A DNA stretch of 64,000 bases from Telluria aromaticivorans (GTDB taxonomy: Bacteria; Pseudomonadota; Gammaproteobacteria; Burkholderiales; Burkholderiaceae_D), in NCBI RefSeq assembly GCF_013003915.1, contig NZ_JABAIV010000003.1:124001-188000 (forward strand). The letters run 5' to 3'. A model generated the notes under the pieces. It had not been told where the DNA came from and ran no database searches. It worked only from the letters and a program-made list of their open reading frames with translations. Shown piece by piece: positions 1 through 64,000 of this stretch. Each line of letters begins with the position of its first letter. Within the stretch, counting starts at the first letter, position 1. A program made the position numbers and the translations under genes.

Positions 1-883
1 TGAAGCGTGCGGCCAGGTTGGCGCCGGAAAAACTGGTGCGCGGCTCACGCGACGCACGCAATGCGCCGTCCATCATGTCGCCGCTGATGCTCAAGCCCTG
101 GTCGGCGCCTTCCCAGTCGAGGAGGAAGCCCGCCTGGCGCCGGCCGGCGCTGCCGCCATCCATGCCGGGCGCTTCGCCAGGTGCGCCCTCGAGCTCGTCG
201 CGCTTGCCGTAGACGCGCACGTGCGCGCCATTGGCCAGGCGCTTGCCGTAGCGGACCGTGGCGCCGGCCTGGCGGTTGCCGGCATGGACGGTCGCCAGCC
301 CGCCCTGGGTATCGGCTGCGCTACGCGTGATGATGTTGATGACGCCGTTGACGGCATTGGTGCCCCAGATGGTCCCGCCGGGGCCGCTGATCACTTCGAT
401 GCGCTCGATATCCATCATCGGCACGTCCTGGGCTTCCCAGAACACGCCGGAAAACAAGGGCGAATACACGCTGCGGCCATCGACCAGCACCAGCAGCTTG
501 TTGGCCAGCTGCGAGGAGAAACCGCGCGCACTGATGGCGTATTCCTGGCTGCCGGTCATCGCCACCTGCAGGTTGGGCGCCAGCCGCAGGGCTTCGGGAA
601 TGGTGGTGGCGCCGGCCCGTGCGATGTCGGCGCCGCTGATGACATACAGCGAAGCCGCGGCGCTGCCGAGGCGGCCCGGCTGGCGCGACACCGAGGTGAC
701 GACGATTTCGGCCAGCTGCTCGAGCGAATAGTCGGCCAGCGCGAGCTCGGCATCCTTCTCCGGCATTGCCTGTCCAGTTTCCTCGCCGTCCGTCCGGACG
801 GCTGCCTGCCCCGCGCCGATCGGCAGCAGGCACAGTGCCGTAAATACGCAGGCGAACACAGGAAGTCGTAACATAGTTGCCAT
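1..883 (-). CDS. TonB-dependent outer-membrane receptor, N-terminal part (runs off left edge)
   Basis: Partial gene: residues 1-294 lie in the window and the reading frame is still open at base 1. It starts at an ATG at 883 (a second ATG at 874 is possible) with a hydrophobic signal peptide, followed by a short linker and a plug domain. The plug carries the usual receptor segments APNLQVA, ARGFSSQLANKLLVLVDGRS and VINIIT before the barrel begins. Receptors of this kind import substrates across the outer membrane using TonB energy; the ligand cannot be told from the plug. It is a clear paralogue of the receptor at 37629-39584, with nearly the same plug. The 352-base upstream gap holds a 15-bp palindrome at 989-1003. 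Confidence 0.85.
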   Translation of the reverse strand, partial: MATMLRLPVFACVFTALCLLPIGAGQAAVRTDGEETGQAMPEKDAELALADYSLEQLAEIVVTSVSRQPGRLGSAAASLYVISGADIARAGATTIPEALRLAPNLQVAMTGSQEYAISARGFSSQLANKLLVLVDGRSVYSPLFSGVFWEAQDVPMMDIERIEVISGPGGTIWGTNAVNGVINIITRSAADTQGGLATVHAGNRQAGATVRYGKRLANGAHVRVYGKRDELEGAPGEAPGMDGGSAGRRQAGFLLDWEGADQGLSISGDMMDGALRASREPRTSFSGANLAARF

Positions 884-988
884 CGTAGAACATTTTCTCT
901 TCTGCACCAAGGGCGCACGATAGGCCTGTGGTATCTCCGTCGCGCGTATAACGCAGAGCTTGACAAACCAGTCGACCCCAAACCGGCC

Positions 989-1003
989 ATCAATAAAATT
1001 GAT
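989..1003. promoter_or_regulatory. Candidate operator, inverted repeat ATCAAT-AAA-ATTGAT
   Basis: A perfect 6-bp inverted repeat with a 3-bp spacer, 106 bases upstream of the TonB receptor start. Position and symmetry fit an operator for a dimeric regulator; the regulator is unknown. Confidence 0.35.
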
Positions 1004-1093
1004 ACCAGTCATTAGTAATATAAATTGGACGAATTTGCGGCAATGCAGCATCATGCATTTGTCTCCTCTATTCTCCTCCAAGGAAATAGATTC

Positions 1094-1125
1094 AGCCCGC
1101 TTCGCAGGAAGCGGGCTTTTTTTTT
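1094..1125 (+). terminator. Rho-independent terminator
   Basis: Stem AGCCCGCTTC / GAAGCGGGCT (10 bp) with a GCAG loop, followed by a run of eight or more T on the + strand. It ends transcription coming from the left on the + strand, where no coding gene is visible. Confidence 0.75.
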
Positions 1126-1235
1126 GTCCCAGCATAAGTGGCGTCCGTATGGATGGACGCACGGCTTGAAGCAACAGCAGCACGCCATTTGGTGTAGGAT
1201 TGCCGCCATGTTTTCGTTCCTACAACACTTCGCCC

Positions 1236-2090
1236 ATGCCTGAATACGATCCGTCGCCGCGTCCCGCCGCCCGCACTGCCCTTTCCTATGACTGGTCGGC
1301 GAGCGCACTGGGTGATCCTGCAGGCTGGCCGGCCCCGCTGCGCGCGGCCGCCGACCTGCTGCTCAACTCGCCCCTGCCGGGCCTGCTGGTCTGGGGACGC
1401 CAGACCATCCTTGTCTTCAACGAAGCGTATGCGGCGCTGGCCGGCCTCGGCTGCGGCCGCGTGCCGGGCGGCTCGGTGCCTTCGGTGCTGCCGCCGCCAC
1501 TCTCGAGCGCCGGCAGCGCGCTGCAAGGTGCCTGGGACGGCCAACCGGGCCTGGTCGCCGGCGCCACGCCCTCGTTCCGGCGCGCCGAGGGTCCGCTCGA
1601 CTACCGTTGCGACCTGTGGCTGACGCCGGTCCTGAATGGCAGCGGCGGCGTCGGCGGCGTCCACGTGCTGCTGGCTCCACCGTCCCAGGCCGCTGCCGCG
1701 CCCGAGCAGGATGCCGGCAACGGCAGCCTGCGCATCCTGGTGGTCGAAGACAATATCGATTCGCAATACCTGGTGTGCGAGATGCTCAAGGCCTTCGGCC
1801 ACGAGGCCGACGGCGTGGCCCACCCGAACGATGCGCTCGACCTACTGGGGCGGCAGCGCTACGACGTGCTGTTCTCGGACGTCAGCCTGCCCGGCATGTC
1901 CGGCGTCGACCTGGCGCGCAAGGCGGTCGGCGACGACTCGGGCCTGAAGGTAATCTTCGCTTCCGGCTACGGCGACTCGCTGCTGCGCCATCTCGAATTT
2001 CCCTACCTGTCGCTGCAAAAGCCCTATGAGCTCGACCAGCTCCAGGACGCCCTTGCCAAAGTGGCGCGCCTGCCGGCGCACGGCGGCTGA
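1236..2090 (+). CDS. PAS-like/receiver domain protein
   Basis: 284 residues from the ATG at 1236; an in-frame TTG 36 bases earlier would add 12 unconvincing residues. The first ~150 residues resemble the degenerate PAS region that opens many hybrid kinases (the SYDWSASALGDPAGWP start is typical). The last ~120 residues are a complete receiver: acidic pair in ILVVEDN, phospho-acceptor Asp in LFSDVSLPGMSG, Lys in LQKPYE. There is no kinase or output domain, so it probably passes phosphate to or from another partner in the cytoplasm. It precedes the MetE-like gene and the hybrid kinase on the same strand and may serve that kinase; this link is inferred from position. Confidence 0.75.
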   Translation: MPEYDPSPRPAARTALSYDWSASALGDPAGWPAPLRAAADLLLNSPLPGLLVWGRQTILVFNEAYAALAGLGCGRVPGGSVPSVLPPPLSSAGSALQGAWDGQPGLVAGATPSFRRAEGPLDYRCDLWLTPVLNGSGGVGGVHVLLAPPSQAAAAPEQDAGNGSLRILVVEDNIDSQYLVCEMLKAFGHEADGVAHPNDALDLLGRQRYDVLFSDVSLPGMSGVDLARKAVGDDSGLKVIFASGYGDSLLRHLEFPYLSLQKPYELDQLQDALAKVARLPAHGG

Positions 2091-2209
2091 GGTTTGGCGC
2101 TGACGCCCTGCCGCCCCGGCCTGGTCCCGGCTGGGCTACAATGGCTGGAATTGGAACAGCCTTCCGCCCACCTGAGCGGCGCCCCCGGTGGCGCCGCACC
2201 CGGCCAGCG

Positions 2210-3268
2210 ATGATGATCCCGACTGAACCTATCGGCAGCATTCCCCGTCCACCCGAGCTGGTCGCCGCAGTGCGCGCCGGCATGGCGGCGCGCGAGCTCG
2301 CGCCGCTGGTCGACGCGGCGGTGCGCGCCACCGTGGCCGCTTTCGAGGCGACCGGCGCGCCGGTCATCACGGACGGCGAACAGGGCAAGTTCGAGAACTT
2401 CTGGAGCTATCCGGTGCATGGCGCCGCCAATACCGCGCCCGATGGCTTCCGCATTCCGGTGGGGAACGGCGGACGCCACCGCATGCCGCGCCTGACCCAC
2501 GGCCCGTTCCGCTACCAGCGCTACGCCGACGAGTTCGTGCGCGCCGCGCGCGCCTACGCCACGCTACCGCTCAAGCAGGCCATCATCTCTCCGTCCGCAC
2601 TGTCGCTGCTCTACCCCGCCGACGGTATCAACGGCTATTCACGCGAGCAGTTCCTGGAAGACCTCGTGCGCGAACACGAAACCGAAATCCGGCGCTGCCT
2701 CGAAGCCGGCGCGCACAAGGTACAGGTCGATTTCGCCGAGGGCCCGCTGGCCATGCGGCTCGACCCGAGCGGCGCCCTGCTGGCCAGCTTCGTCCACCTG
2801 AACAACATGGCCCTCGATCGCTTTTCGAGCGACCAGCGGGCGCTGATCGGCCTGCATGCGTCGCCTGCCGGCGTGCACGGCGCCGGCGACGCCCAGGTCG
2901 ACTATGCCGAGCTGCTGCCGACCCTGTTCGAGATCCGTGCCGGCAGCTTCTATATCGCCGTGGCCGGCCAGCCCGACCCGGAACGCGTGCTGCGGATCGC
3001 GCGCGACTATGCGCGCCCGGATCAGCGCGTGTTCGTCGGCGTGACCGATCCAGCCAACCCGACCGTCGAGACCGCCGGACAGGTGTGCGACCGGGTGCTG
3101 CTGGCCGCCACCTACCTGCCGCCGCAGCGGCTCGGCACCACCGACGATGCCGGCTTTGCCCCCTTCTACGATGACGAGGGCATCAGCCGAAACGCCGCCT
3201 TCGCCAAGATGCAGGCGCGGGTCGACGGCACGCGCCTGGCCGCCAGCCTGCTGGAAGGAGCGGCATGA
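2210..3268 (+). CDS. MetE-like cobalamin-independent methionine synthase family protein
   Basis: 352 residues from the ATG at 2210 (MMIPTEPIGSIPRP), a start typical of this family. An upstream in-frame ATG at 2141 would add a low-complexity Arg/Pro leader. Family hallmarks are the PTEPIGS opening, ITDGEQGK, FAEGPLAMRL and GVTDPANPTVE. It matches the C-terminal catalytic barrel of MetE but lacks the N-terminal folate half, like the short MetE-related methyltransferases whose methyl donor is often unknown. The stop overlaps the start of the next gene (ATGA), so it is translationally coupled to a sensor kinase, which is an odd partner for a metabolic enzyme. Confidence 0.75.
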   Translation: MMIPTEPIGSIPRPPELVAAVRAGMAARELAPLVDAAVRATVAAFEATGAPVITDGEQGKFENFWSYPVHGAANTAPDGFRIPVGNGGRHRMPRLTHGPFRYQRYADEFVRAARAYATLPLKQAIISPSALSLLYPADGINGYSREQFLEDLVREHETEIRRCLEAGAHKVQVDFAEGPLAMRLDPSGALLASFVHLNNMALDRFSSDQRALIGLHASPAGVHGAGDAQVDYAELLPTLFEIRAGSFYIAVAGQPDPERVLRIARDYARPDQRVFVGVTDPANPTVETAGQVCDRVLLAATYLPPQRLGTTDDAGFAPFYDDEGISRNAAFAKMQARVDGTRLAASLLEGAA

Positions 3269-6200
3269 GCGACGACCACGAACTCGAACGGATGCGCTCG
3301 GCCGCGCTGCGCAACGCGCAAAGCGTGCTGGCGGCGCGCCAGCGCGCCGAAGAAGAACTCATCAGCGCGCAGGACGCCCTGCGCCGCGCCAGCGAGCGCA
3401 TGGAGAACATGCTCGAGAGCCTGAGCGACGGCTTCTGCGCGGTGGACCGCGACTGGCGCATCACCTATATCAACGGGCGTGCCCTCGACATGATCGCGCC
3501 GCTCGACAAGAGCCGCGCCGGCCTGGTGGGCCGCAACCTGTGGGACGAATTCGAAGACCTGCACGGCACCTCGGTGGCCCATGACTGCCTGCGCGCGATG
3601 GAGCAGCGCGAGACCGTGGTGCGCGACTTCTATTACGCCCGCCTGCAGTGCTGGGTCGAGATGCGGCTGCACCCGTCGCCGGACGGGCTCACGCTCTACT
3701 TCCAGGACATCACCCAGCGTAAACTCGACCAGCAGGCGCTAGTGGAGAACAACACCCGCCTGCAGGTGGCGCTGGCGGCAGGCCGCCTGGGCGACTGGCG
3801 CTGGGATGCCGCACCGGACCGGGTGCAGCTCGGCGTGCGCGCCGCCGGCATCCTGGGCCTGCCGGCCGGTGCGCCGTTGCGCTGGCCACAGCTGCGCGCG
3901 CGCCTGCATCCGGAACACAGGCGCCAGGTGCGGCGCGCCGTGCTGGCCGCGTTCAAGGCGCGCGCCGACCTGAACATCGAATGCCGGATCAAGGGCGACG
4001 AACAGGGCGGGGCATCGCCGCCGCGTTGGGTAGCCCTGGTCGGGCGCCCCGATTACGTCGAACTCAAGGGCCAGCAAACCCTGGTCGGCATGACCGGCGT
4101 GGTGCAGGACATCACCGCCCGCAAGGGCGCCGAAGACACCCTGCGCCAAAGTGAAGAGCTGCTGCGCGCGCTGGCCAACTCGATCCCGCAACTGGCCTGG
4201 ATGGCCGGCACCGATGGCGCCATCGTCTGGTTCAACGACCGCTGGTACGACTACACCGGCCGCACGCCGGAACAGAGCGTCGGCTGGAACTGGCAGGACG
4301 CGGTCGAGCCAGGCGCCATGCCCGGTGTGATGGCGCGCTGGCAGGACACCATCCGCAGCGGCGAGCCGTTCGAGATGGAATTCCCGCTGCGCGGGGCAGA
4401 CGGCCGCTACCGCTGGCACCTGACCCGCATCCGCGCCGTGCGCGATGCCGAAGGCCGCGTGCTGCGCTGGTTCGGCACGAATACCGACGTCGACGGGGTC
4501 AAGCGCACCGAACAAGCACTGCGCGACGAGTCGCACGTGCTCGAACTGCTCAACAGCACCGGCAGCATCCTGGCCTCGACGCGCGACCTGCGCTCGCTGC
4601 TGCGAGCCGCCACCGAGGCCGCTACCGGTGTCAGCGGCGCCCATTTCGGCGCCTTCTTCCATGTCGGGCAGGAAGGCGACGGCAACCAGCAAGATGCGGC
4701 TGACGGCACCCTGTTCTCGCTGTACACGCTGGCGGGCGCCACCTCGGCCGAGTTCCGCAGCATCGGCGCGGCGCGCGCCGGCGCGCTGTTTGGCCCCGTA
4801 TTGCGCGCGCAGGGACTGGTGCGGGTCGACGACATCGCGCGCGACGAACGCTATGCCGGCAGCGCGCCGCAATTCGGGCTGCCGGAAGGCCATCCGCCGG
4901 TGCGCAGCTACATGGCGGTGCCGGTGGTGGCGCGCTCGGGCGAGCTGCTCGGCACCATGCTGTTCGGCGACCCGGAGCCTGGCGTGTTCACCGAGCGCAG
5001 CGAACGCATCGTCACCGGCATCGCGCTGCAGGCGGCGATCGCGGTCGACAACACCCGCCTGTATGAAGCCACCAGCCGCGCCGCCGAGGAACGCAAGGTG
5101 CTGCTCGAGAACGAGCGCGAGGCGCGCGCCGAGGCCGAGCGCAGCAGCCAGATGAAGGACGAATTCCTGGCCACGCTGTCGCACGAACTGCGCACGCCGC
5201 TGTCGGCCATCCTCGGCTGGTCGCAGGTGCTGCGCCGCGGCAGCCGCGACGGCGCCGACCTGCAGCGCGGGCTGCAGACCATCGAGCGCAATGCGCGCGC
5301 CCAGGCCCAGCTGATCGAAGACTTGCTCGACATGAGCCGCATCACCTCCGGCAAGGTGCTGCTCGAGATGCAGGCGATCGGGCCCGCCTCGTTCATCGAC
5401 GCCGCCATCGAAACGGTGCGCCCGGCCGCCGAGGCCAAGCAGATCACGCTAGAAAAACGCTATGGCGGGCCAGGAACCGCCGGCCTGCTGGTTGCCGGCG
5501 ACACCGGCCGCCTGCAGCAGGTAGTCTGGAACCTGCTGTCGAACGCCATCAAGTTCACGCCGCGCGACGGCATCGTCGCGATCGAGGTGGCGCAGCACGA
5601 GCAGTCGGTGGCGATCACGGTGCGCGACAACGGCGCCGGGATCCGCCCGGAATTCATTACCCACGTGTTCGAACGCTTCCGCCAGGAAGACGCCTCCATG
5701 ACGCGCCGCCACGGCGGACTGGGTTTGGGGCTGTCGATCGTCAAGCATCTGGTCGAGCAGCACGGCGGCACGGTGCGCGCCGAGAGCCCCGGCGAAGGCC
5801 TGGGCGCCAGTTTTACCATCGAGCTGCCGCTGGCCAAGGCGCCGGGCGGCGCGGCGCGGCGCGGCGCCGACACGCCTTCCCTGCCAACCCCTGAAGCCGG
5901 CGAGATCGCGGTGCATGACCTGGCCGGGGTCACGGTGCTGGTGGTCGACGACGATCGCGACTCGCGCGAACTCATCGCCCGCATCCTGACCGACTGCCAT
6001 GCGCGGGTGCGGGTGGCCGCGAGCGCGCGCGAAGCTTTCGAGGCGCTGCAGGAAAACCGGCCGGATATCCTGATCAGCGACGTCGGCATGCCCGAGGTCG
6101 ACGGTTTCGAGTTCATCGGCTGGGTGCGCGGCTTGCCGCGCGAGGCAGGTGGACAGGTTCCAGCCATCGCCCTGACCGCCTTCGCGCGTTCGGAAGACCG

Positions 6201-6339
6201 TCTGAAGGCGCTGGAAGCCGGATTCTCGGCACATATTTCCAAGCCGGTAGAGCCGAGCGAACTGATTGCGACGGTCGCTTCGGTGACCTTGCCGGCGGCG
6301 CCGATGGTGGCCGCCAGCCCGCGCGGACACGTTCGTTGA
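3265..6339 (+). CDS. Multi-sensor hybrid histidine kinase (PAS-PAS-PAS-GAF-HisKA-HATPase-REC)
   Basis: 1024 residues, cytoplasmic, with no membrane segments. An N-terminal coiled coil is followed by three PAS regions (about 45-150, 160-290 and 295-415) and a GAF domain (about 440-590). The HisKA has phospho-acceptor His640 in LATLSHELRTPLS. The ATPase domain shows N-box NLLSNAIKFTP, DNGAG and GLGLGLS. A C-terminal receiver carries Asp939 (ISDVGMPEVDG) and its Lys in ISKPVEP. All catalytic residues are present. It overlaps the MetE-like gene by four bases and is followed 132 bases later by a diguanylate cyclase, which could be an output partner. Confidence 0.9.
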   Translation: MSDDHELERMRSAALRNAQSVLAARQRAEEELISAQDALRRASERMENMLESLSDGFCAVDRDWRITYINGRALDMIAPLDKSRAGLVGRNLWDEFEDLHGTSVAHDCLRAMEQRETVVRDFYYARLQCWVEMRLHPSPDGLTLYFQDITQRKLDQQALVENNTRLQVALAAGRLGDWRWDAAPDRVQLGVRAAGILGLPAGAPLRWPQLRARLHPEHRRQVRRAVLAAFKARADLNIECRIKGDEQGGASPPRWVALVGRPDYVELKGQQTLVGMTGVVQDITARKGAEDTLRQSEELLRALANSIPQLAWMAGTDGAIVWFNDRWYDYTGRTPEQSVGWNWQDAVEPGAMPGVMARWQDTIRSGEPFEMEFPLRGADGRYRWHLTRIRAVRDAEGRVLRWFGTNTDVDGVKRTEQALRDESHVLELLNSTGSILASTRDLRSLLRAATEAATGVSGAHFGAFFHVGQEGDGNQQDAADGTLFSLYTLAGATSAEFRSIGAARAGALFGPVLRAQGLVRVDDIARDERYAGSAPQFGLPEGHPPVRSYMAVPVVARSGELLGTMLFGDPEPGVFTERSERIVTGIALQAAIAVDNTRLYEATSRAAEERKVLLENEREARAEAERSSQMKDEFLATLSHELRTPLSAILGWSQVLRRGSRDGADLQRGLQTIERNARAQAQLIEDLLDMSRITSGKVLLEMQAIGPASFIDAAIETVRPAAEAKQITLEKRYGGPGTAGLLVAGDTGRLQQVVWNLLSNAIKFTPRDGIVAIEVAQHEQSVAITVRDNGAGIRPEFITHVFERFRQEDASMTRRHGGLGLGLSIVKHLVEQHGGTVRAESPGEGLGASFTIELPLAKAPGGAARRGADTPSLPTPEAGEIAVHDLAGVTVLVVDDDRDSRELIARILTDCHARVRVAASAREAFEALQENRPDILISDVGMPEVDGFEFIGWVRGLPREAGGQVPAIALTAFARSEDRLKALEAGFSAHISKPVEPSELIATVASVTLPAAPMVAASPRGHVR

Positions 6340-6471
6340 TGCTCCTACCGCCTCACGCGGCGCTGTCCTACAAGAAATTTTGTAGGCTTTGCTAGACTAT
6401 GCAGAGATGGGATAAGCCCATTCCAGAAAGAAATGGAACAGGCCCTCCAGACCGAGTAGAAGAGACCAAGC

Positions 6472-7470
6472 ATGCCGAGCAGACAAGACATTTTGAACGC
6501 AAAAATCCTGGTGGTAGATGACTCGCCGGACAATATCGAATTGATGGAAGAGATATTGCGCGAAGAGGGCTACACCTGCGTCAGTTCGACCATGTTCCCG
6601 GACCAGGTGTGCCCGCTGCATCGCGAGCATAACTACGACATCATCCTGCTCGACCTCCAGATGCCTGGCATGAACGGTTTCCAGGTCATGAAGGGCCTGA
6701 AGGAAATCGAACAGGGCGGCTACCTGCCGGTGCTGGCCCTGACCGCCCAGCCGAGCTTCAAGATCGCCGCGCTCGAAGCCGGTGCGCGCGACTTCATCAG
6801 CAAGCCCTTCGACCTGCTCGAAGTGCACAAGCGCATCCACAACATGCTCGAGGTACGCCTGCTCTATAAAGAGCTGGCCCAGTACAGCCGCGCGCAGCAG
6901 GAACTGGCGCTGCACGACGCCCTCACCGGCCTGCCGAACCGCCGCCTGCTGGAAGACCGCATCGAAACCGCCCTCCAGCACGCGAACCGCAGCCACGCGA
7001 AGGCCGCGATCATGTACCTGGACCTGGACGGCTTCAAGGCGATCAACGACACCTATGGCCACGCCTACGGCGACGAGATCCTGAAGATGGTCTCGCAGCG
7101 CCTGCTGGCCGGTTCGCGCAAGGAAGACACGGTCGCTCGCCTCGGCGGCGACGAATTCATGGTGGTGCTGGGCGATATCCATTGCCTGGCCGACGCGCAA
7201 GGCCCGGCCGCCAAGCTGGTCGAAGCCCTGTCGGAGCCCTTCTTCATCAAGGACCTGAGCTTGCGCCTGTCGACCTCGATCGGCATCAGCATTTATCCGG
7301 ACGATGCGGAATCGGTCGACTCCCTGATCAGCATCGCCGACTACGCCCTGTACGAAGCCAAGCGCGCCGGCAAGAACCGCTTCTGCTCGCCGGCCGCGAA
7401 TCGCCAGTCGGCGACCAAGATGCCGCTGCCGAGCGCAGCGTCCGTGGCCGAACTGGCGCCGCACCGCTAG
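6472..7470 (+). CDS. REC-GGDEF response regulator, diguanylate cyclase
   Basis: 332 residues. The N-terminal receiver (about 8-125) has phospho-acceptor Asp61 in LLDLQMPGMNG and Lys in ISKPFDLLE. The GGDEF domain follows from about residue 145, with an intact active site G225-F229 (RLGGDEF). An inhibitory site RKED lies at 216-219, at the standard distance before GGDEF. It should make c-di-GMP in the cytoplasm when phosphorylated and be inhibited by its product. It stands alone after the hybrid kinase at 3265, with no kinase of its own. Confidence 0.9.
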   Translation: MPSRQDILNAKILVVDDSPDNIELMEEILREEGYTCVSSTMFPDQVCPLHREHNYDIILLDLQMPGMNGFQVMKGLKEIEQGGYLPVLALTAQPSFKIAALEAGARDFISKPFDLLEVHKRIHNMLEVRLLYKELAQYSRAQQELALHDALTGLPNRRLLEDRIETALQHANRSHAKAAIMYLDLDGFKAINDTYGHAYGDEILKMVSQRLLAGSRKEDTVARLGGDEFMVVLGDIHCLADAQGPAAKLVEALSEPFFIKDLSLRLSTSIGISIYPDDAESVDSLISIADYALYEAKRAGKNRFCSPAANRQSATKMPLPSAASVAELAPHR

Positions 7471-7494
7471 CGCCACGCGCATCCGCTCACGACC

Positions 7495-7606
7495 GGGCCC
7501 CATTGGGGCCCAATTGCATTGCACATTACACATACGTGCGAGACGGCATGGAACTGCTTCCCGAATACAAACGGGCCACCAGCAGCTTGCGCCGCCGGTG
7601 GCCCGT
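7495..7606. other. Two stem-loops between convergent genes
   Basis: GGGCCCC-ATT-GGGGCCC at 7495-7511, then a 10-bp stem ACGGGCCACC / GGTGGCCCGT (7571-7580 with 7597-7606, 16-nt loop). Neither has a proper T-run. They lie between the ends of the diguanylate cyclase and the minus-strand gene at 7634, and may slow or end transcription in both directions. Confidence 0.4.
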
Positions 7607-7633
7607 CACGAAACGATCAGGCTGGTGAACCGG

Positions 7634-8227
<594 letters not shown>

Positions 8228-8353
8228 TTATTCGCCGTGCTATGATTCCGTGTTAATACGTAGGCTTTCTTTGATGTAACAATTGGCTCTGGTATTCTTC
8301 ATCTCCGAAGGCAAACCCCCAAGCCGAACTTGGGCGACATTAGCGCATACACC

Positions 8354-9979
<1,626 letters not shown>

Positions 9980-9987
9980 GCCGCTTT

Positions 9988-10009
9988 GCCCGGACCTTGG
10001 CGTCCGGGC
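9988..10009. terminator. Stem-loop between convergent genes
   Basis: GCCCGGAC / GTCCGGGC with a six-base loop, in the 78-base gap between convergent genes. There is no T-run on either side, so it is a weak or Rho-assisted terminator at best. Confidence 0.4.
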
Positions 10010-10057
10010 AGGTAAAAACTACTCCGCTCACTTGCTCCTGCTACTTACTGCAGTCAG

Positions 10058-10513
10058 TTACTGCAGTTCAGCGGCACGCGCCGCCATTTCCTGTCCCAGT
10101 CCCGCGAGGTCGAGCTTCAGCTCGCGCATTTTAGGGAACATTTCTTCCTCTTCTTCCTCGACGTGGTGCTCGACCAGTTCGCCCAGTACCTTCACCTTGG
10201 CGTCGTACAGGTCGTCGCCCGGGTCCATTTCCTGGATCTGGGCGATCAGGTCCTTGGCCGACGCGTGCTCGACAACGGCTTCGTCGACCATGTCTTCGGT
10301 TTCTTCGGTTGCTTCACGCACGGCCGGATACAGGATTTCTTCCTCGATCGTGGTGTGCATGATCAGCGCATCGCAGATCTTGTCGGCGAGTTTTTTCTTG
10401 CTGACCTTGGCGCGGTCGGTCATGTTCTCGAATTCATCGAACATGGCTTTCACTTCGCGGTGCTGCGCGGTGAGCAGCGTGATGGCATCCTGCGGTTTGG
10501 CTGCGGTCGTCAT
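10058..10513 (-). CDS. Hemerythrin HHE domain protein
   Basis: 151 residues, starting at the ATG at 10513 behind a GGGGG tract. The predicted four-helix bundle shows metal-ligand His positions of the HHE family: LTAQHREV near residue 18, LIMHTTIEEEILYP near 51, VEHASAKD near 83 and LVEHHVEEEEEEMFP near 115. Such proteins bind a di-iron centre and sense or buffer oxygen, nitric oxide or iron in the cytoplasm. The length fits a single-domain member. It converges with the hybrid kinase gene on its left and is divergent from the NarX-type kinase on its right; whether they are linked in function is unknown. Confidence 0.85.
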   Translation of the reverse strand: MTTAAKPQDAITLLTAQHREVKAMFDEFENMTDRAKVSKKKLADKICDALIMHTTIEEEILYPAVREATEETEDMVDEAVVEHASAKDLIAQIQEMDPGDDLYDAKVKVLGELVEHHVEEEEEEMFPKMRELKLDLAGLGQEMAARAAELQ

Positions 10514-10702
10514 TTGTGTTAACCCCCGGTTATGTTAATAAAGTGGCATCTCCCACACCCCCAGCATCGCGCGAAACCGCCGGGCGCACTGTACGGCACC
10601 GCACGCTGTTCCCTGTTGCAGCCGGCAATCGGGTCTTCCGCCTTGCGCGCCGCCATCCCTCCAACTGTTGTATGATTTGGGAAACATTTAACCGAGCTTA
10701 CG

Positions 10703-11440
10703 ATGACCGAACCGGCACATCCGCAGTCTGAACCGGCCCCTGGCGCATCCAATGCGCCGGCCACTGACCGCACCGCTGAACTCACCGAGATGCTGGCCTA
10801 CGTGTCCGGCTGCTGGGACGAGGAGCGCCGCCTGCTGGCGCGCCAGTTGCACGACAGCCTCGGCTCGTCGATGACGGCGCTGACCATGCACCTGGCGTTG
10901 CTGAGCCAGCACATCCCTGCCGAGAACAAATCGATGCGCGACCGCAGCGCGCAGATGAAGACCCTGCTCGCAAACATCATCGAGACCAACCGCAAGATGC
11001 AGCTCGAGCTGTGGAACGACAAGCTCGAATTCCTCGGCCTGAAAGCCGCGCTGGCCGAACTGGTGCCCGAATTCGGCGCCGAACACGGCCTCACTGCGCG
11101 CGCCAGCCTGCCCGACGAAGACGGATCCTACAGCCGCAACCAGGGCGTGGTGCTGTTGCGCTGTGCCGAGGAAGGCCTGCGCAACGTGGCCGCGCATGCG
11201 CGCGCCACCGAAGTCGACGTGGTGCTGGACGACGATGGCGAGCAGCTGATGCTGACCGTGCGCGACAACGGCGCCGGCCTGCCTGAGGGCGCCAGGGTCA
11301 TGGAGGCCAACAGCAGCCACGGCCTGCGCCTGCTGCGCGAGCGCGCCCGTTTCCTGGGCGGCACGCTGGAACTGTCTGCAGCAGACGGCGGCGGCGCCCT
11401 GCTGCGCATGACGCTGCCGAAGGCCGCGCCGGCCGCCTGA
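10703..11440 (+). CDS. NarX/DegS-type soluble sensor histidine kinase (HisKA_3)
   Basis: 245 residues with no membrane segments or recognisable sensor domain. His50 in ARQLHDSLGSSM is the HisKA_3 phospho-acceptor, which in this class partners LuxR-type regulators. The C-terminal ATPase domain has LLRCAEEGLRNVAAHA as N-box, TVRDNGAGLP and HGLRLLRERA. No LuxR response regulator is in the window, so it is an orphan that probably acts with a regulator encoded elsewhere. A TATGAT hexamer at 10671-10676 could be its -10 element. Confidence 0.85.
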   Translation: MTEPAHPQSEPAPGASNAPATDRTAELTEMLAYVSGCWDEERRLLARQLHDSLGSSMTALTMHLALLSQHIPAENKSMRDRSAQMKTLLANIIETNRKMQLELWNDKLEFLGLKAALAELVPEFGAEHGLTARASLPDEDGSYSRNQGVVLLRCAEEGLRNVAAHARATEVDVVLDDDGEQLMLTVRDNGAGLPEGARVMEANSSHGLRLLRERARFLGGTLELSAADGGGALLRMTLPKAAPAA

Positions 11441-11567
11441 ACTGCCGGCCTGGCTGTAATGCCGTTCAGTCAGGCGGTGCCGAAGCGGTTGCTGGGTGAG
11501 CGTAAGTCCGGGAAATGCCCCGACGCCGGACATTCAGGAGCCGTCGCTGACCCGGCCAATGCCCGTC

Positions 11568-11742
11568 ACTTGAGAGCCGCCTGCGACTCGTGGGGTGGGC
11601 AGATTCTGCCCACCCATTCACACCGTCTCGGCTGTGTCGTACATCGACTCTATTCACGCACTGATTGAACGCGCGGGCAAGGAACTTGCCCACCCTACGA
11701 TTAAGTGGCAACGCTTAGTCGACCGGCATTTAGCAACTGGCG
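11568..11742. repeat. Short dispersed element, copy A (GTRGGGTGGGC ends)
   Basis: 175-base unit beginning ACTTGAGAGCCGC and ending CCGGCATTTAGCAACTGGCGC. Its core, 11590-11698, has inverted termini (GTGGGGTGGGCA and TGCCCACCCTAC). Copy B follows 29 bases later and copy C is at 19693-19850. No coding capacity; it looks like a MITE or REP-type non-autonomous element. Confidence 0.75.
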
Positions 11743-11771
11743 CGAATTGCCCTGCCACGCTAGGCCCGCAG

Positions 11772-11973
11772 ACTTGAGAGCCGCCGGCGACTCGTAGGGT
11801 GGGCAGATTCTGCCCACGCGTTCAAACCGTCTCCGCTCCGTCGGGCAACGACAATATTCACGGACTGATTGAACGCGTGGGCAAGGTAATTTCGGGCAAT
11901 GCCCTGAATGACGAATTGCCCACCCTACGATTGAATAGCAACGCTCACGTGACCGGCATTTAGCAACTGGCGC
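11772..11973. repeat. Short dispersed element, copy B
   Basis: 202-base tandem relative of copy A with the same flanks. Its core, 11794-11928, runs from GTAGGGTGGGCA to TGCCCACCCTAC. It is longer than copy A by an internal ~27-base insertion around 11890-11915. It ends four bases before the ndh stop codon. Confidence 0.75.
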
Positions 11974-11976
11974 CGC

Positions 11977-13311
11977 TCAGTGCAGCTTTACCAGCGGCGT
12001 CGCCCGCCGCACCAGGAAACGCGCCAGTGCCAGCACGCCGGTGCGCAAGGTGCCGAGCACCGCGCGGTGGTGCATCAGGTGCAGGCTGGTGTACATCAGG
12101 CGCGCCATCCAGCCCTGCACGAACCAGCTGGCCCCGCGTAGCGAGCCCATCAGGCTGCCCACGCTGGTGCTGCGGCCGACCGACACCAGGGACCCATAGT
12201 CGCGGTATTCATACGGCTTGCTTTGCGGCGCCTCGCCTTTGGACTGGCGCAGGAAGGTCGCGACCAGGTAATCCGCCTGCTGGTGCGCGGCCTGGGCGCG
12301 TGGCGGCACCACGTTGCCATTGCCGTCAGTGCAGGCGGCGCAGTCGCCCAGCGCATACAGGTCCGGCATGCCCTTGACCCGCAGCTGCGCATCCACGTCG
12401 ACCTGCCCGCCCTTGGCGAGCGGCAGGCCGAAGGTCTCGAGCAGCTCCGGCGCGCGGATGCCTGCAGCCCAGACGCACAGCTTGGACGGATAGACCTTAC
12501 CGTCCTTGTCGATCACCCGGTCCTTTTCGATCGCGGTCACGCGGCAGTTGGCAACCACCCGGATGCCGCGCTTCTCCAGCAACTTCGTCGCGGCATCGGA
12601 TACCTTTTCCGGCAAGGGCGCCAGCACGCGCGCCGCGCCCTCCAGGATGGTGATGCGCACGTCGCGCCGGACGTCGAGCTGGTCGAAGCCGTAGGTGACA
12701 TAGGCGCCGGAGGCTTCGCGCAGCTCGGCCGCCAGTTCGACGCCTGTCGCGCCGCCGCCGATGATGACCACATCCAGCCCCCCGCCCTGCCCGTGTCCAT
12801 TCCCGTCCTGCTCCTCCTGGTCCTGTTCGGCCGCCAGCATCAGGCGCAGCATGCGCAGGCGGAAGCGCTCGGCATCTTCGGTGGCGTTCAGGGAGATGGT
12901 GTTTTCGCGCGCGCCCGGCACGCCGAAGTAATTCGAGGTGCTGCCGATCGCCAGCACCAGTGAGCCGTAAGCGAGGCGCCGTTCCGGCAGGACCTCGTCA
13001 TTGTCGGAGGCTGCGACGATCGCCCCGACTGTCATGGTTTTAGTGGCGGCGTCGAGCGCCGTCATCGGGCCGAACACGAAATTGAAGCCATTGTCGTGCG
13101 CCAGCATCTGGTACGACAGGCCCTCCTGGTGGATGTCGAGGGTGCCGGCCGCAACTTCGTGCAGCGACGGCTTCCAGATATGGTAGAGCCGGCTGTCCAC
13201 CAGCGTCACCTTCGACGGCCCGAGCTTCCGGCCAAGTTTGCAGGCCAGCTCCAGGCCGCCTGCCCCACCACCCACGATCACGATATCGCTACGCAAAGCA
13301 AGCTCCTTCAT
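11977..13311 (-). CDS. ndh: Type II NADH:quinone dehydrogenase (NDH-2)
   Basis: 444 residues from the ATG at 13311, where family similarity begins; the frame extends upstream but only with Arg-rich sequence. The N-terminal FAD dinucleotide fold is IVIVGGGAGGLELA; a second, NADH-binding fold is VVIIGGGATGVELAAEL near the middle. VWAAGIRA and LYALGDCAA are the usual FAD-contact motifs, and the C-terminal helices could dock to the membrane. It oxidises NADH and reduces quinone at the inner face without pumping protons. A Gln/Asp/Gly-rich insert (EQDQEEQDGNGHGQGGG) before the second fold is unusual. It is divergent from the aldo-keto reductase. Confidence 0.88.
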   Translation of the reverse strand: MKELALRSDIVIVGGGAGGLELACKLGRKLGPSKVTLVDSRLYHIWKPSLHEVAAGTLDIHQEGLSYQMLAHDNGFNFVFGPMTALDAATKTMTVGAIVAASDNDEVLPERRLAYGSLVLAIGSTSNYFGVPGARENTISLNATEDAERFRLRMLRLMLAAEQDQEEQDGNGHGQGGGLDVVIIGGGATGVELAAELREASGAYVTYGFDQLDVRRDVRITILEGAARVLAPLPEKVSDAATKLLEKRGIRVVANCRVTAIEKDRVIDKDGKVYPSKLCVWAAGIRAPELLETFGLPLAKGGQVDVDAQLRVKGMPDLYALGDCAACTDGNGNVVPPRAQAAHQQADYLVATFLRQSKGEAPQSKPYEYRDYGSLVSVGRSTSVGSLMGSLRGASWFVQGWMARLMYTSLHLMHHRAVLGTLRTGVLALARFLVRRATPLVKLH

Positions 13312-13522
13312 GGCGCCCGTCCGGCAATGCCAGCACATGGGCGATGTGGCAATCTTACTACGTTTGCATCCCCTTAGCGCTGAGGCTGCAGCGCGTGCAT
13401 CGCTGGGCCGGGGCGGCATCCGGTACCGTGCTCCCTGCGCCCTCCGCCCGTGTAGCATGGACCAGGGGCTGGCCTTGCCATCGACCCGGCCCTTCCGCCT
13501 GACGACATGGAGAGGAGACCAC

Positions 13523-14506
13523 GTGAACCAGCGCTATCGACCGATCACGCACCTGGGCCTGGGCGGCACCGGCTTGGGTGACATGTACCACGCCACGAGC
13601 GACGAGGCGGCGCATGCCACCGTGGATGCCGCATGGGATGCGGGCATCCGCTATTTCGACACCGCGCCGCATTACGGCACCGGGCTGTCCGAACACCGCT
13701 TCGGCCAGGCGCTGCGCCGGCGCGAGCGCGGCAGCTACACGCTGTCGACCAAGGTCGGGCGCCTGCTGGTGCCCGATGTGGCGGGCGACATTGCCGCGCC
13801 CTTCGTATCCTCGATGCCGTTCCGGCGCGTGATCGACTTCACGGCCGATGGCGCCCGCCGTGCGGTCGAGGACAGCCTGCAGCGGCTCGCACTGGGGAGC
13901 ATCGACATCGTCTACGTGCACGATTTGTCGCCGGACGCCTTCGGCGACGCGTTCGAACAGTATTTCAGGATTGCGGCCGGCCCGGGCGGTGCCTTCGAGG
14001 GCCTGGTGCGGATGCGCGAGGAAGGGATGATCAAGGGCTGGGGCCTGGGCGTGAACACGGTCGAGCCCTGCCTGCGCGCGCTGCAGCAGTCCGATCCCGA
14101 CATCTTCCTGCTGGCCGGGCGCTACACGCTGATGGAGACCACGCCGCTCGAGGCCTTGTTCCCGCGGTGCACCGAACGCGGCGCCGGGGTGGTGCTGGGC
14201 GGCCCGTACAACTCGGGCTTCCTGGCGGGGGGCGACCATTACGATTACCAGCCTGCCAGCCAGGAGAAATATGCGCGGCGCGAGCACCTGCGCCGGGTCG
14301 CGGCGCGCCATGGCGTCGACTTGCCCGCCGCCGCGCTGCAGTTCGGCGCCGCCCACCCGGTGGTGGTGGCGACCATCCCGGGCGCGAGCAGCGCCCACCA
14401 CCTGCGCCGCAATGCAGGGCTGATGGAGGCGCCGATCCCGGCCGCGTTCTGGGAAGAGCTGGTGTACGAGGGCCTGCTGCCGCGCGAAGCGCCGCTGCCG
14501 GGCTAG
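13523..14506 (+). CDS. Aldo/keto reductase (D-threo-aldose 1-dehydrogenase-like)
   Basis: 327 residues from a GTG at 13523 preceded by AGGAG at good spacing. A TIM-barrel oxidoreductase: the catalytic set is visible as Asp and Tyr in YFDTAPHYGTGLSEHRFG, Lys in LSTKVGR and His in IVYVHDLSPD. The wording of these motifs matches the branch that includes L-fucose/D-threo-aldose dehydrogenases and pyridoxal 4-dehydrogenase, so a sugar or pyridoxal lactone-forming oxidation with NAD(P) is likely; the exact substrate is not decided by sequence. It is a single gene, divergent from ndh. Confidence 0.85.
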   Translation: MNQRYRPITHLGLGGTGLGDMYHATSDEAAHATVDAAWDAGIRYFDTAPHYGTGLSEHRFGQALRRRERGSYTLSTKVGRLLVPDVAGDIAAPFVSSMPFRRVIDFTADGARRAVEDSLQRLALGSIDIVYVHDLSPDAFGDAFEQYFRIAAGPGGAFEGLVRMREEGMIKGWGLGVNTVEPCLRALQQSDPDIFLLAGRYTLMETTPLEALFPRCTERGAGVVLGGPYNSGFLAGGDHYDYQPASQEKYARREHLRRVAARHGVDLPAAALQFGAAHPVVVATIPGASSAHHLRRNAGLMEAPIPAAFWEELVYEGLLPREAPLPG

Positions 14507-14521
14507 CCGGCCGGCGGCTCC

Positions 14522-15004
14522 TTAGTCGTGACCGCGGCCGTGGCCCTTGCCATGGCCTTTGTCGTGGTGCTTGTCCTTGTGCTTGCCATGCCCGCGGTCG
14601 TCGTAACGGTCGTTGCGGTCATCGCGGCGGTCGTCGCCGCGACCATGGCGGTCGTTGCGGTCATACCCGCCGTGGCTCTCGCGGAAACGCGGCGCATACA
14701 CGTCCGAATACCAGCGGTCCTGCACGAACATCACCGGCTGGCCGCAGGCGCCGTATTTGCGGCAGTGCTTCCGCCAGTTCTTGCGGTGGCCCGGCGGCAC
14801 GCGCAGGTAGACCGGCTGGACGTTCGAACGGTAGTGGCGCTCGATGATGACCGGCTGCGCCAGGTAGACCGGCGGCGGACCGTAGTCGCCGATGTCGAGG
14901 CGGCCGTAGAAGCCCGGCTGGCCGATGTTGATGCTGACATTGGTCTGGGCCAGCGCCGGGAAGGTAGCCGCCGCCAGGGCTGCGCAAAGGATCAGGGATT
15001 TCAT
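14522..15004 (-). CDS. Exported protein with His/Asp/Arg/Gly-rich tail
   Basis: 160 residues. A clear Sec signal peptide ends at about residue 20 (FPALAQ). It is followed by a Pro/Tyr-rich segment with two Cys (CRKYGACGQPV) and a tail of about 45 residues made almost only of Asp, Arg, His, Gly and Lys. Similar small exported proteins occur widely in Oxalobacteraceae with no known function. The His/Asp tail could bind metal ions in the periplasm, which is a guess from composition only. Confidence 0.7.
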   Translation of the reverse strand: MKSLILCAALAAATFPALAQTNVSINIGQPGFYGRLDIGDYGPPPVYLAQPVIIERHYRSNVQPVYLRVPPGHRKNWRKHCRKYGACGQPVMFVQDRWYSDVYAPRFRESHGGYDRNDRHGRGDDRRDDRNDRYDDRGHGKHKDKHHDKGHGKGHGRGHD

Positions 15005-15106
15005 GGGTGCCTCTCAAGAGTTGATGTAAACACGTTACCACCGGCAACGTTAGTTGGATGTACGGTAGCGAACATTCCTCTCTTGGGGGCACCCTTTCAC
15101 ACTCGC

Positions 15107-15877
15107 TTACATATTGCGGAACAGCGCCATGAAGGGCTGGCTCACCGCCAGGGTCTCGGGCCGGTTCTTCAGCCGCACCGTGCCGCGCCCCGTTTCATCG
15201 CGCGTCACGCCCGCGACTGCGCGCAGGTTGACGATGGTCGAGCGGTGCACCTGCTTGAACATCGACGGGTCGAGCACTTCCAGCAAATCGCGGATCGGTT
15301 TACGCAGCAGCGCTTCGCCGTCGGCGGTCATCACCACCGTGTACTTGCTGTCGGCCTGGAAGTAGGACACGTCGTCGACCAGGATCAGGCGCGTCTCCTG
15401 CCCCCGGCTTGCAGTGAGCCAGACCAGCGGTGGCGCCTTGGGTTGCGGCGGCGCGACCGTGGCCAGCTGCTGCAGGAGCGCCTGCAGCTGGCTCACATCC
15501 TGCCCGCCGCGCGCCAGCCTTTCCTTCACCCGCCCCACCGTCCCGGCCAGCCGCTCGCGCGCCACCGGCTTGAGCAGGTAGTCGACCGCGCCGCGCTCGA
15601 AGGCATCGACCGCGTACTGGTCGTAGGCGGTGACGAACACGACTTCGGTTTTGATATTGGAAGCCAGCATGGCGGAGGCGACTTCCAGCCCGCTCAGGCC
15701 CGGCATGCGGATATCCAGGAAGGCCACTTCCGGCTGGTAAGCCGCAATCGCTTCGAGCGCGCTGCCGCCGTCTTCACAGGCGGCGACGATCTCCAGCTCC
15801 GGCCACACCTGCCCGAGCAGCTGCACCAGCGATTCGCGCAGCAGGGCTTCGTCTTCGGCGATCACACATTTAGGCAT
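15107..15877 (-). CDS. LytTR-family response regulator
   Basis: 256 residues from the ATG at 15877, with AGGAG upstream. Receiver with phospho-acceptor Asp55 (AFLDIRMPGLSG) and Lys in LLKPVARE; C-terminal LytTR DNA-binding domain (about 150-256) with DDVSYFQADSKYTVV and FKQVHRSTIVNL. It regulates transcription as the partner of the LytS-type kinase immediately upstream, whose end it overlaps by eight bases. This class often controls carbon uptake, exopolysaccharide or cell-envelope functions; the targets are not visible here. Confidence 0.9.
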   Translation of the reverse strand: MPKCVIAEDEALLRESLVQLLGQVWPELEIVAACEDGGSALEAIAAYQPEVAFLDIRMPGLSGLEVASAMLASNIKTEVVFVTAYDQYAVDAFERGAVDYLLKPVARERLAGTVGRVKERLARGGQDVSQLQALLQQLATVAPPQPKAPPLVWLTASRGQETRLILVDDVSYFQADSKYTVVMTADGEALLRKPIRDLLEVLDPSMFKQVHRSTIVNLRAVAGVTRDETGRGTVRLKNRPETLAVSQPFMALFRNM

Positions 15878-17168
15878 GATGGACTCCTTCTGGAACCGTG
15901 CTGTTGACGGCATTCGGCACCGTGATGGTGGCCGCGACGCCGCTCGGGAAGTTGGCCACGATCGAGAACGAGGCCGCGCTGCCATAGGCCAGGCGCAGAC
16001 GTTCGCGCACATTGCGCAGGCCGACCCCGGTGCCGCCGCCCTCGGCGGTGAAGCCGCGCCCGTCGTCGGCCACCGTCACCGCGACAGCGTTGTCGACCTG
16101 GCGCGCCAGGATCCATACGGTGCCGCCGCCCGGTTTCGGTTCCAGCCCATGCTTGATTGCGTTCTCGACCAGGGTCTGCAGCATCATGGTCGGGAACAGC
16201 ACGCCGCGCAGCGCATCCGGGATATCGACCTGCAGCTGCAGGCGCGGGCCCATGCGGATTTTCAGGATGTCGAGGTAGGCGCGCGCCCGTTCGAGTTCTT
16301 CGCCGATGGTCGAGGGGGCATCTTCGGTGCGCGGCAGCGAGTGGCGCAGGTACTGGATCAGGTTGCCCAGCATTTCGTCGGCGCGCGCCGGGTCGGTGCG
16401 CGTCAGCACCTGGGCGCTGGCCAGGGTGTTGTACAGGAAGTGCGGCTCGACCTGGGCGTGCAGCAGGTTCAGCTTGGCGACCGTCAACTCCTTCTCGGTG
16501 GCGGTCTGGCGCACCCTGGCTTTTTCCCCGCGGCGGCGCTCGGCCACGCGGCGGGTGATGGCGCGCACGATGGCCTCGGCGTTTTCCAGGTTGGTGCCGT
16601 GGTCGACCAGGAACCAGTCGGTCCAGGCCGCGCCTTCCGGTTCGCAGATCAGGGTCACGCTGCCGGCTTCGTCGCCGTTGGGCGTGACGGTGGCCAGGAT
16701 CTGGTTGCGGCGCGAACCGAAATGGTCGAGCGCCCAGTTGGAGACCCGGCCCTCGCCACGCTCGCTGTTCCCGTAGGGGTCGATCCGGGCCACCTTGGCG
16801 CGCACCTGCAGGCTGTCGCGGGCACTTTCGGAGATGACCGCACCCGGCAGTTCGCGGATCGCGGCGTCGATCAGGTCGAAGGCTTCGCCGGCCTCGAACG
16901 GGATCTCGATCTGGCGCCGCTGGCGGTTCGACAGCGTGCTGGAATTGACTGCGCCCGACACCAGGCGCACCCGGCGGATGTGCGAGAACACGCCCGACAG
17001 CACCCACAGCCCCAGCACGAAGCCGAGCAGCACGAAATAGCCGCCGAGGTCGCGCTCGCCGAACTCGGTATGCTCGAAAATCGACTCGACCAGGAAAATG
17101 CAGAAAGCAATGTAGACGACGAGCCAGGCGGCGAGCAGCCGGCCGAAGTGGAAGGTACTTGAAATCAT
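15870..17168 (-). CDS. LytS/YpdA-type membrane sensor histidine kinase
   Basis: 432 residues. Two N-terminal membrane helices (about 10-30 and 43-65), a ~120-residue cytoplasmic region, then the His_kinase domain with His243 in QVEPHFLYNTL and a HATPase domain (VENAIKHGLEP, DDGRGF, GVGLRNVRERL). The family senses an unknown signal at the membrane and phosphorylates LytTR regulators. It overlaps the regulator at 15107-15877 by eight bases in a two-gene operon, so the pair is translationally coupled. Confidence 0.9.
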   Translation of the reverse strand: MISSTFHFGRLLAAWLVVYIAFCIFLVESIFEHTEFGERDLGGYFVLLGFVLGLWVLSGVFSHIRRVRLVSGAVNSSTLSNRQRRQIEIPFEAGEAFDLIDAAIRELPGAVISESARDSLQVRAKVARIDPYGNSERGEGRVSNWALDHFGSRRNQILATVTPNGDEAGSVTLICEPEGAAWTDWFLVDHGTNLENAEAIVRAITRRVAERRRGEKARVRQTATEKELTVAKLNLLHAQVEPHFLYNTLASAQVLTRTDPARADEMLGNLIQYLRHSLPRTEDAPSTIGEELERARAYLDILKIRMGPRLQLQVDIPDALRGVLFPTMMLQTLVENAIKHGLEPKPGGGTVWILARQVDNAVAVTVADDGRGFTAEGGGTGVGLRNVRERLRLAYGSAASFSIVANFPSGVAATITVPNAVNSTVPEGVHHA

Positions 17169-17383
17169 GATGTTCTCTCAGTAGTCAGGGCAGCGCCAGA
17201 TTAGTCCCGGTCTCCATTGCCGGGTGACATTATGCGACGGAGCCGGGATAAGGGCGACGAAACCGGGGAGCCCGGCCCTAAATAATCCGTTGCGCATCCG
17301 TCTCATCCGGCCTGCGGCGCTCGCGTAGTCACGTGCCATGCGGCTACAATGCCTGCGCTGATCGACACTGAAAGGTTTTCCGC

Positions 17384-18061
17384 ATGACCCTGAAACATAC
17401 CGTCCTTGCTTGTGCCGCCTTGCTGGCCGGCGCTTCCGCCCACGCCCAGGTCGGCGTCGCCCTCACGGCCGACATCGGCACCACCGGTGCCGGCTTCCAC
17501 ATCGTGGTCCCGATGGAGACCTACCTGAACGGCCGCTTCGGCGCCAACTATTTCAAGCACGACTTCGACAAGCGCTCGGGCCTGGTCGACTACCAGTTCG
17601 ACGGCAAGCTGCAGACCTTCGACGTGCTGTTCGACTGGTACCTGCGTCCGCAAGGCAATTTCCGCCTGACGGGCGGCATCCTGTACAACGGCACCCGTTT
17701 CAATGCGCGTGGTAAGCCAGGCGTGGGCGGCAGCTTCACTTTCAACGGCAATACCTATGCGTCAACCGACATCGGCACGCTCGAAGGCGACGTCACCTTT
17801 CGCCGCGCCGCGCCTTATCTCGGCATCGGCTGGGGCAATGCCCTGAGCCCGAACAAGCGCTGGAACTTCAGCGCCGACCTCGGCGCCTTCTACCAGGGCA
17901 AGGCGGTCGTGAACCTGATCCCGCGCGGCTGCGTCACCTCCAACGCCCTGTGCGGGCAGCTGGCGCGCGACGTGGCGGTCGAGGAACTTCGCCTGACCGA
18001 GGATGCGTCGGACTTCAAGGTGTATCCGGTGCTGCGCGCCAGCGTGTCGTACAGCTTCTGA
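17384..18061 (+). CDS. Outer-membrane beta-barrel protein
   Basis: 225 residues with a Sec signal peptide (cleavage after AHA near residue 21). Alternating strands rich in Gly, Phe and Tyr run through the mature part, and it ends in SVSYSF with the C-terminal Phe needed for barrel insertion. Two Cys (PRGCVTSNALCG) may form a loop disulfide. The size fits a small 8-stranded barrel. A role such as a small-molecule channel or adhesin cannot be assigned. It follows an AAAGG ribosome site and stands alone. Confidence 0.75.
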   Translation: MTLKHTVLACAALLAGASAHAQVGVALTADIGTTGAGFHIVVPMETYLNGRFGANYFKHDFDKRSGLVDYQFDGKLQTFDVLFDWYLRPQGNFRLTGGILYNGTRFNARGKPGVGGSFTFNGNTYASTDIGTLEGDVTFRRAAPYLGIGWGNALSPNKRWNFSADLGAFYQGKAVVNLIPRGCVTSNALCGQLARDVAVEELRLTEDASDFKVYPVLRASVSYSF

Positions 18062-18144
18062 TGCGCAGTTTCTAAAAAAACTACAGGCATATGCATTTTC
18101 GGCGCGGACCGGCGTATGATGGACACTCCCTTGGGAGATCCTCC

Positions 18145-18270
18145 ATGCCACCGCGCCTTCTGTTCGCTACCGCCTTCGCCCTCGCCTGCCTGGTCCTTGC
18201 AGGCTGCAAAGACCAGCGCGAACCCGCCAAGCCCATCGTCGACCTCTCGCACACCGTCGTCGACCGCTGA
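18145..18270 (+). CDS. Small lipoprotein
   Basis: 41 residues, ATG at 18145 with GGGAG upstream. The N-terminal signal ends in a lipobox LVLAGC with the lipidated Cys at residue 20, leaving a mature peptide of ~22 residues (KDQREPAKPIVDLSHTVVDR). It is similar in size to entericidin-like lipoproteins, but the mature part is not of that type. The function is unknown. A TATGAT at 18115-18120 may be its -10 element. Confidence 0.6.
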   Translation: MPPRLLFATAFALACLVLAGCKDQREPAKPIVDLSHTVVDR

Positions 18271-18375
18271 GGCGGTATCTGCCACCAGCCTCTGCATGCC
18301 CGCGTGGGCAGGCGCCGCGGCTCGTGCCTCGATGTGAGACACTAGCGGCTGTTCATTTATTTCCGCAACCACCCC

Positions 18376-19623
18376 ATGCCGTTTGCTTCCCTCGGGCTGA
18401 TCGATCACATCAATCAGACCCTCGCTTCGCTCGACTACACCACCCCGACCACCGTACAGGAGCAGGCGATTCCCGCCGTGCTTGCCGGCAAGGACGTCAT
18501 GGCCGCGGCCCAGACCGGCACCGGCAAGACCGCCAGCTTTGCGCTGCCGCTGCTGCAGCGCCTGGCCAGGAAGAGCACGCCGGTCAGCAGCAACGCCGCG
18601 CGCGTGCTGGTGCTGGTGCCGACCCGCGAGCTGGCCGAGCAGGTGCACGAGAGTTTCAAGACCTATGGCGCCGGCCTGCAACTGCGCACGATGGTCGCCT
18701 ATGGCGGCGTCAGCATCAATCCGCAAATGATGAGCCTGCGCAAGGGCGTGGACGTGCTGGTGGCCACGCCTGGCCGTTTGCTCGATCTGCACCGCCAGAA
18801 CGCGGTGACCTTCAATCTGGTAGAAACCCTGGTGCTCGACGAGGCCGACCGCATGCTCGACCTCGGTTTCTCCCGCGAGCTCGACCAGGTGTTCGCGGCC
18901 CTGCCGAAAAAACGCCAGACCCTGCTGTTCTCGGCCACCTTCTCCGACCAGATCCGCGCCATGGCCAACCGCCTGCTGCGCGAGCCGGTGCGCATCGAGG
19001 CGGCGCCGCGCAACTCGACCGTCACCGCGATCAAGCAGTGGCTGGTGACGGTCGACAAGAAGCGCAAGTCCGAACTGTTCCTGCACCTGCTGAAGAAACA
19101 CGACTGGCCGCAGGTGCTGGCTTTTTGCAAGACGCGCAAGGGCGTCGACGAACTGGTCGCGCTGCTCGATGCCAAACGTATTTCGGCCGACTCGATCCAT
19201 GGCGACAAGCCGCAACCTGCGCGACTGCGCGCGCTGGAGCGCTTCAAGGCTGGTGAAGTGCGGGTGCTGGTGGCCACCGACGTCGCGGCGCGCGGGCTGG
19301 ATATCGAGGATTTGCCGGTGGTGGTGAACGTCGACCTGCCGATCGTGGCCGAGGATTACGTGCACCGCACCGGCCGCACCGGGCGTGCCGGCGCGTCGGG
19401 CGAGGCGGTGTCGCTGGTGTGCGCCGACGAGGTCGAGCAGCTGGCGGCGATCGAGGCGCTGACGCGGCAGACACTGGAGCGGATCGAAGAGAACGGGTTC
19501 GTGCCGGATCACCGGGTGCCGGTGACCCAGGCGGGTGGGCAGATCGTGAAAAAGCCCAAGAAGCCCAAGAAGCCGAAGGGGAATGCGCCGGTGGTGACGG
19601 AGGATGTGCGGTTCAGGCGGTGA
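18376..19623 (+). CDS. rhlE: DEAD-box ATP-dependent RNA helicase RhlE
   Basis: 415 residues. All helicase motifs are in order: Q motif TPTTVQEQAIP, motif I AQTGTGKT, PTRELA, TPGRLLD, motif II LDEADRMLDLGF, motif III FSAT, then the second RecA lobe with VLVATDVAARGLDIEDLP and motif VI YVHRTGRTGRAG. The C-terminal tail is basic and repetitive (KKPKKPKKPK), as in RhlE proteins that bind rRNA or mRNA without a fixed partner. It acts in ribosome assembly and RNA decay. Two short inverted repeats follow the stop codon. Confidence 0.9.
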   Translation: MPFASLGLIDHINQTLASLDYTTPTTVQEQAIPAVLAGKDVMAAAQTGTGKTASFALPLLQRLARKSTPVSSNAARVLVLVPTRELAEQVHESFKTYGAGLQLRTMVAYGGVSINPQMMSLRKGVDVLVATPGRLLDLHRQNAVTFNLVETLVLDEADRMLDLGFSRELDQVFAALPKKRQTLLFSATFSDQIRAMANRLLREPVRIEAAPRNSTVTAIKQWLVTVDKKRKSELFLHLLKKHDWPQVLAFCKTRKGVDELVALLDAKRISADSIHGDKPQPARLRALERFKAGEVRVLVATDVAARGLDIEDLPVVVNVDLPIVAEDYVHRTGRTGRAGASGEAVSLVCADEVEQLAAIEALTRQTLERIEENGFVPDHRVPVTQAGGQIVKKPKKPKKPKGNAPVVTEDVRFRR

Positions 19624-19692
19624 AATATTATTTCAACTAAGCTTGCTGGGTGAAATTTTCTTTCACCAAACATGGCCGATTTGACGATACCC

Positions 19693-19850
19693 GTAGGGTG
19701 GGCAAGTTCCTTGCCCACGCGCTCAAATCACGTATCCCGGCCCGCTCCGTGGCACGCACCCGTGCGTTGGTTCAAATCACGTATCCCGGCCCGCTCCGTG
19801 GCACGCACCCGTGCGTTGAACGCGCGGGCGGGAGAACCCGCCCACCCTAC
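19693..19850. repeat. Short dispersed element, copy C, with internal 49-bp tandem duplication
   Basis: Starts GTAGGGTGGGCAAG and ends CCCACCCTAC, the same termini as copies A and B. The interior differs: a 49-base unit starting CAAATCACGTATCCCGG is repeated at 19724 and 19773. Its right end overlaps the stop codon of the acetyltransferase gene. Confidence 0.75.
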
Positions 19851-22525
19851 AAAATCAAGCGCATCTCGCGCATGCCCTCAAGCCCGGTCGACGTCACCGT
19901 AAACCCCAGCTTCTTCACCATTCCCGTAATGCGCGAATTCTGCGGCAGGGCCTCGCCCACGATCTCCCTGGTCCCGCGCGAACGGCAATAGGCAATCAGC
20001 TTCTCCATCATCATCTTCCCCAGCCCCATGCCTTTCAGATCCGAGCGCACCGTCACCGCGAACTCCGCCGTGATGTTGTCCGGATCCGCCACCACCCTGC
20101 CCACCGCCAGCGTCTCGGGCACGCCATCGGCATTCTTGCGCGTCGCGATAAACGCCATCTCGCGGTCGTAATCGATCTGCGTAAACCGCGCCAGCTGCGA
20201 GGGCTGAAGCTCGCGGATGCGCACGAACATCCGGTAGCGCACGTCGTCCGGCGTCAGTGCATCGAAAAAGGCCAGGTGCGCCGGCCCGTCCTCGGGACGG
20301 ATCGGCCGCAGCAGCAGCGGACCGCCGTTCCAGTCGACCGTCTCTTCCAGCTCGCGCGGATAGGGCCGGATCGCCAGCCGGTCCAGGGTGCTGCCCGAGC
20401 GGTCGGCCAGCGCCAGCCGCATGCGGGCGTCGAGCACGACCGCGCCCTTGGCGTCGGCCAGCAGCGGGTTCAGGTCCAGCTCCACGATTTCGGGAATGTC
20501 CGACACCATGCGCGAGACCTGCACCAGCGCCGCCAGCACCGCGTCCATGTTCACCGCCGGCCGGCTGCGGTAGCCCGCCAGCAGGCGCGCCACGCGGGTG
20601 CGGTCGACCAGGTCGCGCGCCAGCACCAGGTTCAGCGGCGGCAGGCCGACCGAATGGTCGTCGGCCACCTCCACCGTCACCCCGCCCTGCCCGAACACGA
20701 TCACCGGCCCGAATACCGGGTCAGTGGCCGCACCTGCGATCAGCTCGTGCGCATTGCTGCGCCTGACCATGGCCTGCACCGCGAAGCCCTCGAAGCGGGC
20801 CTCCGGGAACAGCTCCCCGAGCCGGCGCCGCATGCGCGCCGCCGCCGCACGCACGGCTTCCTCCGTGTCGAGGTCGAGCGCCACGCCGCCGAAATCGGAC
20901 TTGTGCATCACGTCCGGCGTCAGGATCTTGACCGCCACCGGATAGCCGATATTCTGCGCCGCATGCACCGCCGCTTCGACATCCCGCGCGGCGCGGGTCT
21001 CGACCACCGCCATGCCGTAGGTGCGCAGGATGGCCTTGGTCTCGGGATCGGACAGCAGGTAGCGGCCATTGCCGATGGCTTCACGCACCAGCGCGCGCGC
21101 GGCGGCGCGGTCGGGCGCCACCGTGCCGGCCATCGAGGGCGGCACCTCCATCAGCAGGTTCTGGTTGCGCCGGTAGTGCACCAGCTGCATGAAGCCGGCC
21201 ACCGCGTCTTCCGGCGTGCGGTAGGCCGGCAGCCGCGCGCTTGATGCGATGGCACGGGCATCAAGGACCGAAGCCCCGCCCAGCCAGCAGGACAGGATTG
21301 TCTTCGAGGCCGTGCGCACCAGCGGCGCAATGGCGTTGGCGACGTCGCGGCTGGCCACCGTGGCGGTGGGAGACTGGATCACCAGCACCGCATCGACCTG
21401 CGGGTCCTGCAACAGGATGTCCATGGCTTCGCGGTAAACCTCGGGTAGCGCCCCGCCCTGCAGGTTGACCACGTTCCCGCGCCGCCAGCCGGGGGCCAGC
21501 AAGGTATCGAGCCGTGCGCTTGACGCTTCCGAGAACTGCGCTTCCACGCCGCCGCCGTAGGCCAATGCGTCGCGCGCCAGCACGCCGGGCCCGGCGCCAT
21601 TGCTGACGATGGCGAGGCGCTCGCCATGCAGCGGGCGCGCATAGGCCAGGGTTTCGGCGGCCGAGAACAGCTGGTCGGTGGTGTACACCCGCAGCATGCC
21701 TGCGCGCCGGATCGCGGCGTCGAACACGTCGTCGGGATGGGCCAGCGCCCCGCTTTCGCTGGCGGCTGCGGGCAAGGAGTCGTCTTCGCGGCCGGCCTTG
21801 AGCACCAGCACCGGCTTGCTGCGCGCGGCTGCGCGCGCCGCCGACATGAACTTGCGCGCATAGCGCAGGTCCTGCACGTAGAGCAAGATGGCGGAGGTAG
21901 ACCCGTCGCTGGCGAGGTAATCGAGCACGTCGCCCAGATCGACATCAAACGCGTCGCCCAGCGCGATGAAATGCGAAAAACCGATGCCGCGCGTGCGCGC
22001 CCAGTCCAGCACCCCGGCCATCAGCGCGCCCGACTGCGACACGAAGGCGATGCGTCCCGGCAGCGCGCCGCTGTGCGCCACGCTCGCGTTCAGTCCCAGG
22101 CCGGGCGCCAGCAGCCCGGCGCTGTTCGGTCCCAGCAGGCGCAGCAAATAAGGATGGGCGGCGTCGAGCATCGCCTGGCGCAGGCTGCGTCCCTTGGCGT
22201 CGCGCGCTCCCTGCAGGTTCGAGGTCAGCACCACGGCCGCCCTGGTGCCGCGCTCGCCGAGCTGGCGCACGATGGCGGGGATGGTCGCCGCCGGCGTGCA
22301 GATCACCGCCAGCGCAGGCGCCCGCGGCAGCTCGGCCACACTGGCGTAGCAGTGCCGCCCGTCGAGCTCCTGGTATTTGGGATTGACCGGCCATATCTCG
22401 CCTTTGAAGCCGCCCGCCAGCAGGTTATGCAGCAGGGTCGCGCCCAGGCTGCCGGGGCGCGCGGACGCGCCAACCAGCGCCACCGAACCGGGTGCGAACA
22501 GGTGCCCGAGGTTGCGCACGCTCAT
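19847..22525 (-). CDS. pat: Pat-type protein lysine acetyltransferase (acyl-CoA synthetase-like plus GNAT)
   Basis: 892 residues. Order: CoA-binding domain (1-130, LVGASARPGSLG), succinyl-CoA ligase-like domain (~150-310), central region, ATP-grasp domain (~480-700, GYPVAVKILTPDVMHKSD) and a C-terminal GNAT acetyltransferase (~735-890, with GLGKMMMEKLIAYCRSRG). This is the layout of YfiQ/Pat, which acetylates lysines such as that of acetyl-CoA synthetase. At the site where ADP-forming ligases have the phospho-His (S-H-x-GALAG) it reads SESGALAH, so ligase activity is probably lost. The TAG stop lies inside the terminal repeat of copy C. Confidence 0.88.
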   Translation of the reverse strand: MSVRNLGHLFAPGSVALVGASARPGSLGATLLHNLLAGGFKGEIWPVNPKYQELDGRHCYASVAELPRAPALAVICTPAATIPAIVRQLGERGTRAAVVLTSNLQGARDAKGRSLRQAMLDAAHPYLLRLLGPNSAGLLAPGLGLNASVAHSGALPGRIAFVSQSGALMAGVLDWARTRGIGFSHFIALGDAFDVDLGDVLDYLASDGSTSAILLYVQDLRYARKFMSAARAAARSKPVLVLKAGREDDSLPAAASESGALAHPDDVFDAAIRRAGMLRVYTTDQLFSAAETLAYARPLHGERLAIVSNGAGPGVLARDALAYGGGVEAQFSEASSARLDTLLAPGWRRGNVVNLQGGALPEVYREAMDILLQDPQVDAVLVIQSPTATVASRDVANAIAPLVRTASKTILSCWLGGASVLDARAIASSARLPAYRTPEDAVAGFMQLVHYRRNQNLLMEVPPSMAGTVAPDRAAARALVREAIGNGRYLLSDPETKAILRTYGMAVVETRAARDVEAAVHAAQNIGYPVAVKILTPDVMHKSDFGGVALDLDTEEAVRAAAARMRRRLGELFPEARFEGFAVQAMVRRSNAHELIAGAATDPVFGPVIVFGQGGVTVEVADDHSVGLPPLNLVLARDLVDRTRVARLLAGYRSRPAVNMDAVLAALVQVSRMVSDIPEIVELDLNPLLADAKGAVVLDARMRLALADRSGSTLDRLAIRPYPRELEETVDWNGGPLLLRPIRPEDGPAHLAFFDALTPDDVRYRMFVRIRELQPSQLARFTQIDYDREMAFIATRKNADGVPETLAVGRVVADPDNITAEFAVTVRSDLKGMGLGKMMMEKLIAYCRSRGTREIVGEALPQNSRITGMVKKLGFTVTSTGLEGMREMRLIL

Positions 22526-22672
22526 GCCGGGCTCCCGGCTGGGCGCTTGGCCGCAAGTCTGGCAGGCGATCGGGCGGCGGGCATGGTCGCGATGTTTCCT
22601 CGTGAGCAGGCCCGGACAGGCCTGATGAGGAGAGCATAGCGCCGCTTCGCAAGGCGGCGCGCACCGGACCGT

Positions 22673-23074
22673 TCAGCCGTCCCAGGCCGCGACAGGCTTG
22701 CGGCTGCGCGCCGCAGGCAGTGCGCACAAGGCGGGCGAACGGGCGCGCAATTCGCGCATCAGGCCGTCGACCAGGAAAGGCGCGTGGCGGCCCACGGTGG
22801 CGGTATCGAGCCGGGCACCCTGGACATGGGCGCGGAATACGCGCGCCTCGTCCAGTTCGACCAGGGGCAGCGTGGCAAGGGTGTCAGTCGTGGCGTGCGG
22901 CGGCACGGCGTAGAAGCGCAGGCGGAACTGGCGGTCGAGCCGGATGCTGCCGTTGAGGAAGCGGTCGGCGCCTACGTCGAACAGCACTTGCACGACGATG
23001 TGCGCGGCGCGGCCGGCGATCTCATCCTGGTTCTTCCTGCGGCGTGGCCCGAACAGGCGGGAGAGCATCTCCAT
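22673..23074 (-). CDS. Hypothetical protein
   Basis: 133 residues from the ATG at 23074 (AGGAG seven bases before); starts at 23107 and 23146 lie further upstream without a good site. It opens with a basic stretch (SRLFGPRRRKNQDEIAGRAA), followed by a compact alpha/beta region (VQVLFDVGADRFLNGSIRLDRQFRLRFY). No signal peptide, membrane helix or known motif is visible. It lies between the acetyltransferase, which follows on the same strand, and the divergent metal-related genes. Confidence 0.55.
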   Translation of the reverse strand: MEMLSRLFGPRRRKNQDEIAGRAAHIVVQVLFDVGADRFLNGSIRLDRQFRLRFYAVPPHATTDTLATLPLVELDEARVFRAHVQGARLDTATVGRHAPFLVDGLMRELRARSPALCALPAARSRKPVAAWDG

Positions 23075-23192
23075 CGCTTCGCTCCTGGTTTTTGTTCTTG
23101 TCGACATCCCATAAAACATACTAACAGTACGTTTCTTCGCTGGCAATTTATGGGGCCGGGAGTGTTGTAAAAACCCATGCTAGAATGGCCCG

Positions 23193-23606
23193 GTGAAGAC
23201 GCTCGCCCGTACCCTCCTCGTCTGGTTCGTCCTGCTCGCCATTCCCTTCCAGGGATTCGCTGCGGCGGCGACGGCCTGCGCGCACGGGATGGCGCCGGGC
23301 GCCGCGACCCCATCGACGATTCCGAAGCACGAAGGCCACGACGGGCACGCAGCCAAGCCGCCCTGCCACCAGCAGGCGGCGCAGGCCGGCAGCCAGCACG
23401 ACGCGGGCGGCGGCGACGCACAGCCCCACCAGGAGAAATGCGGCAACTGCTCCGCATGCTCGGTCGGCGCCGCCATGGCGCCTGCTTCATCGGGTCCGTC
23501 CCCGGATTGCTGTCCATGCAGTTGCTGCCCCTGCGCCGCACCCGCCCGGGTCGCAGCGATCGATCCCGAGCTGCCGGAACGGCCTCCCCGCACCCTCCTC
23601 GCCTGA
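23193..23606 (+). CDS. His/Cys-rich exported protein, probably metal-binding
   Basis: 137 residues from a GTG start. A Sec signal peptide (cleavage near residue 24-26, FAAAA) is followed by a His-rich stretch (PKHEGHDGHAAKPPCHQQ) and a Cys cluster (CGNCSACS, then CCPCSCCPC). Such sequences chelate soft metals. It is followed by another His-tailed exported protein and the start of a TolC-like efflux gene, an arrangement typical of copper or silver efflux loci, so it probably traps or delivers metal in the periplasm. No closer family name can be given. Confidence 0.65.
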   Translation: MKTLARTLLVWFVLLAIPFQGFAAAATACAHGMAPGAATPSTIPKHEGHDGHAAKPPCHQQAAQAGSQHDAGGGDAQPHQEKCGNCSACSVGAAMAPASSGPSPDCCPCSCCPCAAPARVAAIDPELPERPPRTLLA

Positions 23607-23661
23607 TCCGCCCGGCCGCCATTGCATGCGGCCGCTCCGTATTCGACCGAACGAGGATTGC

Positions 23662-23994
23662 ATGTTCCACCCCTTACTTACCGCCTGCGCCGCCGCGTTG
23701 GCGCTCGCCAGTTTTCACGCCGCTGCCGCTCCTGCCCGCCCCGACGATGCGGCGGCCGTCGTGCCGGAGACACGCTACCGCTCCCCTGGCGCGTACAAGC
23801 GTCCCGAACCGCGGGCCGCCACGCCCGACCGCCACTGGATCGAGGCCAACCGCACGGTAGCCGGCTACAACTCCATGATGCTGACGATGCCGGAACGCCC
23901 GGCGCCACGGCCATCCGAGCCTCCCCAGCCTGCGGCAAAGCCGGCCCATGACCCTGGCGCGCACGCCGGCCACGACAAGAAAGGACACCACTGA
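23662..23994 (+). CDS. Exported protein with His-rich C-terminus
   Basis: 110 residues from the ATG at 23662. The signal peptide ends at SFHAAAA near residue 22, and a Pro/Arg-rich mature chain finishes HDPGAHAGHDKKGHH, a likely metal-binding tail. The TGA stop overlaps the ATG of the TolC-like gene by one base, so the two are coupled. Small proteins like this are found ahead of cus/czc efflux operons; the function is inferred from context. Confidence 0.6.
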   Translation: MFHPLLTACAAALALASFHAAAAPARPDDAAAVVPETRYRSPGAYKRPEPRAATPDRHWIEANRTVAGYNSMMLTMPERPAPRPSEPPQPAAKPAHDPGAHAGHDKKGHH

Positions 23995-24656
23995 TGCGCG
24001 GATCCACGCTCTCGCTGGCCTGCCTTGCATTCCTGCTGTCCGGCTGCGCAACGACCAGCCCCGATGACGCTGCCGCCGCCGTCGCCGGCCTGGTGCAGCA
24101 GCGCACCGGCGCCACGCCGCGCCTGACCGGCGCCGACGGCGAGCTACTTGCCCAGGAAATCGACGCGCTGCTCAAGGACCCGGTGTCGATGGACACGGCG
24201 GTGCAGATCGGCGTGCTCAACCATTCCGGACTGCAGGCCACCTATTGGGAAGTCGGCGTCGCCCAGGCCGACCTGGCCCAGGCGGCGCGCCTGCGCAACC
24301 CTTCGATCGGCTTCTCGCGCCTGTCGGGCGGTGGCGAAGTCGAGATCGAGCGCTCGATTACGCTCGACCTGGCGGGCCTGCTCACCATGCCGCTGCGCCA
24401 GCGCATGGAGAGCCGCCGCTTCGAGTCGGCCAGGCTGACGGTTGCCGGCGCCATCGAGCGCCATGCGATCGACACCCGCAAGGCCTGGGTCGAGGCCGTG
24501 GCGGCGCAGCAGGCCTTGGCCTATGCACGCCAGGTCAATGCCTCGGCCGAGGCCGCGGCCGAACTGATGGGCCGCATGGTCAAGGCAGGCAATGCCAGCG
24601 CGCGGACACGGGCATTGAGCGCGCCCCCTTTTCTTGATCACCTGGGTAAAGCATGA
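23994..24656 (+). pseudogene. Truncated TolC-family outer-membrane efflux protein (CusC/CzcC-like)
   Basis: 220 codons remain of a family that is usually 420-480 residues. The N-terminus is normal: lipoprotein signal with lipobox LLSGC, then the first helical hairpin (ALLKDPVSMDTAVQIGVLNHSGLQATYWEVG and on). Similarity stops at about residue 204 (MVKAGNASA), after which 16 unrelated residues (RTRALSAPPFLDHLGKA) run into the next gene, overlapping its ATG. The second half of the barrel and the usual downstream membrane-fusion and RND pump genes are missing. This is best explained by a deletion with its right end just upstream of yciH, near 24600. Confidence 0.75.
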
Positions 24657-25009
24657 AGAACGGATCGAACAGCGGCCTGGTGTATTCCACCGAGAGCGGG
24701 CGTATGTGCCCGGACTGCCGGCAGCCCCTTGCGCAGTGTGCGTGCAAGGCCAGGGCCGTTTCGGCAGGCGATGGCGTGGTGCGGGTATCGCGCCAGACCA
24801 AGGGCCGGGGCGGCAAGAGCGTCACGCTGGTCAAGGGGCTGGCGCTCGATGCGGCCGCACTGGCCCTGCTGGGCAAGCAGCTGCGCACGGCTTGCGGTTC
24901 GGGCGGCACGGTCAAGGATGGCGTGATCGAGGTGCAGGGCGACCATTGCGACCTGGTGATGGCGGCGCTCGAGAAGCTGGGACATCATCCGAAACGTGCC
25001 GGCGGCTGA
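24653..25009 (+). CDS. yciH: SUI1/eIF1-family translation factor (YciH)
   Basis: 118 residues. Four N-terminal Cys (MCPDCRQPLAQCACK) form a possible zinc site, followed by the SUI1 fold (GRGGKSVTLVKGLALDAAALALLGKQLRTACGSGGTVKDG and IEVQGDH). YciH is the bacterial relative of eIF1 and influences start-site fidelity. Its ATG overlaps the stop of the truncated TolC gene, a junction created by the deletion, so it may now be transcribed from the metal-locus promoter. Confidence 0.85.
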   Translation: MKNGSNSGLVYSTESGRMCPDCRQPLAQCACKARAVSAGDGVVRVSRQTKGRGGKSVTLVKGLALDAAALALLGKQLRTACGSGGTVKDGVIEVQGDHCDLVMAALEKLGHHPKRAGG

Positions 25010-25194
25010 AGCGACGAGACGGTGCATTGCAACGAACCCGCCACCTTCCCCATGAAGGTCGGGGCGGCTTAGCGCCCTTGCACATCCGCCATGCCCGGCG
25101 CCGCTCTCCTCGGGTGCCAGAGTAAGCTGCTGTTACGCGGCCGGCCCCGGCCCGCTTTCCTTGCCGCGCACGTCAACCCGCAAAGGAGCATCGC

Positions 25195-26439
25195 ATGGCC
25201 CGTCATCCAGGCATCTTCCCGACCTTCTTCCTGTCCGGCTTCGAATGCTCGAATTTCTTGTGGAACAACGGCGTGCGGCGCAACCTGGTGGCGGAAACCG
25301 GGCATGACCGCCATGCGGCCGAGGATTACCGCGTCCTGAGCGAACTGGGCATCGCGGTGGCGCGGGAAGGCATTCCGTGGCCCACCGTGGACAAGGGTGG
25401 CGCGTACGACTTCTCGTGCGTCGATCCGTTTATCCAGGCCATGAACGCATCGAAGGTCCTGCCGATCTGGGACCTCTGCCACTATGGCTATCCGGACGAC
25501 CTCGACCCGTTTTCAGACGCTTTTGTCAGCCGTTTCGCTGCCTATTGCCGCGCTTGCGCCGAGTACGTGGTGCCGAAGGTGCGCGGCCCGCACTTCTTCA
25601 CGCCGATCAACGAGATCACCTTCTTTTCCTTCTGCGGCGGCGAATGGGGCTGGGCCGCACCCTACCAGTGCAGCCGGGAAGACCGCACGCGCCTGCTGCT
25701 GGCGCTATCGCGAGCGGCGATCGCCGGCGTCAAGGCGATCCGGGAAGTCGATCCGGAAGCGCGCATGGTGCACGTCGATCCGCTGGTGTGGGTGGTGGCG
25801 CCGCGCGACCGCCCGGACCAAATCGAGGCCGCGCGCCACGAGACCCATGTCGACACCTTCCTGGCCTGGGACATCCTGTGCGGGCGCGAGCATCCCGAAT
25901 TCGGCGGCTCGCCCGAGATCCTCGATATCGTCGGCGCCAACGCCTATTCCTTCGGTCAGATGGAATACCGCGAGTCGGGTCCGCACGCGCCTCTCAAGCC
26001 CGGCGACGACCGCATTGCGCCGCTGTGCGACATGCTGGAGCTGGTCTGGAAACGCTACCGGCGGCCGATCGTCATTGGCGAGACCAGCGGCCTTGGGCAT
26101 GGGCGCGCCAGCTGGCTCAGGGACGTGATGGAGGAATCGCTGGCCGCGGTGCGCCGGGGCATCGACCTGCAGGGGATTTGCCTGTTCCCGGCGGTCGACA
26201 TGCCCGACTGGCATACCGGCGAGTGGGTGAACAACGGCATCTGCGACGTGTTTGCGGAGGACGGGGACCTGAAGCGGGTTCCTCACCAGGGCTATGTCGA
26301 TGAATTGCGTCGCTGGCAAAAGGAGCTGAACCGGGTTACCCGGCTGGATGAAGACCCCTTCAGCGACCCGGTGGAACTGCAGGACGTGATCGACGCGGCG
26401 CACCGGCTCGACCACCAGCCGGACAAGGACTGGTCCTGA
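25195..26439 (+). CDS. Glycoside hydrolase family 1-like protein
   Basis: 414 residues, preceded by AAAGGAG. The chain follows a (beta/alpha)8 glycosidase plan: acid/base Glu in FFTPINEITFFSF and nucleophile Glu in IVIGETSGLGH, with VLPIWDLCHYGYPDDLDPF as the early barrel strand typical of GH1 beta-glucosidases. It has no signal peptide, so it would act on sugars in the cytoplasm. The family is distant from classical BglA (about 450 residues). The substrate is unknown; it stands alone between unrelated genes. Confidence 0.75.
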   Translation: MARHPGIFPTFFLSGFECSNFLWNNGVRRNLVAETGHDRHAAEDYRVLSELGIAVAREGIPWPTVDKGGAYDFSCVDPFIQAMNASKVLPIWDLCHYGYPDDLDPFSDAFVSRFAAYCRACAEYVVPKVRGPHFFTPINEITFFSFCGGEWGWAAPYQCSREDRTRLLLALSRAAIAGVKAIREVDPEARMVHVDPLVWVVAPRDRPDQIEAARHETHVDTFLAWDILCGREHPEFGGSPEILDIVGANAYSFGQMEYRESGPHAPLKPGDDRIAPLCDMLELVWKRYRRPIVIGETSGLGHGRASWLRDVMEESLAAVRRGIDLQGICLFPAVDMPDWHTGEWVNNGICDVFAEDGDLKRVPHQGYVDELRRWQKELNRVTRLDEDPFSDPVELQDVIDAAHRLDHQPDKDWS

Positions 26440-26481
26440 GGGCTTCCGCGCCAGGCGCCAATCCGCATCATCCCCGCTGCA

Positions 26482-29202
26482 TCACAGCCTGCGCAGCAGG
26501 TCGATCAGCTCCTGCGGCGCCACCGGCTTGGTGAAATGCTCGTCGAAGCCCGCCGCCAGCGAGGCGGCGCGGTCTTCCTTGCGACCGCGCCCGGTCACCG
26601 CGACCATGTAGGGGCGCGGCGAGCGGTGCGACAGCGCAGCCGCCACTTCGAGCCCGTCCATCTCCGGCATCCCCAGGTCGAGCACCGCGATATCGGCCGG
26701 CCGCTCGTTATACATCCGCAAGGCGGCGGCGCCGTCGTGCACGACGTCGACGGTCGCGCCCTCCGAGCGCAGCAGCCAGGCCAGCGAATCGGCGGCGTCG
26801 ACATTGTCGTCCGCGATCAGGATGGTCTTGGACAGGCCGGGCACGCCGCCGCTTCCGGCTTCGACCGCGCCAATTCCCTCGGGCGGGCGGATCGTCGGCA
26901 GGCGCACCGTGAAGCTCGATCCGTGGCCGGGACCGGCGCTGTGCGCATCGATGCGGCCGCCGTGCAGTTCGACCAGGCCCTTGGCCAGCGACAGCCCGAT
27001 CCCCAGCCCGCCCTGGGCCAGGTGGCTGGCACTGCTCACCTGCACGAAGGCGTCGAACACGCGGGCCAGCATGCTTGGCTCGATGCCGATGCCGTTGTCG
27101 CGCACGCGCACCAGCGCTTCCCCGCCCTCCTGTTTGAGGGTGAGTTCGATCTGGCCGGCGGGCGGCGTGTACTTGGCGGCGTTGTTGATCAGGTTGGCCA
27201 GCACCTGGGTCATGCGCAGCGCGTCGGCCTCGACCCACAGCGGCTCGTCGCACAGCTTGAGCGCCACCTGGTGGCGGCCGGCTTCGATCAGGGGCATGCT
27301 GGTCTGCAGGGTGTCGCGCAGCAGGCGCCCGAGCTCGAGCGGCGCGCGGCGCAGGTCGATCTTGCCGCGGCTGATGCGCGATACGTCGAGCAGGTCGTCG
27401 AGCAGGCGCGACATCTGGGCGGTCTGGCGGCCTATCATGGCGGCGATCCATTCGATGCGGTCCGGGGCCAGGTGCTTGCTGCGCAGGAGCGAGGCGGCGT
27501 TGGCGATCGGCGCCAGCGGGTTGCGCAACTCGTGCGCCAGCGTGGCGATGTAGATGTCCTTGCGGCGGTCGGCTTCGGTCAGGCCGTCCATCGCTTCCTC
27601 GCGTTCGCTCACGTCCAGCACCAGCGAGAACACCTTGTCGATATCGCCCTGCTCGTCGTACAGCACCGAGTTGTACCATTCGCAGCGCAGGGTGCGCCCG
27701 TCGCGGGTGCGGTTGCGGTTGCACGACTTGACGTATTTGGTGGCCGAATCGATCAGGCGTCCCATCGTCATCGCCACCTTGCCGGCGTCGTCTTCGTGGA
27801 TCACCGGCAGGCCGTCGATGCGCTGGCCGATCGCTTCCTGCGCGGTCCAGCCGAACAGTTCTTCGGCGCGCCGGTTCCACAGGCGGATCACGAAGTTGCG
27901 GTCCCACTCGATCACGGCCAGCGGCGTGTTTTCGATCAGGTACCTGGCCTGGTCGAGTGCGCTCGCCAGCGCCACGCTGGCCGCGGTGCGCTCGGTGATG
28001 TCGTCGAGGACGATGACGGCCGCCGCCAGGTCGGCCGCGCCGTCGCGCAGGGGCGCACCGCTGACCGTGAACATGCGGCGTCCGTCGCCTGCCACGCTTT
28101 CGAGCATCGCATCGCGGAACGGCAGGCCTGCAATCGCGCGCCGCACCGGCTCGCCGATCAGCGACAGCATGGCCTCGGGGCCGGGCTTGCTGCCCTTCCC
28201 GGTATGGGCAAAGCGCGCCGCCATGCGTTCGGCCTGGTCGTTCGCCATTACGCAATGGCCTTCGCTGTCGACGATCAGGACCCCGTCCGGCAGTTGCTGC
28301 AGCACGGAGCCGAGCAGGCTTTGCCACTGGGCGCGCGAGCGCGTCTCGATCATCTCTTCGAAGGTGTCGCGCAGGCGCGCATGGAGCGCGATGTTGTCGA
28401 TGGCGACGGCGCCGAGCACGAACAGCGAGGCAGCGAGGCCGTACAAGCGGCCGGTGTAGTAGCCGAGATCATAACTCCCGCTGTTGAACAGGCAGGACAG
28501 CAGTATTTCGAACACCCATGCGGTCATCGCGACGATCAGCCAGACGTCCAGCACGGCGCGCGGACGCTTGGAGCCCAGCTTCCACAAGGCCAGCAGCGGC
28601 AGCGCCAGCACCCCCAGGCTGATCCAGCGATAGGCGCCCAGGAAGCTGTGGTCCGCGACCACGTCCGGCAGGTAGCGCACGCCGGCAGTGCAGGCCAGCA
28701 CCAGCAGCACCACGAACAGGCCGGTCAGCAGCGTCCCGAACCGCATGAAATGCGGCGGCAGCGGACGCCGGTAGCTACGGGTGTAGGCGAGGACGAAGAT
28801 GGGGAACAGCGCATGCCACAGCAGGAACAGCCAGGGAGTCGTCTGGCTGCTCCCGCCCAGCACGCCGTGGGCCGAGAACAGGCCCGGGTAGGTCAGCATG
28901 TGCGCCAGGGCGATCAGCGCGGTGAACAGGTAGCCCAGGGTGAGGATGCCGAGCGACCAGGAGCGGCTGGTATGTACGTGGCCGAGCAGGAGGACGCCGG
29001 TCAACAGGTTGCTGCCAATGAGGATAGCCTGGTACACCGGAAGGAATGCCGGGGCCGCGGGCATCGTCATGCCGGCAACCGGCGCCAGTAGCGCGAAGAT
29101 CATCGACAGGAAAACGAGGACGCCAAGGACAGTACGAAGCTGTCGCCGTGTGGGGGGGTGTTTCGCGAGATCAGCTGGTTCTGCCAGAACACCGTATCGC
29201 AT
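26482..29202 (-). CDS. MASE4-type membrane hybrid histidine kinase
   Basis: 906 residues. The N-terminal ~270 residues form seven or eight membrane helices of the MASE4 sensor type (TLGYLFTALIALAHMLTYPG is characteristic). Two PAS domains follow (~295-400 and ~415-530), then HisKA with His557 (ATLAHELRNPLAP) and a HATPase domain (NLINNAAKYTPP, GLGIGLSLAKG). A C-terminal receiver carries Asp842 (VLDLGMPEMDG) and Lys (FTKPVAP). All key residues are present. It should sense a membrane or light/redox-type cue. It is monocistronic, converging with the GH1-like gene 42 bases away. Confidence 0.9.
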   Translation of the reverse strand: MRYGVLAEPADLAKHPPTRRQLRTVLGVLVFLSMIFALLAPVAGMTMPAAPAFLPVYQAILIGSNLLTGVLLLGHVHTSRSWSLGILTLGYLFTALIALAHMLTYPGLFSAHGVLGGSSQTTPWLFLLWHALFPIFVLAYTRSYRRPLPPHFMRFGTLLTGLFVVLLVLACTAGVRYLPDVVADHSFLGAYRWISLGVLALPLLALWKLGSKRPRAVLDVWLIVAMTAWVFEILLSCLFNSGSYDLGYYTGRLYGLAASLFVLGAVAIDNIALHARLRDTFEEMIETRSRAQWQSLLGSVLQQLPDGVLIVDSEGHCVMANDQAERMAARFAHTGKGSKPGPEAMLSLIGEPVRRAIAGLPFRDAMLESVAGDGRRMFTVSGAPLRDGAADLAAAVIVLDDITERTAASVALASALDQARYLIENTPLAVIEWDRNFVIRLWNRRAEELFGWTAQEAIGQRIDGLPVIHEDDAGKVAMTMGRLIDSATKYVKSCNRNRTRDGRTLRCEWYNSVLYDEQGDIDKVFSLVLDVSEREEAMDGLTEADRRKDIYIATLAHELRNPLAPIANAASLLRSKHLAPDRIEWIAAMIGRQTAQMSRLLDDLLDVSRISRGKIDLRRAPLELGRLLRDTLQTSMPLIEAGRHQVALKLCDEPLWVEADALRMTQVLANLINNAAKYTPPAGQIELTLKQEGGEALVRVRDNGIGIEPSMLARVFDAFVQVSSASHLAQGGLGIGLSLAKGLVELHGGRIDAHSAGPGHGSSFTVRLPTIRPPEGIGAVEAGSGGVPGLSKTILIADDNVDAADSLAWLLRSEGATVDVVHDGAAALRMYNERPADIAVLDLGMPEMDGLEVAAALSHRSPRPYMVAVTGRGRKEDRAASLAAGFDEHFTKPVAPQELIDLLRRL

Positions 29203-29405
29203 GGATCATCCCGATGGAATGCTACTGAGGAGGTCGTGCCCCGCTTCTCTTTATGACTCTGCATCGATATCGTGCAGTTATTGAATCTCCATCAAAAATA
29301 TAGCTCATAAATACATTTTGGGGACAGTTATTTTCTTGGCACGATAAAAAGGCGACACAGCGACTCTTTTTCTTGTCAGCGTAGTGCGCCTGCTGTATCG
29401 GATGC

Positions 29406-29603
29406 CTACGCGACCTTCGCCGGATAACCGGCCGCGCCGATGGCGGCAACCAGCAGCCCGGTCGCCGCGCCACTGTCGATCGTCACCCGCTTCGAAGGCA
29501 AGTCGACGTTGACCTTCGCCGCCGCGTCGATACCCTGCACCGCCTGGGTGACCCGCCCCACGCAATGCCCGCAGCTCATGCCGTCCACCGTCAGTTCAAT
29601 CAT
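29406..29603 (-). CDS. copZ: CopZ-like copper chaperone, internal in-frame start within copA
   Basis: 65 residues starting at an ATG (29603) inside the copA frame, with a textbook AGGAGG eight bases before it. It encodes a complete HMA chaperone: [14 protein letters not shown], then a beta-alpha-beta-beta-alpha layout ending at GYPAKVA. Shifting the frame by one just upstream gives a natural-looking copA end that stops with a TGA overlapping this ATG. So copZ may be a separate overlapped gene, or may be made both free and fused. The fused reading depends on the exact base count around 29660. Confidence 0.6.
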
Positions 29604-31829
29604 CGTGCTTCCTCCTGGTATTGCGGGCGCTTCGGCCCAACTGGTTGAAAGGCCTGGCGCCGGGCGCCAGCGGCGCAGCAGCAGCGCATTCGCGACCACG
29701 CTCACCGAACTTAGCGCCATCGCAGCGCCGGCCAGCACCGGGTCGAGCCGCCCGAAAGCAGCAAGCGGGATGCCGACCAGGTTGTAGACGAAGGCCCAGC
29801 CCAGGTTCTGGCGTATCTTGGCATAGGTCCGCTGCGACACCGCGACCGCATCGGCCACCAGGCCAGGGTCGCCGCGCATCAGCGTGATGCCGGCCGCGTG
29901 CATGGCGGCGTCGAGGCCGGCCATGGCGATGCCGACATCGGCAGCGGCCAGCGCCGGCGCGTCGTTGATACCGTCGCCGACCATCGCCACCTTGCGCCCG
30001 CCCTGCTTGAATTCTCCCACCAGCCGCGCCTTGTCGGCGGGCAGGACGCCGGCGTGGTAGCGCGCGATCCCGACCTGGCCTGCGACCGCGCGCGCCGCGC
30101 CTTCGTTGTCGCCGGTGAGCATGACCGACTCGATGCCCATCGCCTGCAGGCGCGCCACCGCGGCCGCGGCGCCCGGCTTGACCGCGTCACCGAAGGCCAG
30201 CAGGCCCACGGCGCGGGCCTCACCCCTGGCGCCCACGGCCAGCCAGGACACGGTGCGCCCCAGGTCTTCGTGCGCCTGCGCAGCGGCCTGCAAGGAGCCG
30301 GTACCGGCGCCCAGTTCCGCCATCAGGCGCGCGTTCCCGAGATGGACCGTGGCGCCGCCGACATCGGCGTGCGCGCCGCGTCCCGGCAGAGCACCAGCTG
30401 CGGTCGCCGGCAGCAAGGCCATGCCGCGCTCCTGTGCGGCCCGCACGACCGCCGCTGCCAGCGGGTGGGCGCTGTATTGCTGCACGGCGCAGGCCAGCGC
30501 CAGCACGCGATCCGGATCGCCGCCCTCGACCGCCACAACGCGCGGCCGGCCCTCGGTCAGGGTGCCGGTCTTGTCGAACACCACCACGTCCAGCGCATGC
30601 GCGGTCTCGAGCGCCTCGGCGTCCTTGACCAGGATGCCGAGGCGCGCCGCCACACCGGTGCCGACCATGATCGAAGTGGGCGTGGCCAGGCCGAGCGCGC
30701 AGGGACAGGCGATCACCAGCACTGCGACTGCATTGAGCAGCGCCGCCTGCCAGTCGCCGGTCCACAGGCCCCAGCCCAGCAGCGTCGCGAATGCCGCCAG
30801 CAGCACGGCCGGCACGAACACCGCGCTGACGCGGTCGACCAGGCGCTGGATCGGCGCCTTGACCGCCTGTGCCTGTTCCACCAGCCGGATGATCTGCGCC
30901 AGCATGGTCGCGCTGCCCACCGCCGTCGCCCGCACCAGCAGCAGCCCGTCCGCGTTGACCGCACCGCCCGTGACGTGCTCGCCCACGCCCTTCGCCACCG
31001 GCATGCTTTCGCCGGTGAGCAGGGATTCATCGAGGTGGCTGCGCCCTGCTTCGACGATGCCGTCGGCTGGCACGCGCTGGCCGGGCCGCACCACCATCAG
31101 GTCGCCCTCGCGCAGTGCCTCGAGCGCGATGCTCATGTCCACGCCGTCGCGCCGCACCAGTGCTTCACTGGGCCGCAGCGCTTCCAGCGCCCGGATCGCC
31201 GCCACCGCCCCGTGCTTGGCGCGGCCCTCCAGCCATTTGCCCAGCAGGACCAGGGTGATGATGATGGCCGAGGATTCGAAATACAGGTGGGGCGTCCCGT
31301 GCCGGCCGTGCCGCAGGAGCAGGTAGAGCGACAGGCCGTAGGCGGCGCTGGTGCCGAGGGCCACCAGCAGGTCCATGTTGCCGCTGCCCGCGCGCAGCGC
31401 CTTCCAGCCGGCGCGGTAGAAGCGCGCGCCGAGCCAGAACTGCACCGGGGTGGCCAGGACCAGCTGCAGCCATCCCGGCAGCATCCAATGCAACCCGAAG
31501 AGTTGCGCGATCATCGGCGCGCCCAGGGGCACGCTCAGGAGTCCCGCGGCGGCTACCGGCCACCAGGGCGGCAGGCGGTCGGCGGCGCGAAGCGCAGCTG
31601 GAACTGAGGCGTCGGAGGCGTCATAGCCGGCCTGGCGCACTGCCGCGACCAGGGCCGCGGGTGTCGCGTTGCCGCGTACGGTGGCGGTGTCAAGCGCCAG
31701 GTTCACGGCCGCGTCGACCACGCCGGGTACGGCCAGCAAGGCTTTCTCCACCCGCCCCACGCAGGATGCGCAGGTCATGCCGCCGATGCGCAGGACCGCG
31801 TCGCCGCCCCTGCTGGAAATGGTGTTCAT
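29406..31829 (-). CDS. copA: Copper P1B-type ATPase CopA with C-terminal CopZ-like domain
   Basis: 807 residues from the ATG at 31829, chosen because the promoter places transcription start near 31847, where an earlier in-frame ATG sits. Order: N-terminal HMA domain (GGMTCASC, Cys20/Cys23), membrane helices with the CPC motif ([14 protein letters not shown]), DKTGT phosphorylation site and [11 protein letters not shown] second HMA domain (GMSCGHC, Cys753/Cys756) closes the chain. It exports Cu(I) from the cytoplasm. A C-terminal HMA is unusual: it looks like a neighbouring copZ joined in frame (see the nested feature). No chaperone or regulator gene lies alongside. Confidence 0.9.
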
Positions 31830-31853
31830 GTGAGCTTCTCGTTCCATACCCGA

Positions 31854-31884
31854 CGCATATCCCTTCCCACGGTGGGAAGGTCAA
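31854..31884 (-). promoter_or_regulatory. CueR-type copA promoter (19-bp spacer with dyad)
   Basis: On the minus strand: -35 TTGACC (31879-31884), -10 TATGCG (31854-31859), spacer of exactly 19 bases containing the 17-bp palindrome CTTCCCACGGTGGGAAG (31863-31879). A 19-bp spacer with ACCTTCC-type arms is the signature of MerR-family metal activators such as CueR. The cueR gene is not in this window. Confidence 0.8.
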
Positions 31885-31930
31885 GCGGCCCTTTGTCGAG
31901 CCGCCAGGGTGCGCCGCTCAGCAGGGACAA

Positions 31931-33871
31931 TCAGCAAGGATACTTGGCCGAGCACACCCGGCCGCGGCCGGCCTTCTTGGCCCGGTACATGAACCCGTCG
32001 GCTTCCTTGAGCAGCTCGTCGGGGTGGCGCACGGCGCCGGCGCCAGCCACATCGAGGGCGATGCCAATGCTGGCGCGCACCCGCACCGCGCGGCCCGGCA
32101 GCTCCACCGGTTCGGAGATGCTGGAGATGAGCTTCTCGGCCACGGTGTGGGCATCGTCGAAGGTGTCGGCCATATCCTCCAGCAGCACCGTGAATTCGTC
32201 GCCCGACAGGCGGAATACGCTGTCGGTCTTGCGCACGCCCTGGCGCAGCCGTTCGGCGATCACGCCAAGCAGGATGTCGCCGGCCTCGTGGCCCTGCGAA
32301 TCGTTGACGGCCTTGAAGCCGTCCAGGTCGATGAACAGCATGCCGACCGTCTTGCCGCTGCGGCCCGCACGCGCTTGCGCCAGCGGCACCGACTCCATCA
32401 GCGCGCGCCGGTTCAGCAGGCCGGTGAGCATGTCGTGGCGGCTTTCGTATTCGCGCTTGGCCTGTTCCTGCTTGCGCTCGGTGATGTCGTGCAGGAAGGC
32501 GCTGAACATGATGCGGCCGTTGACCTCGAGGGCGCGTATACGTACCTCCACGGTCAGGGTGCTGCCGTCGCGCCGCACGGCCGGCAGTTCCAGGCGCTGG
32601 TCGACCACGGTGGCGGTGCGGGTGGAGAGGTAGCGCTGCATGCCGTTGCGGTGGCGCTCGTGGAATTCCGGCGGGATGATCAGCTCTTCCAGCGCCCGGC
32701 CCAGCGCCTCGGCGCGCGACCAGCCGAAGGTTTCCTCGGCCTGGCGGTTCCAGGCGGTGACGATACCCGCTTCGTCCAGGCCGATGTAGGCATCGTTCGC
32801 GTTCTCGACCACGCTCCTGATCTCGGCCTCACGCGCGCGCAGTTCCTGCTCCGCGACGCGCTGGCGTTCGGCGGCATCGAGCAGCAGGCGGTTGGCTTCC
32901 TGCAGCTCGGCGGTGCGTTCGGCCACCCGGCGTTCGAGATCGGTATTGAGCGCGCCGATATCCTGCTGCGCACGTTTTTGTGCGTCGATGTCCTTGATGA
33001 CCGCGACGTTGTACTCGACCCGGCCCTGCGCATTGCGCTTGGGCGAGACGTTCAGGTTGATCCAGACCGTGCTGCCGTCCTTGCGGATATAGCGCTTCTC
33101 CATCTGGTGCTGGGCGATGTCGCCGCGCGCCAGCGCCTGGAGCTGGTCGACGTCGCGGCTGATGTCGTCCGGATGGGTGATCTGCTGGAAGGTCAGACCC
33201 CACAGTTCTTCTTCGGTGTAGCCGACGATGTCGCACAAGGCCTTGTTGACGCTGATCCAGCCGCCATCGGGCGCCACCAGGGCGATGCCGACGCTGGCGA
33301 TATCGAAGATGGTGCGGAAGCGCGCCTCGCTCGCGCCCAGCACGTCGCTGGAGCGCTCGAGATGGTCGCGCGCCACCGCCATGCGTTCGCGGGACTGCAC
33401 TTCCTTGGTCAGGATCGCAGCCAGGTCGTCCAGCACCTCGGCCTGGTCCTGGCTCAGTTCACGCGGCCGCGAATCGATCGCGCACAGCGTACCGATCGCC
33501 AGGCCCGCCGTGGTGCGGATCGGCACGCCGGCATAGAAACGGACGTTCGGCGCATCCTTGACCAGCGGATTGTCGCTGAAGCGCGGGTCCAGGGAGGCAT
33601 CGTTCACCACCAGCGGCTCGCTCATCCCGATCGCATGGGCGCAGAAGGCATGCTCGCGCGGCGTTTCCGGCGCATCCAGGCCAACCCGCGACTTGAACCA
33701 CTGGCGGTCGGCATCGACCAGCGAAAACAGGGCGATCGGCACGCCCAGCAAGCGGCTGGCCAGCCTTGTGACGCGGTCGAACACGGGTTCGGGGGGCGTA
33801 TCGAGCAGTTTGAGCGCGTCGAGCAGCGACAGTCGGTCAAGTTCGTCCGGTGGCAATGGGGCAGCAGGCAT
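31931..33871 (-). CDS. GAF-PAS-PAS-GGDEF diguanylate cyclase
   Basis: 646 residues, cytoplasmic. N-terminal GAF domain (~20-165, EHAFCAHAIG and VRFYAGVPIRT), PAS at ~185-305 and ~350-470 with a coiled coil between, then GGDEF. The active-site loop reads RLSGDEF (556-560); Ser for the first Gly is a tolerated variant in some active cyclases. An inhibitory RxxD site (RKTD) sits at the standard distance before it. It should make c-di-GMP in response to bound ligands or redox state. It lies 83 bases beyond copA, whose promoter is in the gap, with the same direction of transcription. Confidence 0.88.
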   Translation of the reverse strand: MPAAPLPPDELDRLSLLDALKLLDTPPEPVFDRVTRLASRLLGVPIALFSLVDADRQWFKSRVGLDAPETPREHAFCAHAIGMSEPLVVNDASLDPRFSDNPLVKDAPNVRFYAGVPIRTTAGLAIGTLCAIDSRPRELSQDQAEVLDDLAAILTKEVQSRERMAVARDHLERSSDVLGASEARFRTIFDIASVGIALVAPDGGWISVNKALCDIVGYTEEELWGLTFQQITHPDDISRDVDQLQALARGDIAQHQMEKRYIRKDGSTVWINLNVSPKRNAQGRVEYNVAVIKDIDAQKRAQQDIGALNTDLERRVAERTAELQEANRLLLDAAERQRVAEQELRAREAEIRSVVENANDAYIGLDEAGIVTAWNRQAEETFGWSRAEALGRALEELIIPPEFHERHRNGMQRYLSTRTATVVDQRLELPAVRRDGSTLTVEVRIRALEVNGRIMFSAFLHDITERKQEQAKREYESRHDMLTGLLNRRALMESVPLAQARAGRSGKTVGMLFIDLDGFKAVNDSQGHEAGDILLGVIAERLRQGVRKTDSVFRLSGDEFTVLLEDMADTFDDAHTVAEKLISSISEPVELPGRAVRVRASIGIALDVAGAGAVRHPDELLKEADGFMYRAKKAGRGRVCSAKYPC

Positions 33872-34026
33872 AAGCGTCCGTCAGGGTCAGGGGAGCAGCA
33901 TATGCACTGCCCATAGCTTAGACTTTAACAGAAGCGCAATTGCCGACACAAAATTACTGTGTTCCGGAGACCAAGAATGTGTCGTAAATGAGCATATGCG
34001 TGACAATTAAACCCTTGCCGCGTGCC

Positions 34027-34032
34027 TATAAT
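34027..34032 (+). promoter_or_regulatory. Candidate -10 element TATAAT
   Basis: A perfect TATAAT 29 bases before the ATG of the SnoaL-like gene; the matching -35 region is weak (CAATTA at 17 bp). Confidence 0.4.
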
Positions 34033-34060
34033 AAGAAACAGACCGTTTCAGGGAACCATC

Positions 34061-34552
34061 ATGCGAATCTTGCCCCGGCTTTTGCTGCTGCCCGCAGTAT
34101 GCTGCGCCTTCCTGCCCGTGCCCGTCATGGCGGCGGAAGCTGGTGCCGACGAGCCGGTGCGCACCGTCTCCGCCACTGCCGGCGTGCGCGAAGCCGAGCG
34201 CCTGCGCGCCGTGGCGCTCGGGCAGCGCGACATCGACGTGTTGCGGCGCCTGATCAGCGGCGACTATTACCACGTCGAGAGCAACGGCCGGGTGCGCAGC
34301 AAGACCGAGTTCCTGCAGGCGCTGGCGCGCAACGAGTTCCGCCTGCGCGACTATGGCGTGGACGATATGGAAATCAATATGGTGGACCAGGGTGGCACCG
34401 CCATCGTGACCGGGACCTACCGCGTCACCGTGGAAGAGCGCCAGGCGGCCCAGCCGAAGCGCGGCCGCTATGTACGCATCTGGACCCGGCATCCCGAAGG
34501 CTGGCGCAACGCGCTGCACCAGAGCACCGAGATCCGGCCGGTCGCTCCCTGA
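34061..34552 (+). CDS. Exported SnoaL/DUF4440-like protein
   Basis: 163 residues from the ATG at 34061 (AGGGAA upstream). A Sec signal peptide ends near PVMAAE (residue 25). The mature part fits the cone-shaped NTF2/SnoaL fold: RAVALGQRDIDVLRRLISGDYYHVES, then NGRVRSKTEFLQALA, AIVTGTYRV and RYVRIWTRHPEGWRNALHQST. Members are small-molecule-binding or isomerase-like proteins of mostly unknown role. It would act in the periplasm. It converges with the hybrid kinase at 34589. Confidence 0.75.
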   Translation: MRILPRLLLLPAVCCAFLPVPVMAAEAGADEPVRTVSATAGVREAERLRAVALGQRDIDVLRRLISGDYYHVESNGRVRSKTEFLQALARNEFRLRDYGVDDMEINMVDQGGTAIVTGTYRVTVEERQAAQPKRGRYVRIWTRHPEGWRNALHQSTEIRPVAP

Positions 34553-34588
34553 GCTTCACGCGCCCGGGACCGTCGTTCGGCGCCGGCA

Positions 34589-37027
34589 TCAGGCCATGCT
34601 GACGGCGCCGCGCAGGAGCGCGTCCATCCGGTCGATCTGGTAGGGCTTCGGCAGGCTCAGGTAAGGATGCCCGCCCTCGGGCGCCGCCACCTCGCCGGAG
34701 CCGGAGGCGATCACCACGTTCAGCGACGGCTCCAGCCTGCGCAGCGCGCCGGCCAGTTCCAGGCCCGACATGCCGGGCAAATGAACATCGGTCACCAGCG
34801 CGTCGAAGCAACCCGGCTGGAATGCCGCCGCCGCTTCTTCGGCGCTGCCTACTGCCCTTACCTGGTGCCCGAGCATGCCGAGGAGTTCCTGCAGCAGCAT
34901 GCGGTTATCCGGGTCGTCCTCGACCACCAGCAGCCGCAGTCCATCGGCGCGCTGCGCCTCCGCTCTGGTGCCCATGGCGCCGATGGCGCCATCGGCTGCA
35001 GGCTGCGCGACCGATGCGCTGGCCTGGCGCAGGCCTTCGACCTGGCGCGTATTCGCAAAGACGTGCCTGATCTTGCGGGCCAGGTCGTCCGCGCGGTAAG
35101 GCTTGCTGATGAGTTCAACGCCCGGGTCGAGCCGTCCACCGTGCACGATCGCATTGCGCGTGTAGCCCGAGGTAAACAGCACCGAAATGGCCGGATGCAA
35201 ATCTTTAGCGATGCGCGCCAGTTCGGGACTGCGCACCGCGCCCGGCATCACGACGTCGGTAAACAGCATGTCGATGCGTGCGTGCTCCTCCAGCACGGCC
35301 ACCGCCGCATCGCCGTTGTCGGCGCGCAGCACGCGGTAGCCCAGCGCCGTCAGCATGTCGACCGCGGTAGCCTGCACCGCCAGGTCGTCCTCGACCACCA
35401 GCACGATTTCGCTACCGCCGACGACCTCGCCGACCGCCATGTTGAATTGCTGCTCTTCGGCCTGGTGCGAGCGTGGCAGGTAGATCTTGATGGTGGTGCC
35501 GGAACCGACTTCGCTGTAGATCTTGATGTGGCCACTGCTTTGCTTGACGAAGCCGAAGGCCATCGAGAGGCCCAGGCCAGTGCCCTCGCCTTCGCGCTTG
35601 GTCGTGAAGAAGGGCTCGAAGGCGCGCGCCACCACGTCGGGCGGCATGCCGCAGCCGGTATCGGAGATCGCCAGCATCACGTACTGGCCGGCCACCACTT
35701 CCTGCTCGTTGGCGGCGTAGTGCTCGTCCAGCATCGCATTGCCCAGTTCGAGCGTCAGCTTGCCGTGGCCTTTCATTGCGTCGCGCGCATTGATGGCCAG
35801 GTTGAGCACGACATTTTCCAGCTGGTTCGGGTCGACCAGCGTATTCCACAGGCCGCCGGTCACCGCGGTTTCGACTTCCACGGTTTCGCCCAGGGCGCGG
35901 CGCAGCATGTCGTCCATGTCGCGCAGCACGCGGCCAAGGTCGGTCGGCGCAGGCTGCAGGGGCTGGCGCCGCGCGAAGGCCAGCAGCTGGGAGGCCAGCT
36001 TGGCGCCGCGCTCGGTCGCATACCTGGCTGTTTCCAGGCGCCGCTGGGCGGCCGCGTCTTCCGGCAGCGTCATGCCCAGCAGTTGCAGGTTGCCGTTGAT
36101 GACCTGCAGGACGTTATTGAAGTCGTGCGCGACCCCGCCGGTGAGCTGGCCGATGGCTTCCATCTTCTGCGACTGGTGCAGCTGCTCGTTGGCTTTGGCG
36201 AGTTCCAGCGAACGTGCCGCAATGCGCTCTTCGAGCGAGGCATTCAGCTCGTTCAGGGCCTGCTCGACCTTGGCGCGCTCGGCGATCTCGTGGGTGAGCG
36301 ATACGTTGCTCTGCTCAAGCCGCGCGGCATGCTGGCCGATCTCGGCCAGCATCGAATTGAAGGCGTCCACCAGCATGCCGGTTTCGTCCTCGGTGGTCTT
36401 GCTCACGCGCTGGGAAAAATCGCGCCGCGTGATCAGTTCGCGTACCGCCCGGGTCATGGCCTTCACCGGCATGGTGACGGCGGCCTGCAGCCAGCCCGCA
36501 GCCAGCGCGGCCACCGCCAGGCTGACCGCCAGCGCCGCGCCAAACATTTTCAGGCCGCGTTCGACGCGCACGTCCAGCGGATAGGCCGAACGCAGGTAAA
36601 TCGTACCGACCTTGTCCTTCCCGCGCAGGATCGGGCGGAAGATGTGCAGGTCGTTTCCGTCGATGATGTGGCCGGTGGCGCTGGGCCGGCCCGGCGGCGA
36701 CAGTGCCTGCGGCTGGTCGGCGCTGGTATACGACACGAACAGCGTTCCGTCGGCGCGGTAGATCGCCGCCGCGTGCACGTTGGGCCGCGCCCCAAGGCGG
36801 GCCAGCGTGGCTTCGGCGCTCGGCTTGTCTTCGAATTCCAGCGCGGCGGTGCTCACCTGGGCCAGGATGTCGGCCTGCGAACCCAGTTCTTCCAGCACGC
36901 TGGTGCGGAAATCGTTGATGTCGTAGGCCAGGTTGGCCAGGCCGGAGACGAAGACGGCGGTGAAGGTGGTGGCCATGACGGCCACCATGAATTTGCGCGA
37001 GATGGAGCGCCGGATCGAGCTGAACAT
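34589..37027 (-). CDS. CHASE8-HAMP hybrid histidine kinase with two receivers
   Basis: 812 residues from the ATG at 37027. One membrane helix (~15-35), then a periplasmic domain of the YfiN/CHASE8 type (SQADILAQVSTAALEFEDK, VHAAAIYRADGTLFVSYTS), a second helix (~150-170), HAMP and a coiled coil. HisKA follows with His301 in GGVAHDFNN, an ATPase domain (NLAINARDAM, GLGLSMAFGFVKQ) and two receivers with Asp591 (LFTDVVMPG) and Asp747 (LVTDVHLPGMSG). It starts five bases after the YfiR-like gene, so both are likely made together; YfiR-type proteins restrain CHASE8 receptors from the periplasm. Confidence 0.9.
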   Translation of the reverse strand: MFSSIRRSISRKFMVAVMATTFTAVFVSGLANLAYDINDFRTSVLEELGSQADILAQVSTAALEFEDKPSAEATLARLGARPNVHAAAIYRADGTLFVSYTSADQPQALSPPGRPSATGHIIDGNDLHIFRPILRGKDKVGTIYLRSAYPLDVRVERGLKMFGAALAVSLAVAALAAGWLQAAVTMPVKAMTRAVRELITRRDFSQRVSKTTEDETGMLVDAFNSMLAEIGQHAARLEQSNVSLTHEIAERAKVEQALNELNASLEERIAARSLELAKANEQLHQSQKMEAIGQLTGGVAHDFNNVLQVINGNLQLLGMTLPEDAAAQRRLETARYATERGAKLASQLLAFARRQPLQPAPTDLGRVLRDMDDMLRRALGETVEVETAVTGGLWNTLVDPNQLENVVLNLAINARDAMKGHGKLTLELGNAMLDEHYAANEQEVVAGQYVMLAISDTGCGMPPDVVARAFEPFFTTKREGEGTGLGLSMAFGFVKQSSGHIKIYSEVGSGTTIKIYLPRSHQAEEQQFNMAVGEVVGGSEIVLVVEDDLAVQATAVDMLTALGYRVLRADNGDAAVAVLEEHARIDMLFTDVVMPGAVRSPELARIAKDLHPAISVLFTSGYTRNAIVHGGRLDPGVELISKPYRADDLARKIRHVFANTRQVEGLRQASASVAQPAADGAIGAMGTRAEAQRADGLRLLVVEDDPDNRMLLQELLGMLGHQVRAVGSAEEAAAAFQPGCFDALVTDVHLPGMSGLELAGALRRLEPSLNVVIASGSGEVAAPEGGHPYLSLPKPYQIDRMDALLRGAVSMA

Positions 37028-37032
37028 GGTTG

Positions 37033-37626
37033 TTATTTTTCCCGGACGACGTTCGCCGCCAGTGCCAGCAGTTGGGAGCTGATTTTCAGGCCGCTTTTTG
37101 CGGCCGACTCCAGCGAGATATCGAAGCGGATACGCTCGTCGGCGACGTGGAAATTGATGACGCTGCCGCGCGCGAGCGCGCCCTCGGTTTCGCTCACGAC
37201 CAGGATCGAGCGCGCGCCCGCCTGCCCCACCATGGCGCTTGATCGCGCGAACCAGGCGTCGCCGACGTACAGGATGTGGATGCCGTCGAGCGAGTCGCCT
37301 CCGCGCAAGCGGCGCACGGCCAGCGTGGCCTTGGCCGGGTCGCGCACGCTCGAGAGCTTCATCAGGTTGTCGGCCACCTCGTCGGCGCCGATGATGCCGA
37401 TCACGGTGAGTGTCCCGGCGGGCGGCGCCGCGCGCGCCGGCCATTCGACGTAATGGCGCAGCTTCGACAAATAGGCGGCCTTGACCGCTTCTTCGGTCGG
37501 CGCGCCGAACTGCGCCTGGGCTGCGCCCGCAGCCAGCCAGGCCAGCGCGAACAACACCGGCACCAGCAGCGGCACGAGCAGCTTCGCCATGCGCATCGCG
37601 AACAGCTTGTCTCCAGGGCGGTTCAT
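37033..37626 (-). CDS. YfiR-like periplasmic regulator (DUF4154)
   Basis: 197 residues from the ATG at 37626, two bases after the receptor stop; starts at 37596 or 37590 are also possible. A signal peptide ends at AAQA. Family hallmarks: EEAVKAAYLSKLRHYVEWP, LTVIGIIGADEVADNL, GIHILYVGDAWF and SVINFHVADERIRFDISLESAAKSGLKI (split here as motif landmarks). YfiR represses the CHASE8 diguanylate cyclase YfiN in Pseudomonas; here the neighbouring CHASE8 protein is a kinase, so it probably tunes phosphorylation instead of c-di-GMP synthesis. It is the middle gene of a three-gene operon. Confidence 0.85.
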   Translation of the reverse strand: MNRPGDKLFAMRMAKLLVPLLVPVLFALAWLAAGAAQAQFGAPTEEAVKAAYLSKLRHYVEWPARAAPPAGTLTVIGIIGADEVADNLMKLSSVRDPAKATLAVRRLRGGDSLDGIHILYVGDAWFARSSAMVGQAGARSILVVSETEGALARGSVINFHVADERIRFDISLESAAKSGLKISSQLLALAANVVREK

Positions 37627-37628
37627 GG

Positions 37629-39584
37629 CTAGAGGCGCCACACCAGCTTCGCGCCGAGGCTGCGTTCGTACACGCTGCGATTTACGCCGCCGCCGTATTC
37701 CGGATGGGCCGCATCCAGCAGGTTGCGGCCGCTGATGGACAGGTCGAGCCCCTTGTTGACGCGCCAGGTGTAGTTCAGGTCGAGCGACTCGTAGGACGGC
37801 ACTTCCGGGCGGCTCAGCTTGCCGTGATGGCGCAGCAGCGCGTCGAACGCGTGGCCGGGGACGATGTCGTACGAGGCACGCAGCGTCCAGTAGTTGCTTG
37901 GGTCGCTGGTGGCCAGGCCAGTGGCCGCGCTCGAGTCGCGGCTGCCGGGATCCGTTGCGGTGCGCACGTTCTGCACCACCAGGCCTGCAGACAGGCGCAG
38001 CGCGGCGCTGGCTTCCCAGGTCGACCACATCTCGACGCCCTTGGTGCGGCCGTGCGCCTTGTTACTGAAGACCGAGCCGGAACCGTTCGGGTTTGGCTCG
38101 AGCGTGCGCAGACGGTCATAGTCGCTCAGGAAGGCAGTAGCCGAATACGACAGGCCAGGCGTCAGCGCGATGCGGTAGCCCAGTTCGAACACATTCGCCA
38201 CTTCCGACTTGAAGTCGGGGCCGCCCGCCAGGGCGAACTGCGGCACGCCGTTCACCACGGCCGGCCGGGTCGGGCTGTAGAAATCGCGGTCGATGCGCGA
38301 CGGCGCGCGCACGGTGCGCGAGGCCGAGGCCCAGGCCAGGCTCTCGCCCGATGGTTTCCAGGCCAGGCGCAGGGTCGGCAGGAATTCCCAGCCGGTGTAG
38401 TTGTTATGTTCGAACTTGGCGCCGGCGATCACGCGTACGTTATCGGTAAGGTCCATCTCGTCCTGCACGAACACGTTACCCCAATGCAGGTTCAAACTGC
38501 CCGGCAGGAAGCCGAAGGCCGCGCCGTTCTCGAGGCGGTCGAAGGACTTGCGGTAGCCCGCGCCCCAGACCAGGCGGTGGCGCTCGGCCAGGGTGACCGT
38601 GGATTGCAGCTGCAGGTCGAGGGTATTGAGGTGCTCGATGAAGGCGCCGGGCTGGTTACGCTCGGTGAAATCCCAGTAGGCCTGGGCCATCAGTTCGGAA
38701 CCGCCCGCCAGGCGCATGGTCTTGCGGCCCAGCAGGTTGGCGCCGGCGATATAAATGTCGCGCGTGCCCTGCTGGTGCAGCGCGCCCTTGTAGGCGTCGC
38801 CCTGGAAGGTCGCGGTCTCGGTACCCTGCCCCCAGTCGGCGCGGAAGCCGGCCTGGGCGCGGCGGTAGCCGGTCAGGCTGTCCAGCCCGTTCTGGCGTTC
38901 GATGTCGTCCTGCTCGAGTGCCTTGGCATACACGCGGTAGCGCCCGCCATTGGCGAGTGCCCCGCCATGGCGTACCGAGCCGGTACGCAGGTCGGGCTGG
39001 CCCGCGGCACTGAGCTGCGTGCCCTGGGTGGCGCCGGCGGCCTTGGTGATGATGTTGATGACGCCGTTGACGGCGTTGGCGCCCCACATGGTGGCGCCGG
39101 CGCCGCTGATGACTTCGATGCGTTCGACATCTTCCAGCAGCACGTCCTGGGCATCCCAGAACACGCCCGAGAACAGCGGGGTGTAGACGCTGCGGCCATC
39201 GATCAGCACCAGCAGTTTATTTTCGAAGGCGCTGTTGAAGCCGCGCGCGGTGACGGCATAGTTGCGCGCATCAACCCGCGCTACCTGCAGGTTGGGCGCC
39301 AGGCGCAGCGCTTCCGGCAGCGTGGTATAGCCCGAGCGGCGGATGCTGTCGCTGCTGATGACGAACACGGAGGCGGCGGCATCGGCCACCGGCTCGGAAC
39401 GGCGCGAGACCGAGGTGACGCGCAGGTTCGACAAGGCTTCGATGCTCAGCGCTTCGAGTTCTTCCGGCTGGGAGTCAGCATGGGCCGGCAGTGCGAGCAT
39501 GCCGGCGGCGAGGCAGGCGGCCTGGGCGATGCGGGTCAGGGGAAGGCATGGCAGACAGGCGGGCAGCGAATGACGCAAGATCAT
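37629..39584 (-). CDS. TonB-dependent outer-membrane receptor
   Basis: 651 residues from the ATG at 39584. Signal peptide to about residue 37 (ALPAHA), plug domain (VTSVSRRSEPVADAAASVFV, GFNSAFENKLLVLIDGRS, NAVNGVINIIT), then a ~500-residue barrel ending in a terminal strand with SLGAKLVWRL. The end with Leu after Arg instead of Phe is slightly unusual. It heads an operon with YfiR-like and CHASE8-kinase genes, so it may pass a ligand signal as well as import. The plug is nearly that of the receptor at the left edge of the window. Confidence 0.88.
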   Translation of the reverse strand: MILRHSLPACLPCLPLTRIAQAACLAAGMLALPAHADSQPEELEALSIEALSNLRVTSVSRRSEPVADAAASVFVISSDSIRRSGYTTLPEALRLAPNLQVARVDARNYAVTARGFNSAFENKLLVLIDGRSVYTPLFSGVFWDAQDVLLEDVERIEVISGAGATMWGANAVNGVINIITKAAGATQGTQLSAAGQPDLRTGSVRHGGALANGGRYRVYAKALEQDDIERQNGLDSLTGYRRAQAGFRADWGQGTETATFQGDAYKGALHQQGTRDIYIAGANLLGRKTMRLAGGSELMAQAYWDFTERNQPGAFIEHLNTLDLQLQSTVTLAERHRLVWGAGYRKSFDRLENGAAFGFLPGSLNLHWGNVFVQDEMDLTDNVRVIAGAKFEHNNYTGWEFLPTLRLAWKPSGESLAWASASRTVRAPSRIDRDFYSPTRPAVVNGVPQFALAGGPDFKSEVANVFELGYRIALTPGLSYSATAFLSDYDRLRTLEPNPNGSGSVFSNKAHGRTKGVEMWSTWEASAALRLSAGLVVQNVRTATDPGSRDSSAATGLATSDPSNYWTLRASYDIVPGHAFDALLRHHGKLSRPEVPSYESLDLNYTWRVNKGLDLSISGRNLLDAAHPEYGGGVNRSVYERSLGAKLVWRL

Positions 39585-39739
39585 GGCAACGTGGTGACGT
39601 GGATTGGACAGGCCGTGCTGGAGCACGGTGGAGCGGGACAGCAAGCTGGGCCCGCCGCGCAAATCATTGCAAACGGGGAAGTTTATCAGAAGAGCATACC
39701 GATTGGTTCCAGATTTGCAAGCGGCGCCGGATCGCCCGC

Positions 39740-41692
39740 TCAGTGCACGCCCGGCCCGGGCTGGGCCTTGTTCCAGGAGGTCTTCCAGTTGTTAAATTGG
39801 GAAACCGGCATGGGCTTGGCCACAAAATAGCCCTGGGCCACGTCGCAACCCTGGGCCGCCAGGCAGGACCATGCCGCCTGGTCCTCGACGCCCTCGGCCA
39901 CGACATACAGGCCAAGGTGGTGCCCGAGGTCGATGGTGGCGTGGACAATGGCGCTAGAGCCGCTGCTCACGCTCATGAGGCGCACGAAGGACTGGTCGAT
40001 CTTGATAGCATGAATCGGAAACCGTTGCAGGTAGCTCAGGCTCGAGTAGCCGGTGCCGAAATCGTCGATCCAGATCTCGAAACCCATGTCGCTCAGCCGC
40101 GCCAGCGACTGCATGGCCGTGTCCGGATCGTCCATCAGCGCGCTCTCGGTCAACTCGAACTGAATCGAATTGTCGGGAATCGCCAGGGCCAGGGCCAGGC
40201 GATGGATGCGGTCGATGAAGGCGGGGTTCTGGATGTCGTGCGCAGACAGGTTGACCGATAGCGACGCGGGGTTGCCATCCCGCTGCCAGTCATGCACCTG
40301 GCGGAAGGCCGCGTGCACCATCCACTCTGTAATCGCGGAAATCATGCCGCCCTGCTCGGCCAGTGGAATAAAGACGCTTGGTGCGATCGCACCAAGCTGC
40401 GGGTCACGCCAGCGGACCAGCGCTTCGGCGCCGAATGCGCTGCGCGTACGCATGTCGACCTTCGGCTGGCAAACCATCTCCAACTGGCCTTGCTCGATCG
40501 CCTGCCGCAGCCGGCCCATCATCGCAAGGCGCCCGGAAATCTCCTGCTCATGGCCGGCCGGGTACACGGCGATCCCCTCTGCCGAGCGCTGCGCCAGGCG
40601 CATGGCGGCGCTGGCGCGGCGTGCCAAGCTCTCCGCCGATACCGCATGGTCCGGAAACAGGGAGATCCCCGCCGCCAGGTGGGGCGCGATCAGCGCGCAC
40701 GAGGCCTCCACCGGCTCGGCATGCACGGCCAGGGCAGTACGGGCGCAGGTCACGGCGGCATCGAGGCCGGCGTCGTCGAGCACGATCGCAAACTCTCCTT
40801 CGCCCGGCATCACGACCGGCGTGCCCTGCGGCATGCTTGCCACCAGGCGGACGGCCAGGGTCTTCATCAGGCATTCGACAGCGTCCATCCCGAGCGCATT
40901 GCCGATCTCGTGGAACTTCTCGACCCCGATATGCACGATGGCGAGCCCCCGTCCGGCGGCGTGCGCGGCCGCGATCCGCTCGCGCAGCAGCTGGAACATG
41001 CCCGCCCGGTTGGGCAAGCCGGTCAGGGTATCGAACAGCGTCAGGCGCCTGATTGTCTCTTGCGCCAGCTCGTGCTCGCGCCGCAGGCGCAGCGTAAGGA
41101 TCCCAAAGGCAAGGTCGTCGGCGAGCTCGCCCAGCAGGCTGATTTCCTGCTCGTCGAAGGCGTCCGGCTCGGCCGCCGCCATGAACAGCGCGCCGATCAC
41201 CTCGTCGCCACAGGCCAGCGGAAAGGCGGTCAGCGATCGGTAGCCTTCCTGCTCGACGCGCCTTCGCAGCGCCTCGTAGCCTGGCTCCTGGAATACCGGC
41301 CCTTCATTGACGTCGCGGCGCGTGAATGGCTTGCCGGTGCGGATCGCGATCGCGGTGGCATCCTGTCCCAGCGGGGTGTCGGCCCAGGTATACCCTGCCT
41401 CGTTGAGATCGTGGACATCGATCGCGGTGGCCCTGCCGTTTTCGCAACCCATCCACACCATCCAGTGCAGGCGCCGGTCGGGTCCGGGGCCGGCATAGTT
41501 CACACCGGCGCGCACATAGCCTCCCTGCTCGACCGCCACCGTGCACATGTCGCACAGCAACCGGGTTTCGTCGGTTGCGCGCAATAACGTCCGGTTGCTG
41601 GCGCTCAGCGTCCGGTGCGCGCGCAAGGCGCGCTGCAACGAGAGCCCGTCGCCGGTGCTGCCCGCGGGTTCCCTGCTCGGCGGTTCGGACAT
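39740..41692 (-). CDS. GAF-GGDEF-EAL protein, c-di-GMP phosphodiesterase
   Basis: 650 residues with GGAG before the ATG at 41692. GAF (~30-190), then a degenerate GGDEF domain whose signature reads GEGEF (from residue 297), so it is not expected to make c-di-GMP. It is followed by a full EAL domain: EAL at 423-425 (AEALVRW), NLSAHD, ELTES, DDFGTGYSSL, IKIDQSFV and VAEGVE. The metal and catalytic residues are present, so it should degrade c-di-GMP. The GAF domain and the dead GGDEF domain may act as sensors. Confidence 0.88.
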   Translation of the reverse strand: MSEPPSREPAGSTGDGLSLQRALRAHRTLSASNRTLLRATDETRLLCDMCTVAVEQGGYVRAGVNYAGPGPDRRLHWMVWMGCENGRATAIDVHDLNEAGYTWADTPLGQDATAIAIRTGKPFTRRDVNEGPVFQEPGYEALRRRVEQEGYRSLTAFPLACGDEVIGALFMAAAEPDAFDEQEISLLGELADDLAFGILTLRLRREHELAQETIRRLTLFDTLTGLPNRAGMFQLLRERIAAAHAAGRGLAIVHIGVEKFHEIGNALGMDAVECLMKTLAVRLVASMPQGTPVVMPGEGEFAIVLDDAGLDAAVTCARTALAVHAEPVEASCALIAPHLAAGISLFPDHAVSAESLARRASAAMRLAQRSAEGIAVYPAGHEQEISGRLAMMGRLRQAIEQGQLEMVCQPKVDMRTRSAFGAEALVRWRDPQLGAIAPSVFIPLAEQGGMISAITEWMVHAAFRQVHDWQRDGNPASLSVNLSAHDIQNPAFIDRIHRLALALAIPDNSIQFELTESALMDDPDTAMQSLARLSDMGFEIWIDDFGTGYSSLSYLQRFPIHAIKIDQSFVRLMSVSSGSSAIVHATIDLGHHLGLYVVAEGVEDQAAWSCLAAQGCDVAQGYFVAKPMPVSQFNNWKTSWNKAQPGPGVH

Positions 41693-41832
41693 GGCTGCTC
41701 CACGTCATGCGCAATGCATGAAGTATAGCCCCGAAAGCGCATCCGCTTGCGGCTTAGGGCCCATATCCCGGCACGATGCGACGCCACTACGGGAGGGCGC
41801 CGCAGCGGGCGACGAACCGCGCGCAGGCAGCC

Positions 41833-42252
41833 TCAGGCCACCCGGGTCACAACCTGCAGGTTGGCATGCAGCGCCTTGGAGTAGGGGCAGGTAGCATGCG
41901 CACGCTCGGTCAGCTGCCCGGCAAGGCCGGCGTCCACGCCGGGCAGTTCGACCAGGAAGCGCGCCTGCAGGCGATAGTCATTCCCCGGGTTGACGCCCAG
42001 GTCGACCTCGACGTCGATTGCGGCATCCGCCGGAAACGCCAGGCTGGCTTCGCGGAACGCGCCCTGCAGCGCCCCCAGGTAGCAGGCGCCCCAGCCGGCC
42101 GCAAGCAGCTGCTCGGGATTGGTGCCTGGCGCACGCGAGTTGAAATGCGCAAGCGGCACGTCGAGGCGCCCGTCCGGACTGCGCGCCGCGCCGTCGCGGC
42201 CGCCGGTGACGCGGGTCTTGCCTGTGTAGAGGATGTTGTCGATGCTGGTCAT
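41833..42252 (-). CDS. ohr: Organic hydroperoxide resistance protein (Ohr/OsmC)
   Basis: 139 residues with AAGGAAA before the ATG. The Ohr hallmark MTSIDNILYTGKTRVTGGRDG opens the chain (given as landmark); the redox Cys pair sits in WGACYLGAL and ATCPYSKA. Ohr reduces organic and lipid hydroperoxides using dihydrolipoyl protein thiols. The likely regulator ohrR is 1.7 kb away on the other strand, beyond an MFS gene, instead of adjacent. Confidence 0.9.
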   Translation of the reverse strand: MTSIDNILYTGKTRVTGGRDGAARSPDGRLDVPLAHFNSRAPGTNPEQLLAAGWGACYLGALQGAFREASLAFPADAAIDVEVDLGVNPGNDYRLQARFLVELPGVDAGLAGQLTERAHATCPYSKALHANLQVVTRVA

Positions 42253-42688
42253 AATGATTTCCTTGATAAATGTAGCGATGCCGATTGCATCGCATGCGAA
42301 GTATCATACCGGATTATTCAAGGTGTTGCCCGTCGTCTTTGAAAATTTCCCGTCGAGCATCCCTGGGCAGAAGCGCCGCCCAAGGCACCCAATCCGTCAG
42401 CGCGACGGAACATGGGTAGCTGAGCAAGCGCAAGGCCGCGCAGACACTGGAAGCACTGATGGAAAAAGATATACCTCGCGTGCGATTGTCTCGCCCGCGC
42501 TTGACATGTGCATCGGCATGTTCTAGAGTTCAATTCATTCCTGTCGCATCCGATACATCTAACACTTCAGGATTACCCGGCTCCAGGCGCCACATGCATG
42601 TTGCGCGCGTAGCCAGCCTTGAACGCAGCCGTCTGCCCCGGTCTGGTCCGCCGTGCCGCCAACCTATTTCATCGAAGGAGCTTTCCCC
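42253..42688. other. Intergenic region between ohr and the MFS gene
   Basis: 436 bases between divergent genes. Contains a palindrome TCGCATGCGA near 42291, GCGAT/AATCG-like half-sites upstream of ohr, and a good sigma70 promoter for the MFS gene at 42501-42529. No protein-coding frame of note. Confidence 0.5.
42501..42529 (+). promoter_or_regulatory. Sigma70 promoter for the MFS gene
   Basis: TTGACA (42501-42506), 17-base spacer, TAGAGT (42524-42529). Arms ACATG/CATGT lie within the -35/spacer region and could bind a repressor. The resulting leader would be about 150 bases. Confidence 0.55.
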
Positions 42689-43873
42689 ATGGATCGACGT
42701 TTACTCGTGCTGGCTTCCGGCATGTTTGCAGTCGGCACCGACAGTTTCGTCGTCGCCGGCATCCTGCCCCAGGTTGCCGCCTCGCTCGGGGTCTCGATCC
42801 CGCTTGCCGGGCAGATGGTGACCCTGTATGCGCTGAGCTACGCCCTGCTCTCGCCCACGGTTGCGGCGATGCTGGCGCACTGGCCGCGCAAGCGCCTGCT
42901 GCTGGCCGGCCTGGGCGTGTTCGTCGCCGGCAACGCGATGACGGCGCTGGCCCCCTCGATCGGATGGGTGCTGGCCAGCCGCGTGATCGCCGGGCTGGGC
43001 GCGGCGATGTACAGCCCGACCGCCACCGCCACCGGCGCTGCGCTGGTCCCGCCGGAGCGGCGCGCGACGGCCCTGGCCATCGTGATCGCCGGATTGTCGA
43101 GTGCCACCGCCCTCGGCGCGCCCCTTGGCACCCTGATCGCCGGCCTGGACGACTGGCGCAGCACGATGTGGTTCGTCAGCATCCTCGGCACCCTGGCCGG
43201 CCTTGGGGTCTGGCTCCTGCTGCCGGCGATCCCGCCGCTGCCGGCCGCCACCCTGCGCCAGCGCCTGGCGCCGCTCAAGGACACCCGCATCGCCCTGGTG
43301 CTGCTGACCACCCTGGTTGCCTATGCGGGCATGTTCTCGGTCTACACCTATATCGGCGTGATCTTCGACCGCGTCACCGCCGGCGCCCCCGGCGTACTGG
43401 CCGGCCTGCTGCTGATCTGGGGTGTTGCCGCCACCGCCGGCAACCTGGTCGCGGGACGCCTGACCGACCGCCTCGGCAGCCGCCGCATCATCTTCGGCGC
43501 CTTGCTGGTGGGCGCCGTCAACTTCGCCCTGACCCCGTGGACCTCGGCACACCTGTGGAGCGCGTTGCCGGCCATCGTAGTCTGGGCAGTTTGCGGCTGG
43601 GGCCTGCTGGTGCCGCAGCAGCACCGCCTGATCGGGCTGGCGCCGGCCGCCGCGCCGCTGCTGATGGGCCTGAATTCCGCCGCGCTCTACGCCGGCGTGT
43701 CGTCGGCCGGCGTGCTGGGCGGCGCCGCAATCGCCCTGTTCGAGCGCCACGACATCGGGCTGCTGGCCGGCGCGCTGCTGGCGCTCGCTTTCGGCGTCGC
43801 CGTGCTGGCCGACCGCCGCATCCGCGCCACCAGCGCGCCTGGCGCCGCCGGCGCCACCGCCCAGGCAGGATAA
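42689..43873 (+). CDS. MFS transporter, DHA1-type exporter
   Basis: 394 residues from the ATG at 42689 (AAGGAG upstream). Twelve predicted membrane helices. The first loop region reads LYALSYALLSPTVAAM, and a GLGAAMYSPTATA motif in helix 5 matches the antiporter motif C region of drug/sugar exporters (AraJ/YdhP-like). It probably exports a small toxic compound or sugar by proton exchange. It is followed 73 bases later by ohrR and then a two-component pair on the same strand. Confidence 0.82.
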   Translation: MDRRLLVLASGMFAVGTDSFVVAGILPQVAASLGVSIPLAGQMVTLYALSYALLSPTVAAMLAHWPRKRLLLAGLGVFVAGNAMTALAPSIGWVLASRVIAGLGAAMYSPTATATGAALVPPERRATALAIVIAGLSSATALGAPLGTLIAGLDDWRSTMWFVSILGTLAGLGVWLLLPAIPPLPAATLRQRLAPLKDTRIALVLLTTLVAYAGMFSVYTYIGVIFDRVTAGAPGVLAGLLLIWGVAATAGNLVAGRLTDRLGSRRIIFGALLVGAVNFALTPWTSAHLWSALPAIVVWAVCGWGLLVPQQHRLIGLAPAAAPLLMGLNSAALYAGVSSAGVLGGAAIALFERHDIGLLAGALLALAFGVAVLADRRIRATSAPGAAGATAQAG

Positions 43874-43903
43874 GCCATGGACCGTATATTGAAAAAATCG
43901 GGC

Positions 43904-43918
43904 GCGATATATAATCGC
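43904..43918. promoter_or_regulatory. Candidate OhrR operator GCGAT-ATATA-ATCGC
   Basis: A 15-bp inverted repeat 28 bases upstream of ohrR, overlapping a TATAAT (43910-43915). Related GCGAT and AATCG half-sites occur upstream of ohr. Fits autoregulation by OhrR. Confidence 0.4.
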
Positions 43919-43946
43919 CATGACCATGCAACCAAGGAGAACGGCA

Positions 43947-44435
43947 ATGAAAACGGCAGCGCGCGTGAAACCCGGCGACCCGGGTGTCAAGAGGCTGGAC
44001 GAGTTCCTGTGCTTCGCGATCTATTCGACCAACCTGGCGCTGGGCAAGGCCTACAAGCCGGTCCTGGAGCAACTCGGCCTGACCTATACCCAGTACATCG
44101 CCATCATCGCGCTGTGGGAAGAGGACGACCAGACCGTGACGGGCCTGGGGGAAAAGCTGTTCCTGGAATCGAATACCCTGACCCCCATCCTCAAGAAACT
44201 CGAGGCGATGGGTTATGTGCGGCGCCAGCGCGACCCCAGGGACGAACGCCAGGTGCGGGTCGGGCTGACCGAGGCTGGGCACCGGCTGCGCCTGAGCGCA
44301 CTGGGCAAGGGCGTGGTGTCGGAAACCCGCTTCACGCCGGAGCAGTCGGCCGAACTTCACCGCACCCTGGTCACCCTGCGCGCCAACCTGCTGGAGAACG
44401 CCGGCAGGTACGAGAAGGCGCCGGCAGCGGATTAA
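43947..44435 (+). CDS. ohrR: MarR-family peroxide sensor OhrR
   Basis: 162 residues from the ATG at 43947 (AAGGAG upstream). The OhrR-specific redox Cys is present in EFLCFAIYSTNLALGKAYKP near residue 23, followed by LGLTYTQYIAIIALWEED and the winged-helix wing RRQRDPRDERQVRVGLTEAG. OhrR represses ohr until organic peroxides oxidise this Cys. The gene lies between the MFS gene and the OmpR/HK pair; ohr itself is on the opposite strand beyond the MFS gene. Confidence 0.85.
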   Translation: MKTAARVKPGDPGVKRLDEFLCFAIYSTNLALGKAYKPVLEQLGLTYTQYIAIIALWEEDDQTVTGLGEKLFLESNTLTPILKKLEAMGYVRRQRDPRDERQVRVGLTEAGHRLRLSALGKGVVSETRFTPEQSAELHRTLVTLRANLLENAGRYEKAPAAD

Positions 44436-44480
44436 GCCCCGCGCTGCGTGCCCCGGCAGCCCACGTTCAGGGAGGCTGCC

Positions 44481-45221
44481 ATGCGCGATACTGACCACGT
44501 GCTGGTGGTGGACGACGACCGCGGCATCCGCGAGCTGGTCTGCGCCTACCTCGAAAAACAGGGCCTGCGTACCACTGCGGCCGCGGACGGGCGCGAAATG
44601 CGCGCCGTGCTGCAGCGCTTCACCCCGGACGCCATCGTGCTCGACCTGATGCTGCCCGGCGACGACGGCCTGGTGCTGTGCCGCGAACTGCGGGCCGGCA
44701 AGCACCGCACGGTGCCGATCCTGATGCTGACTGCGCGCGACGAGGAATTCGACCGCGTGGTCGGGCTCGAAATCGGCGCCGACGACTACATGCCCAAACC
44801 GTTCTCGGTGCGCGAACTACTGGCGCGCATCCGCGCCGTGCTGCGCCGCACCCGCATGCTGCCGCCCAACATGCAGCTGACCCAGGCCGCCACCCTGCTC
44901 GGTTTCGGCGAGTGGCGGGTCGACACCGTGGCGCGCCACCTGCTCGACGCCGACGGCGTCGCGGTGCCGGTCAGCGGCGCCGAATACCGCCTGCTGCGCG
45001 TCTTCCTCGACCATCCGCAGCGCGTGTTGACGCGCGACCAGTTGCTGGAACTGACCCACGGCCACGACGCCGACCAGTTCGACCGCTCGATCGACATCTT
45101 GGTCAGCCGCCTGCGCCAGCGCCTGCGCGACGGGGCGCGCGAGCCGCGCTACATCAAGACCCTGCGCAACGAGGGCTATGTCTTTGCCAGCCCGGTCGAG
45201 CTGCTCGAAAGCGCATCATGA
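44481..45221 (+). CDS. OmpR-family response regulator
   Basis: 246 residues from the ATG at 44481, with GGAGG upstream. Receiver with Asp55 (IVLDLMLPGDDG) and Lys in YMPKPFSVRE; C-terminal winged helix (~140-240) with VPVSGAEYRLLRVFLDHP, SIDILVSRLRQRL and TLRNEGYVF. It overlaps the kinase start by four bases (ATGA). It is a good candidate to control the bufferin operon 1.5 kb downstream, whose upstream region carries spaced direct octamers of the kind OmpR proteins bind. That assignment is inferred. Confidence 0.9.
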   Translation: MRDTDHVLVVDDDRGIRELVCAYLEKQGLRTTAAADGREMRAVLQRFTPDAIVLDLMLPGDDGLVLCRELRAGKHRTVPILMLTARDEEFDRVVGLEIGADDYMPKPFSVRELLARIRAVLRRTRMLPPNMQLTQAATLLGFGEWRVDTVARHLLDADGVAVPVSGAEYRLLRVFLDHPQRVLTRDQLLELTHGHDADQFDRSIDILVSRLRQRLRDGAREPRYIKTLRNEGYVFASPVELLESAS

Positions 45222-46543
45222 AGCCGCTGCGCGCGCTGCTGGCCCGCCTGGCGCCGCCCAGCCTGTTCGCGCGCCTGTCGCTGATCCTGGTGGCCGGGCT
45301 GACCGCGGCCCAGCTGTTGTCGGCCACACTCGCCATCGGCGAGCGCGACGAGGTGAACATGGGCGCGATGATCGATACCGTCGAGGTCGACCTGCGCGCT
45401 GCCGTCGCCCTGCTCGACCGCCTGCCGCGCGCCGAGCGCGCCGCCTGGCTGCCGCAACTCGAACGCAGCGGCTACCGTTTCCTGCCTGGCACCGGCCAGT
45501 CCGGCCCGCCGGTAGAAGCGGCGCTGTCCACCCGCCTGCTGCGCTCGGCCACACGGGCGCTGACCCCCGGTTATGCTTTCAGCGCGCATGCGCTGGCCGG
45601 TCCGCGCGAACGTTTCCAGCTGCACCTGCAGCTGGCCGACGGAGATCCGCTCACGATCGAGTTCCGGCCGCGCCCCGGCCTGCCATTGTCGCCCTGGCTG
45701 CCCTATGTGCTGGGAGCGCAGCTGGCGCTGGTGGCGCTGAGCTGCTGGCTGGCCGTGCGCCTCGCCACCGCCCCGCTGCGCGCGCTGGCCGAAGCCGCCG
45801 ACGCGCTGGGCCCCGACCTGCGCCCGGCCGAGCTGCCGGAACACGGGCCGTCCGAAGTGCTGCGTGCCACCCGCGCGCTGAACGCCATGCAGCGCCGTAT
45901 CGCCGGCTATGTCGACGAGCGCCTGCGCATCCTGGCTGCGATCTCGCACGACCTGCAAACCCCGATCACCCGCATGCGCCTGCGCATCGACCTGGCCGAC
46001 GACCCGGCACTGCAGCAGAAACTCGGCGCTGACCTGTCGGAGCTGCAGCACCTGGTGCGCGAAGGCCTGGACTATGCCCGCGCGATGCACGGCAAGCTGG
46101 AACCGGCCTGTCCCCTGGACCTGGCCAGCCTGCTCGACAGCATCGCGCTCGACTACCGCGACGGCGGGGCCGCCCTGTGCCTTGCCGCCCCGCCCGGGGC
46201 CATCGTCCACACCCGGCCGAAGGCCCTGCGCCGCATCGTCTGCAACCTGGTCGACAACGCCCTCAAGTATGCCGGCCAGGCAGAGCTGGTACTCGATTGC
46301 GGGGTGCCGGGAGCGCCCGTGATCCGCGTGCTCGACCGCGGGCAGGGCATCCCCGAAGACATGCTGGAAGCCGTGTTCGAGCCCTTCTACCGGCTCGAAA
46401 GCTCGCGCAACCGCGAGACCGGCGGCACCGGACTGGGACTGGCCATCGCGCGCCAGCTGGCCGCCGCGCTACCGGCCGAACTGACCCTGCACAACCGCCC
46501 CGGCGGCGGACTCGAGGCCCGCCTGGTGCTGCGCGCCGCCTGA
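45218..46543 (+). CDS. Membrane sensor histidine kinase, partner of the OmpR regulator
   Basis: 441 residues. Two membrane helices (~20-42 and ~165-185) bracket a ~120-residue periplasmic domain without a named fold. HAMP follows, then HisKA with His244 (AAISHDLQTPITRMR) and the ATPase domain (NLVDNALKYA, LDRGQGIP, GTGLGLAIARQL). This is the EnvZ/RstB-like class. The stop is 163 bases before the bufferin operon. The signal is unknown; copper or other metal stress would fit the next operon. Confidence 0.9.
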   Translation: MKPLRALLARLAPPSLFARLSLILVAGLTAAQLLSATLAIGERDEVNMGAMIDTVEVDLRAAVALLDRLPRAERAAWLPQLERSGYRFLPGTGQSGPPVEAALSTRLLRSATRALTPGYAFSAHALAGPRERFQLHLQLADGDPLTIEFRPRPGLPLSPWLPYVLGAQLALVALSCWLAVRLATAPLRALAEAADALGPDLRPAELPEHGPSEVLRATRALNAMQRRIAGYVDERLRILAAISHDLQTPITRMRLRIDLADDPALQQKLGADLSELQHLVREGLDYARAMHGKLEPACPLDLASLLDSIALDYRDGGAALCLAAPPGAIVHTRPKALRRIVCNLVDNALKYAGQAELVLDCGVPGAPVIRVLDRGQGIPEDMLEAVFEPFYRLESSRNRETGGTGLGLAIARQLAAALPAELTLHNRPGGGLEARLVLRAA

Positions 46544-46597
46544 TGCGCGCGGCGCCGCGGGCGGCGCCTTTGTTTCCGAATATGTCCAGTCCGGGCG

Positions 46598-46626
46598 CCG
46601 ACACACAAGCGCCCCCTTCCGACACA
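46598..46626 (+). promoter_or_regulatory. Direct repeat CCGACACA x2, 21-bp period, upstream of the bufferin operon
   Basis: CCGACACA at 46598-46605 and again at 46619-46626, start-to-start 21 bp (two helical turns), 81-109 bases before the first gene. The same octamer with the same spacing and orientation to its gene occurs ahead of the cupin gene (53525-53553). It looks like a response-regulator binding site. Confidence 0.55.
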
Positions 46627-46637
46627 TGCCGGAGATA

Positions 46638-46655
46638 CCCGCGACATATCGCGGG
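46638..46655. other. Perfect inverted repeat in bufferin operon leader
   Basis: CCCGCGA-CATA-TCGCGGG, a 7-bp stem with a 4-base loop, 52 bases before the first ATG. It could be an operator half of the promoter region or a leader hairpin. Confidence 0.35.
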
Positions 46656-46706
46656 CGCCTAATGGTTCCTGTCGCGACGCCGTCGCTCACCACCCGGAGA
46701 ACCATC

Positions 46707-47039
46707 ATGCACAAGATCACCACCAGCCTCTTCCTGCTGGCGCTCGCCCTCGGCGGCGCCGCCCAGGCCGCACCCGCCGCCACCGGTCCCGACGTCGGCC
46801 CGGTCGGCACCGGCGCCATTGCAGAACGCGTCCTCGAGGTCAAGGCCAACACCCGCTACCTCAACGTCAGGAACGGCGAGACCGTCGCCATCCGCCAGGG
46901 AGAACGCAGCGTCACCTGGTTCGTGCAGGCCGCGCCAAACGTCACCGTCGTCCCCCTGTCGCGCATCCTGCCGCGCGACGGGAGCGGCCAGGAGGTCCTG
47001 GTCTACATCGCCGCGGGCCCGCAATACCTCGATTTCTGA
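46707..47039 (+). CDS. CzcE-like periplasmic protein
   Basis: 110 residues from the ATG at 46707. Signal peptide ends at AAQA (~21). The mature chain fits the CzcE family core: [32 protein letters not shown] and the last strand [14 protein letters not shown] (landmarks). CzcE binds copper in the periplasm of Cupriavidus. It is the first gene of the operon with two bufferin precursors, which supports a metal role. Confidence 0.75.
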
Positions 47040-47094
47040 CAGCCGATCCGCCCCGGGCAGTTTTTTTCTACATTCCCACCTTCAGGAGAACACC

Positions 47095-47364
47095 ATGCAC
47101 CCTACCCGCGCCGCCTTTGCCGCCGCCTTTGCCCTGAGCCTGTGCGCCGCCGGCGCCCATGCCGCCGACGTCAAGAAACCGATGGAGAAATGCTACGGCG
47201 TCTCGCTCGCCGGCCATAACGACTGCGCCGCCGGCGAAGGCACGTCCTGCGCCGCCACCTCGGTGTCCGACTACCAGGGCGATGCCTGGACGCTGGTCGA
47301 AAAAGGCAGCTGCACCACCATCAAGACCCCCAAGGGCTACGGCTCGCTGACCCCGCGCAAGTAA
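47095..47364 (+). CDS. bufA1: Bufferin-type RiPP precursor, DUF2282 (BufA1)
   Basis: 89 residues. A Sec signal peptide ends near AHAA (24) and acts as leader. The mature core has the four conserved Cys of DUF2282 at 33, 44, 52 and 73 in [25 protein letters not shown] and VEKGSCTTI. In characterised systems the DUF692 enzyme modifies such Cys and the exported peptide binds copper. It lies upstream of the matching bufB/bufC genes, with an exported hydrolase-fold gene nine bases after it. Confidence 0.88.
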
Positions 47365-47373
47365 GGACGCCGC

Positions 47374-48120
47374 ATGAACGCTTTTGCTTCCCTGATGCTG
47401 GCCGCCGCCGTGTTCGCGCCGGCCCTGGCCCAGGCCGCGCCGGCCGACACGAAGAACGTCGTGATCGTCCCCGGCACTTTCATCGACGGCGCCAGCTGGC
47501 GCGTGGTGCACGACATCCTCCGCCACAAGGGTTTCCAGGTAACCGTTGTGCCGCTCTCCCACGACACGCTCGAGGAAGACATCGCCGCCACCCGGCGCGT
47601 GCTGTTCAACCAGTTCGGCAAGGTCGTCCTGGTCGGCAGCGGCATGGGCGGCACGGTGATCGGCCATGCCGGCGAAGGCGCCAAGGTCAAGGCCCTGGTG
47701 TACGTAGCCGCGCTGGCGCCGCAGGTCGGCGAAAACAGCGGCCAGCTGCTCGGCGCAATCCCCGCGGAGCCGGTGGCCAGGCCCGACTGGGCAGGCTATT
47801 ACTGGGCCGACCGCGCGCGCTTCCACCAGAACTTCGCGGCCGACCTCACGCCCAACCGGGCCGCCTTCCTGGCAGCCTCGCAAGTGCCGACCACCCAGGC
47901 CTTCGTGTATGCACCGGCCTACGCCGCGGCGTGGCGCGACAAGCCCAGTTACGCGGTGGTCGCGACCAATGACCGGTTCCTGCACCCGGACACGCAACGC
48001 ATGATGTACAAGCGGGCCCGCGCCCGCACCATCGAGATCGCATCCAGCCACGCGGTGCAGCTGTCGAACCCGGAAAAGGTGGCCGCGCTGATCGAGCAGG
48101 CCGCCGTTGACACCCTCTGA
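47374..48120 (+). CDS. Exported alpha/beta-hydrolase-fold protein lacking the nucleophile
   Basis: 248 residues with AAGGA upstream. The signal peptide ends at AQAAP (~22). The chain follows the small esterase type (VPGTFIDGASWRVVHDIL; VALVYVAALAP-like stretch; SSHAVQLSNPEKVAALIEQAA). The nucleophile elbow, normally GHSxGG, reads GSGMGG (88-93): Gly90 stands where Ser should be, while the late His is kept. It should therefore not be a normal esterase. It sits between the two precursor genes, in the periplasm, so a binding, chaperone or metal-site role is possible. Confidence 0.75.
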   Translation: MNAFASLMLAAAVFAPALAQAAPADTKNVVIVPGTFIDGASWRVVHDILRHKGFQVTVVPLSHDTLEEDIAATRRVLFNQFGKVVLVGSGMGGTVIGHAGEGAKVKALVYVAALAPQVGENSGQLLGAIPAEPVARPDWAGYYWADRARFHQNFAADLTPNRAAFLAASQVPTTQAFVYAPAYAAAWRDKPSYAVVATNDRFLHPDTQRMMYKRARARTIEIASSHAVQLSNPEKVAALIEQAAVDTL

Positions 48121-48173
48121 TCTCCCCGGTGCCGCCTGGCGGCGCCAACCACCCACCTGAAAGGAACAACACC

Positions 48174-48443
48174 ATGAATATTTCCACCTCTTCGCGCGTC
48201 GGCAAGGCCGGCGCCATCGCCCTGCTGGCCCTGGCCGCCCTCGGCATGTCCAATCCGTCCGTCTCGGCAGAGAAGGAAAAGCCGGGCCGCTGCTATGGCA
48301 TCAACAACTGCAAGGGCGAAAGCCTGTGCGCCACTGCCAAGAACGACTGCAAGGGCCTGAACGACTGCAAGGCCCAGGGCGTGCTGGTCAAGACCCCGAC
48401 CGAGTGCAAGGCGCTGGGCGGCACCGTCACCGAGAAGGAATAA
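48174..48443 (+). CDS. bufA2: Second bufferin-type precursor, six-Cys (BufA2-like)
   Basis: 89 residues from the ATG at 48174 (AAGGA upstream). A signal peptide runs to about residue 32 (NPSVSA). The mature peptide has six Cys at 40, 46, 52, 59, 65 and 78 in the repeated pattern GRCYGINNCKG, SLCATAKNDCKG, NDCKAQG. This is the pattern of the BufA2 group, distinct from DUF2282. Having both types in one operon with one modifying enzyme is unusual. It lies 64 bases ahead of bufB. Confidence 0.8.
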   Translation: MNISTSSRVGKAGAIALLALAALGMSNPSVSAEKEKPGRCYGINNCKGESLCATAKNDCKGLNDCKAQGVLVKTPTECKALGGTVTEKE

Positions 48444-48507
48444 GCAAGCCAGGCCCGCCTGGCAAGCAGGCGGGCCTGTTCGCAACCGCATTTTTCGCGA
48501 GGCACCC

Positions 48508-49353
48508 ATGCCGGCATTTCCCTCCCCTCCGGTCTTCTCCGGCTTCGGCCTCGGCCTGCGCCGCGAGCACTATCCGGATTTCCTCGATACCGACGTCGCG
48601 GTCGACTTCGTCGAAGTCACCTCCGAAAACTTCATGGTGGCGGGCGGCCAGCCGCGCCACATCCTGCGCCAGGTACGCGCGCGCCATCCGGTGGTGCTGC
48701 ACGGCGTGTCGATGTCGATCGGCTCCAGCGACGGCCTGCGCCGGGATTACCTGGAGCGCCTGCGCGCCCTGGCCGACGAGATCGAGCCGCTGTACGTCAC
48801 CGACCACCTGAGCTGGTCGCGCATCGACGGCTTCAATTCGCACGACCTGCTGCCGCTGCCGTATACCGCGGAAGCACTCAGCCTGGTCTGCAGCAATATC
48901 AACATGGCCCAGGACGCGCTGGGGCGCGCCATGCTGTTCGAAAATCCTTCCAGCTACCTGCAGTTTCCCGGCGCGATGAGCGAATGGGAATTCCTCGCCG
49001 CGATGTGCCGGCGCACCGGCTGCGGCCTGCTGCTGGACGTGAACAACCTGGCCGTGAGCGCCGCCAACCACGGCTTCGACCCGTTCGCCTTTCTCGACGG
49101 GATCCCGGCCGGGCAGGTGCACCAGATCCACCTTGCGGGTCACAGCAGGAGCGGCGACTTGCTGGTCGATACCCATGACGGCCCGGTGTCCGCCGCGGTG
49201 TGGGCGCTGTACGCGGAAGCGCGCACGCGCTGCGGCCCGGTGGCGACCATGATCGAGCGCGACGCGGCAATCCCGCCGCTCGGCGAGCTGCTGGCCGAGC
49301 TCGATATAGCCCGCGCCCTGGAGCGCGCCGCACCCCTCGCGTGGGAGGCATGA
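48508..49353 (+). CDS. bufB: DUF692 multinuclear iron oxidase (BufB/MbnB family)
   Basis: 281 residues. A TIM-barrel enzyme of the MbnB family; metal ligands and pocket motifs are in place: LHGVSMSIGS, YVTDHLSW, LFENPSSYLQF, LLDVNNLAVSAANHGFDP, HLAGHS, DTHDGPV and MIERDAAIPPLGEL. The family uses two or three irons and oxygen to convert peptide Cys to thio-oxazole or oxazolone-type groups. It probably acts on both precursors just upstream. It overlaps bufC by four bases. Confidence 0.9.
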   Translation: MPAFPSPPVFSGFGLGLRREHYPDFLDTDVAVDFVEVTSENFMVAGGQPRHILRQVRARHPVVLHGVSMSIGSSDGLRRDYLERLRALADEIEPLYVTDHLSWSRIDGFNSHDLLPLPYTAEALSLVCSNINMAQDALGRAMLFENPSSYLQFPGAMSEWEFLAAMCRRTGCGLLLDVNNLAVSAANHGFDPFAFLDGIPAGQVHQIHLAGHSRSGDLLVDTHDGPVSAAVWALYAEARTRCGPVATMIERDAAIPPLGELLAELDIARALERAAPLAWEA

Positions 49354-50105
49354 TGCTGCGCGACCTGCAACGCGACTTCCGCCTGTGGCTGGTCACCGGC
49401 GAGGCTGCCGCGGCGGCGCGCCTGCCCGCAGCGCACAGTGCCGGGCTCACGGTTTACCAGAACAATTACCGGGCCCAGCTCGTGGGCTGCCTGCGGGCCT
49501 CGTATCCGCTGCTGCGCGCCCGCATGGGCGAGGACGCCTTCCTGCACGCGGTCATCAAGCACATCGGCGCCTTTCCGCCGTACGAATGGACGCTGGACGC
49601 CTATGCGCAGGATTTCGGCGCCACGCTCCAGAAGCTGTTTCCCGATAACCCCGACCTGCACGAACTGGCCTGGATCGAACTGGCGCTCGGTTCGGCCTTC
49701 GTGGCAGCCGATGCCGCCCCGCTGACCCCGGCCGCCCTGGCCGCACTCGACTGGGACGGCATGCGCCTGGGACTCACGCCCAGCCTGCGCCTGGCGCGGG
49801 CCCTGACCAATGCCGCCGATGTCTGGCACGCCATGTCGGACGCCGGCGCAGCGCCGGAAGCGGCCATGCTGGCCGAGCCAGGATGGCATGTGGTCTGGCG
49901 CAGCGGTTTTGTGTCCTGCCTGAGGGCGGCTGACGCGCTCGAGGGCCAGGCGCTGGCCGCGCTTGCGGCACAGGGCAGCTTCGCCGGCATCTGCGACTTG
50001 CTGGCCGAACGCCTGGGCGAAGACGCGGGCGTGGCGCGCGCCGGCGCCTTGCTGGCCGACTGGATCGGGGCGGGACTGGTCACGGACGCGTCAAGCACGC
50101 CGTGA
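49350..50105 (+). CDS. bufC: DUF2063 partner protein (BufC)
   Basis: 251 residues from the ATG at 49350, overlapping the bufB stop (ATGA). The N-terminal DUF2063 domain has the hallmark LTVYQNNYRAQLVGCLRASYPLL followed by AWIELALGSAFVA (landmarks), with a looser C-terminal half. DUF2063 proteins bind the leader or precursor and deliver it to DUF692 enzymes. It is essential in related systems; here there is one copy for two precursors. Confidence 0.88.
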   Translation: MMLRDLQRDFRLWLVTGEAAAAARLPAAHSAGLTVYQNNYRAQLVGCLRASYPLLRARMGEDAFLHAVIKHIGAFPPYEWTLDAYAQDFGATLQKLFPDNPDLHELAWIELALGSAFVAADAAPLTPAALAALDWDGMRLGLTPSLRLARALTNAADVWHAMSDAGAAPEAAMLAEPGWHVVWRSGFVSCLRAADALEGQALAALAAQGSFAGICDLLAERLGEDAGVARAGALLADWIGAGLVTDASSTP

Positions 50106-50140
50106 ACGCACGCCTCTTCACTTCGCATCGAGGACCCACC

Positions 50141-50959
50141 ATGCACGAATCTTTTCTCCTGCGGCGTCATTTCCTGCGCCAGGCGGCCAGCCTGGCGGCC
50201 TTCGCCTTGCCGGCACTGCCTTCGGTCGCCGCCCTGCCCGGCGCCGGCGGTGCGCCCGTGGCCGCCGAACGGGTATCGACCGGGCTGCTGGAAATGGCCT
50301 ATTTCGCCGCCGGCCCCGCTGACGGGCGCCCGGTGGTGCTGGTGCACGACTTCGGCTACGGCATCGACAGCTTCGCCACAAGCGCGCCGCTGCTGGCCGC
50401 TGCCGGCTTGCGGGTGCTGGTCCCGCAGCTGCGCGGCCATGGCGCCACCCGCTTCATCGATGCCGGCACGCCGCGCTCGGGTCAGCAGGCTGCGCTCGGC
50501 AAGGACCTGCTTGACTTCATCGACGCCCTGCACATTCCGGAAGCCGTCTTCGCCGGCTCCGGCTGGGGCGCCCATGCCGCCTGGGCGGCCTCGCGGGTGC
50601 GCCCGACGCGCTGCGTCGGCCTGGTACTGGCCGGCGCCGGACGCATCGACCATACCGGCCCGCGCGAGCGCTACCTGTATGCCAGCGCGGCCGGCCGGCG
50701 CGCATTGGAACGCAGCGCGCCAGGCCGGGACAACCCGGATTACGCCCGCGTCGTCGCGCACGCCTGGCTGTCGCGCCACGCGCCGGCCAATCCGGACGCG
50801 GCTCCCGATCCGCGCTACGCCGCGCTGGAGCGCCGCTTCACCCAGCCGCCGGCCAGCGCCACGGCGGCCATCGTGCTGGAAGGCGGCGCCATCGCGGCGC
50901 CGCCTGCCTTCGCCGACGCCGTGCTCGCCCTGGTGCGGATCGGCACATGGCGCACCTGA
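50141..50959 (+). CDS. Tat-exported alpha/beta-hydrolase-fold pseudoenzyme
   Basis: 272 residues from the ATG at 50141; a GTG at 50102 is less likely. The N-terminus has a twin-arginine signal (LRRHFLRQAASLAAFALP). The fold matches epoxide hydrolase/dehalogenase-like proteins (VVLVHDFGYGIDSF, VPQLRGHGAT), but the elbow reads AGSGWGAHAA (Gly141 in place of the Asp or Ser nucleophile). The C-terminal region (VLEGGAIAAPPAFADAV) has Ala where the catalytic His belongs. Two of three catalytic residues are missing, so an enzyme role is unlikely. It follows bufC by 35 bases. Confidence 0.75.
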   Translation: MHESFLLRRHFLRQAASLAAFALPALPSVAALPGAGGAPVAAERVSTGLLEMAYFAAGPADGRPVVLVHDFGYGIDSFATSAPLLAAAGLRVLVPQLRGHGATRFIDAGTPRSGQQAALGKDLLDFIDALHIPEAVFAGSGWGAHAAWAASRVRPTRCVGLVLAGAGRIDHTGPRERYLYASAAGRRALERSAPGRDNPDYARVVAHAWLSRHAPANPDAAPDPRYAALERRFTQPPASATAAIVLEGGAIAAPPAFADAVLALVRIGTWRT

Positions 50960-50991
50960 TCCATCCATCTTTGCACAAGGAGAACACCCAC

Positions 50992-51447
50992 ATGAACGCC
51001 ATTTCAATGCAGCGCGCCGCGCGCCTGCTTCCACCCTCGGTCCTGCTGCTGCTGGCGCGCACCGCGGCGGCCACGACTTTCTGGCGCGCCGGACGCGCCA
51101 AGGTCGACGGCCTGTTTACCATCAAGGACGCCACCTACCAGCTGTTCGAGTACGAATACCAGTTGCCCCTGCTCCCGCCGGAGACGGCGGCCCAGCTGGC
51201 GACCGTGTCGGAACACCTGTTCCCGCTGCTGTTGCTGCTCGGCCTGTCCACGCGCCTGTCGGCCCTGGCCCTGCTGGGGATGACGGCGGTGATTCAGGTA
51301 TTCGTCTACCCGGCTGCCTGGCCGACCCACCTGGGCTGGGCGGCGCTGCTGCTGGCGCTGGTGGCACGTGGCGGCGGGGCCATCTCGCTCGACCATGCTT
51401 TCGCGCGCGCTCCGGCGCCGGCTAACGAACGCAGGAGTGCGCGATGA
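50992..51447 (+). CDS. DoxX-family membrane protein
   Basis: 151 residues from the ATG at 50992 (AAGGAG upstream). Four membrane helices, with the DoxX features RLLPPSVLLLLARTAAATTFWRAGRAK and LFPLLLLLGLSTRLSALALLGMTAVIQ (landmarks only). DoxX proteins are frequent in bufferin clusters, where they may move electrons or serve maturation or transport at the membrane. The role is inferred from context. It overlaps the next gene by four bases. Confidence 0.85.
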   Translation: MNAISMQRAARLLPPSVLLLLARTAAATTFWRAGRAKVDGLFTIKDATYQLFEYEYQLPLLPPETAAQLATVSEHLFPLLLLLGLSTRLSALALLGMTAVIQVFVYPAAWPTHLGWAALLLALVARGGGAISLDHAFARAPAPANERRSAR

Positions 51448-51830
51448 GCCGCCCCCCTCGCCGCCACCTGGGGCGCAGTTGGACGGCAGGGCTGGTGCTG
51501 GCCCTGTCCGGGACGGCGCAAGCCGGCGAGGAGGTCTGTGGCGGGGGCCAGTGCGGCGCCACCGCCATCGCACCGGCGCTGCTGCGCAAAGCCGTGACCG
51601 GCGCCCTGCAAGAGGCGCCGGTGACGCCACAACCTGCGCGCAAGCTGGCGCAGCCGGCCGCCACCGCGTGGAATAGCCGCTTCACCCCGGTGGCCGGGCA
51701 AGAAGCCTATGACTGCGCGCTCAGTTTCGGCATCGGCGCCAGCCTGGGCGACAACTTCCTGGCTACCCGCCTGCTGGGACGCACCCGGGTGTGGCGCGAA
51801 GGCGCCAAGGGCCAGATGTCCTCCGATTGA
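51444..51830 (+). CDS. Exported protein of unknown function, last gene of bufferin operon
   Basis: 128 residues. A signal peptide ends around GTAQAG (~28), followed by a short Cys motif (VCGGGQCG) and one more Cys near residue 90. The C-terminal part YDCALSFGIGASLGDNFLATRLLG resembles no family I can name. The ATG overlaps the DoxX stop, so it belongs to the operon, and a terminator follows 19 bases after its stop. Confidence 0.6.
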   Translation: MSRPPRRHLGRSWTAGLVLALSGTAQAGEEVCGGGQCGATAIAPALLRKAVTGALQEAPVTPQPARKLAQPAATAWNSRFTPVAGQEAYDCALSFGIGASLGDNFLATRLLGRTRVWREGAKGQMSSD

Positions 51831-51849
51831 GCCGCACGCAGGCAGCAAA

Positions 51850-51882
51850 AAAGGCGGCGATACCAGATCGCCGCCTTTTTTT
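51850..51882. terminator. Bidirectional terminator between convergent operons
   Basis: 12-bp stem (AAAGGCGGCGAT / ATCGCCGCCTTT), 5-base loop, with A-run before and T-run after. It ends the bufferin operon on the + strand and the thioredoxin/cupin operon on the - strand. Confidence 0.85.
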
Positions 51883-51907
51883 CATGTGCCTGCCCGGCGC
51901 CCGGGAC

Positions 51908-52981
51908 TCAGCCGAAGGTAAAGGCGTAGGCCTCGGCGCCGCGGTCGAGGAAACGGATCTCGAAGCGGCGCTGGCGCACGCCGCTTTGGCGCACCAGCTG
52001 GTACAGGCGGGTGCCGTCGATCACGCCCTCGCCGGCGGCATCGATGTCGCTGCCGTGGTCGGCGCCGGGCGCCTTGCCATCCAGGGTGACTCGGATGCGC
52101 AGCTTGCGTCCCGGCTCGCCTGGGCCAAGCACAAGGTGCAGGTCGCGCGCGCTGAACTGGTGCGCGATCGCAGCGCCCGCTTCCAGCGCCTGCGCGCTTT
52201 CCGCGCCGACCTGCCAGCGCCCGGCCAGGCCCCACTCGTTGAGCGCCAGCCGCCCCACGGTGTAGGACTGGGCCACGCCGGCGCGCAACCGTTCCGGCGA
52301 GCGGAAATTGTCGGCCTTGCGGTAGCCGACATAGGTTTCCCCGGATGCGATGCTGCCGGCGTCGGGCGCCATCTGTTCGCCGCGGGCAATTGGCGCGACC
52401 AGGCTGGTGTCGCTAAGGGGCGCGCCGCGCTGTTCGGCCAGCAGTGCCTGGATCGCGCGCTCCATCTTGTCGAAGTCGCCCTCACCGAACTGGTGGTAGC
52501 GGATCCGGCCTGCGCCGTCGACCAGGTAATAGGCCGGCCAGTAGCGGTTGCCCCAGGCGCGCCAGATCGCGTGCCGGCTGTCGACCGCCACCGGAAAATC
52601 GATCTGGAAGCGCTTCAGCGCCGCATTCACGTTGGCCAGGTCCTCTTCGAACCGGAACTCGGGCGTGTGCACGCCGACCACCGCCAGGCCCTGGTCACGG
52701 TATTTCTGCGCCCAGGCGCGCACATAGGGAATGGTGCGGATGCAGTTGATGCACGAGTAGGTCCAGAAGTCGACCAGCACCACCTTGCCGCGCAACTGCG
52801 CGGGGCCGAGGGGCGCAGAGTTGAGCCAGGTGGTGGCGCCTGCGAAACCGGGCGCCTTGCCTTCGACCTGCAGGGCGCCGGGGCCGTCGGCGGCGCTGGT
52901 CGGGCTGGTGGCAGCCACCAGCGCCGCCAGGGCGCAGGCCGTGGCGAAGGTCCAAACCGCGGCGCGTATGCGTCGTTTCAT
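51908..52981 (-). CDS. Exported thioredoxin-like protein (DipZ-type C-terminus)
   Basis: 357 residues from the ATG at 52981 (AGGAGG upstream). The signal peptide ends near SAA (~31). A redoxin domain (40-190) has an active CxxC at Cys77/Cys80 in DFWTYSCINCIRTIPY and YYLVDGAGRIRY. A ~150-residue C-terminal domain matches the end of DipZ proteins (RLYQLVR... RRFEIRFLDRGAEAYAFTFG). It should reduce or shuffle disulfides in the periplasm. It lies 17 bases after the cupin gene, in the same operon. The shared upstream repeats suggest joint control with the bufferin genes. Confidence 0.85.
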   Translation of the reverse strand: MKRRIRAAVWTFATACALAALVAATSPTSAADGPGALQVEGKAPGFAGATTWLNSAPLGPAQLRGKVVLVDFWTYSCINCIRTIPYVRAWAQKYRDQGLAVVGVHTPEFRFEEDLANVNAALKRFQIDFPVAVDSRHAIWRAWGNRYWPAYYLVDGAGRIRYHQFGEGDFDKMERAIQALLAEQRGAPLSDTSLVAPIARGEQMAPDAGSIASGETYVGYRKADNFRSPERLRAGVAQSYTVGRLALNEWGLAGRWQVGAESAQALEAGAAIAHQFSARDLHLVLGPGEPGRKLRIRVTLDGKAPGADHGSDIDAAGEGVIDGTRLYQLVRQSGVRQRRFEIRFLDRGAEAYAFTFG

Positions 52982-52998
52982 GTGTCCCTCCTGTGCGC

Positions 52999-53415
52999 TT
53001 ATTTCGAGGGCTGGTCGAGGACCAGCACCGGCTTGTGCTTGTCGACCACATAGGTCGCCAGTTCCGATGCAATGCCGCCGCCCAGGTTCCTGGCCGAGTG
53101 GACTGCGCCGGCCGGGATATACAGCGACTGGCCCGCCTTGAGGGTGATGGGCTTGCCGTCGACGACGTATTCGATCGCCCCTTCCAGCACGTAGGCGATT
53201 TCCACGCCCGGATGGGAGTGCTTCGGGAAGGCCACGTGCGGCCCGAAGTCGACCTTCACCTGGAGCGCCTCGCGGCCGCCATCGAAGGCGTGCCGCACCA
53301 CCTCGGTGCGGCCGATACCGTTGGCGTCGAGCTGCTGCGCCATCGCGGCGAGCGGGCATGCGATCCCCGCTGCCAGTGCGAGCGCCAGTGCGCCCTTCAA
53401 TCCATATGCGTTCAT
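52999..53415 (-). CDS. Exported cupin protein
   Basis: 138 residues from the ATG at 53415 (AAGGGGAA upstream). Signal peptide to MAQ (~26). One cupin barrel with both motifs: KHSHPGVEIAYVLEGAIEY with two His and a Glu as metal ligands, and PAGAVHSARN with the third His. It probably binds a divalent metal in the periplasm. It is the first gene of the two-gene operon with the thioredoxin-like protein. Confidence 0.8.
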   Translation of the reverse strand: MNAYGLKGALALALAAGIACPLAAMAQQLDANGIGRTEVVRHAFDGGREALQVKVDFGPHVAFPKHSHPGVEIAYVLEGAIEYVVDGKPITLKAGQSLYIPAGAVHSARNLGGGIASELATYVVDKHKPVLVLDQPSK

Positions 53416-53502
53416 GTGTGTTCCCCTTGGGTGGATGCTGATGCGCCGCGGCCGGGATGGCGTCGTGGCTGTTTCAGCGGTAAGTCCATTACACCGCGCC
53501 CC

Positions 53503-53553
53503 GGTGTCTGGCGCATGTCGGGATTGTGTCTGCACCGGCCGCTCATGTGTCGG
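53503..53553 (-). promoter_or_regulatory. CCGACACA-type direct repeats upstream of the cupin operon
   Basis: On the minus strand: CCGACACA (53546-53553) and CAGACACA (53525-53532), spaced 21 bp, plus CAGACACC at 53503-53510 (22 bp on). Octamer, spacing and orientation match the site before the bufferin operon at 46598-46626. Confidence 0.55.
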
Positions 53554-53597
53554 CAAGTCCCCAGACACATTGCGCAACAATCGCGGGCGCGCGCTGC

Positions 53598-53711
53598 TCA
53601 GGAGTGTTGCCGGAACAACTGCAGCACCCGGTCCAGCACCTCGGCGGCCTGCTTGACAAGCGCGCGGCTGCGGCCGATATTGAAGCGGTGGCCGCCATTG
53701 TCCTGAAAGGA
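53598..53711 (-). pseudogene. Possible 3' remnant of a hydrolase-like gene
   Basis: A minus-strand frame ending at a TGA (53598-53600) reads SFQDNGGHRFNIGRSRALVK followed by QAAEVLDRVLQLFRQHS. It looks like the end of an alpha/beta hydrolase (His in GGHRF). No start or body remains; to the right it meets the DUF6130 gene. It may also be chance. Confidence 0.25.
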
Positions 53712-53717
53712 CGCACC

Positions 53718-54185
53718 ATGCCAGCACACCCCACCCCACTGTCCAGGCGCGTTGCCGCGGCGCTGTTTGCCGTTTTGCTTGGCATGCCCTGCCCTGCCGC
53801 CCTGGCCCAGGCCGGACGCGCGCCTCCCGTGCTGCCGCTCGCGTCCGAGCCGCCGCCCAGGCTGGCGGTCCATCCGCCGGTTCCAGAGGCGCTGGCGCGC
53901 GGCGTCATCATCCTGCAATTCCGTACCGAGAACCTGCGCACCATGGCGGTAGTCGGGCCCAAGGCCGCAGAGGTATCGCCGCGGCTGGGACACCTGCACG
54001 TCACCGTCGACCAGGGGCCGCCGACCTGGGCCCATACCAGCACCGACCCGATCATTATCGTCGGCCTGCCCCCCGGCCGGCACAAGCTCAAGCTGGAGAT
54101 GGCCGACCCGACCCATCGGATCCTCGGCGGCGAAACCGTCGAGGTGACCGTGCCCGGGGCGGGCGGCGCCAGCCACGGGCACTGA
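53718..54185 (+). CDS. Exported DUF6130-like protein
   Basis: 155 residues, ATG at 53718 with AAAGGA upstream. Signal peptide to ALAQA (~31). The mature part has LGHLHVTVDQGPPTWAHTST, PIIIVGLPPGRHKLKLEMAD and GGETVEVTVPG, the wording of DUF6130 immunoglobulin-like periplasmic proteins, and ends in a short His tail (SHGH). The function is unknown. It lies divergent from the cupin operon and may share the repeats between them. Confidence 0.7.
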   Translation: MPAHPTPLSRRVAAALFAVLLGMPCPAALAQAGRAPPVLPLASEPPPRLAVHPPVPEALARGVIILQFRTENLRTMAVVGPKAAEVSPRLGHLHVTVDQGPPTWAHTSTDPIIIVGLPPGRHKLKLEMADPTHRILGGETVEVTVPGAGGASHGH

Positions 54186-54203
54186 ACCGTCAGGACGCCA
54201 GAT

Positions 54204-55013
54204 TCAGCTGGCAGGCACGAGCGCGCGGTAGCGGCTGGCCGGGATCGACGTCGACAGCTCCGGATGCATGGCCAGGCGCGCCGCCTCGTAGGCCGCATAC
54301 TTGGCGCCATCTTCCAGGCCCGGGATGGTCACCAGCTCGCCGGCATCCAGGCCGGCCAGCGCCGCATCGACCATGCTGTCGGCGCGCATCACGATTTCCT
54401 GCGGCAAGTGCTCGACCGGGGTCCCGGCCGTGCTCCAGAAGTCCGTGGCGGTGGCGCCAGGCAAGACCGCCTGCACGCGCACGCCCTTGTCCTGCAATTC
54501 GTGCTGGAGCGACTGGCTCAGCGCCAGCACATAGGCTTTGCTGGCACCGTAGACGCCGTTCAGGATTTCCGGGGCGAGCGCCACGATCGAGGCGATGTTG
54601 ACGATGGTCCCCTGGCCGCGCGCGACAAAGCCGGGCGCCGCTGCATAGCTCAGGCGGGTCAGCGCAGTGACGTTCAGGGCGATCATCGCTTCCATCCGGT
54701 CGATGCTTGACGCCAGCAGCGGCGCGGTCGCTCCGACACCGGCGTTATTGACCAGCATGGTGATCGCGCTGTCTTCCCGCAGCAAGGTTTCGATACGGGC
54801 CAGGTCTGCGCGATCGCCGAGGTCGGCGCTGATGGCGCGCACGCTGCGGCCGGTCTGCGCCTGCAGGCGCGCCGACAGTTCCAACAGGCGCACGCCGTTG
54901 CGTGCAACCAGGACCAGGTCGTATCCGCGCGCCGCCAGGCGCTCCGCGTACAGGGCGCCAATGCCGGTCGAGGCGCCGGTAACCACGGCGGTACCGAGGT
55001 GGGATGGGTTCAT
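54204..55013 (-). CDS. Short-chain dehydrogenase/reductase
   Basis: 269 residues from the ATG at 55013 (AAGGAG upstream). Cofactor motif TGASTGIGALYAE, NNAGVGA, catalytic Ser in NIASIVA and YGASK. All classical SDR residues are present; the substrate is unknown. Two near-identical GTGTG-N6-CACAc palindromes lie upstream, and the MarR gene that probably binds them is 106 bases away on the same strand. Confidence 0.85.
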   Translation of the reverse strand: MNPSHLGTAVVTGASTGIGALYAERLAARGYDLVLVARNGVRLLELSARLQAQTGRSVRAISADLGDRADLARIETLLREDSAITMLVNNAGVGATAPLLASSIDRMEAMIALNVTALTRLSYAAAPGFVARGQGTIVNIASIVALAPEILNGVYGASKAYVLALSQSLQHELQDKGVRVQAVLPGATATDFWSTAGTPVEHLPQEIVMRADSMVDAALAGLDAGELVTIPGLEDGAKYAAYEAARLAMHPELSTSIPASRYRALVPAS

Positions 55014-55045
55014 GCTGCTCTCCTTCAGGTGGGTAGGCCCGGCTG

Positions 55046-55103
55046 GTGTGTATATGCACAGCTTCGGGCACGTTTGACTACAAATTGGTGTGCATATGCA
55101 CAC
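55046..55103. promoter_or_regulatory. Two palindromic operators upstream of the SDR
   Basis: GTGTGTATATGCACAG (55046-55061) and the perfect GTGTGCATATGCACAC (55088-55103), 42 bp apart (four helical turns). Likely sites for the adjacent MarR regulator. Confidence 0.6.
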
Positions 55104-55119
55104 GTCGGGTTAAAAAAAT

Positions 55120-55542
55120 TCAGGGCTCCAGGCTGCGCACCGAGTCGCGCATCTGCTGTGCCAGGCTGCTGCCGTAGCGGCGTTCAAATTCGGCTTGCGC
55201 TGCCTGCCACAGCGGGATGGCTTGTCGCAGGCGGGCACGCCCTGCCGCGCTCAGGCTGATCACGTTGCGGCGCGCGTCGTCACGGTCGGGCGCCTGGGCC
55301 GCGAGGCCCTCGCGTTCGAGCGGCTGCAAGGCGCGCACGATGCTGGTGCGCTCCATCGCCAGCGCCTCTACCAGGTCGCGCAGCGGGGCCTTGCCTACTT
55401 CGTCGAGGTGGGCAAGTAGCGCAAATTGCGAGCTGGTCAGGCCGGCAGGCGCCAAGTGATCCTCGTACAGCTTGGTGATCAGGCGCGCCGCCTTGCGCGA
55501 GGCAAAGCAGTTGCAGGAATCGAGTCGGTCCGTGGTAGCCAT
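55120..55542 (-). CDS. MarR-family transcriptional regulator
   Basis: 140 residues from the ATG at 55542. Winged helix with LTSSQFALLAHLDEVGKAPLR, recognition helix AMERTSIVRALQPLEREGL and wing DRDDARRNVISLSAAGR. Cys at SCNCFASR near the N-terminus could sense oxidants or quinones. It probably represses itself and the SDR at 54204 through GTGTG/CACAC palindromes. Confidence 0.85.
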   Translation of the reverse strand: MATTDRLDSCNCFASRKAARLITKLYEDHLAPAGLTSSQFALLAHLDEVGKAPLRDLVEALAMERTSIVRALQPLEREGLAAQAPDRDDARRNVISLSAAGRARLRQAIPLWQAAQAEFERRYGSSLAQQMRDSVRSLEP

Positions 55543-55556
55543 GGACCGATCTTGAG

Positions 55557-55572
55557 GTGTGTGCCCACACAT
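55557..55572. promoter_or_regulatory. Palindromic operator upstream of marR
   Basis: GTGTGTGCCCACACAT, related to the two sites upstream of the SDR but with a shorter centre, 15 bases before the marR start. Fits autoregulation. Confidence 0.5.
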
Positions 55573-55597
55573 GTCAAGCACAATCAACGATCGCGGG

Positions 55598-55810
55598 TTA
55601 GCCGCCGCGGCGCTCGCGCTGGCGCCGTAGCGTGACCATCTCGCCTCCGTGGCCCCAGTTGTCGGTCTTGACTTCGTCGATGAGGACGAAGGTGGACTCG
55701 GGGTCCTTGCCGAGCACCTCGACCATGAGGTCGGTGGCGCCGGCGATGATCCGGGCTTTCTGTTCGCGGGTGACGCCTTCGTCGGTCACTTGCACGAGGA
55801 TGTAGGGCAT
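55598..55810 (-). CDS. 4-oxalocrotonate tautomerase family protein
   Basis: 70 residues from the ATG at 55810 (AGGAG upstream). The catalytic Pro follows Met (MPYILVQVTDEGVTREQKAR), and the tail has the family TFVLIDEVKTDNWGHGGE. Small hexameric tautomerases act on keto-enol acids from aromatic breakdown; the substrate here is open. It lies 34 bases after the SDR at 55845, so the two form an operon. Confidence 0.85.
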   Translation of the reverse strand: MPYILVQVTDEGVTREQKARIIAGATDLMVEVLGKDPESTFVLIDEVKTDNWGHGGEMVTLRRQRERRGG

Positions 55811-55844
55811 GGGGTTTCTCCTGTTGGGCTGTGGGTGAAGTTGC

Positions 55845-56582
55845 TTACCAGACGCCGGCAGTGGCGCCGCCGTCGACGCTGAGCACCACGCCGGTGGTGA
55901 AGCTGGCATCGGTCATGTACAGCACGGCGTCGACAATGTCCTTCACCTGGCCATAGGCGCCGCTTGGCTGCAGGCCCTTGAGGAATTCGTGCGCCCCGTC
56001 CGGGTGCAACGGGGTATCGATGATCCCGGGGGCCACGGCGGTCACCTTGACGCCATGCGGGGCCAGTTCCAGCGCCAGGGCGCGCGTCGCGCTGTTCAGG
56101 CCGCCCTTGACCAGCACCGGCAGCACTGCGGGCGCCTTGCCGTTCGGCTGCAGAGCGACGCTGGCCGTAATGTTCACGATGTGGCCGGCGCCGTTTGCCG
56201 CCATGTGCGTGGCCGCCAGCTGCGAAGGATAGAAGAAGCCCATCAGGTTGGTGGCGACCAGGCGCTGAACGTCCTCGGGCGTGTAATCCGCGAAGGGCTT
56301 GGCGATGAAGATGCCGGCGTTGTTAATCAGGACGTCGATCCGGCCGAAACGCTCGATGGCGGTGCGGAACAGGGCCTGCGCGGTGGCCGGCTCGGCGATG
56401 TCGCCGGCCACGCCGACGAAACTGCCGGGATGGCCCAGGGCGGCAGCGGCTGCCTCCAGGCGTTCGCTGCTGCGGGCATTGCCGACGACCCGGTCGCCGC
56501 GTTTCAGGTAGGCCTCGGCTAGGGCCAGGCCGATGCCGCTCGAGGCGCCGGTGATGATGATAGTGCGGGGCTGCTGGTTCAT
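55845..56582 (-). CDS. SDR-family protein with altered active site
   Basis: 245 residues. NAD(P) motif ITGASSGIGLALAE, NNAGIF and Ser in NITASVA are normal. In the Tyr-x3-Lys position it reads LPVLVKGGLN, with Pro where Tyr should be, so the classical proton donor is missing while the Lys remains. The C-terminal GVVLSVDGGATAG is typical. It may reduce with another acid or act as a non-catalytic member. Operon with the tautomerase; divergent relation to none. Confidence 0.8.
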   Translation of the reverse strand: MNQQPRTIIITGASSGIGLALAEAYLKRGDRVVGNARSSERLEAAAAALGHPGSFVGVAGDIAEPATAQALFRTAIERFGRIDVLINNAGIFIAKPFADYTPEDVQRLVATNLMGFFYPSQLAATHMAANGAGHIVNITASVALQPNGKAPAVLPVLVKGGLNSATRALALELAPHGVKVTAVAPGIIDTPLHPDGAHEFLKGLQPSGAYGQVKDIVDAVLYMTDASFTTGVVLSVDGGATAGVW

Positions 56583-56743
56583 GGTATTTCCTTTTCCCTG
56601 AAGTGGTGGGGTGGAAAGCGCCGTCTCGGATCCAGCGCGTCGTCCATGGGAACCACTATAGGCAGGGATCAGGAAAGGAAAAAGATGGTTGGGTGCAAGA
56701 CAATCGATACACCGTGTAATGAATAGCGCTATCGCGGTGCCGT

Positions 56744-57685
56744 TCAGCCGACGTCCCGGCGTGCCGGGGACGCAGGTACGCGCAGCTTTTCGACCAGGAA
56801 GTCCACGAAGACGCGCACCCGCAGGGCGACGTGGCGCGCATGCGGATAGAGCAGGCAGAACGGCCGCGTGCGTCCGCCATGCCGGGCCAGCAGTTCCACC
56901 ATGCGCCCCGCGCGCAGGTCGTCCTCGACAACGAATCGGTAGGTCTGGAACAGGCCGCCGCCGGCGCGCGCCAGCGTGACCGCACCCAGGATGTCCTCGG
57001 CGCAGCCGTAGGTGCCGGACGTCGCCAGTTCAAGTTCGCGTCCTTCGTCCGTGAACACCCAGGGGATGTTGCGGCCGCTGCTGGGCAGTGCGAACTGGAT
57101 GCAGTTATGACTGCCCAGGTCCGCGAGCGTCTCCGGCCTGCCTCTGTCGGCCAGGTAGCCGGGCGAGGCCACCACGACCAGCTCCGCGTCCTCCAGGTGG
57201 CGCGCGATCATGGTGGAATCAAGCGGGGCACGGCCGCGGATCGCCAGGTCGAATCCTTCCTCGGCGAAGTCGACGTTCCGATTACTCAGGTGGAACTCGA
57301 CCCGACCCTCGGGATAGCGGCGAGAGAATGCCGGCAACAGCGGCAGCAGGCGGTAATGACCGTACGGTGTCGGCATGCTGATGCGAAGCAGGCCCATCGG
57401 CGCGCTCTGGCCTCCAGTGACCACGCGTTCGGCCTCCACCAACTGGTCGAGGGCGGCGCGGCACCGCAGGTAGTATTCCCGGCCGGCCTCGCTCAGGGCC
57501 AGCGTGCGTGTCGTGCGCACGAACAGCCGCACGCCGAGGCGCGCCTCGAGCCGCGAAACCGCCCGGCTGACCGCGGCCGGCGTGACTGCGGCAGCCGTGG
57601 CGGCGGCGGTGAAACTGCCGAGCTAGGCGGTTGAGCAGAAGAGTTCGATGCTGCCGAGCAGGATGTCGTCGAATTGGCGGGTCAT
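56744..57685 (-). pseudogene. LysR-family regulator interrupted by an amber codon
   Basis: From an ATG at 57685 the frame reads MTRQFDDILLGSIELFCSTA, then TAG (57623-57625), then continues without further breaks as LGSFTAAATAAAVTPAAVSR, RLEARLGVRLFVRTTRTLAL and a full effector domain. A single G-to-T change (GAG to TAG) in codon 21 explains it. The stop falls in the first helix of the DNA-binding domain, so the gene is probably inactive unless read through. It precedes the SDR/tautomerase pair on the same strand, a likely former target. Confidence 0.75.
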
Positions 57686-58138
57686 TGACGTGCTTCAGTG
57701 CGGGGTTGGGGGGCGTTTAATGGTGACGCAACTGCGTTGGCGGGATACCTTGAAGTCGCGATTAAGGCAGCAAAAATATACGGAACAATGCCCGCGGTCC
57801 GCTCACTGGCCATCCGCGGCATCCCGATGGAGACCGCGTTGCGCGCGTTGACCAAGCCAGGGCGACGCTCCTCCTTGCTGTTTGACAGACGGAAGCACCC
57901 GAGGCTCTACAGCGTGAAGGACTACGACAATCTGGCCGCATCGTCTTAGAACGCAAGCTATCAGGACTGTCTGGTCGGCCTTTCAGCAAGCGCACGGACG
58001 ACCGGACAGCCTTATACATCGAGGCAGAGAGCAACATCAAGACCCCATGGGCAGTCGGCTGCGGCCCGGTCCGTGGCGGAATACGACATTCCGCTCGTGA
58101 CCGTTATTCGCTTACCAACGCGGCCCATGCATAAGATG
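57686..58138. other. Intergenic region after lysR pseudogene
   Basis: 453 bases. Holds only the weak small frame at 57788-57949. The rest shows no clear signals; base composition is less GC-rich than the neighbours, as expected for non-coding DNA. Confidence 0.4.
57788..57949 (+). CDS. Small hypothetical protein (doubtful)
   Basis: 53 residues, MPAVRSLAIRGIPMETALRA and a basic remainder ending LYSVKDYDNLAASS. The first part resembles small Arg-rich orphan proteins of related bacteria. There is no good ribosome site. It may be a relic. Confidence 0.25.
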   Translation: MPAVRSLAIRGIPMETALRALTKPGRRSSLLFDRRKHPRLYSVKDYDNLAASS

Positions 58139-58738
58139 CTACTCCTGCCGATCCAATCGCAAGAACACTGCAGCCATCATCCTGGCAATGTCCTTCCTGA
58201 CCACGCTTAGCCCTATGATCCCTGGCACGTCAAACTTCGGTTCGATCGTCGCGTTGTACACCACCTTGGTGCCAGCCGCCCCAGCCAAAGGACTCAGCTC
58301 CCAGCTGGCGCGGTAAGCTTTCATGTCGCCGTCAATCATGCTGATGTCGATGCGATTTGGCGCCCGTTCGTGCACCTGCACCACCAAACGGATGTCCCGG
58401 CTGAAGTATAGAAAGCGTGCGATGCCCAGTTGTTCGACGATGACCCTGTCGCCATTGCGAGAAACCACACGAGCGCTTTTCATGTTTGGCAGGTAATCAG
58501 CCAAATGGTTGTAATCGGTGAGAATACGCCAGACAACGGTCGGAGTGGCTGCCACCGTGCCGCTCGAAGTGATCTGGTAGACCTTACCTCCATCGGAGCC
58601 AACGACACGTTCCACGTCAAGTTCAAACCTGGGTTCGCCCGGCTGTGCTGCCACTGCGGCAGTGCCCCAGGCCGACACGGCGCACACGGCGCACACGGCG
58701 CACGCCCGCAATAGTACGATTGAGATGCGATGTAGCAT
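58139..58738 (-). CDS. Exported SRPBCC/START-like protein
   Basis: 199 residues. The signal peptide contains a repeated CAV unit (CAVCAVCAVSAW) encoded by three 9-base repeats at 58675-58701. The mature chain fits a polyketide cyclase/START fold: YQITSSGTVAATPTVVWRIL, YLPNMKSARVVS and a long last helix SVVRKDIARMMAAVFLRL. These bind lipids or aromatic ligands. The role is unknown. Confidence 0.75.
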   Translation of the reverse strand: MLHRISIVLLRACAVCAVCAVSAWGTAAVAAQPGEPRFELDVERVVGSDGGKVYQITSSGTVAATPTVVWRILTDYNHLADYLPNMKSARVVSRNGDRVIVEQLGIARFLYFSRDIRLVVQVHERAPNRIDISMIDGDMKAYRASWELSPLAGAAGTKVVYNATIEPKFDVPGIIGLSVVRKDIARMMAAVFLRLDRQE

Positions 58739-58839
58739 TCGCCGAGCGTAACATGCGGGTGCGCTTGCGTCACAAGCCTCAGCACACTCTGATCAGCCGT
58801 TGGCTGTGGCAGGCTTCGCAGGTGGAGTTTGGTCCTCCC

Positions 58840-59514
58840 CTATGGGCCAACGAACGGACTCCAGCGCCGCGCGACGATGTGGTAGCGCACCTCCAGCTCG
58901 TCCTGTACCGATAGCAGTCCGCCTCCTATTGAAAACGGCGTGATGCCAAAATCGGTCTGCTTCACGCGTGCCGTTCCGCTCGCGATCACCTGTGCCGCGT
59001 CGGCCCGGACTGTGGCCGGTAGCGCCAGCCAGCGCGTGACGCCGTGCAGCGTAACGGCGACGCGCAGCCTGCTGTCGGCCTGCCGTTCCGCACGTAGCGC
59101 CACCATGGGAAAGCGCTGCGCCTCGAGCACCGGACCGAGCATGTTCGCGCGCGTGCCTTCGACCGCTTGCGACGACGGCTGTTTGAGGATGCCCGCTTCG
59201 CGCAGCAGCTGCGGCTCGTCGACGGTCATCTGGTCGACACGGAACGAGACGTCTGCCTTGCCCGCGCCAGGCGCGACATAGCCCGACAGCGTGCGGCTGG
59301 CCACCACGTGGTCGTGCCCGAGTCGCGCCATCAGGCCCGCGCGGCGCACCGTGATGGCCAGCAGCGAGGCACGCGGGTCGACTTCATAAACGGCGGTACC
59401 AGTAGTCGCCCATGCACGATACGAACCTGGCGCCTCTCCTGGCCCCGGCACTGGCGGCGCCAGCTGGGATCCACAGGCGGCCAGTAGCGAAAGCAAGGGA
59501 AGGAAGCACTTCAT
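58840..59514 (-). CDS. YceI-like lipoprotein
   Basis: 224 residues from the ATG at 59514; an upstream ATG at 59568 has a better GGAG site but would give an unusually long n-region. Lipobox LLAAC. YceI-type lipocalin fold: YEVDPRASLLAITVRRAGLMARLGHDHVV (landmark), FRVDQMTVDEP and VTLHGVTRWLALP. It may bind isoprenoid-type lipids at the envelope. It stands between unrelated genes. Confidence 0.8.
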   Translation of the reverse strand: MKCFLPLLSLLAACGSQLAPPVPGPGEAPGSYRAWATTGTAVYEVDPRASLLAITVRRAGLMARLGHDHVVASRTLSGYVAPGAGKADVSFRVDQMTVDEPQLLREAGILKQPSSQAVEGTRANMLGPVLEAQRFPMVALRAERQADSRLRVAVTLHGVTRWLALPATVRADAAQVIASGTARVKQTDFGITPFSIGGGLLSVQDELEVRYHIVARRWSPFVGP

Positions 59515-59584
59515 GGCGGCTGGCCGGGACGGCTTGGGCTCAGGAACCGTTCTTCCTGGTGCAGTCATATTCGCCGCTCCACGA

Positions 59585-60013
59585 TCACGCAGCCGCGATC
59601 AGATTGCTATCCAGTTCATTTAAACAGTAACCACGGGCCTTCGCTACACCCCGTACGACGTCCAGGATCTGATCAATCTGGACGGGCTTGAGCAGAAACC
59701 TGTCAAACCCGGCGGCCCATGCCTGTCTTGCAATGCCCTGATAATAGAGGCCGGTTAGCGCGACAAGGAAGGTATCCTTGGCGCAAGGCATCGAGCGAAT
59801 CCGGCTGCCGAAATCAAGACCCGTCGCACCGCCCAGAAAAAGCTCAGTGAAAATAAGGTCAGGCGGGTTTGCGTCGATCAACGCAATGGCTTCCCCCCAG
59901 TTTTTTGCAGTCCTGACTCGGCAGCCAGTCATCTGAAGTAAAGTCTTTAAAAGGAGCCGCAAGTCATCATCAGGATCGACCAACATCAGTTGCAAACCGA
60001 TTTTTGTGGGCAT
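59585..60013 (-). CDS. Single-domain receiver with Glu in place of phospho-Asp
   Basis: 142 residues from the ATG at 60013. The receiver fold is complete: LMLVDPDDDLRLLLKTLL, the late Thr in LVALTGLYYQG and Lys in FLLKPVQ. The acceptor site reads LIFTELFLGGATG: Glu replaces Asp, which often mimics permanent phosphorylation. It has no output domain. It could hold a partner in one state. It lies alone just left of the tRNA-linked island. Confidence 0.75.
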   Translation of the reverse strand: MPTKIGLQLMLVDPDDDLRLLLKTLLQMTGCRVRTAKNWGEAIALIDANPPDLIFTELFLGGATGLDFGSRIRSMPCAKDTFLVALTGLYYQGIARQAWAAGFDRFLLKPVQIDQILDVVRGVAKARGYCLNELDSNLIAAA

Positions 60014-60259
60014 GGTGTTTGGAAAGGGCAAAGTATTAATTCTTCGGGGAACGAAGTGACAGTCTTGCGCTGTCGTACTTTCACGTAGCAATACTATTGC
60101 ATATATTGCAAGCCTGCTCACTACCTATTATGGTAGATTGCGCCGTGTCCACGCTTAACTACCAGTATCACGCAGCACAAGAACTCGCCCATATGTTTGT
60201 GCGAATCGAACTACACGAAACCCTTGGAATCTACCGCCTTAGCGACACGCGGAGAGCGC

Positions 60260-60290
60260 GTGTTGCAGGGCGCCCCACGCCCTGCAACAC
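60260..60290. other. Long perfect hairpin
   Basis: GTGTTGCAGGGCG / CGCCCTGCAACAC, 13-bp perfect stem with a 5-base loop, and no T-run on either strand. Lies just outside the left end of the island. Confidence 0.6.
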
Positions 60291-60309
60291 CTCGCCTCTG
60301 CCGAGTTGC

Positions 60310-60337
60310 AAAAAGAAAAAGCCACCTGCGGTGGCTT
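60310..60337 (-). terminator. Minus-strand terminator similar to that after tRNA-Ser
   Basis: AAGCCACC-GCA-GGTGGCTT followed on the minus strand by TTTCTTTTT. The stem matches the terminator beyond the real tRNA-Ser at 63507-63540, supporting duplication of the tRNA 3' flank. Confidence 0.7.
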
Positions 60338-60348
60338 CCCGTTTTGCA

Positions 60349-60364
60349 ACTTGGCGGAGACGGT
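60349..60364. repeat. Direct repeat, copy of the tRNA-Ser 3' end (left)
   Basis: ACTTGGCGGAGACGGT, identical to 63544-63559, which is the acceptor end of tRNA-Ser and its flank. Likely attachment-site copy. Confidence 0.65.
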
Positions 60365-60537
60365 AGAACTACCTCTCCCTTAACTACATCTCCTGCCTAC
60401 CCTAACGCGTACCCTCAAAGACTTCGTTACCTCATGAGTGCGAGCCGCTCTCACCTGGCCAGGATCTCTACTTCGTCACGATCAATGATCCGACTGGATC
60501 GAATCGAGGTGCCGCTAAGGCACGAGTGCGCGCTGTT

Positions 60538-61152
60538 TTACTCCGACAGGAGAGCAGTGTCGTTGTTCCGCTTTCTAAACTGAGCTGCTTTATAACGATT
60601 CCCACAGATGGCCATGCTGCACCAACGGCGCTTATGGGCTTTCGTTCGGTCATAAAACCAGAGGACGCACTCAGGATGCTCGCACTGCCTGACCAGGTCA
60701 AAGTTACCTTCGACAAGCAACTCTGCCACCGCCTGAGCGACCGGGCCGAGCAAGGAAGGAATGATCCCACCTCGCGGCATGCGGACCAGCACGCACTTTC
60801 CCTCGTTAGAGCGCAGCAGCTTTGGCGAAGTGAGATACGCGTCAAGATAGGCATTTAATCCGCTGACATCAAAGGTTTCACCACGTTTGCATCGAGTGAT
60901 CACCTCGCGCGCAACTGCCCGAAGTGCGTGTATTTGAGCAACTAAAACCTGCTCGTCGGAACCCTCACACCCTGCAGGCGGCACGATGCCGTAACGCGCT
61001 AGCCATCCGAGTACATCCGCCCCGGTATTCCAATGCTCAATAAGCGCGTTACCGCTTCGCACCTGCGTATTAAGCATATCCATTGCCAAGTGATCACCTA
61101 GCGTCGGCGCTCCTTCCTGGATGGACCCACCCAGATTCCTGATCTCTACCAT
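60538..61152 (-). CDS. CGNR zinc-finger regulator (ABATE domain)
   Basis: 204 residues from the ATG at 61152 (GAGAAG upstream). The N-terminal ABATE region (LGDHLAMDMLNTQVRSGNALIEHWNTG as landmark) is a putative ligand/stress sensor. The C-terminal CGNR finger has Cys in RQCEHPECVLWFYD and RRWCSMAICGNRYKAAQFRKR. Such proteins are probable transcription regulators. It is divergent from the hydrolase gene 248 bases away and may control it. Confidence 0.8.
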   Translation of the reverse strand: MVEIRNLGGSIQEGAPTLGDHLAMDMLNTQVRSGNALIEHWNTGADVLGWLARYGIVPPAGCEGSDEQVLVAQIHALRAVAREVITRCKRGETFDVSGLNAYLDAYLTSPKLLRSNEGKCVLVRMPRGGIIPSLLGPVAQAVAELLVEGNFDLVRQCEHPECVLWFYDRTKAHKRRWCSMAICGNRYKAAQFRKRNNDTALLSE

Positions 61153-61332
61153 GCACTTCTCTCTTTCCCAGCAATGCGGCAGCCTACAAACTAACCGTTC
61201 ATATCTTATGATACCAGTTATTTTTCGGATGTTCACATACCCCTCGGAGCGTCAGCCATGGGCATTCTGCCACCTCCAGCCTGTAGAAAGCTGGCTGTGG
61301 ATAAAACACTCTAGTAACCGCTAAAAAAGTGC

Positions 61333-61361
61333 TTGACGGGTTATCCTGTCGTGCGTAACCT
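61333..61361 (+). promoter_or_regulatory. Promoter with inverted repeat for the island hydrolase
   Basis: TTGACG (61333-61338), 17-base spacer, TAACCT (61356-61361). Arms GGTTA (61339-61343) and TAACC (61356-61360) lie exactly across the spacer and -10, and a further GGTTAC occurs near 61379. A repressor or activator site is likely. Confidence 0.6.
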
Positions 61362-61399
61362 GATCGTGCAATTTTGCAGGTTACTATGGAGATCATCAG

Positions 61400-62347
61400 A
61401 TGAACACTTCGACTACCATTGCCACTGCTGCTGCGGCAGCGCTTATCGCAGGAATCGTCGGCGACGCAGATGCAGCCAACTCGACAGAGGTACGCTACCG
61501 CTTTGAGAAAGTTGGCGACGTCAACGTCTTCTACCGCGAGGCGGGCAATCCTACCGCGCCTACCGTGCTTCTCTTGCACGGTTTTGCAGCCTCGTCGTAC
61601 ATGTATCGAGACCTGATCGCGGCATTAAGCGATCGATACCATGTTGTGGCGCCCGACCTTCCGTCCTTCGGTTACACGGAAGCGCCCGATCGCAGCAAAT
61701 ATTCCTACACATTCGACAATATCGCGAACACGATGAATAAGTTCACGGAGCAGCTCAAGCTGAATCGCTACGCGATCGTGGTCCATGACTATGGCGCTCC
61801 TGTCGGATGGCGCTTGGCAACAGCGCATCCCTCCCGAATCAGTGCGATTGTTTCCCAGAATGGGAATGCTTATGAAGAGGGCTTGGCTAAAGGCTGGGAC
61901 GACATCAAGCGATACTGGCAAGCCCCAACAGCGGAAAACCGTGCGGCTCTGCGTGATTTCCCCACCGCTGCTTCTGTTAAATGGCAATATCTCGAAGGGG
62001 TCAGCGACACGAGCAAGGTCTCGCCCGATGGGTACACGCTCGAGGGACTGCACGTATCGCGCCCTGGCAATGCCGATATCCAGCTCGACCTCATCCTTGA
62101 TTACGCGTCAAACGTGCGCATGTACCCGCAATTCCAAGCGTACTTCCGCAAGCATCAGCCTCCACTGCTTGCGGTTTGGGGAAAGAATGATCCGTACTTC
62201 CTTCCTGCCGGCGCTCAGGCTTGGAAACGGGACATTCCCAAGGCCGAGGTGCACTTCTACGATACGGGACATTTCGCGCTGGAGACTCATGCCGCAGAAA
62301 TCATCCCGGTCGTCCATGCCTTCCTACAGAAAAACGTCAGCAACTGA
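61400..62347 (+). CDS. Exported alpha/beta hydrolase, epoxide hydrolase/dehalogenase-like
   Basis: 315 residues with GGAG upstream. Signal peptide to DADAA (~26). HGFAASSYMYRDLI oxyanion region, nucleophile Asp in VVHDYGAPVGWR, cap domain, and the late acid/His in WGKNDPYF and DTGHFALETHAAEI. An Asp nucleophile points to epoxide hydrolase or haloalkane dehalogenase, as in secreted Cif-type enzymes. All catalytic residues are present, unlike the two hydrolase-fold proteins in the bufferin operon. It has its own promoter with an operator-like repeat. Confidence 0.85.
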   Translation: MNTSTTIATAAAAALIAGIVGDADAANSTEVRYRFEKVGDVNVFYREAGNPTAPTVLLLHGFAASSYMYRDLIAALSDRYHVVAPDLPSFGYTEAPDRSKYSYTFDNIANTMNKFTEQLKLNRYAIVVHDYGAPVGWRLATAHPSRISAIVSQNGNAYEEGLAKGWDDIKRYWQAPTAENRAALRDFPTAASVKWQYLEGVSDTSKVSPDGYTLEGLHVSRPGNADIQLDLILDYASNVRMYPQFQAYFRKHQPPLLAVWGKNDPYFLPAGAQAWKRDIPKAEVHFYDTGHFALETHAAEIIPVVHAFLQKNVSN

Positions 62348-62475
62348 CATCGCTGGCGTGGTTTGCGACGCGATCGTCCATACCAGAAGTAGTCCGACAC
62401 ATTTTTGTCAGACCATAAAGGGAATACTGGAGCGCGCAGTGCGACGTCAGGTAATGACTTACGTTGCAGGCAAGT

Positions 62476-62846
62476 CTAGCTTGCCTGCTGTTGCGCCCCA
62501 AACCGCAGTCCGGCAATTAGTAAACTGATCATCCATTCAGTATGCATTACCGCATCGTCATCAGACAAAAATGAAAGGTTGCCAATGGCACGCAGCAAAT
62601 CATAAGGGGCAATGTCCCCGCGAGTTACTCCTGCATTGGCAGCGGAAGTCAGGAGCATGGCCAGCGCCGGCTCAAAGCGGCTACGGAAATAGTCGGGCAA
62701 GCTATCGTACTTCGCATCGCCCGAACGAAGCGCTGCAGCAAACCCTGTTTGGTGGCGAGGAAGCGCGTGTAACACATCAGCCAGGCAAGCGCTTCGAGCA
62801 GTTCAATCGTTACGTAAAAAACCGCCAGCCAGGCTGGCGAAAACAT
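62476..62846 (-). pseudogene. TetR-family regulator fragment, frameshifted
   Basis: Two minus-strand frames together give a TetR C-terminal domain: LLEALAWLMCYTRFLATKQG in one frame, then FAAALRSGDAKYDSLPDYFR, FEPALAMLLTSAANAGVTRG and IAPYDLLRAIGNLSF in another. The shift lies around 62740-62755. The N-terminal HTH is absent. A 9-bp stem hairpin (62466-62488) overlaps its stop. Confidence 0.6.
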
Positions 62847-63506
62847 GCCGGGAAGGATGGACAGAGTTCAGCAAGTTAATTGAGGGCATTTGCGGCTTCA
62901 TGAAGTGCTTGAAACCAGACGGCTCAATCCTCGCGGATCGGGATGCACGTAAGCTTTTCCGTCCAGTGCCCTGTTCGCGTCCATATGCAAGGGTGGTCGC
63001 GCTTATAGTGCAGGTACTTGTTTCCAGGCAGACTGCCGTTCGTCTGGCGCTACGCCGAGCTGCGAGAATTGCCGTCGCCGTCGTCTTCGTGCCAACTTCC
63101 TCTTCGAGGCAGTCGCTTAAAGCAGCTTTCAATGGACGGTCATGCAAACGTATAGACCGCTTGAGACAAATGCGCCTGAGCTGGGGCCGGCGTGGCCCCG
63201 CCTCAGGCACATGCCTACTTCGCTCCGTAGTATCCGCCGAAGTATTTGACCGGGGACCACGATGGAAGCACATATCGAAATTATATGCCGCAAGACTCGC
63301 CTCGTCTCACATTAACACGCAAGCAGTGCTCGCAGCCCGGATCACTTCCGCGCGCTTTGCGACGTTCCGAATGCACTGGTGTTCGAAGTAGGCATGTGCA
63401 AGTAAAGCGCCTACGTTCCGCAGGCCGCCCGCGCGCAAGTATGCGCGCGGCTTCGAATTCCACACGCAGGGCGAATTGTCGCCCTGCTCGTCTGCACTGC
63501 CGTAGA
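62847..63506. other. Stretch without a sound gene inside the island
   Basis: 660 bases. Frames on both strands exist but have poor composition. Short minus-strand pieces look coding-like (for instance KYLHYKRDHPCIWTRTGHWT near 62930-63020), suggesting decayed genes. Nothing can be named. Confidence 0.4.
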
Positions 63507-63540
63507 ATGACAAAAGCCACCTTGCGGTGGCTTTTGTCAT
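63507..63540 (-). terminator. Terminator of tRNA-Ser
   Basis: 15-bp perfect stem (63507-63521 with 63526-63540), loop TTGC, with a GGTGGCTTTTGTCAT arm on the minus strand supplying the T-run. Six bases beyond the tRNA 3' end. Confidence 0.8.
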
Positions 63541-63543
63541 GAT

Positions 63544-63559
63544 ACTTGGCGGAGACGGT
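63544..63559. repeat. Direct repeat, tRNA-Ser 3' end (right)
   Basis: ACTTGGCGGAGACGGT, of which 63547-63559 is the end of the tRNA gene. Pair of 60349-60364. Confidence 0.65.
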
Positions 63560-63639
63560 GGGATTCGAACCCACGATACAGGTATAAGCCGTATGCATCC
63601 TTAGCAGGGATGTGCCTTCGGCCACTCGGCCACGTCTCC
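63547..63639 (-). tRNA. serV: tRNA-Ser (anticodon GCU)
   Basis: 93 bases on the minus strand. Acceptor stem GGAGACG / CGTCTCC with discriminator G and encoded CCA, D-arm GTGGCCGAGTGGCC, anticodon loop CTGCTAA (GCU, reading AGC/AGU), a long variable arm typical of Ser, and T-arm GGTTCGAATCC. The symbol follows common use for the GCU isoacceptor. Confidence 0.92.
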
Positions 63640-63734
63640 AGTCAGGACCGACTTCGCAGTCAGCGCTGAGTGCAGGCATCTTAAGGTCTGGACCTCATTT
63701 GGTCAAGATTGCACGGCAAAATTTCTAAAAATAA

Positions 63735-64000
63735 TTATGCCTGTTCGAGGTTGAATGCCTTGTGCAGCGCGCGCACGGCGAGCTCCATGTATTTCTCGTC
63801 GATCAGCACCGAAATCTTGATTTCCGAGGTCGAGATCATCAGGATGTTGATGCCCTCTTCCGACAGCGTGCGGAACATCTGCGAGGCGACGCCGACGTGG
63901 CTGCGCATGCCCACGCCCACCGCCGACACCTTCGACACCTTGGCGTCGCCCAGCACCTTGGCCGCACCCAGCGATTCGCGCTGGCCTTCCAGCACGCTCA
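63735..64000 (-). CDS. lysC: Aspartokinase, C-terminal ACT domains (runs off right edge)
   Basis: Last 87 codons plus a partial one; the gene continues beyond the window. The sequence [20 protein letters not shown], followed by [20 protein letters not shown] and an [18 protein letters not shown] end, is the regulatory ACT domain where lysine and threonine bind. It makes aspartyl phosphate for lysine, threonine and methionine synthesis. 95 bases separate its end from tRNA-Ser. Confidence 0.9.

Follow-up and report, generated by a model that had tools for sequence, protein, structure and literature searches.

Several cluster types encode peptides that are matured by a multinuclear iron enzyme (MNIO, DUF692) and a DUF2063 partner protein. 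The bufferin 1 cluster comprises a DUF2282 precursor, an MNIO, a DUF2063 protein and DoxX, and is represented in Caulobacter vibrioides and by the gig operons of Cupriavidus and Legionella. The bufferin 2 cluster encodes a six-cysteine BufA2 precursor, an MNIO and a DUF2063 protein. Captophorins (fontiphorin, oxazolin, gonophorin) depend on the same classes of MNIO and DUF2063 partner (PME1), with thiooxazoles as expected products, and originate from EGKCG-repeat precursors (PMC13097082). The available text of that article describes no cluster with two precursor classes. Tandem precursor genes in bufferin clusters are noted in passages of PMC12452194, which raise the possibilities that a single MNIO pair acts on several precursors and that some precursors may stay unmodified. 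A putative cluster of Pseudomonas fluorescens, 'Pep4', was printed in 2021 in an appendix (PMC8719888). It lists a DUF2282 peptide, DoxX, a hydrolase, a short peptide, DUF692, DUF2063 and a hydrolase. The second peptide was annotated 'no conserved domain' and the cluster was merely listed; the available text of PMC8719888 offers neither an interpretation as a pair of bufferins sharing one enzyme nor a distribution beyond the studied strains.

The window, a stretch of 64,000 nucleotides from Telluria aromaticivorans, contains a nine-gene operon with both bufferin precursor classes (Table 1). All nine genes lie closely packed on the plus strand, separated by 55, 9, 53, 64, -4, 35, 32 and -4 bases, and include the bufABC order as buf2-bufB-bufC. 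The original prediction of a single operon with a four-cysteine DUF2282 precursor, a six-cysteine BufA2 precursor and one BufB/BufC pair was borne out, each of these proteins matching a family profile above cut-off. Pfam profiles likewise recovered the predicted CzcE-like, DoxX and two exported hydrolase-fold proteins. BufC scored 11.2 bits with the NCBIfam HvfC model (cut-off 142), and DoxX 48.1 bits with the HvfX model NF050144 (cut-off 80), both below the threshold.

Table 1. Genes and sequence features of the bufferin operon and its upstream region (positions in the window).
Feature	Position	Strand	Evidence
OhrR-like MarR regulator, upstream of the two-component genes	43920..44435	+	NF052638 115.1 bits, under cut-off 200
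OmpR-type response regulator	44481..45221	+	PF00072 and PF00486
Sensor histidine kinase, partner of the response regulator	45218..46543	+	reading frame
Terminator-like hairpin between kinase gene and operon	46551..46568	+	7 G-C pairs, then TTTGTTT
CzcE-like exported protein, first gene of the operon	46707..47039	+	PF16986 60.5 bits, cut-off 30
Buf1 (DUF2282) precursor	47095..47364	+	PF10048 79.4 bits, cut-off 22.4
Hyd1, exported alpha/beta-hydrolase-fold protein	47374..48120	+	PF12697 68.1 bits, cut-off 26.3
Buf2 (BufA2) precursor	48174..48443	+	NF050166 78.1 bits, cut-off 60
BufB, MNIO maturase, 281 aa	48508..49353	+	NF050167 360.1 bits, cut-off 310; PF05114 344.5 bits
BufC, DUF2063 partner protein	49350..50105	+	PF09836 53.4 bits, cut-off 27.2
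Hyd2, epoxide-hydrolase-like protein	50141..50959	+	PF00561 32.8 bits, cut-off 25.8
DoxX-family membrane protein	50992..51447	+	PF07681 62.2 bits, cut-off 23.6
Exported protein without family, overlapping the doxX stop codon	51444..51830	+	no family match

The best 80 of 335 BufB matches were kept as relatives. They form one related set, some of the loci share a genome, and four are the source places of the search profiles; the 80 relatives are thus not independent counts. A search for the co-occurrence of DUF2282 and the six-cysteine family with one DUF692, proposed with the original prediction, found both precursors adjoining one MNIO in 76 of these 80 loci, as in the window. Two of the four exceptions (L070 and L093) are located near a contig end. 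The 76 loci present 14 strings of gene content and order, or eight gene orders once gene absences are ignored, and buf1-doxX lies on the opposite strand in eight of them. The linkage of Buf1, Buf2 and MNIO persists across the eight orders and thus survives rearrangement. It also persists, with all core cysteines, across several proteobacterial classes. The operon is a conserved cassette recurring across genera, and because of this recurrence the gene set is not a product of chance. In L079 (the same locus as L038), a cassette-clade MNIO occurs with Buf1 and without Buf2. Hyd1 and Hyd2 are shortened there, and the same genome also has a full cassette and other MNIOs; L079 may be a decaying cassette copy. 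Among 145 genomes of the family, the window's own was the only one with the last exported protein of the operon, and the 80 best loci yielded a single 54-bit match, on the opposite strand of L078. These counts place it outside the conserved set. The gene is present as predicted, but it is not a cassette component and probably represents a local addition. CzcE is optional (three of the 80 best relatives and the window).

The cassette departs from the single-precursor clusters in having both classes beside one MNIO. With the bufferin 1 cluster it shares Buf1, the MNIO and DUF2063 proteins and DoxX; that cluster differs in its one precursor class and its other MNIO clade, and no Hyd1 or Hyd2 match was obtained in 21 Buf1-type loci. 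The BufA2 profile match and the side of the MNIO tree are shared with the bufferin 2 cluster, whereas 12 Buf2-only loci were without a match to cassette Buf1, Hyd1 or Hyd2. At a threshold of 40 bits, none of the 36 other MNIO loci compared matched Hyd1 or Hyd2 or contained the two precursors together. The EGKCG-repeat precursors of captophorins are unlike those of the cassette. Pep4 resembles it by gene list, a likeness not drawn from sequence, and its order equals that of 22 of the 80 best loci. Relative to Pep4, doxX of the window follows hyd2 rather than buf1, and CzcE and a two-component system are additional. The supposition that the system may not have been described is weakened: the gene list was in print as Pep4, without the two-bufferin reading in the available text of PMC8719888, and a multi-precursor MNIO is raised in PMC12452194. 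As far as found, the arrangement has been listed in print and not explained there.

Both precursors have a signal-like N-terminus, as judged by eye. The mature Buf1 carries cysteines at residues 33, 44, 52 and 73, which all 78 aligned rows retain; the six cysteines of Buf2 are retained in 79 of 79 (window and best 80 of 335 relatives in both alignments). The precursor classes had been called unrelated, which overstates their distance. Window Buf1, like other DUF2282 proteins, weakly matches the BufA2 profile (E 0.0023), and a profile comparison of Buf1 with Buf2 gave a probability of 94.5% for the full proteins but 25.9% for the mature parts alone, so that the relation appears remote and unsettled. 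A tyrosine or phenylalanine follows the first cysteine (C[Y/F]G) in 79 of 79 cassette Buf2 rows, and the motif is common to both precursors. Its use as a cassette signature was dropped, since 10 of 32 Buf2 proteins from outside the cassette share it. The mean leader likeness of cassette Buf1 and Buf2 was 36.2 (76 pairs), against 27.3 for 18 single Buf1 versus 12 single Buf2 and 28.3 and 30.8 in mixed comparisons. Within-cassette pairs exceeded 2000 of 2000 shuffles in this later form of the comparison, and were reached by two of 2000 shuffles in an earlier form; the similarity is confounded by relatedness and taxon sampling.

The number of MNIOs was determined in 49 genomes drawn from the best 80 loci; genome completeness was not given, and the numbers refer to MNIOs found. 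Exactly one MNIO occurred in 11 genomes and two to five in the remaining 38. The 11 genomes belong to Cupriavidus, Pseudomonas, Luteibacter, Novosphingobium, Sphingomonas, Sphingobium and an Oxalobacteraceae strain. Each of them has one DUF2282 protein, with all four Buf1 cysteines, and one BufA2 above cut-off, both at the cassette, which gives an enzyme-to-precursor ratio of 1:2. In these genomes one enzyme must therefore serve both peptides, if both are modified. The predicted sharing of one enzyme gains support, under the same proviso, from the gene counts (76 of the 80 best loci, 11 of 49 genomes). A second DUF692 gene dedicated to one precursor had been named as evidence against sharing. 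The genome of the window does encode a second, Buf1-type MNIO (C20:287183), in one frame with a DUF2063 domain, but this adjoins its own DUF2282 gene; it might modify the cassette Buf1 in trans. In the MNIO tree, the cassette enzymes, which make up 33 of 69 rows, fall into a single group supported at 100/99. A branch of 100/99 sets apart 21 Buf1-type MNIOs, while 12 Buf2-type and three other MNIOs are on the side of the cassette. No Buf1-type MNIO adjoins Buf1 in the cassette.

The likely explanation is a cassette in which one BufB/BufC serves Buf1 and Buf2, and both peptides chelate copper. By analogy with studied relatives (family chemistry in portions of PMC12452194 and PMC13097082), the BufC-BufB complex would bind the signal peptide or leader of both precursors in the cytoplasm. 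BufB would oxidize core cysteines to 5-thiooxazoles, acting on the central Cys of Buf1 and on several of the six Cys of Buf2. After Sec export, the two peptides would chelate copper, and possibly further soft metals, in the periplasm. An accessory role in the envelope may fall to DoxX, CzcE and the hydrolase-fold proteins, which for the hydrolases we purely infer. The cassette looks like a mosaic, in which a Buf2-type buf2-bufB-bufC core may have taken over the buf1-doxX pair of a Buf1 cluster; this origin is suggested by a DoxX tree from a short search, which has moderate support and does not unite the cassette group in a single clade.

The neighboring two-component system probably controls the operon, as we infer, with the OmpR-type response regulator as possible operon regulator and the OhrR-like MarR protein as possible co-regulator. 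Homologues were present in 17 (response regulator, above 300 bits), 21 (kinase, above 50 bits) and five (OhrR-like regulator, above 50 bits, within the stretch examined) of the 80 best loci. The hairpin downstream of the kinase gene is a weak terminator candidate, with seven such sites in the region versus a shuffled mean of 3.5. A promoter scan found no sigma-70-type promoter. The OhrR-like gene is present in the window and in the five loci, and 21 of the 80 best loci (14 of them Dyella/Luteibacter) encode OsmC-domain proteins near the cassette. Both findings lead to a rather doubtful alternative: the cassette may chiefly respond to stress by oxidants or organic peroxides, copper buffering being a secondary function and the peptides limiting copper-driven radical chemistry. 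The OsmC count, made at a 50-bit threshold within the stretch examined, is rough, since the query began at a mis-called start. Sections of PMC13097082 also link such clusters to oxidative stress. Against this emphasis are the CzcE gene in the window, the 59 of 80 best loci without an OsmC match above 50 bits (same rough count) and the 75 without OhrR, as well as eight of the 80 with sigmaF and NrsF genes, sigmaF being tied to heavy-metal stress in the title of PMC3511200. A role in oxidative stress is compatible with the dual-bufferin explanation.

According to another alternative, which we regard as unlikely, only Buf2 is a substrate of BufB. Buf1 would be an unmodified metal-binding or redox cysteine protein, or would be modified by another MNIO where one is present, as the Buf1-type MNIO in the genome of the window might do in trans. 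The position of the cassette MNIO on the Buf2 side of the tree agrees with this, as does the mention of unmodified precursors in PMC12452194. The specificity site following the catalytic aspartate is occupied by aspartate in 11 of 12 Buf2-type MNIOs, and in the 81 aligned cassette-set rows by aspartate in 57, alanine in 13, glycine in 10 and glutamate in one; aspartate at this site has been linked to Cys-Lys substrates (PMC13097082). Window BufB, however, has alanine. Replacement of aspartate by alanine or glycine was rejected as a mark of the cassette enzymes because of the 57 rows with aspartate, the alanine of the window being a local state. The 11 genomes without another MNIO still keep a Buf1 with four cysteines, which argues against Buf2 as the only substrate, and L079 combines a cassette-clade MNIO with Buf1 in the absence of Buf2, although this locus may be in decay and further MNIOs are encoded in the same genome. 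An accidental co-location of two bufferin modules, joined by metal-resistance gene transfer and not functionally coupled, would fit a single joining event behind the one MNIO clade and the BufB relatives (60-80% identity) in 12 plasmid records, but is very improbable given a linkage that, with all cysteines, has outlasted eight gene orders in several proteobacterial classes and a cassette Buf1 that no Buf1-type MNIO adjoins.

Both hydrolase-fold proteins of the window seem, from their alignments, to be devoid of the catalytic nucleophile. In Hyd1, glycine replaces serine in the nucleophile elbow GSGMG, while histidine and aspartate are kept; the Ser-Asp-His triad expected of an active alpha/beta hydrolase is thus incomplete. 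Across 70 rows, the nucleophile position is held by serine (46), glycine (15) or aspartate (9), and aspartate and histidine are kept in 69. A PDB sequence search with Hyd1 gave no match. Its predicted structure (pLDDT 87.6) resembled PytH, SABP2 and hydroxynitrile lyases in the PDB. Hyd2 has a twin-arginine-type N-terminus (RRHFLR, by eye) and 5bov as best PDB match (E 5.6e-30). Window Hyd2 has glycine at the nucleophile and a gap at the histidine column, the histidine region being missing; across 45 rows, the nucleophile is aspartate in 27 and the catalytic histidine is present in 24. No discussion of hydrolase-fold genes in this cluster type was found in the literature searched, to which the present rows add comparative data. 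A speculative and improbable extension of the dual-bufferin explanation holds that the two bufferins are an obligate pair from one maturase, for instance with copper sites of different affinity, as a capacity/affinity relay or as a periplasmic hetero-complex, and that the modified peptides have dedicated partners in the exported hydrolase-fold proteins, which in several lineages have turned into non-catalytic scaffolds or carriers. If true, this would be, as far as known, the first metallophore that consists of two peptides, relies on one MNIO maturase for both and has co-opted pseudo-hydrolases.

Whether an MNIO and its partner act on several precursors is left open in the available text of PMC12452194, and the cassette makes this question directly testable. 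The genomes found with one MNIO, one Buf1 and one Buf2, and the natural specificity-site variants within the enzyme set, provide test material. The cassette would also reveal how a second family of substrates comes to be accepted by a RiPP maturase.

The putative dual-bufferin operon in the window consists of nine closely spaced genes on the + strand, in the order czcE-like, buf1, hyd1, buf2, bufB, bufC, hyd2, doxX and an orphan exported gene. It lies 3' of a two-component pair followed by a terminator-like hairpin. The BufB, BufA2 and DUF2282 assignments surpass curated cut-offs, so the gene content of the original prediction is right.

Features of the putative dual-bufferin operon, its neighbourhood and related loci
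Feature	Position	Strand	Remark
OhrR-like MarR regulator	window 43920-44435		near the cassette
Response regulator	window 44481-45221	+	two-component pair 5' of the operon
Kinase	window 45218-46543	+	two-component pair 5' of the operon
Terminator-like hairpin	window 46551-46568	+	between kinase gene and operon
buf1		+	DUF2282
hyd1	window 47374-48120	+	alpha/beta-hydrolase fold
buf2		+	BufA2
bufB		+	MNIO (DUF692 maturase)
bufC		+	DUF2063
hyd2	window 50141-50959	+	epoxide-hydrolase-like
Redoxin/thioredoxin-like gene	window 51908-53359	-	convergent, just 3' of the operon; Thioredoxin_10 C-terminal domain
Second MNIO + DUF2063 frame	L039:6872-8806		window's genome, C20; adjoins own DUF2282 gene
Formamidase/acetamidase-family gene	L061:9874-11205		near the cassette of a relative

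One genome per species was scanned with five cassette BufBs as queries. The scan yielded 335 relatives, and the analysis covered the best 80; each gene profile for the tally combined the window's sequence with those of two to four relatives. Among these best 80 of 335, BufC was found in 80 loci, Buf2 in 78, Buf1 in 77, DoxX in 76, Hyd1 in 69, Hyd2 in 44 and CzcE in 3. A DUF2282 and a six-Cys precursor occur together with one MNIO in 76 of them. In two of the four remaining loci (L070, L093), the MNIO is near a contig end; L134, from a metagenome bin, has Buf2 only. The fourth, L079, is the same place as L038, the second cassette of genome G052, where a Buf1 match and shortened Hyd1 and Hyd2 were present and a Buf2 match was not found. 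The 80 include same-genome pairs (L059 and L079, L064 and L074, L068 and L110, L105 and L122) and profile sources (L035, L037, L038 and L036 as L056, L059, L079 and L129, respectively). The 76 dual loci fall into 14 content and order strings, which reduce to 8 orders if missing genes are disregarded. In eight loci from Sphingomonas, Novosphingobium and Sphingobium, buf1-doxX is encoded next to buf2-bufB-bufC on the other strand. All four Cys of Buf1 are kept in 78/78 rows and all six of Buf2 in 79/79, window included.

A set of 36 further MNIO loci, of which 20 cover only 4-5 kb, gave no match to the Hyd1 or Hyd2 profile and no co-occurrence of the two precursors above 40 bits. The edge of the cassette clade is not sharp, judging from the sequences of L156 (genome G442) and L158 (G543) in a phylum-wide sample. 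On the cassette profile, their BufBs score 423 and 433 bits, respectively. A Buf1 (114 and 119 bits) lies within the same 3 kb of each; a hydrolase match was not found within this stretch. Given these two loci, the dual-precursor arrangement may extend beyond the 80. Buf1 and Buf2 share the 3 kb with the distant BufB relative in both. L175 (G392), L176 (G409) and L178 (G479) each contain a pair of BufA2 genes separated by less than 0.5 kb, and two neighbouring six-Cys matches, apparently in one common frame, occur in G200, G482 and G532. A formamidase/acetamidase-family gene is located near the cassette in 9/80 loci, directly 3' of hyd2 in L061, L062 and L073.

Within the family, BufA2 exceeded the cut-off in 15 of 145 genomes, at 16 places. 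At four of these places (window, G094, G067, G052), a DUF2282 gene precedes BufA2 by about 1 kb and one MNIO follows it, and the gene between DUF2282 and BufA2 is hyd1 in all four.

Whole genomes were searched for MNIOs with 50 of the 80 loci submitted, covering 49 genomes. Two to five MNIOs were detected in 38 genomes and exactly one in 11, the precursors being counted only in the latter. In each single-MNIO genome, a single DUF2282 protein and a single BufA2 exceeded the cut-off, both at the cassette, and the sequences of these precursors, when read, had complete core Cys. Weak BufA2 matches in five of the 11 coincide with the DUF2282 gene. A single enzyme would serve both peptides in these 11 species, provided that both are modified. 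The window's genome harbors two MNIOs, two DUF2282 proteins and one BufA2. A second DUF692 gene dedicated to one precursor had been named as an argument against a shared enzyme. Another MNIO (C20:287183) does exist, but it stands beside a DUF2282 gene of its own. It shares a 645-residue open frame with a DUF2063 domain and is an apparent BufB-BufC fusion; with these two features, the locus looks like a complete separate Buf1 locus, not the missing partner of the window's operon. This second MNIO could act in trans on the window's Buf1.

An MNIO tree (n=69) was calculated from the window, 32 of the 80 loci, 21 Buf1-type and 12 Buf2-type enzymes (from clusters with one precursor class) and 3 others. 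The cassette enzymes form a single group (support 100/99). A 100/99 branch splits the Buf1-type MNIOs from all others, and the Buf2-type as one group obtained only 66/70. Cassette DoxX and Buf1 score higher with L150 and L151, whose MNIOs group with the Buf1-type, than with the remaining Buf1 clusters in the comparison. In a DoxX tree from a short search, the cassette was not one clade. The simplest reading of these sequences is that a Buf2-type core acquired a buf1-doxX pair. L150 and L151, with cassette-like Buf1 and DoxX and an MNIO in the Buf1-type clade, are candidate donors. The site after the catalytic Asp has been tied to substrate choice (PMC13097082). It is Asp in 11/12 Buf2-type MNIOs and mostly Thr (14/21) in the Buf1-type; the cassette set (n=81) has Asp in 57, Ala in 13, Gly in 10 and Glu in 1, with Ala in the window. 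Buf1 and Buf2 leaders within cassettes are more alike than single-type leaders and than shuffled pairs. This likeness fits recognition by one BufC; common ancestry may be another cause.

The structure model of Hyd1 (pLDDT 87.6) has its best PDB matches in the pyrethroid hydrolase PytH, SABP2 and hydroxynitrile lyases. At the nucleophile position of Hyd1, the 70 rows show Ser (46), Gly (15) or Asp (9), and the Asp and His of the triad are kept in 69. Hyd2 resembles epoxide hydrolases (PDB 5bov), with the Asp nucleophile present in 27/45 rows. The relatives of both proteins range from intact to degraded. Because both exported proteins of the window have Gly for the nucleophile, and Hyd2 also a gap at the His, they are probably inactive as hydrolases. 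Hyd1 is probably active in Pseudomonas, given Ser in 24/25 rows; in the remaining locus, L093, Hyd1 is absent from the stretch examined.

The regulators of the cassette vary with lineage. A response regulator homologue above 300 bits was found in 17/80 loci, sigmaF with NrsF in 8, OsmC-domain proteins in 21 (14 of these Dyella or Luteibacter) and OhrR-like regulators in 5 (L055, L056, L059, L061, L118). Metal and oxidative stress are likely themes of cassette regulation.

Tandem precursor genes have been reported for bufferin clusters, and the possibility of several precursors per MNIO pair was left undecided (PMC12452194). The accessible text of that paper has no mention of this hydrolase-bearing cassette or of Buf1 and Buf2 in one cluster. 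Nor is the cassette described in the accessible text of PMC13097082, PMC5413113, PMC8692599 and PMC12538549. The genes and order of 22/80 loci are those of 'Pep4', a putative cluster listed for Pseudomonas fluorescens in the accessible part of PMC8719888. The suggestion that the system may not have been described is weakened by the Pep4 gene list. With this list and the bufferin literature in print, the cassette is not called a new system; it varies a known type of system.
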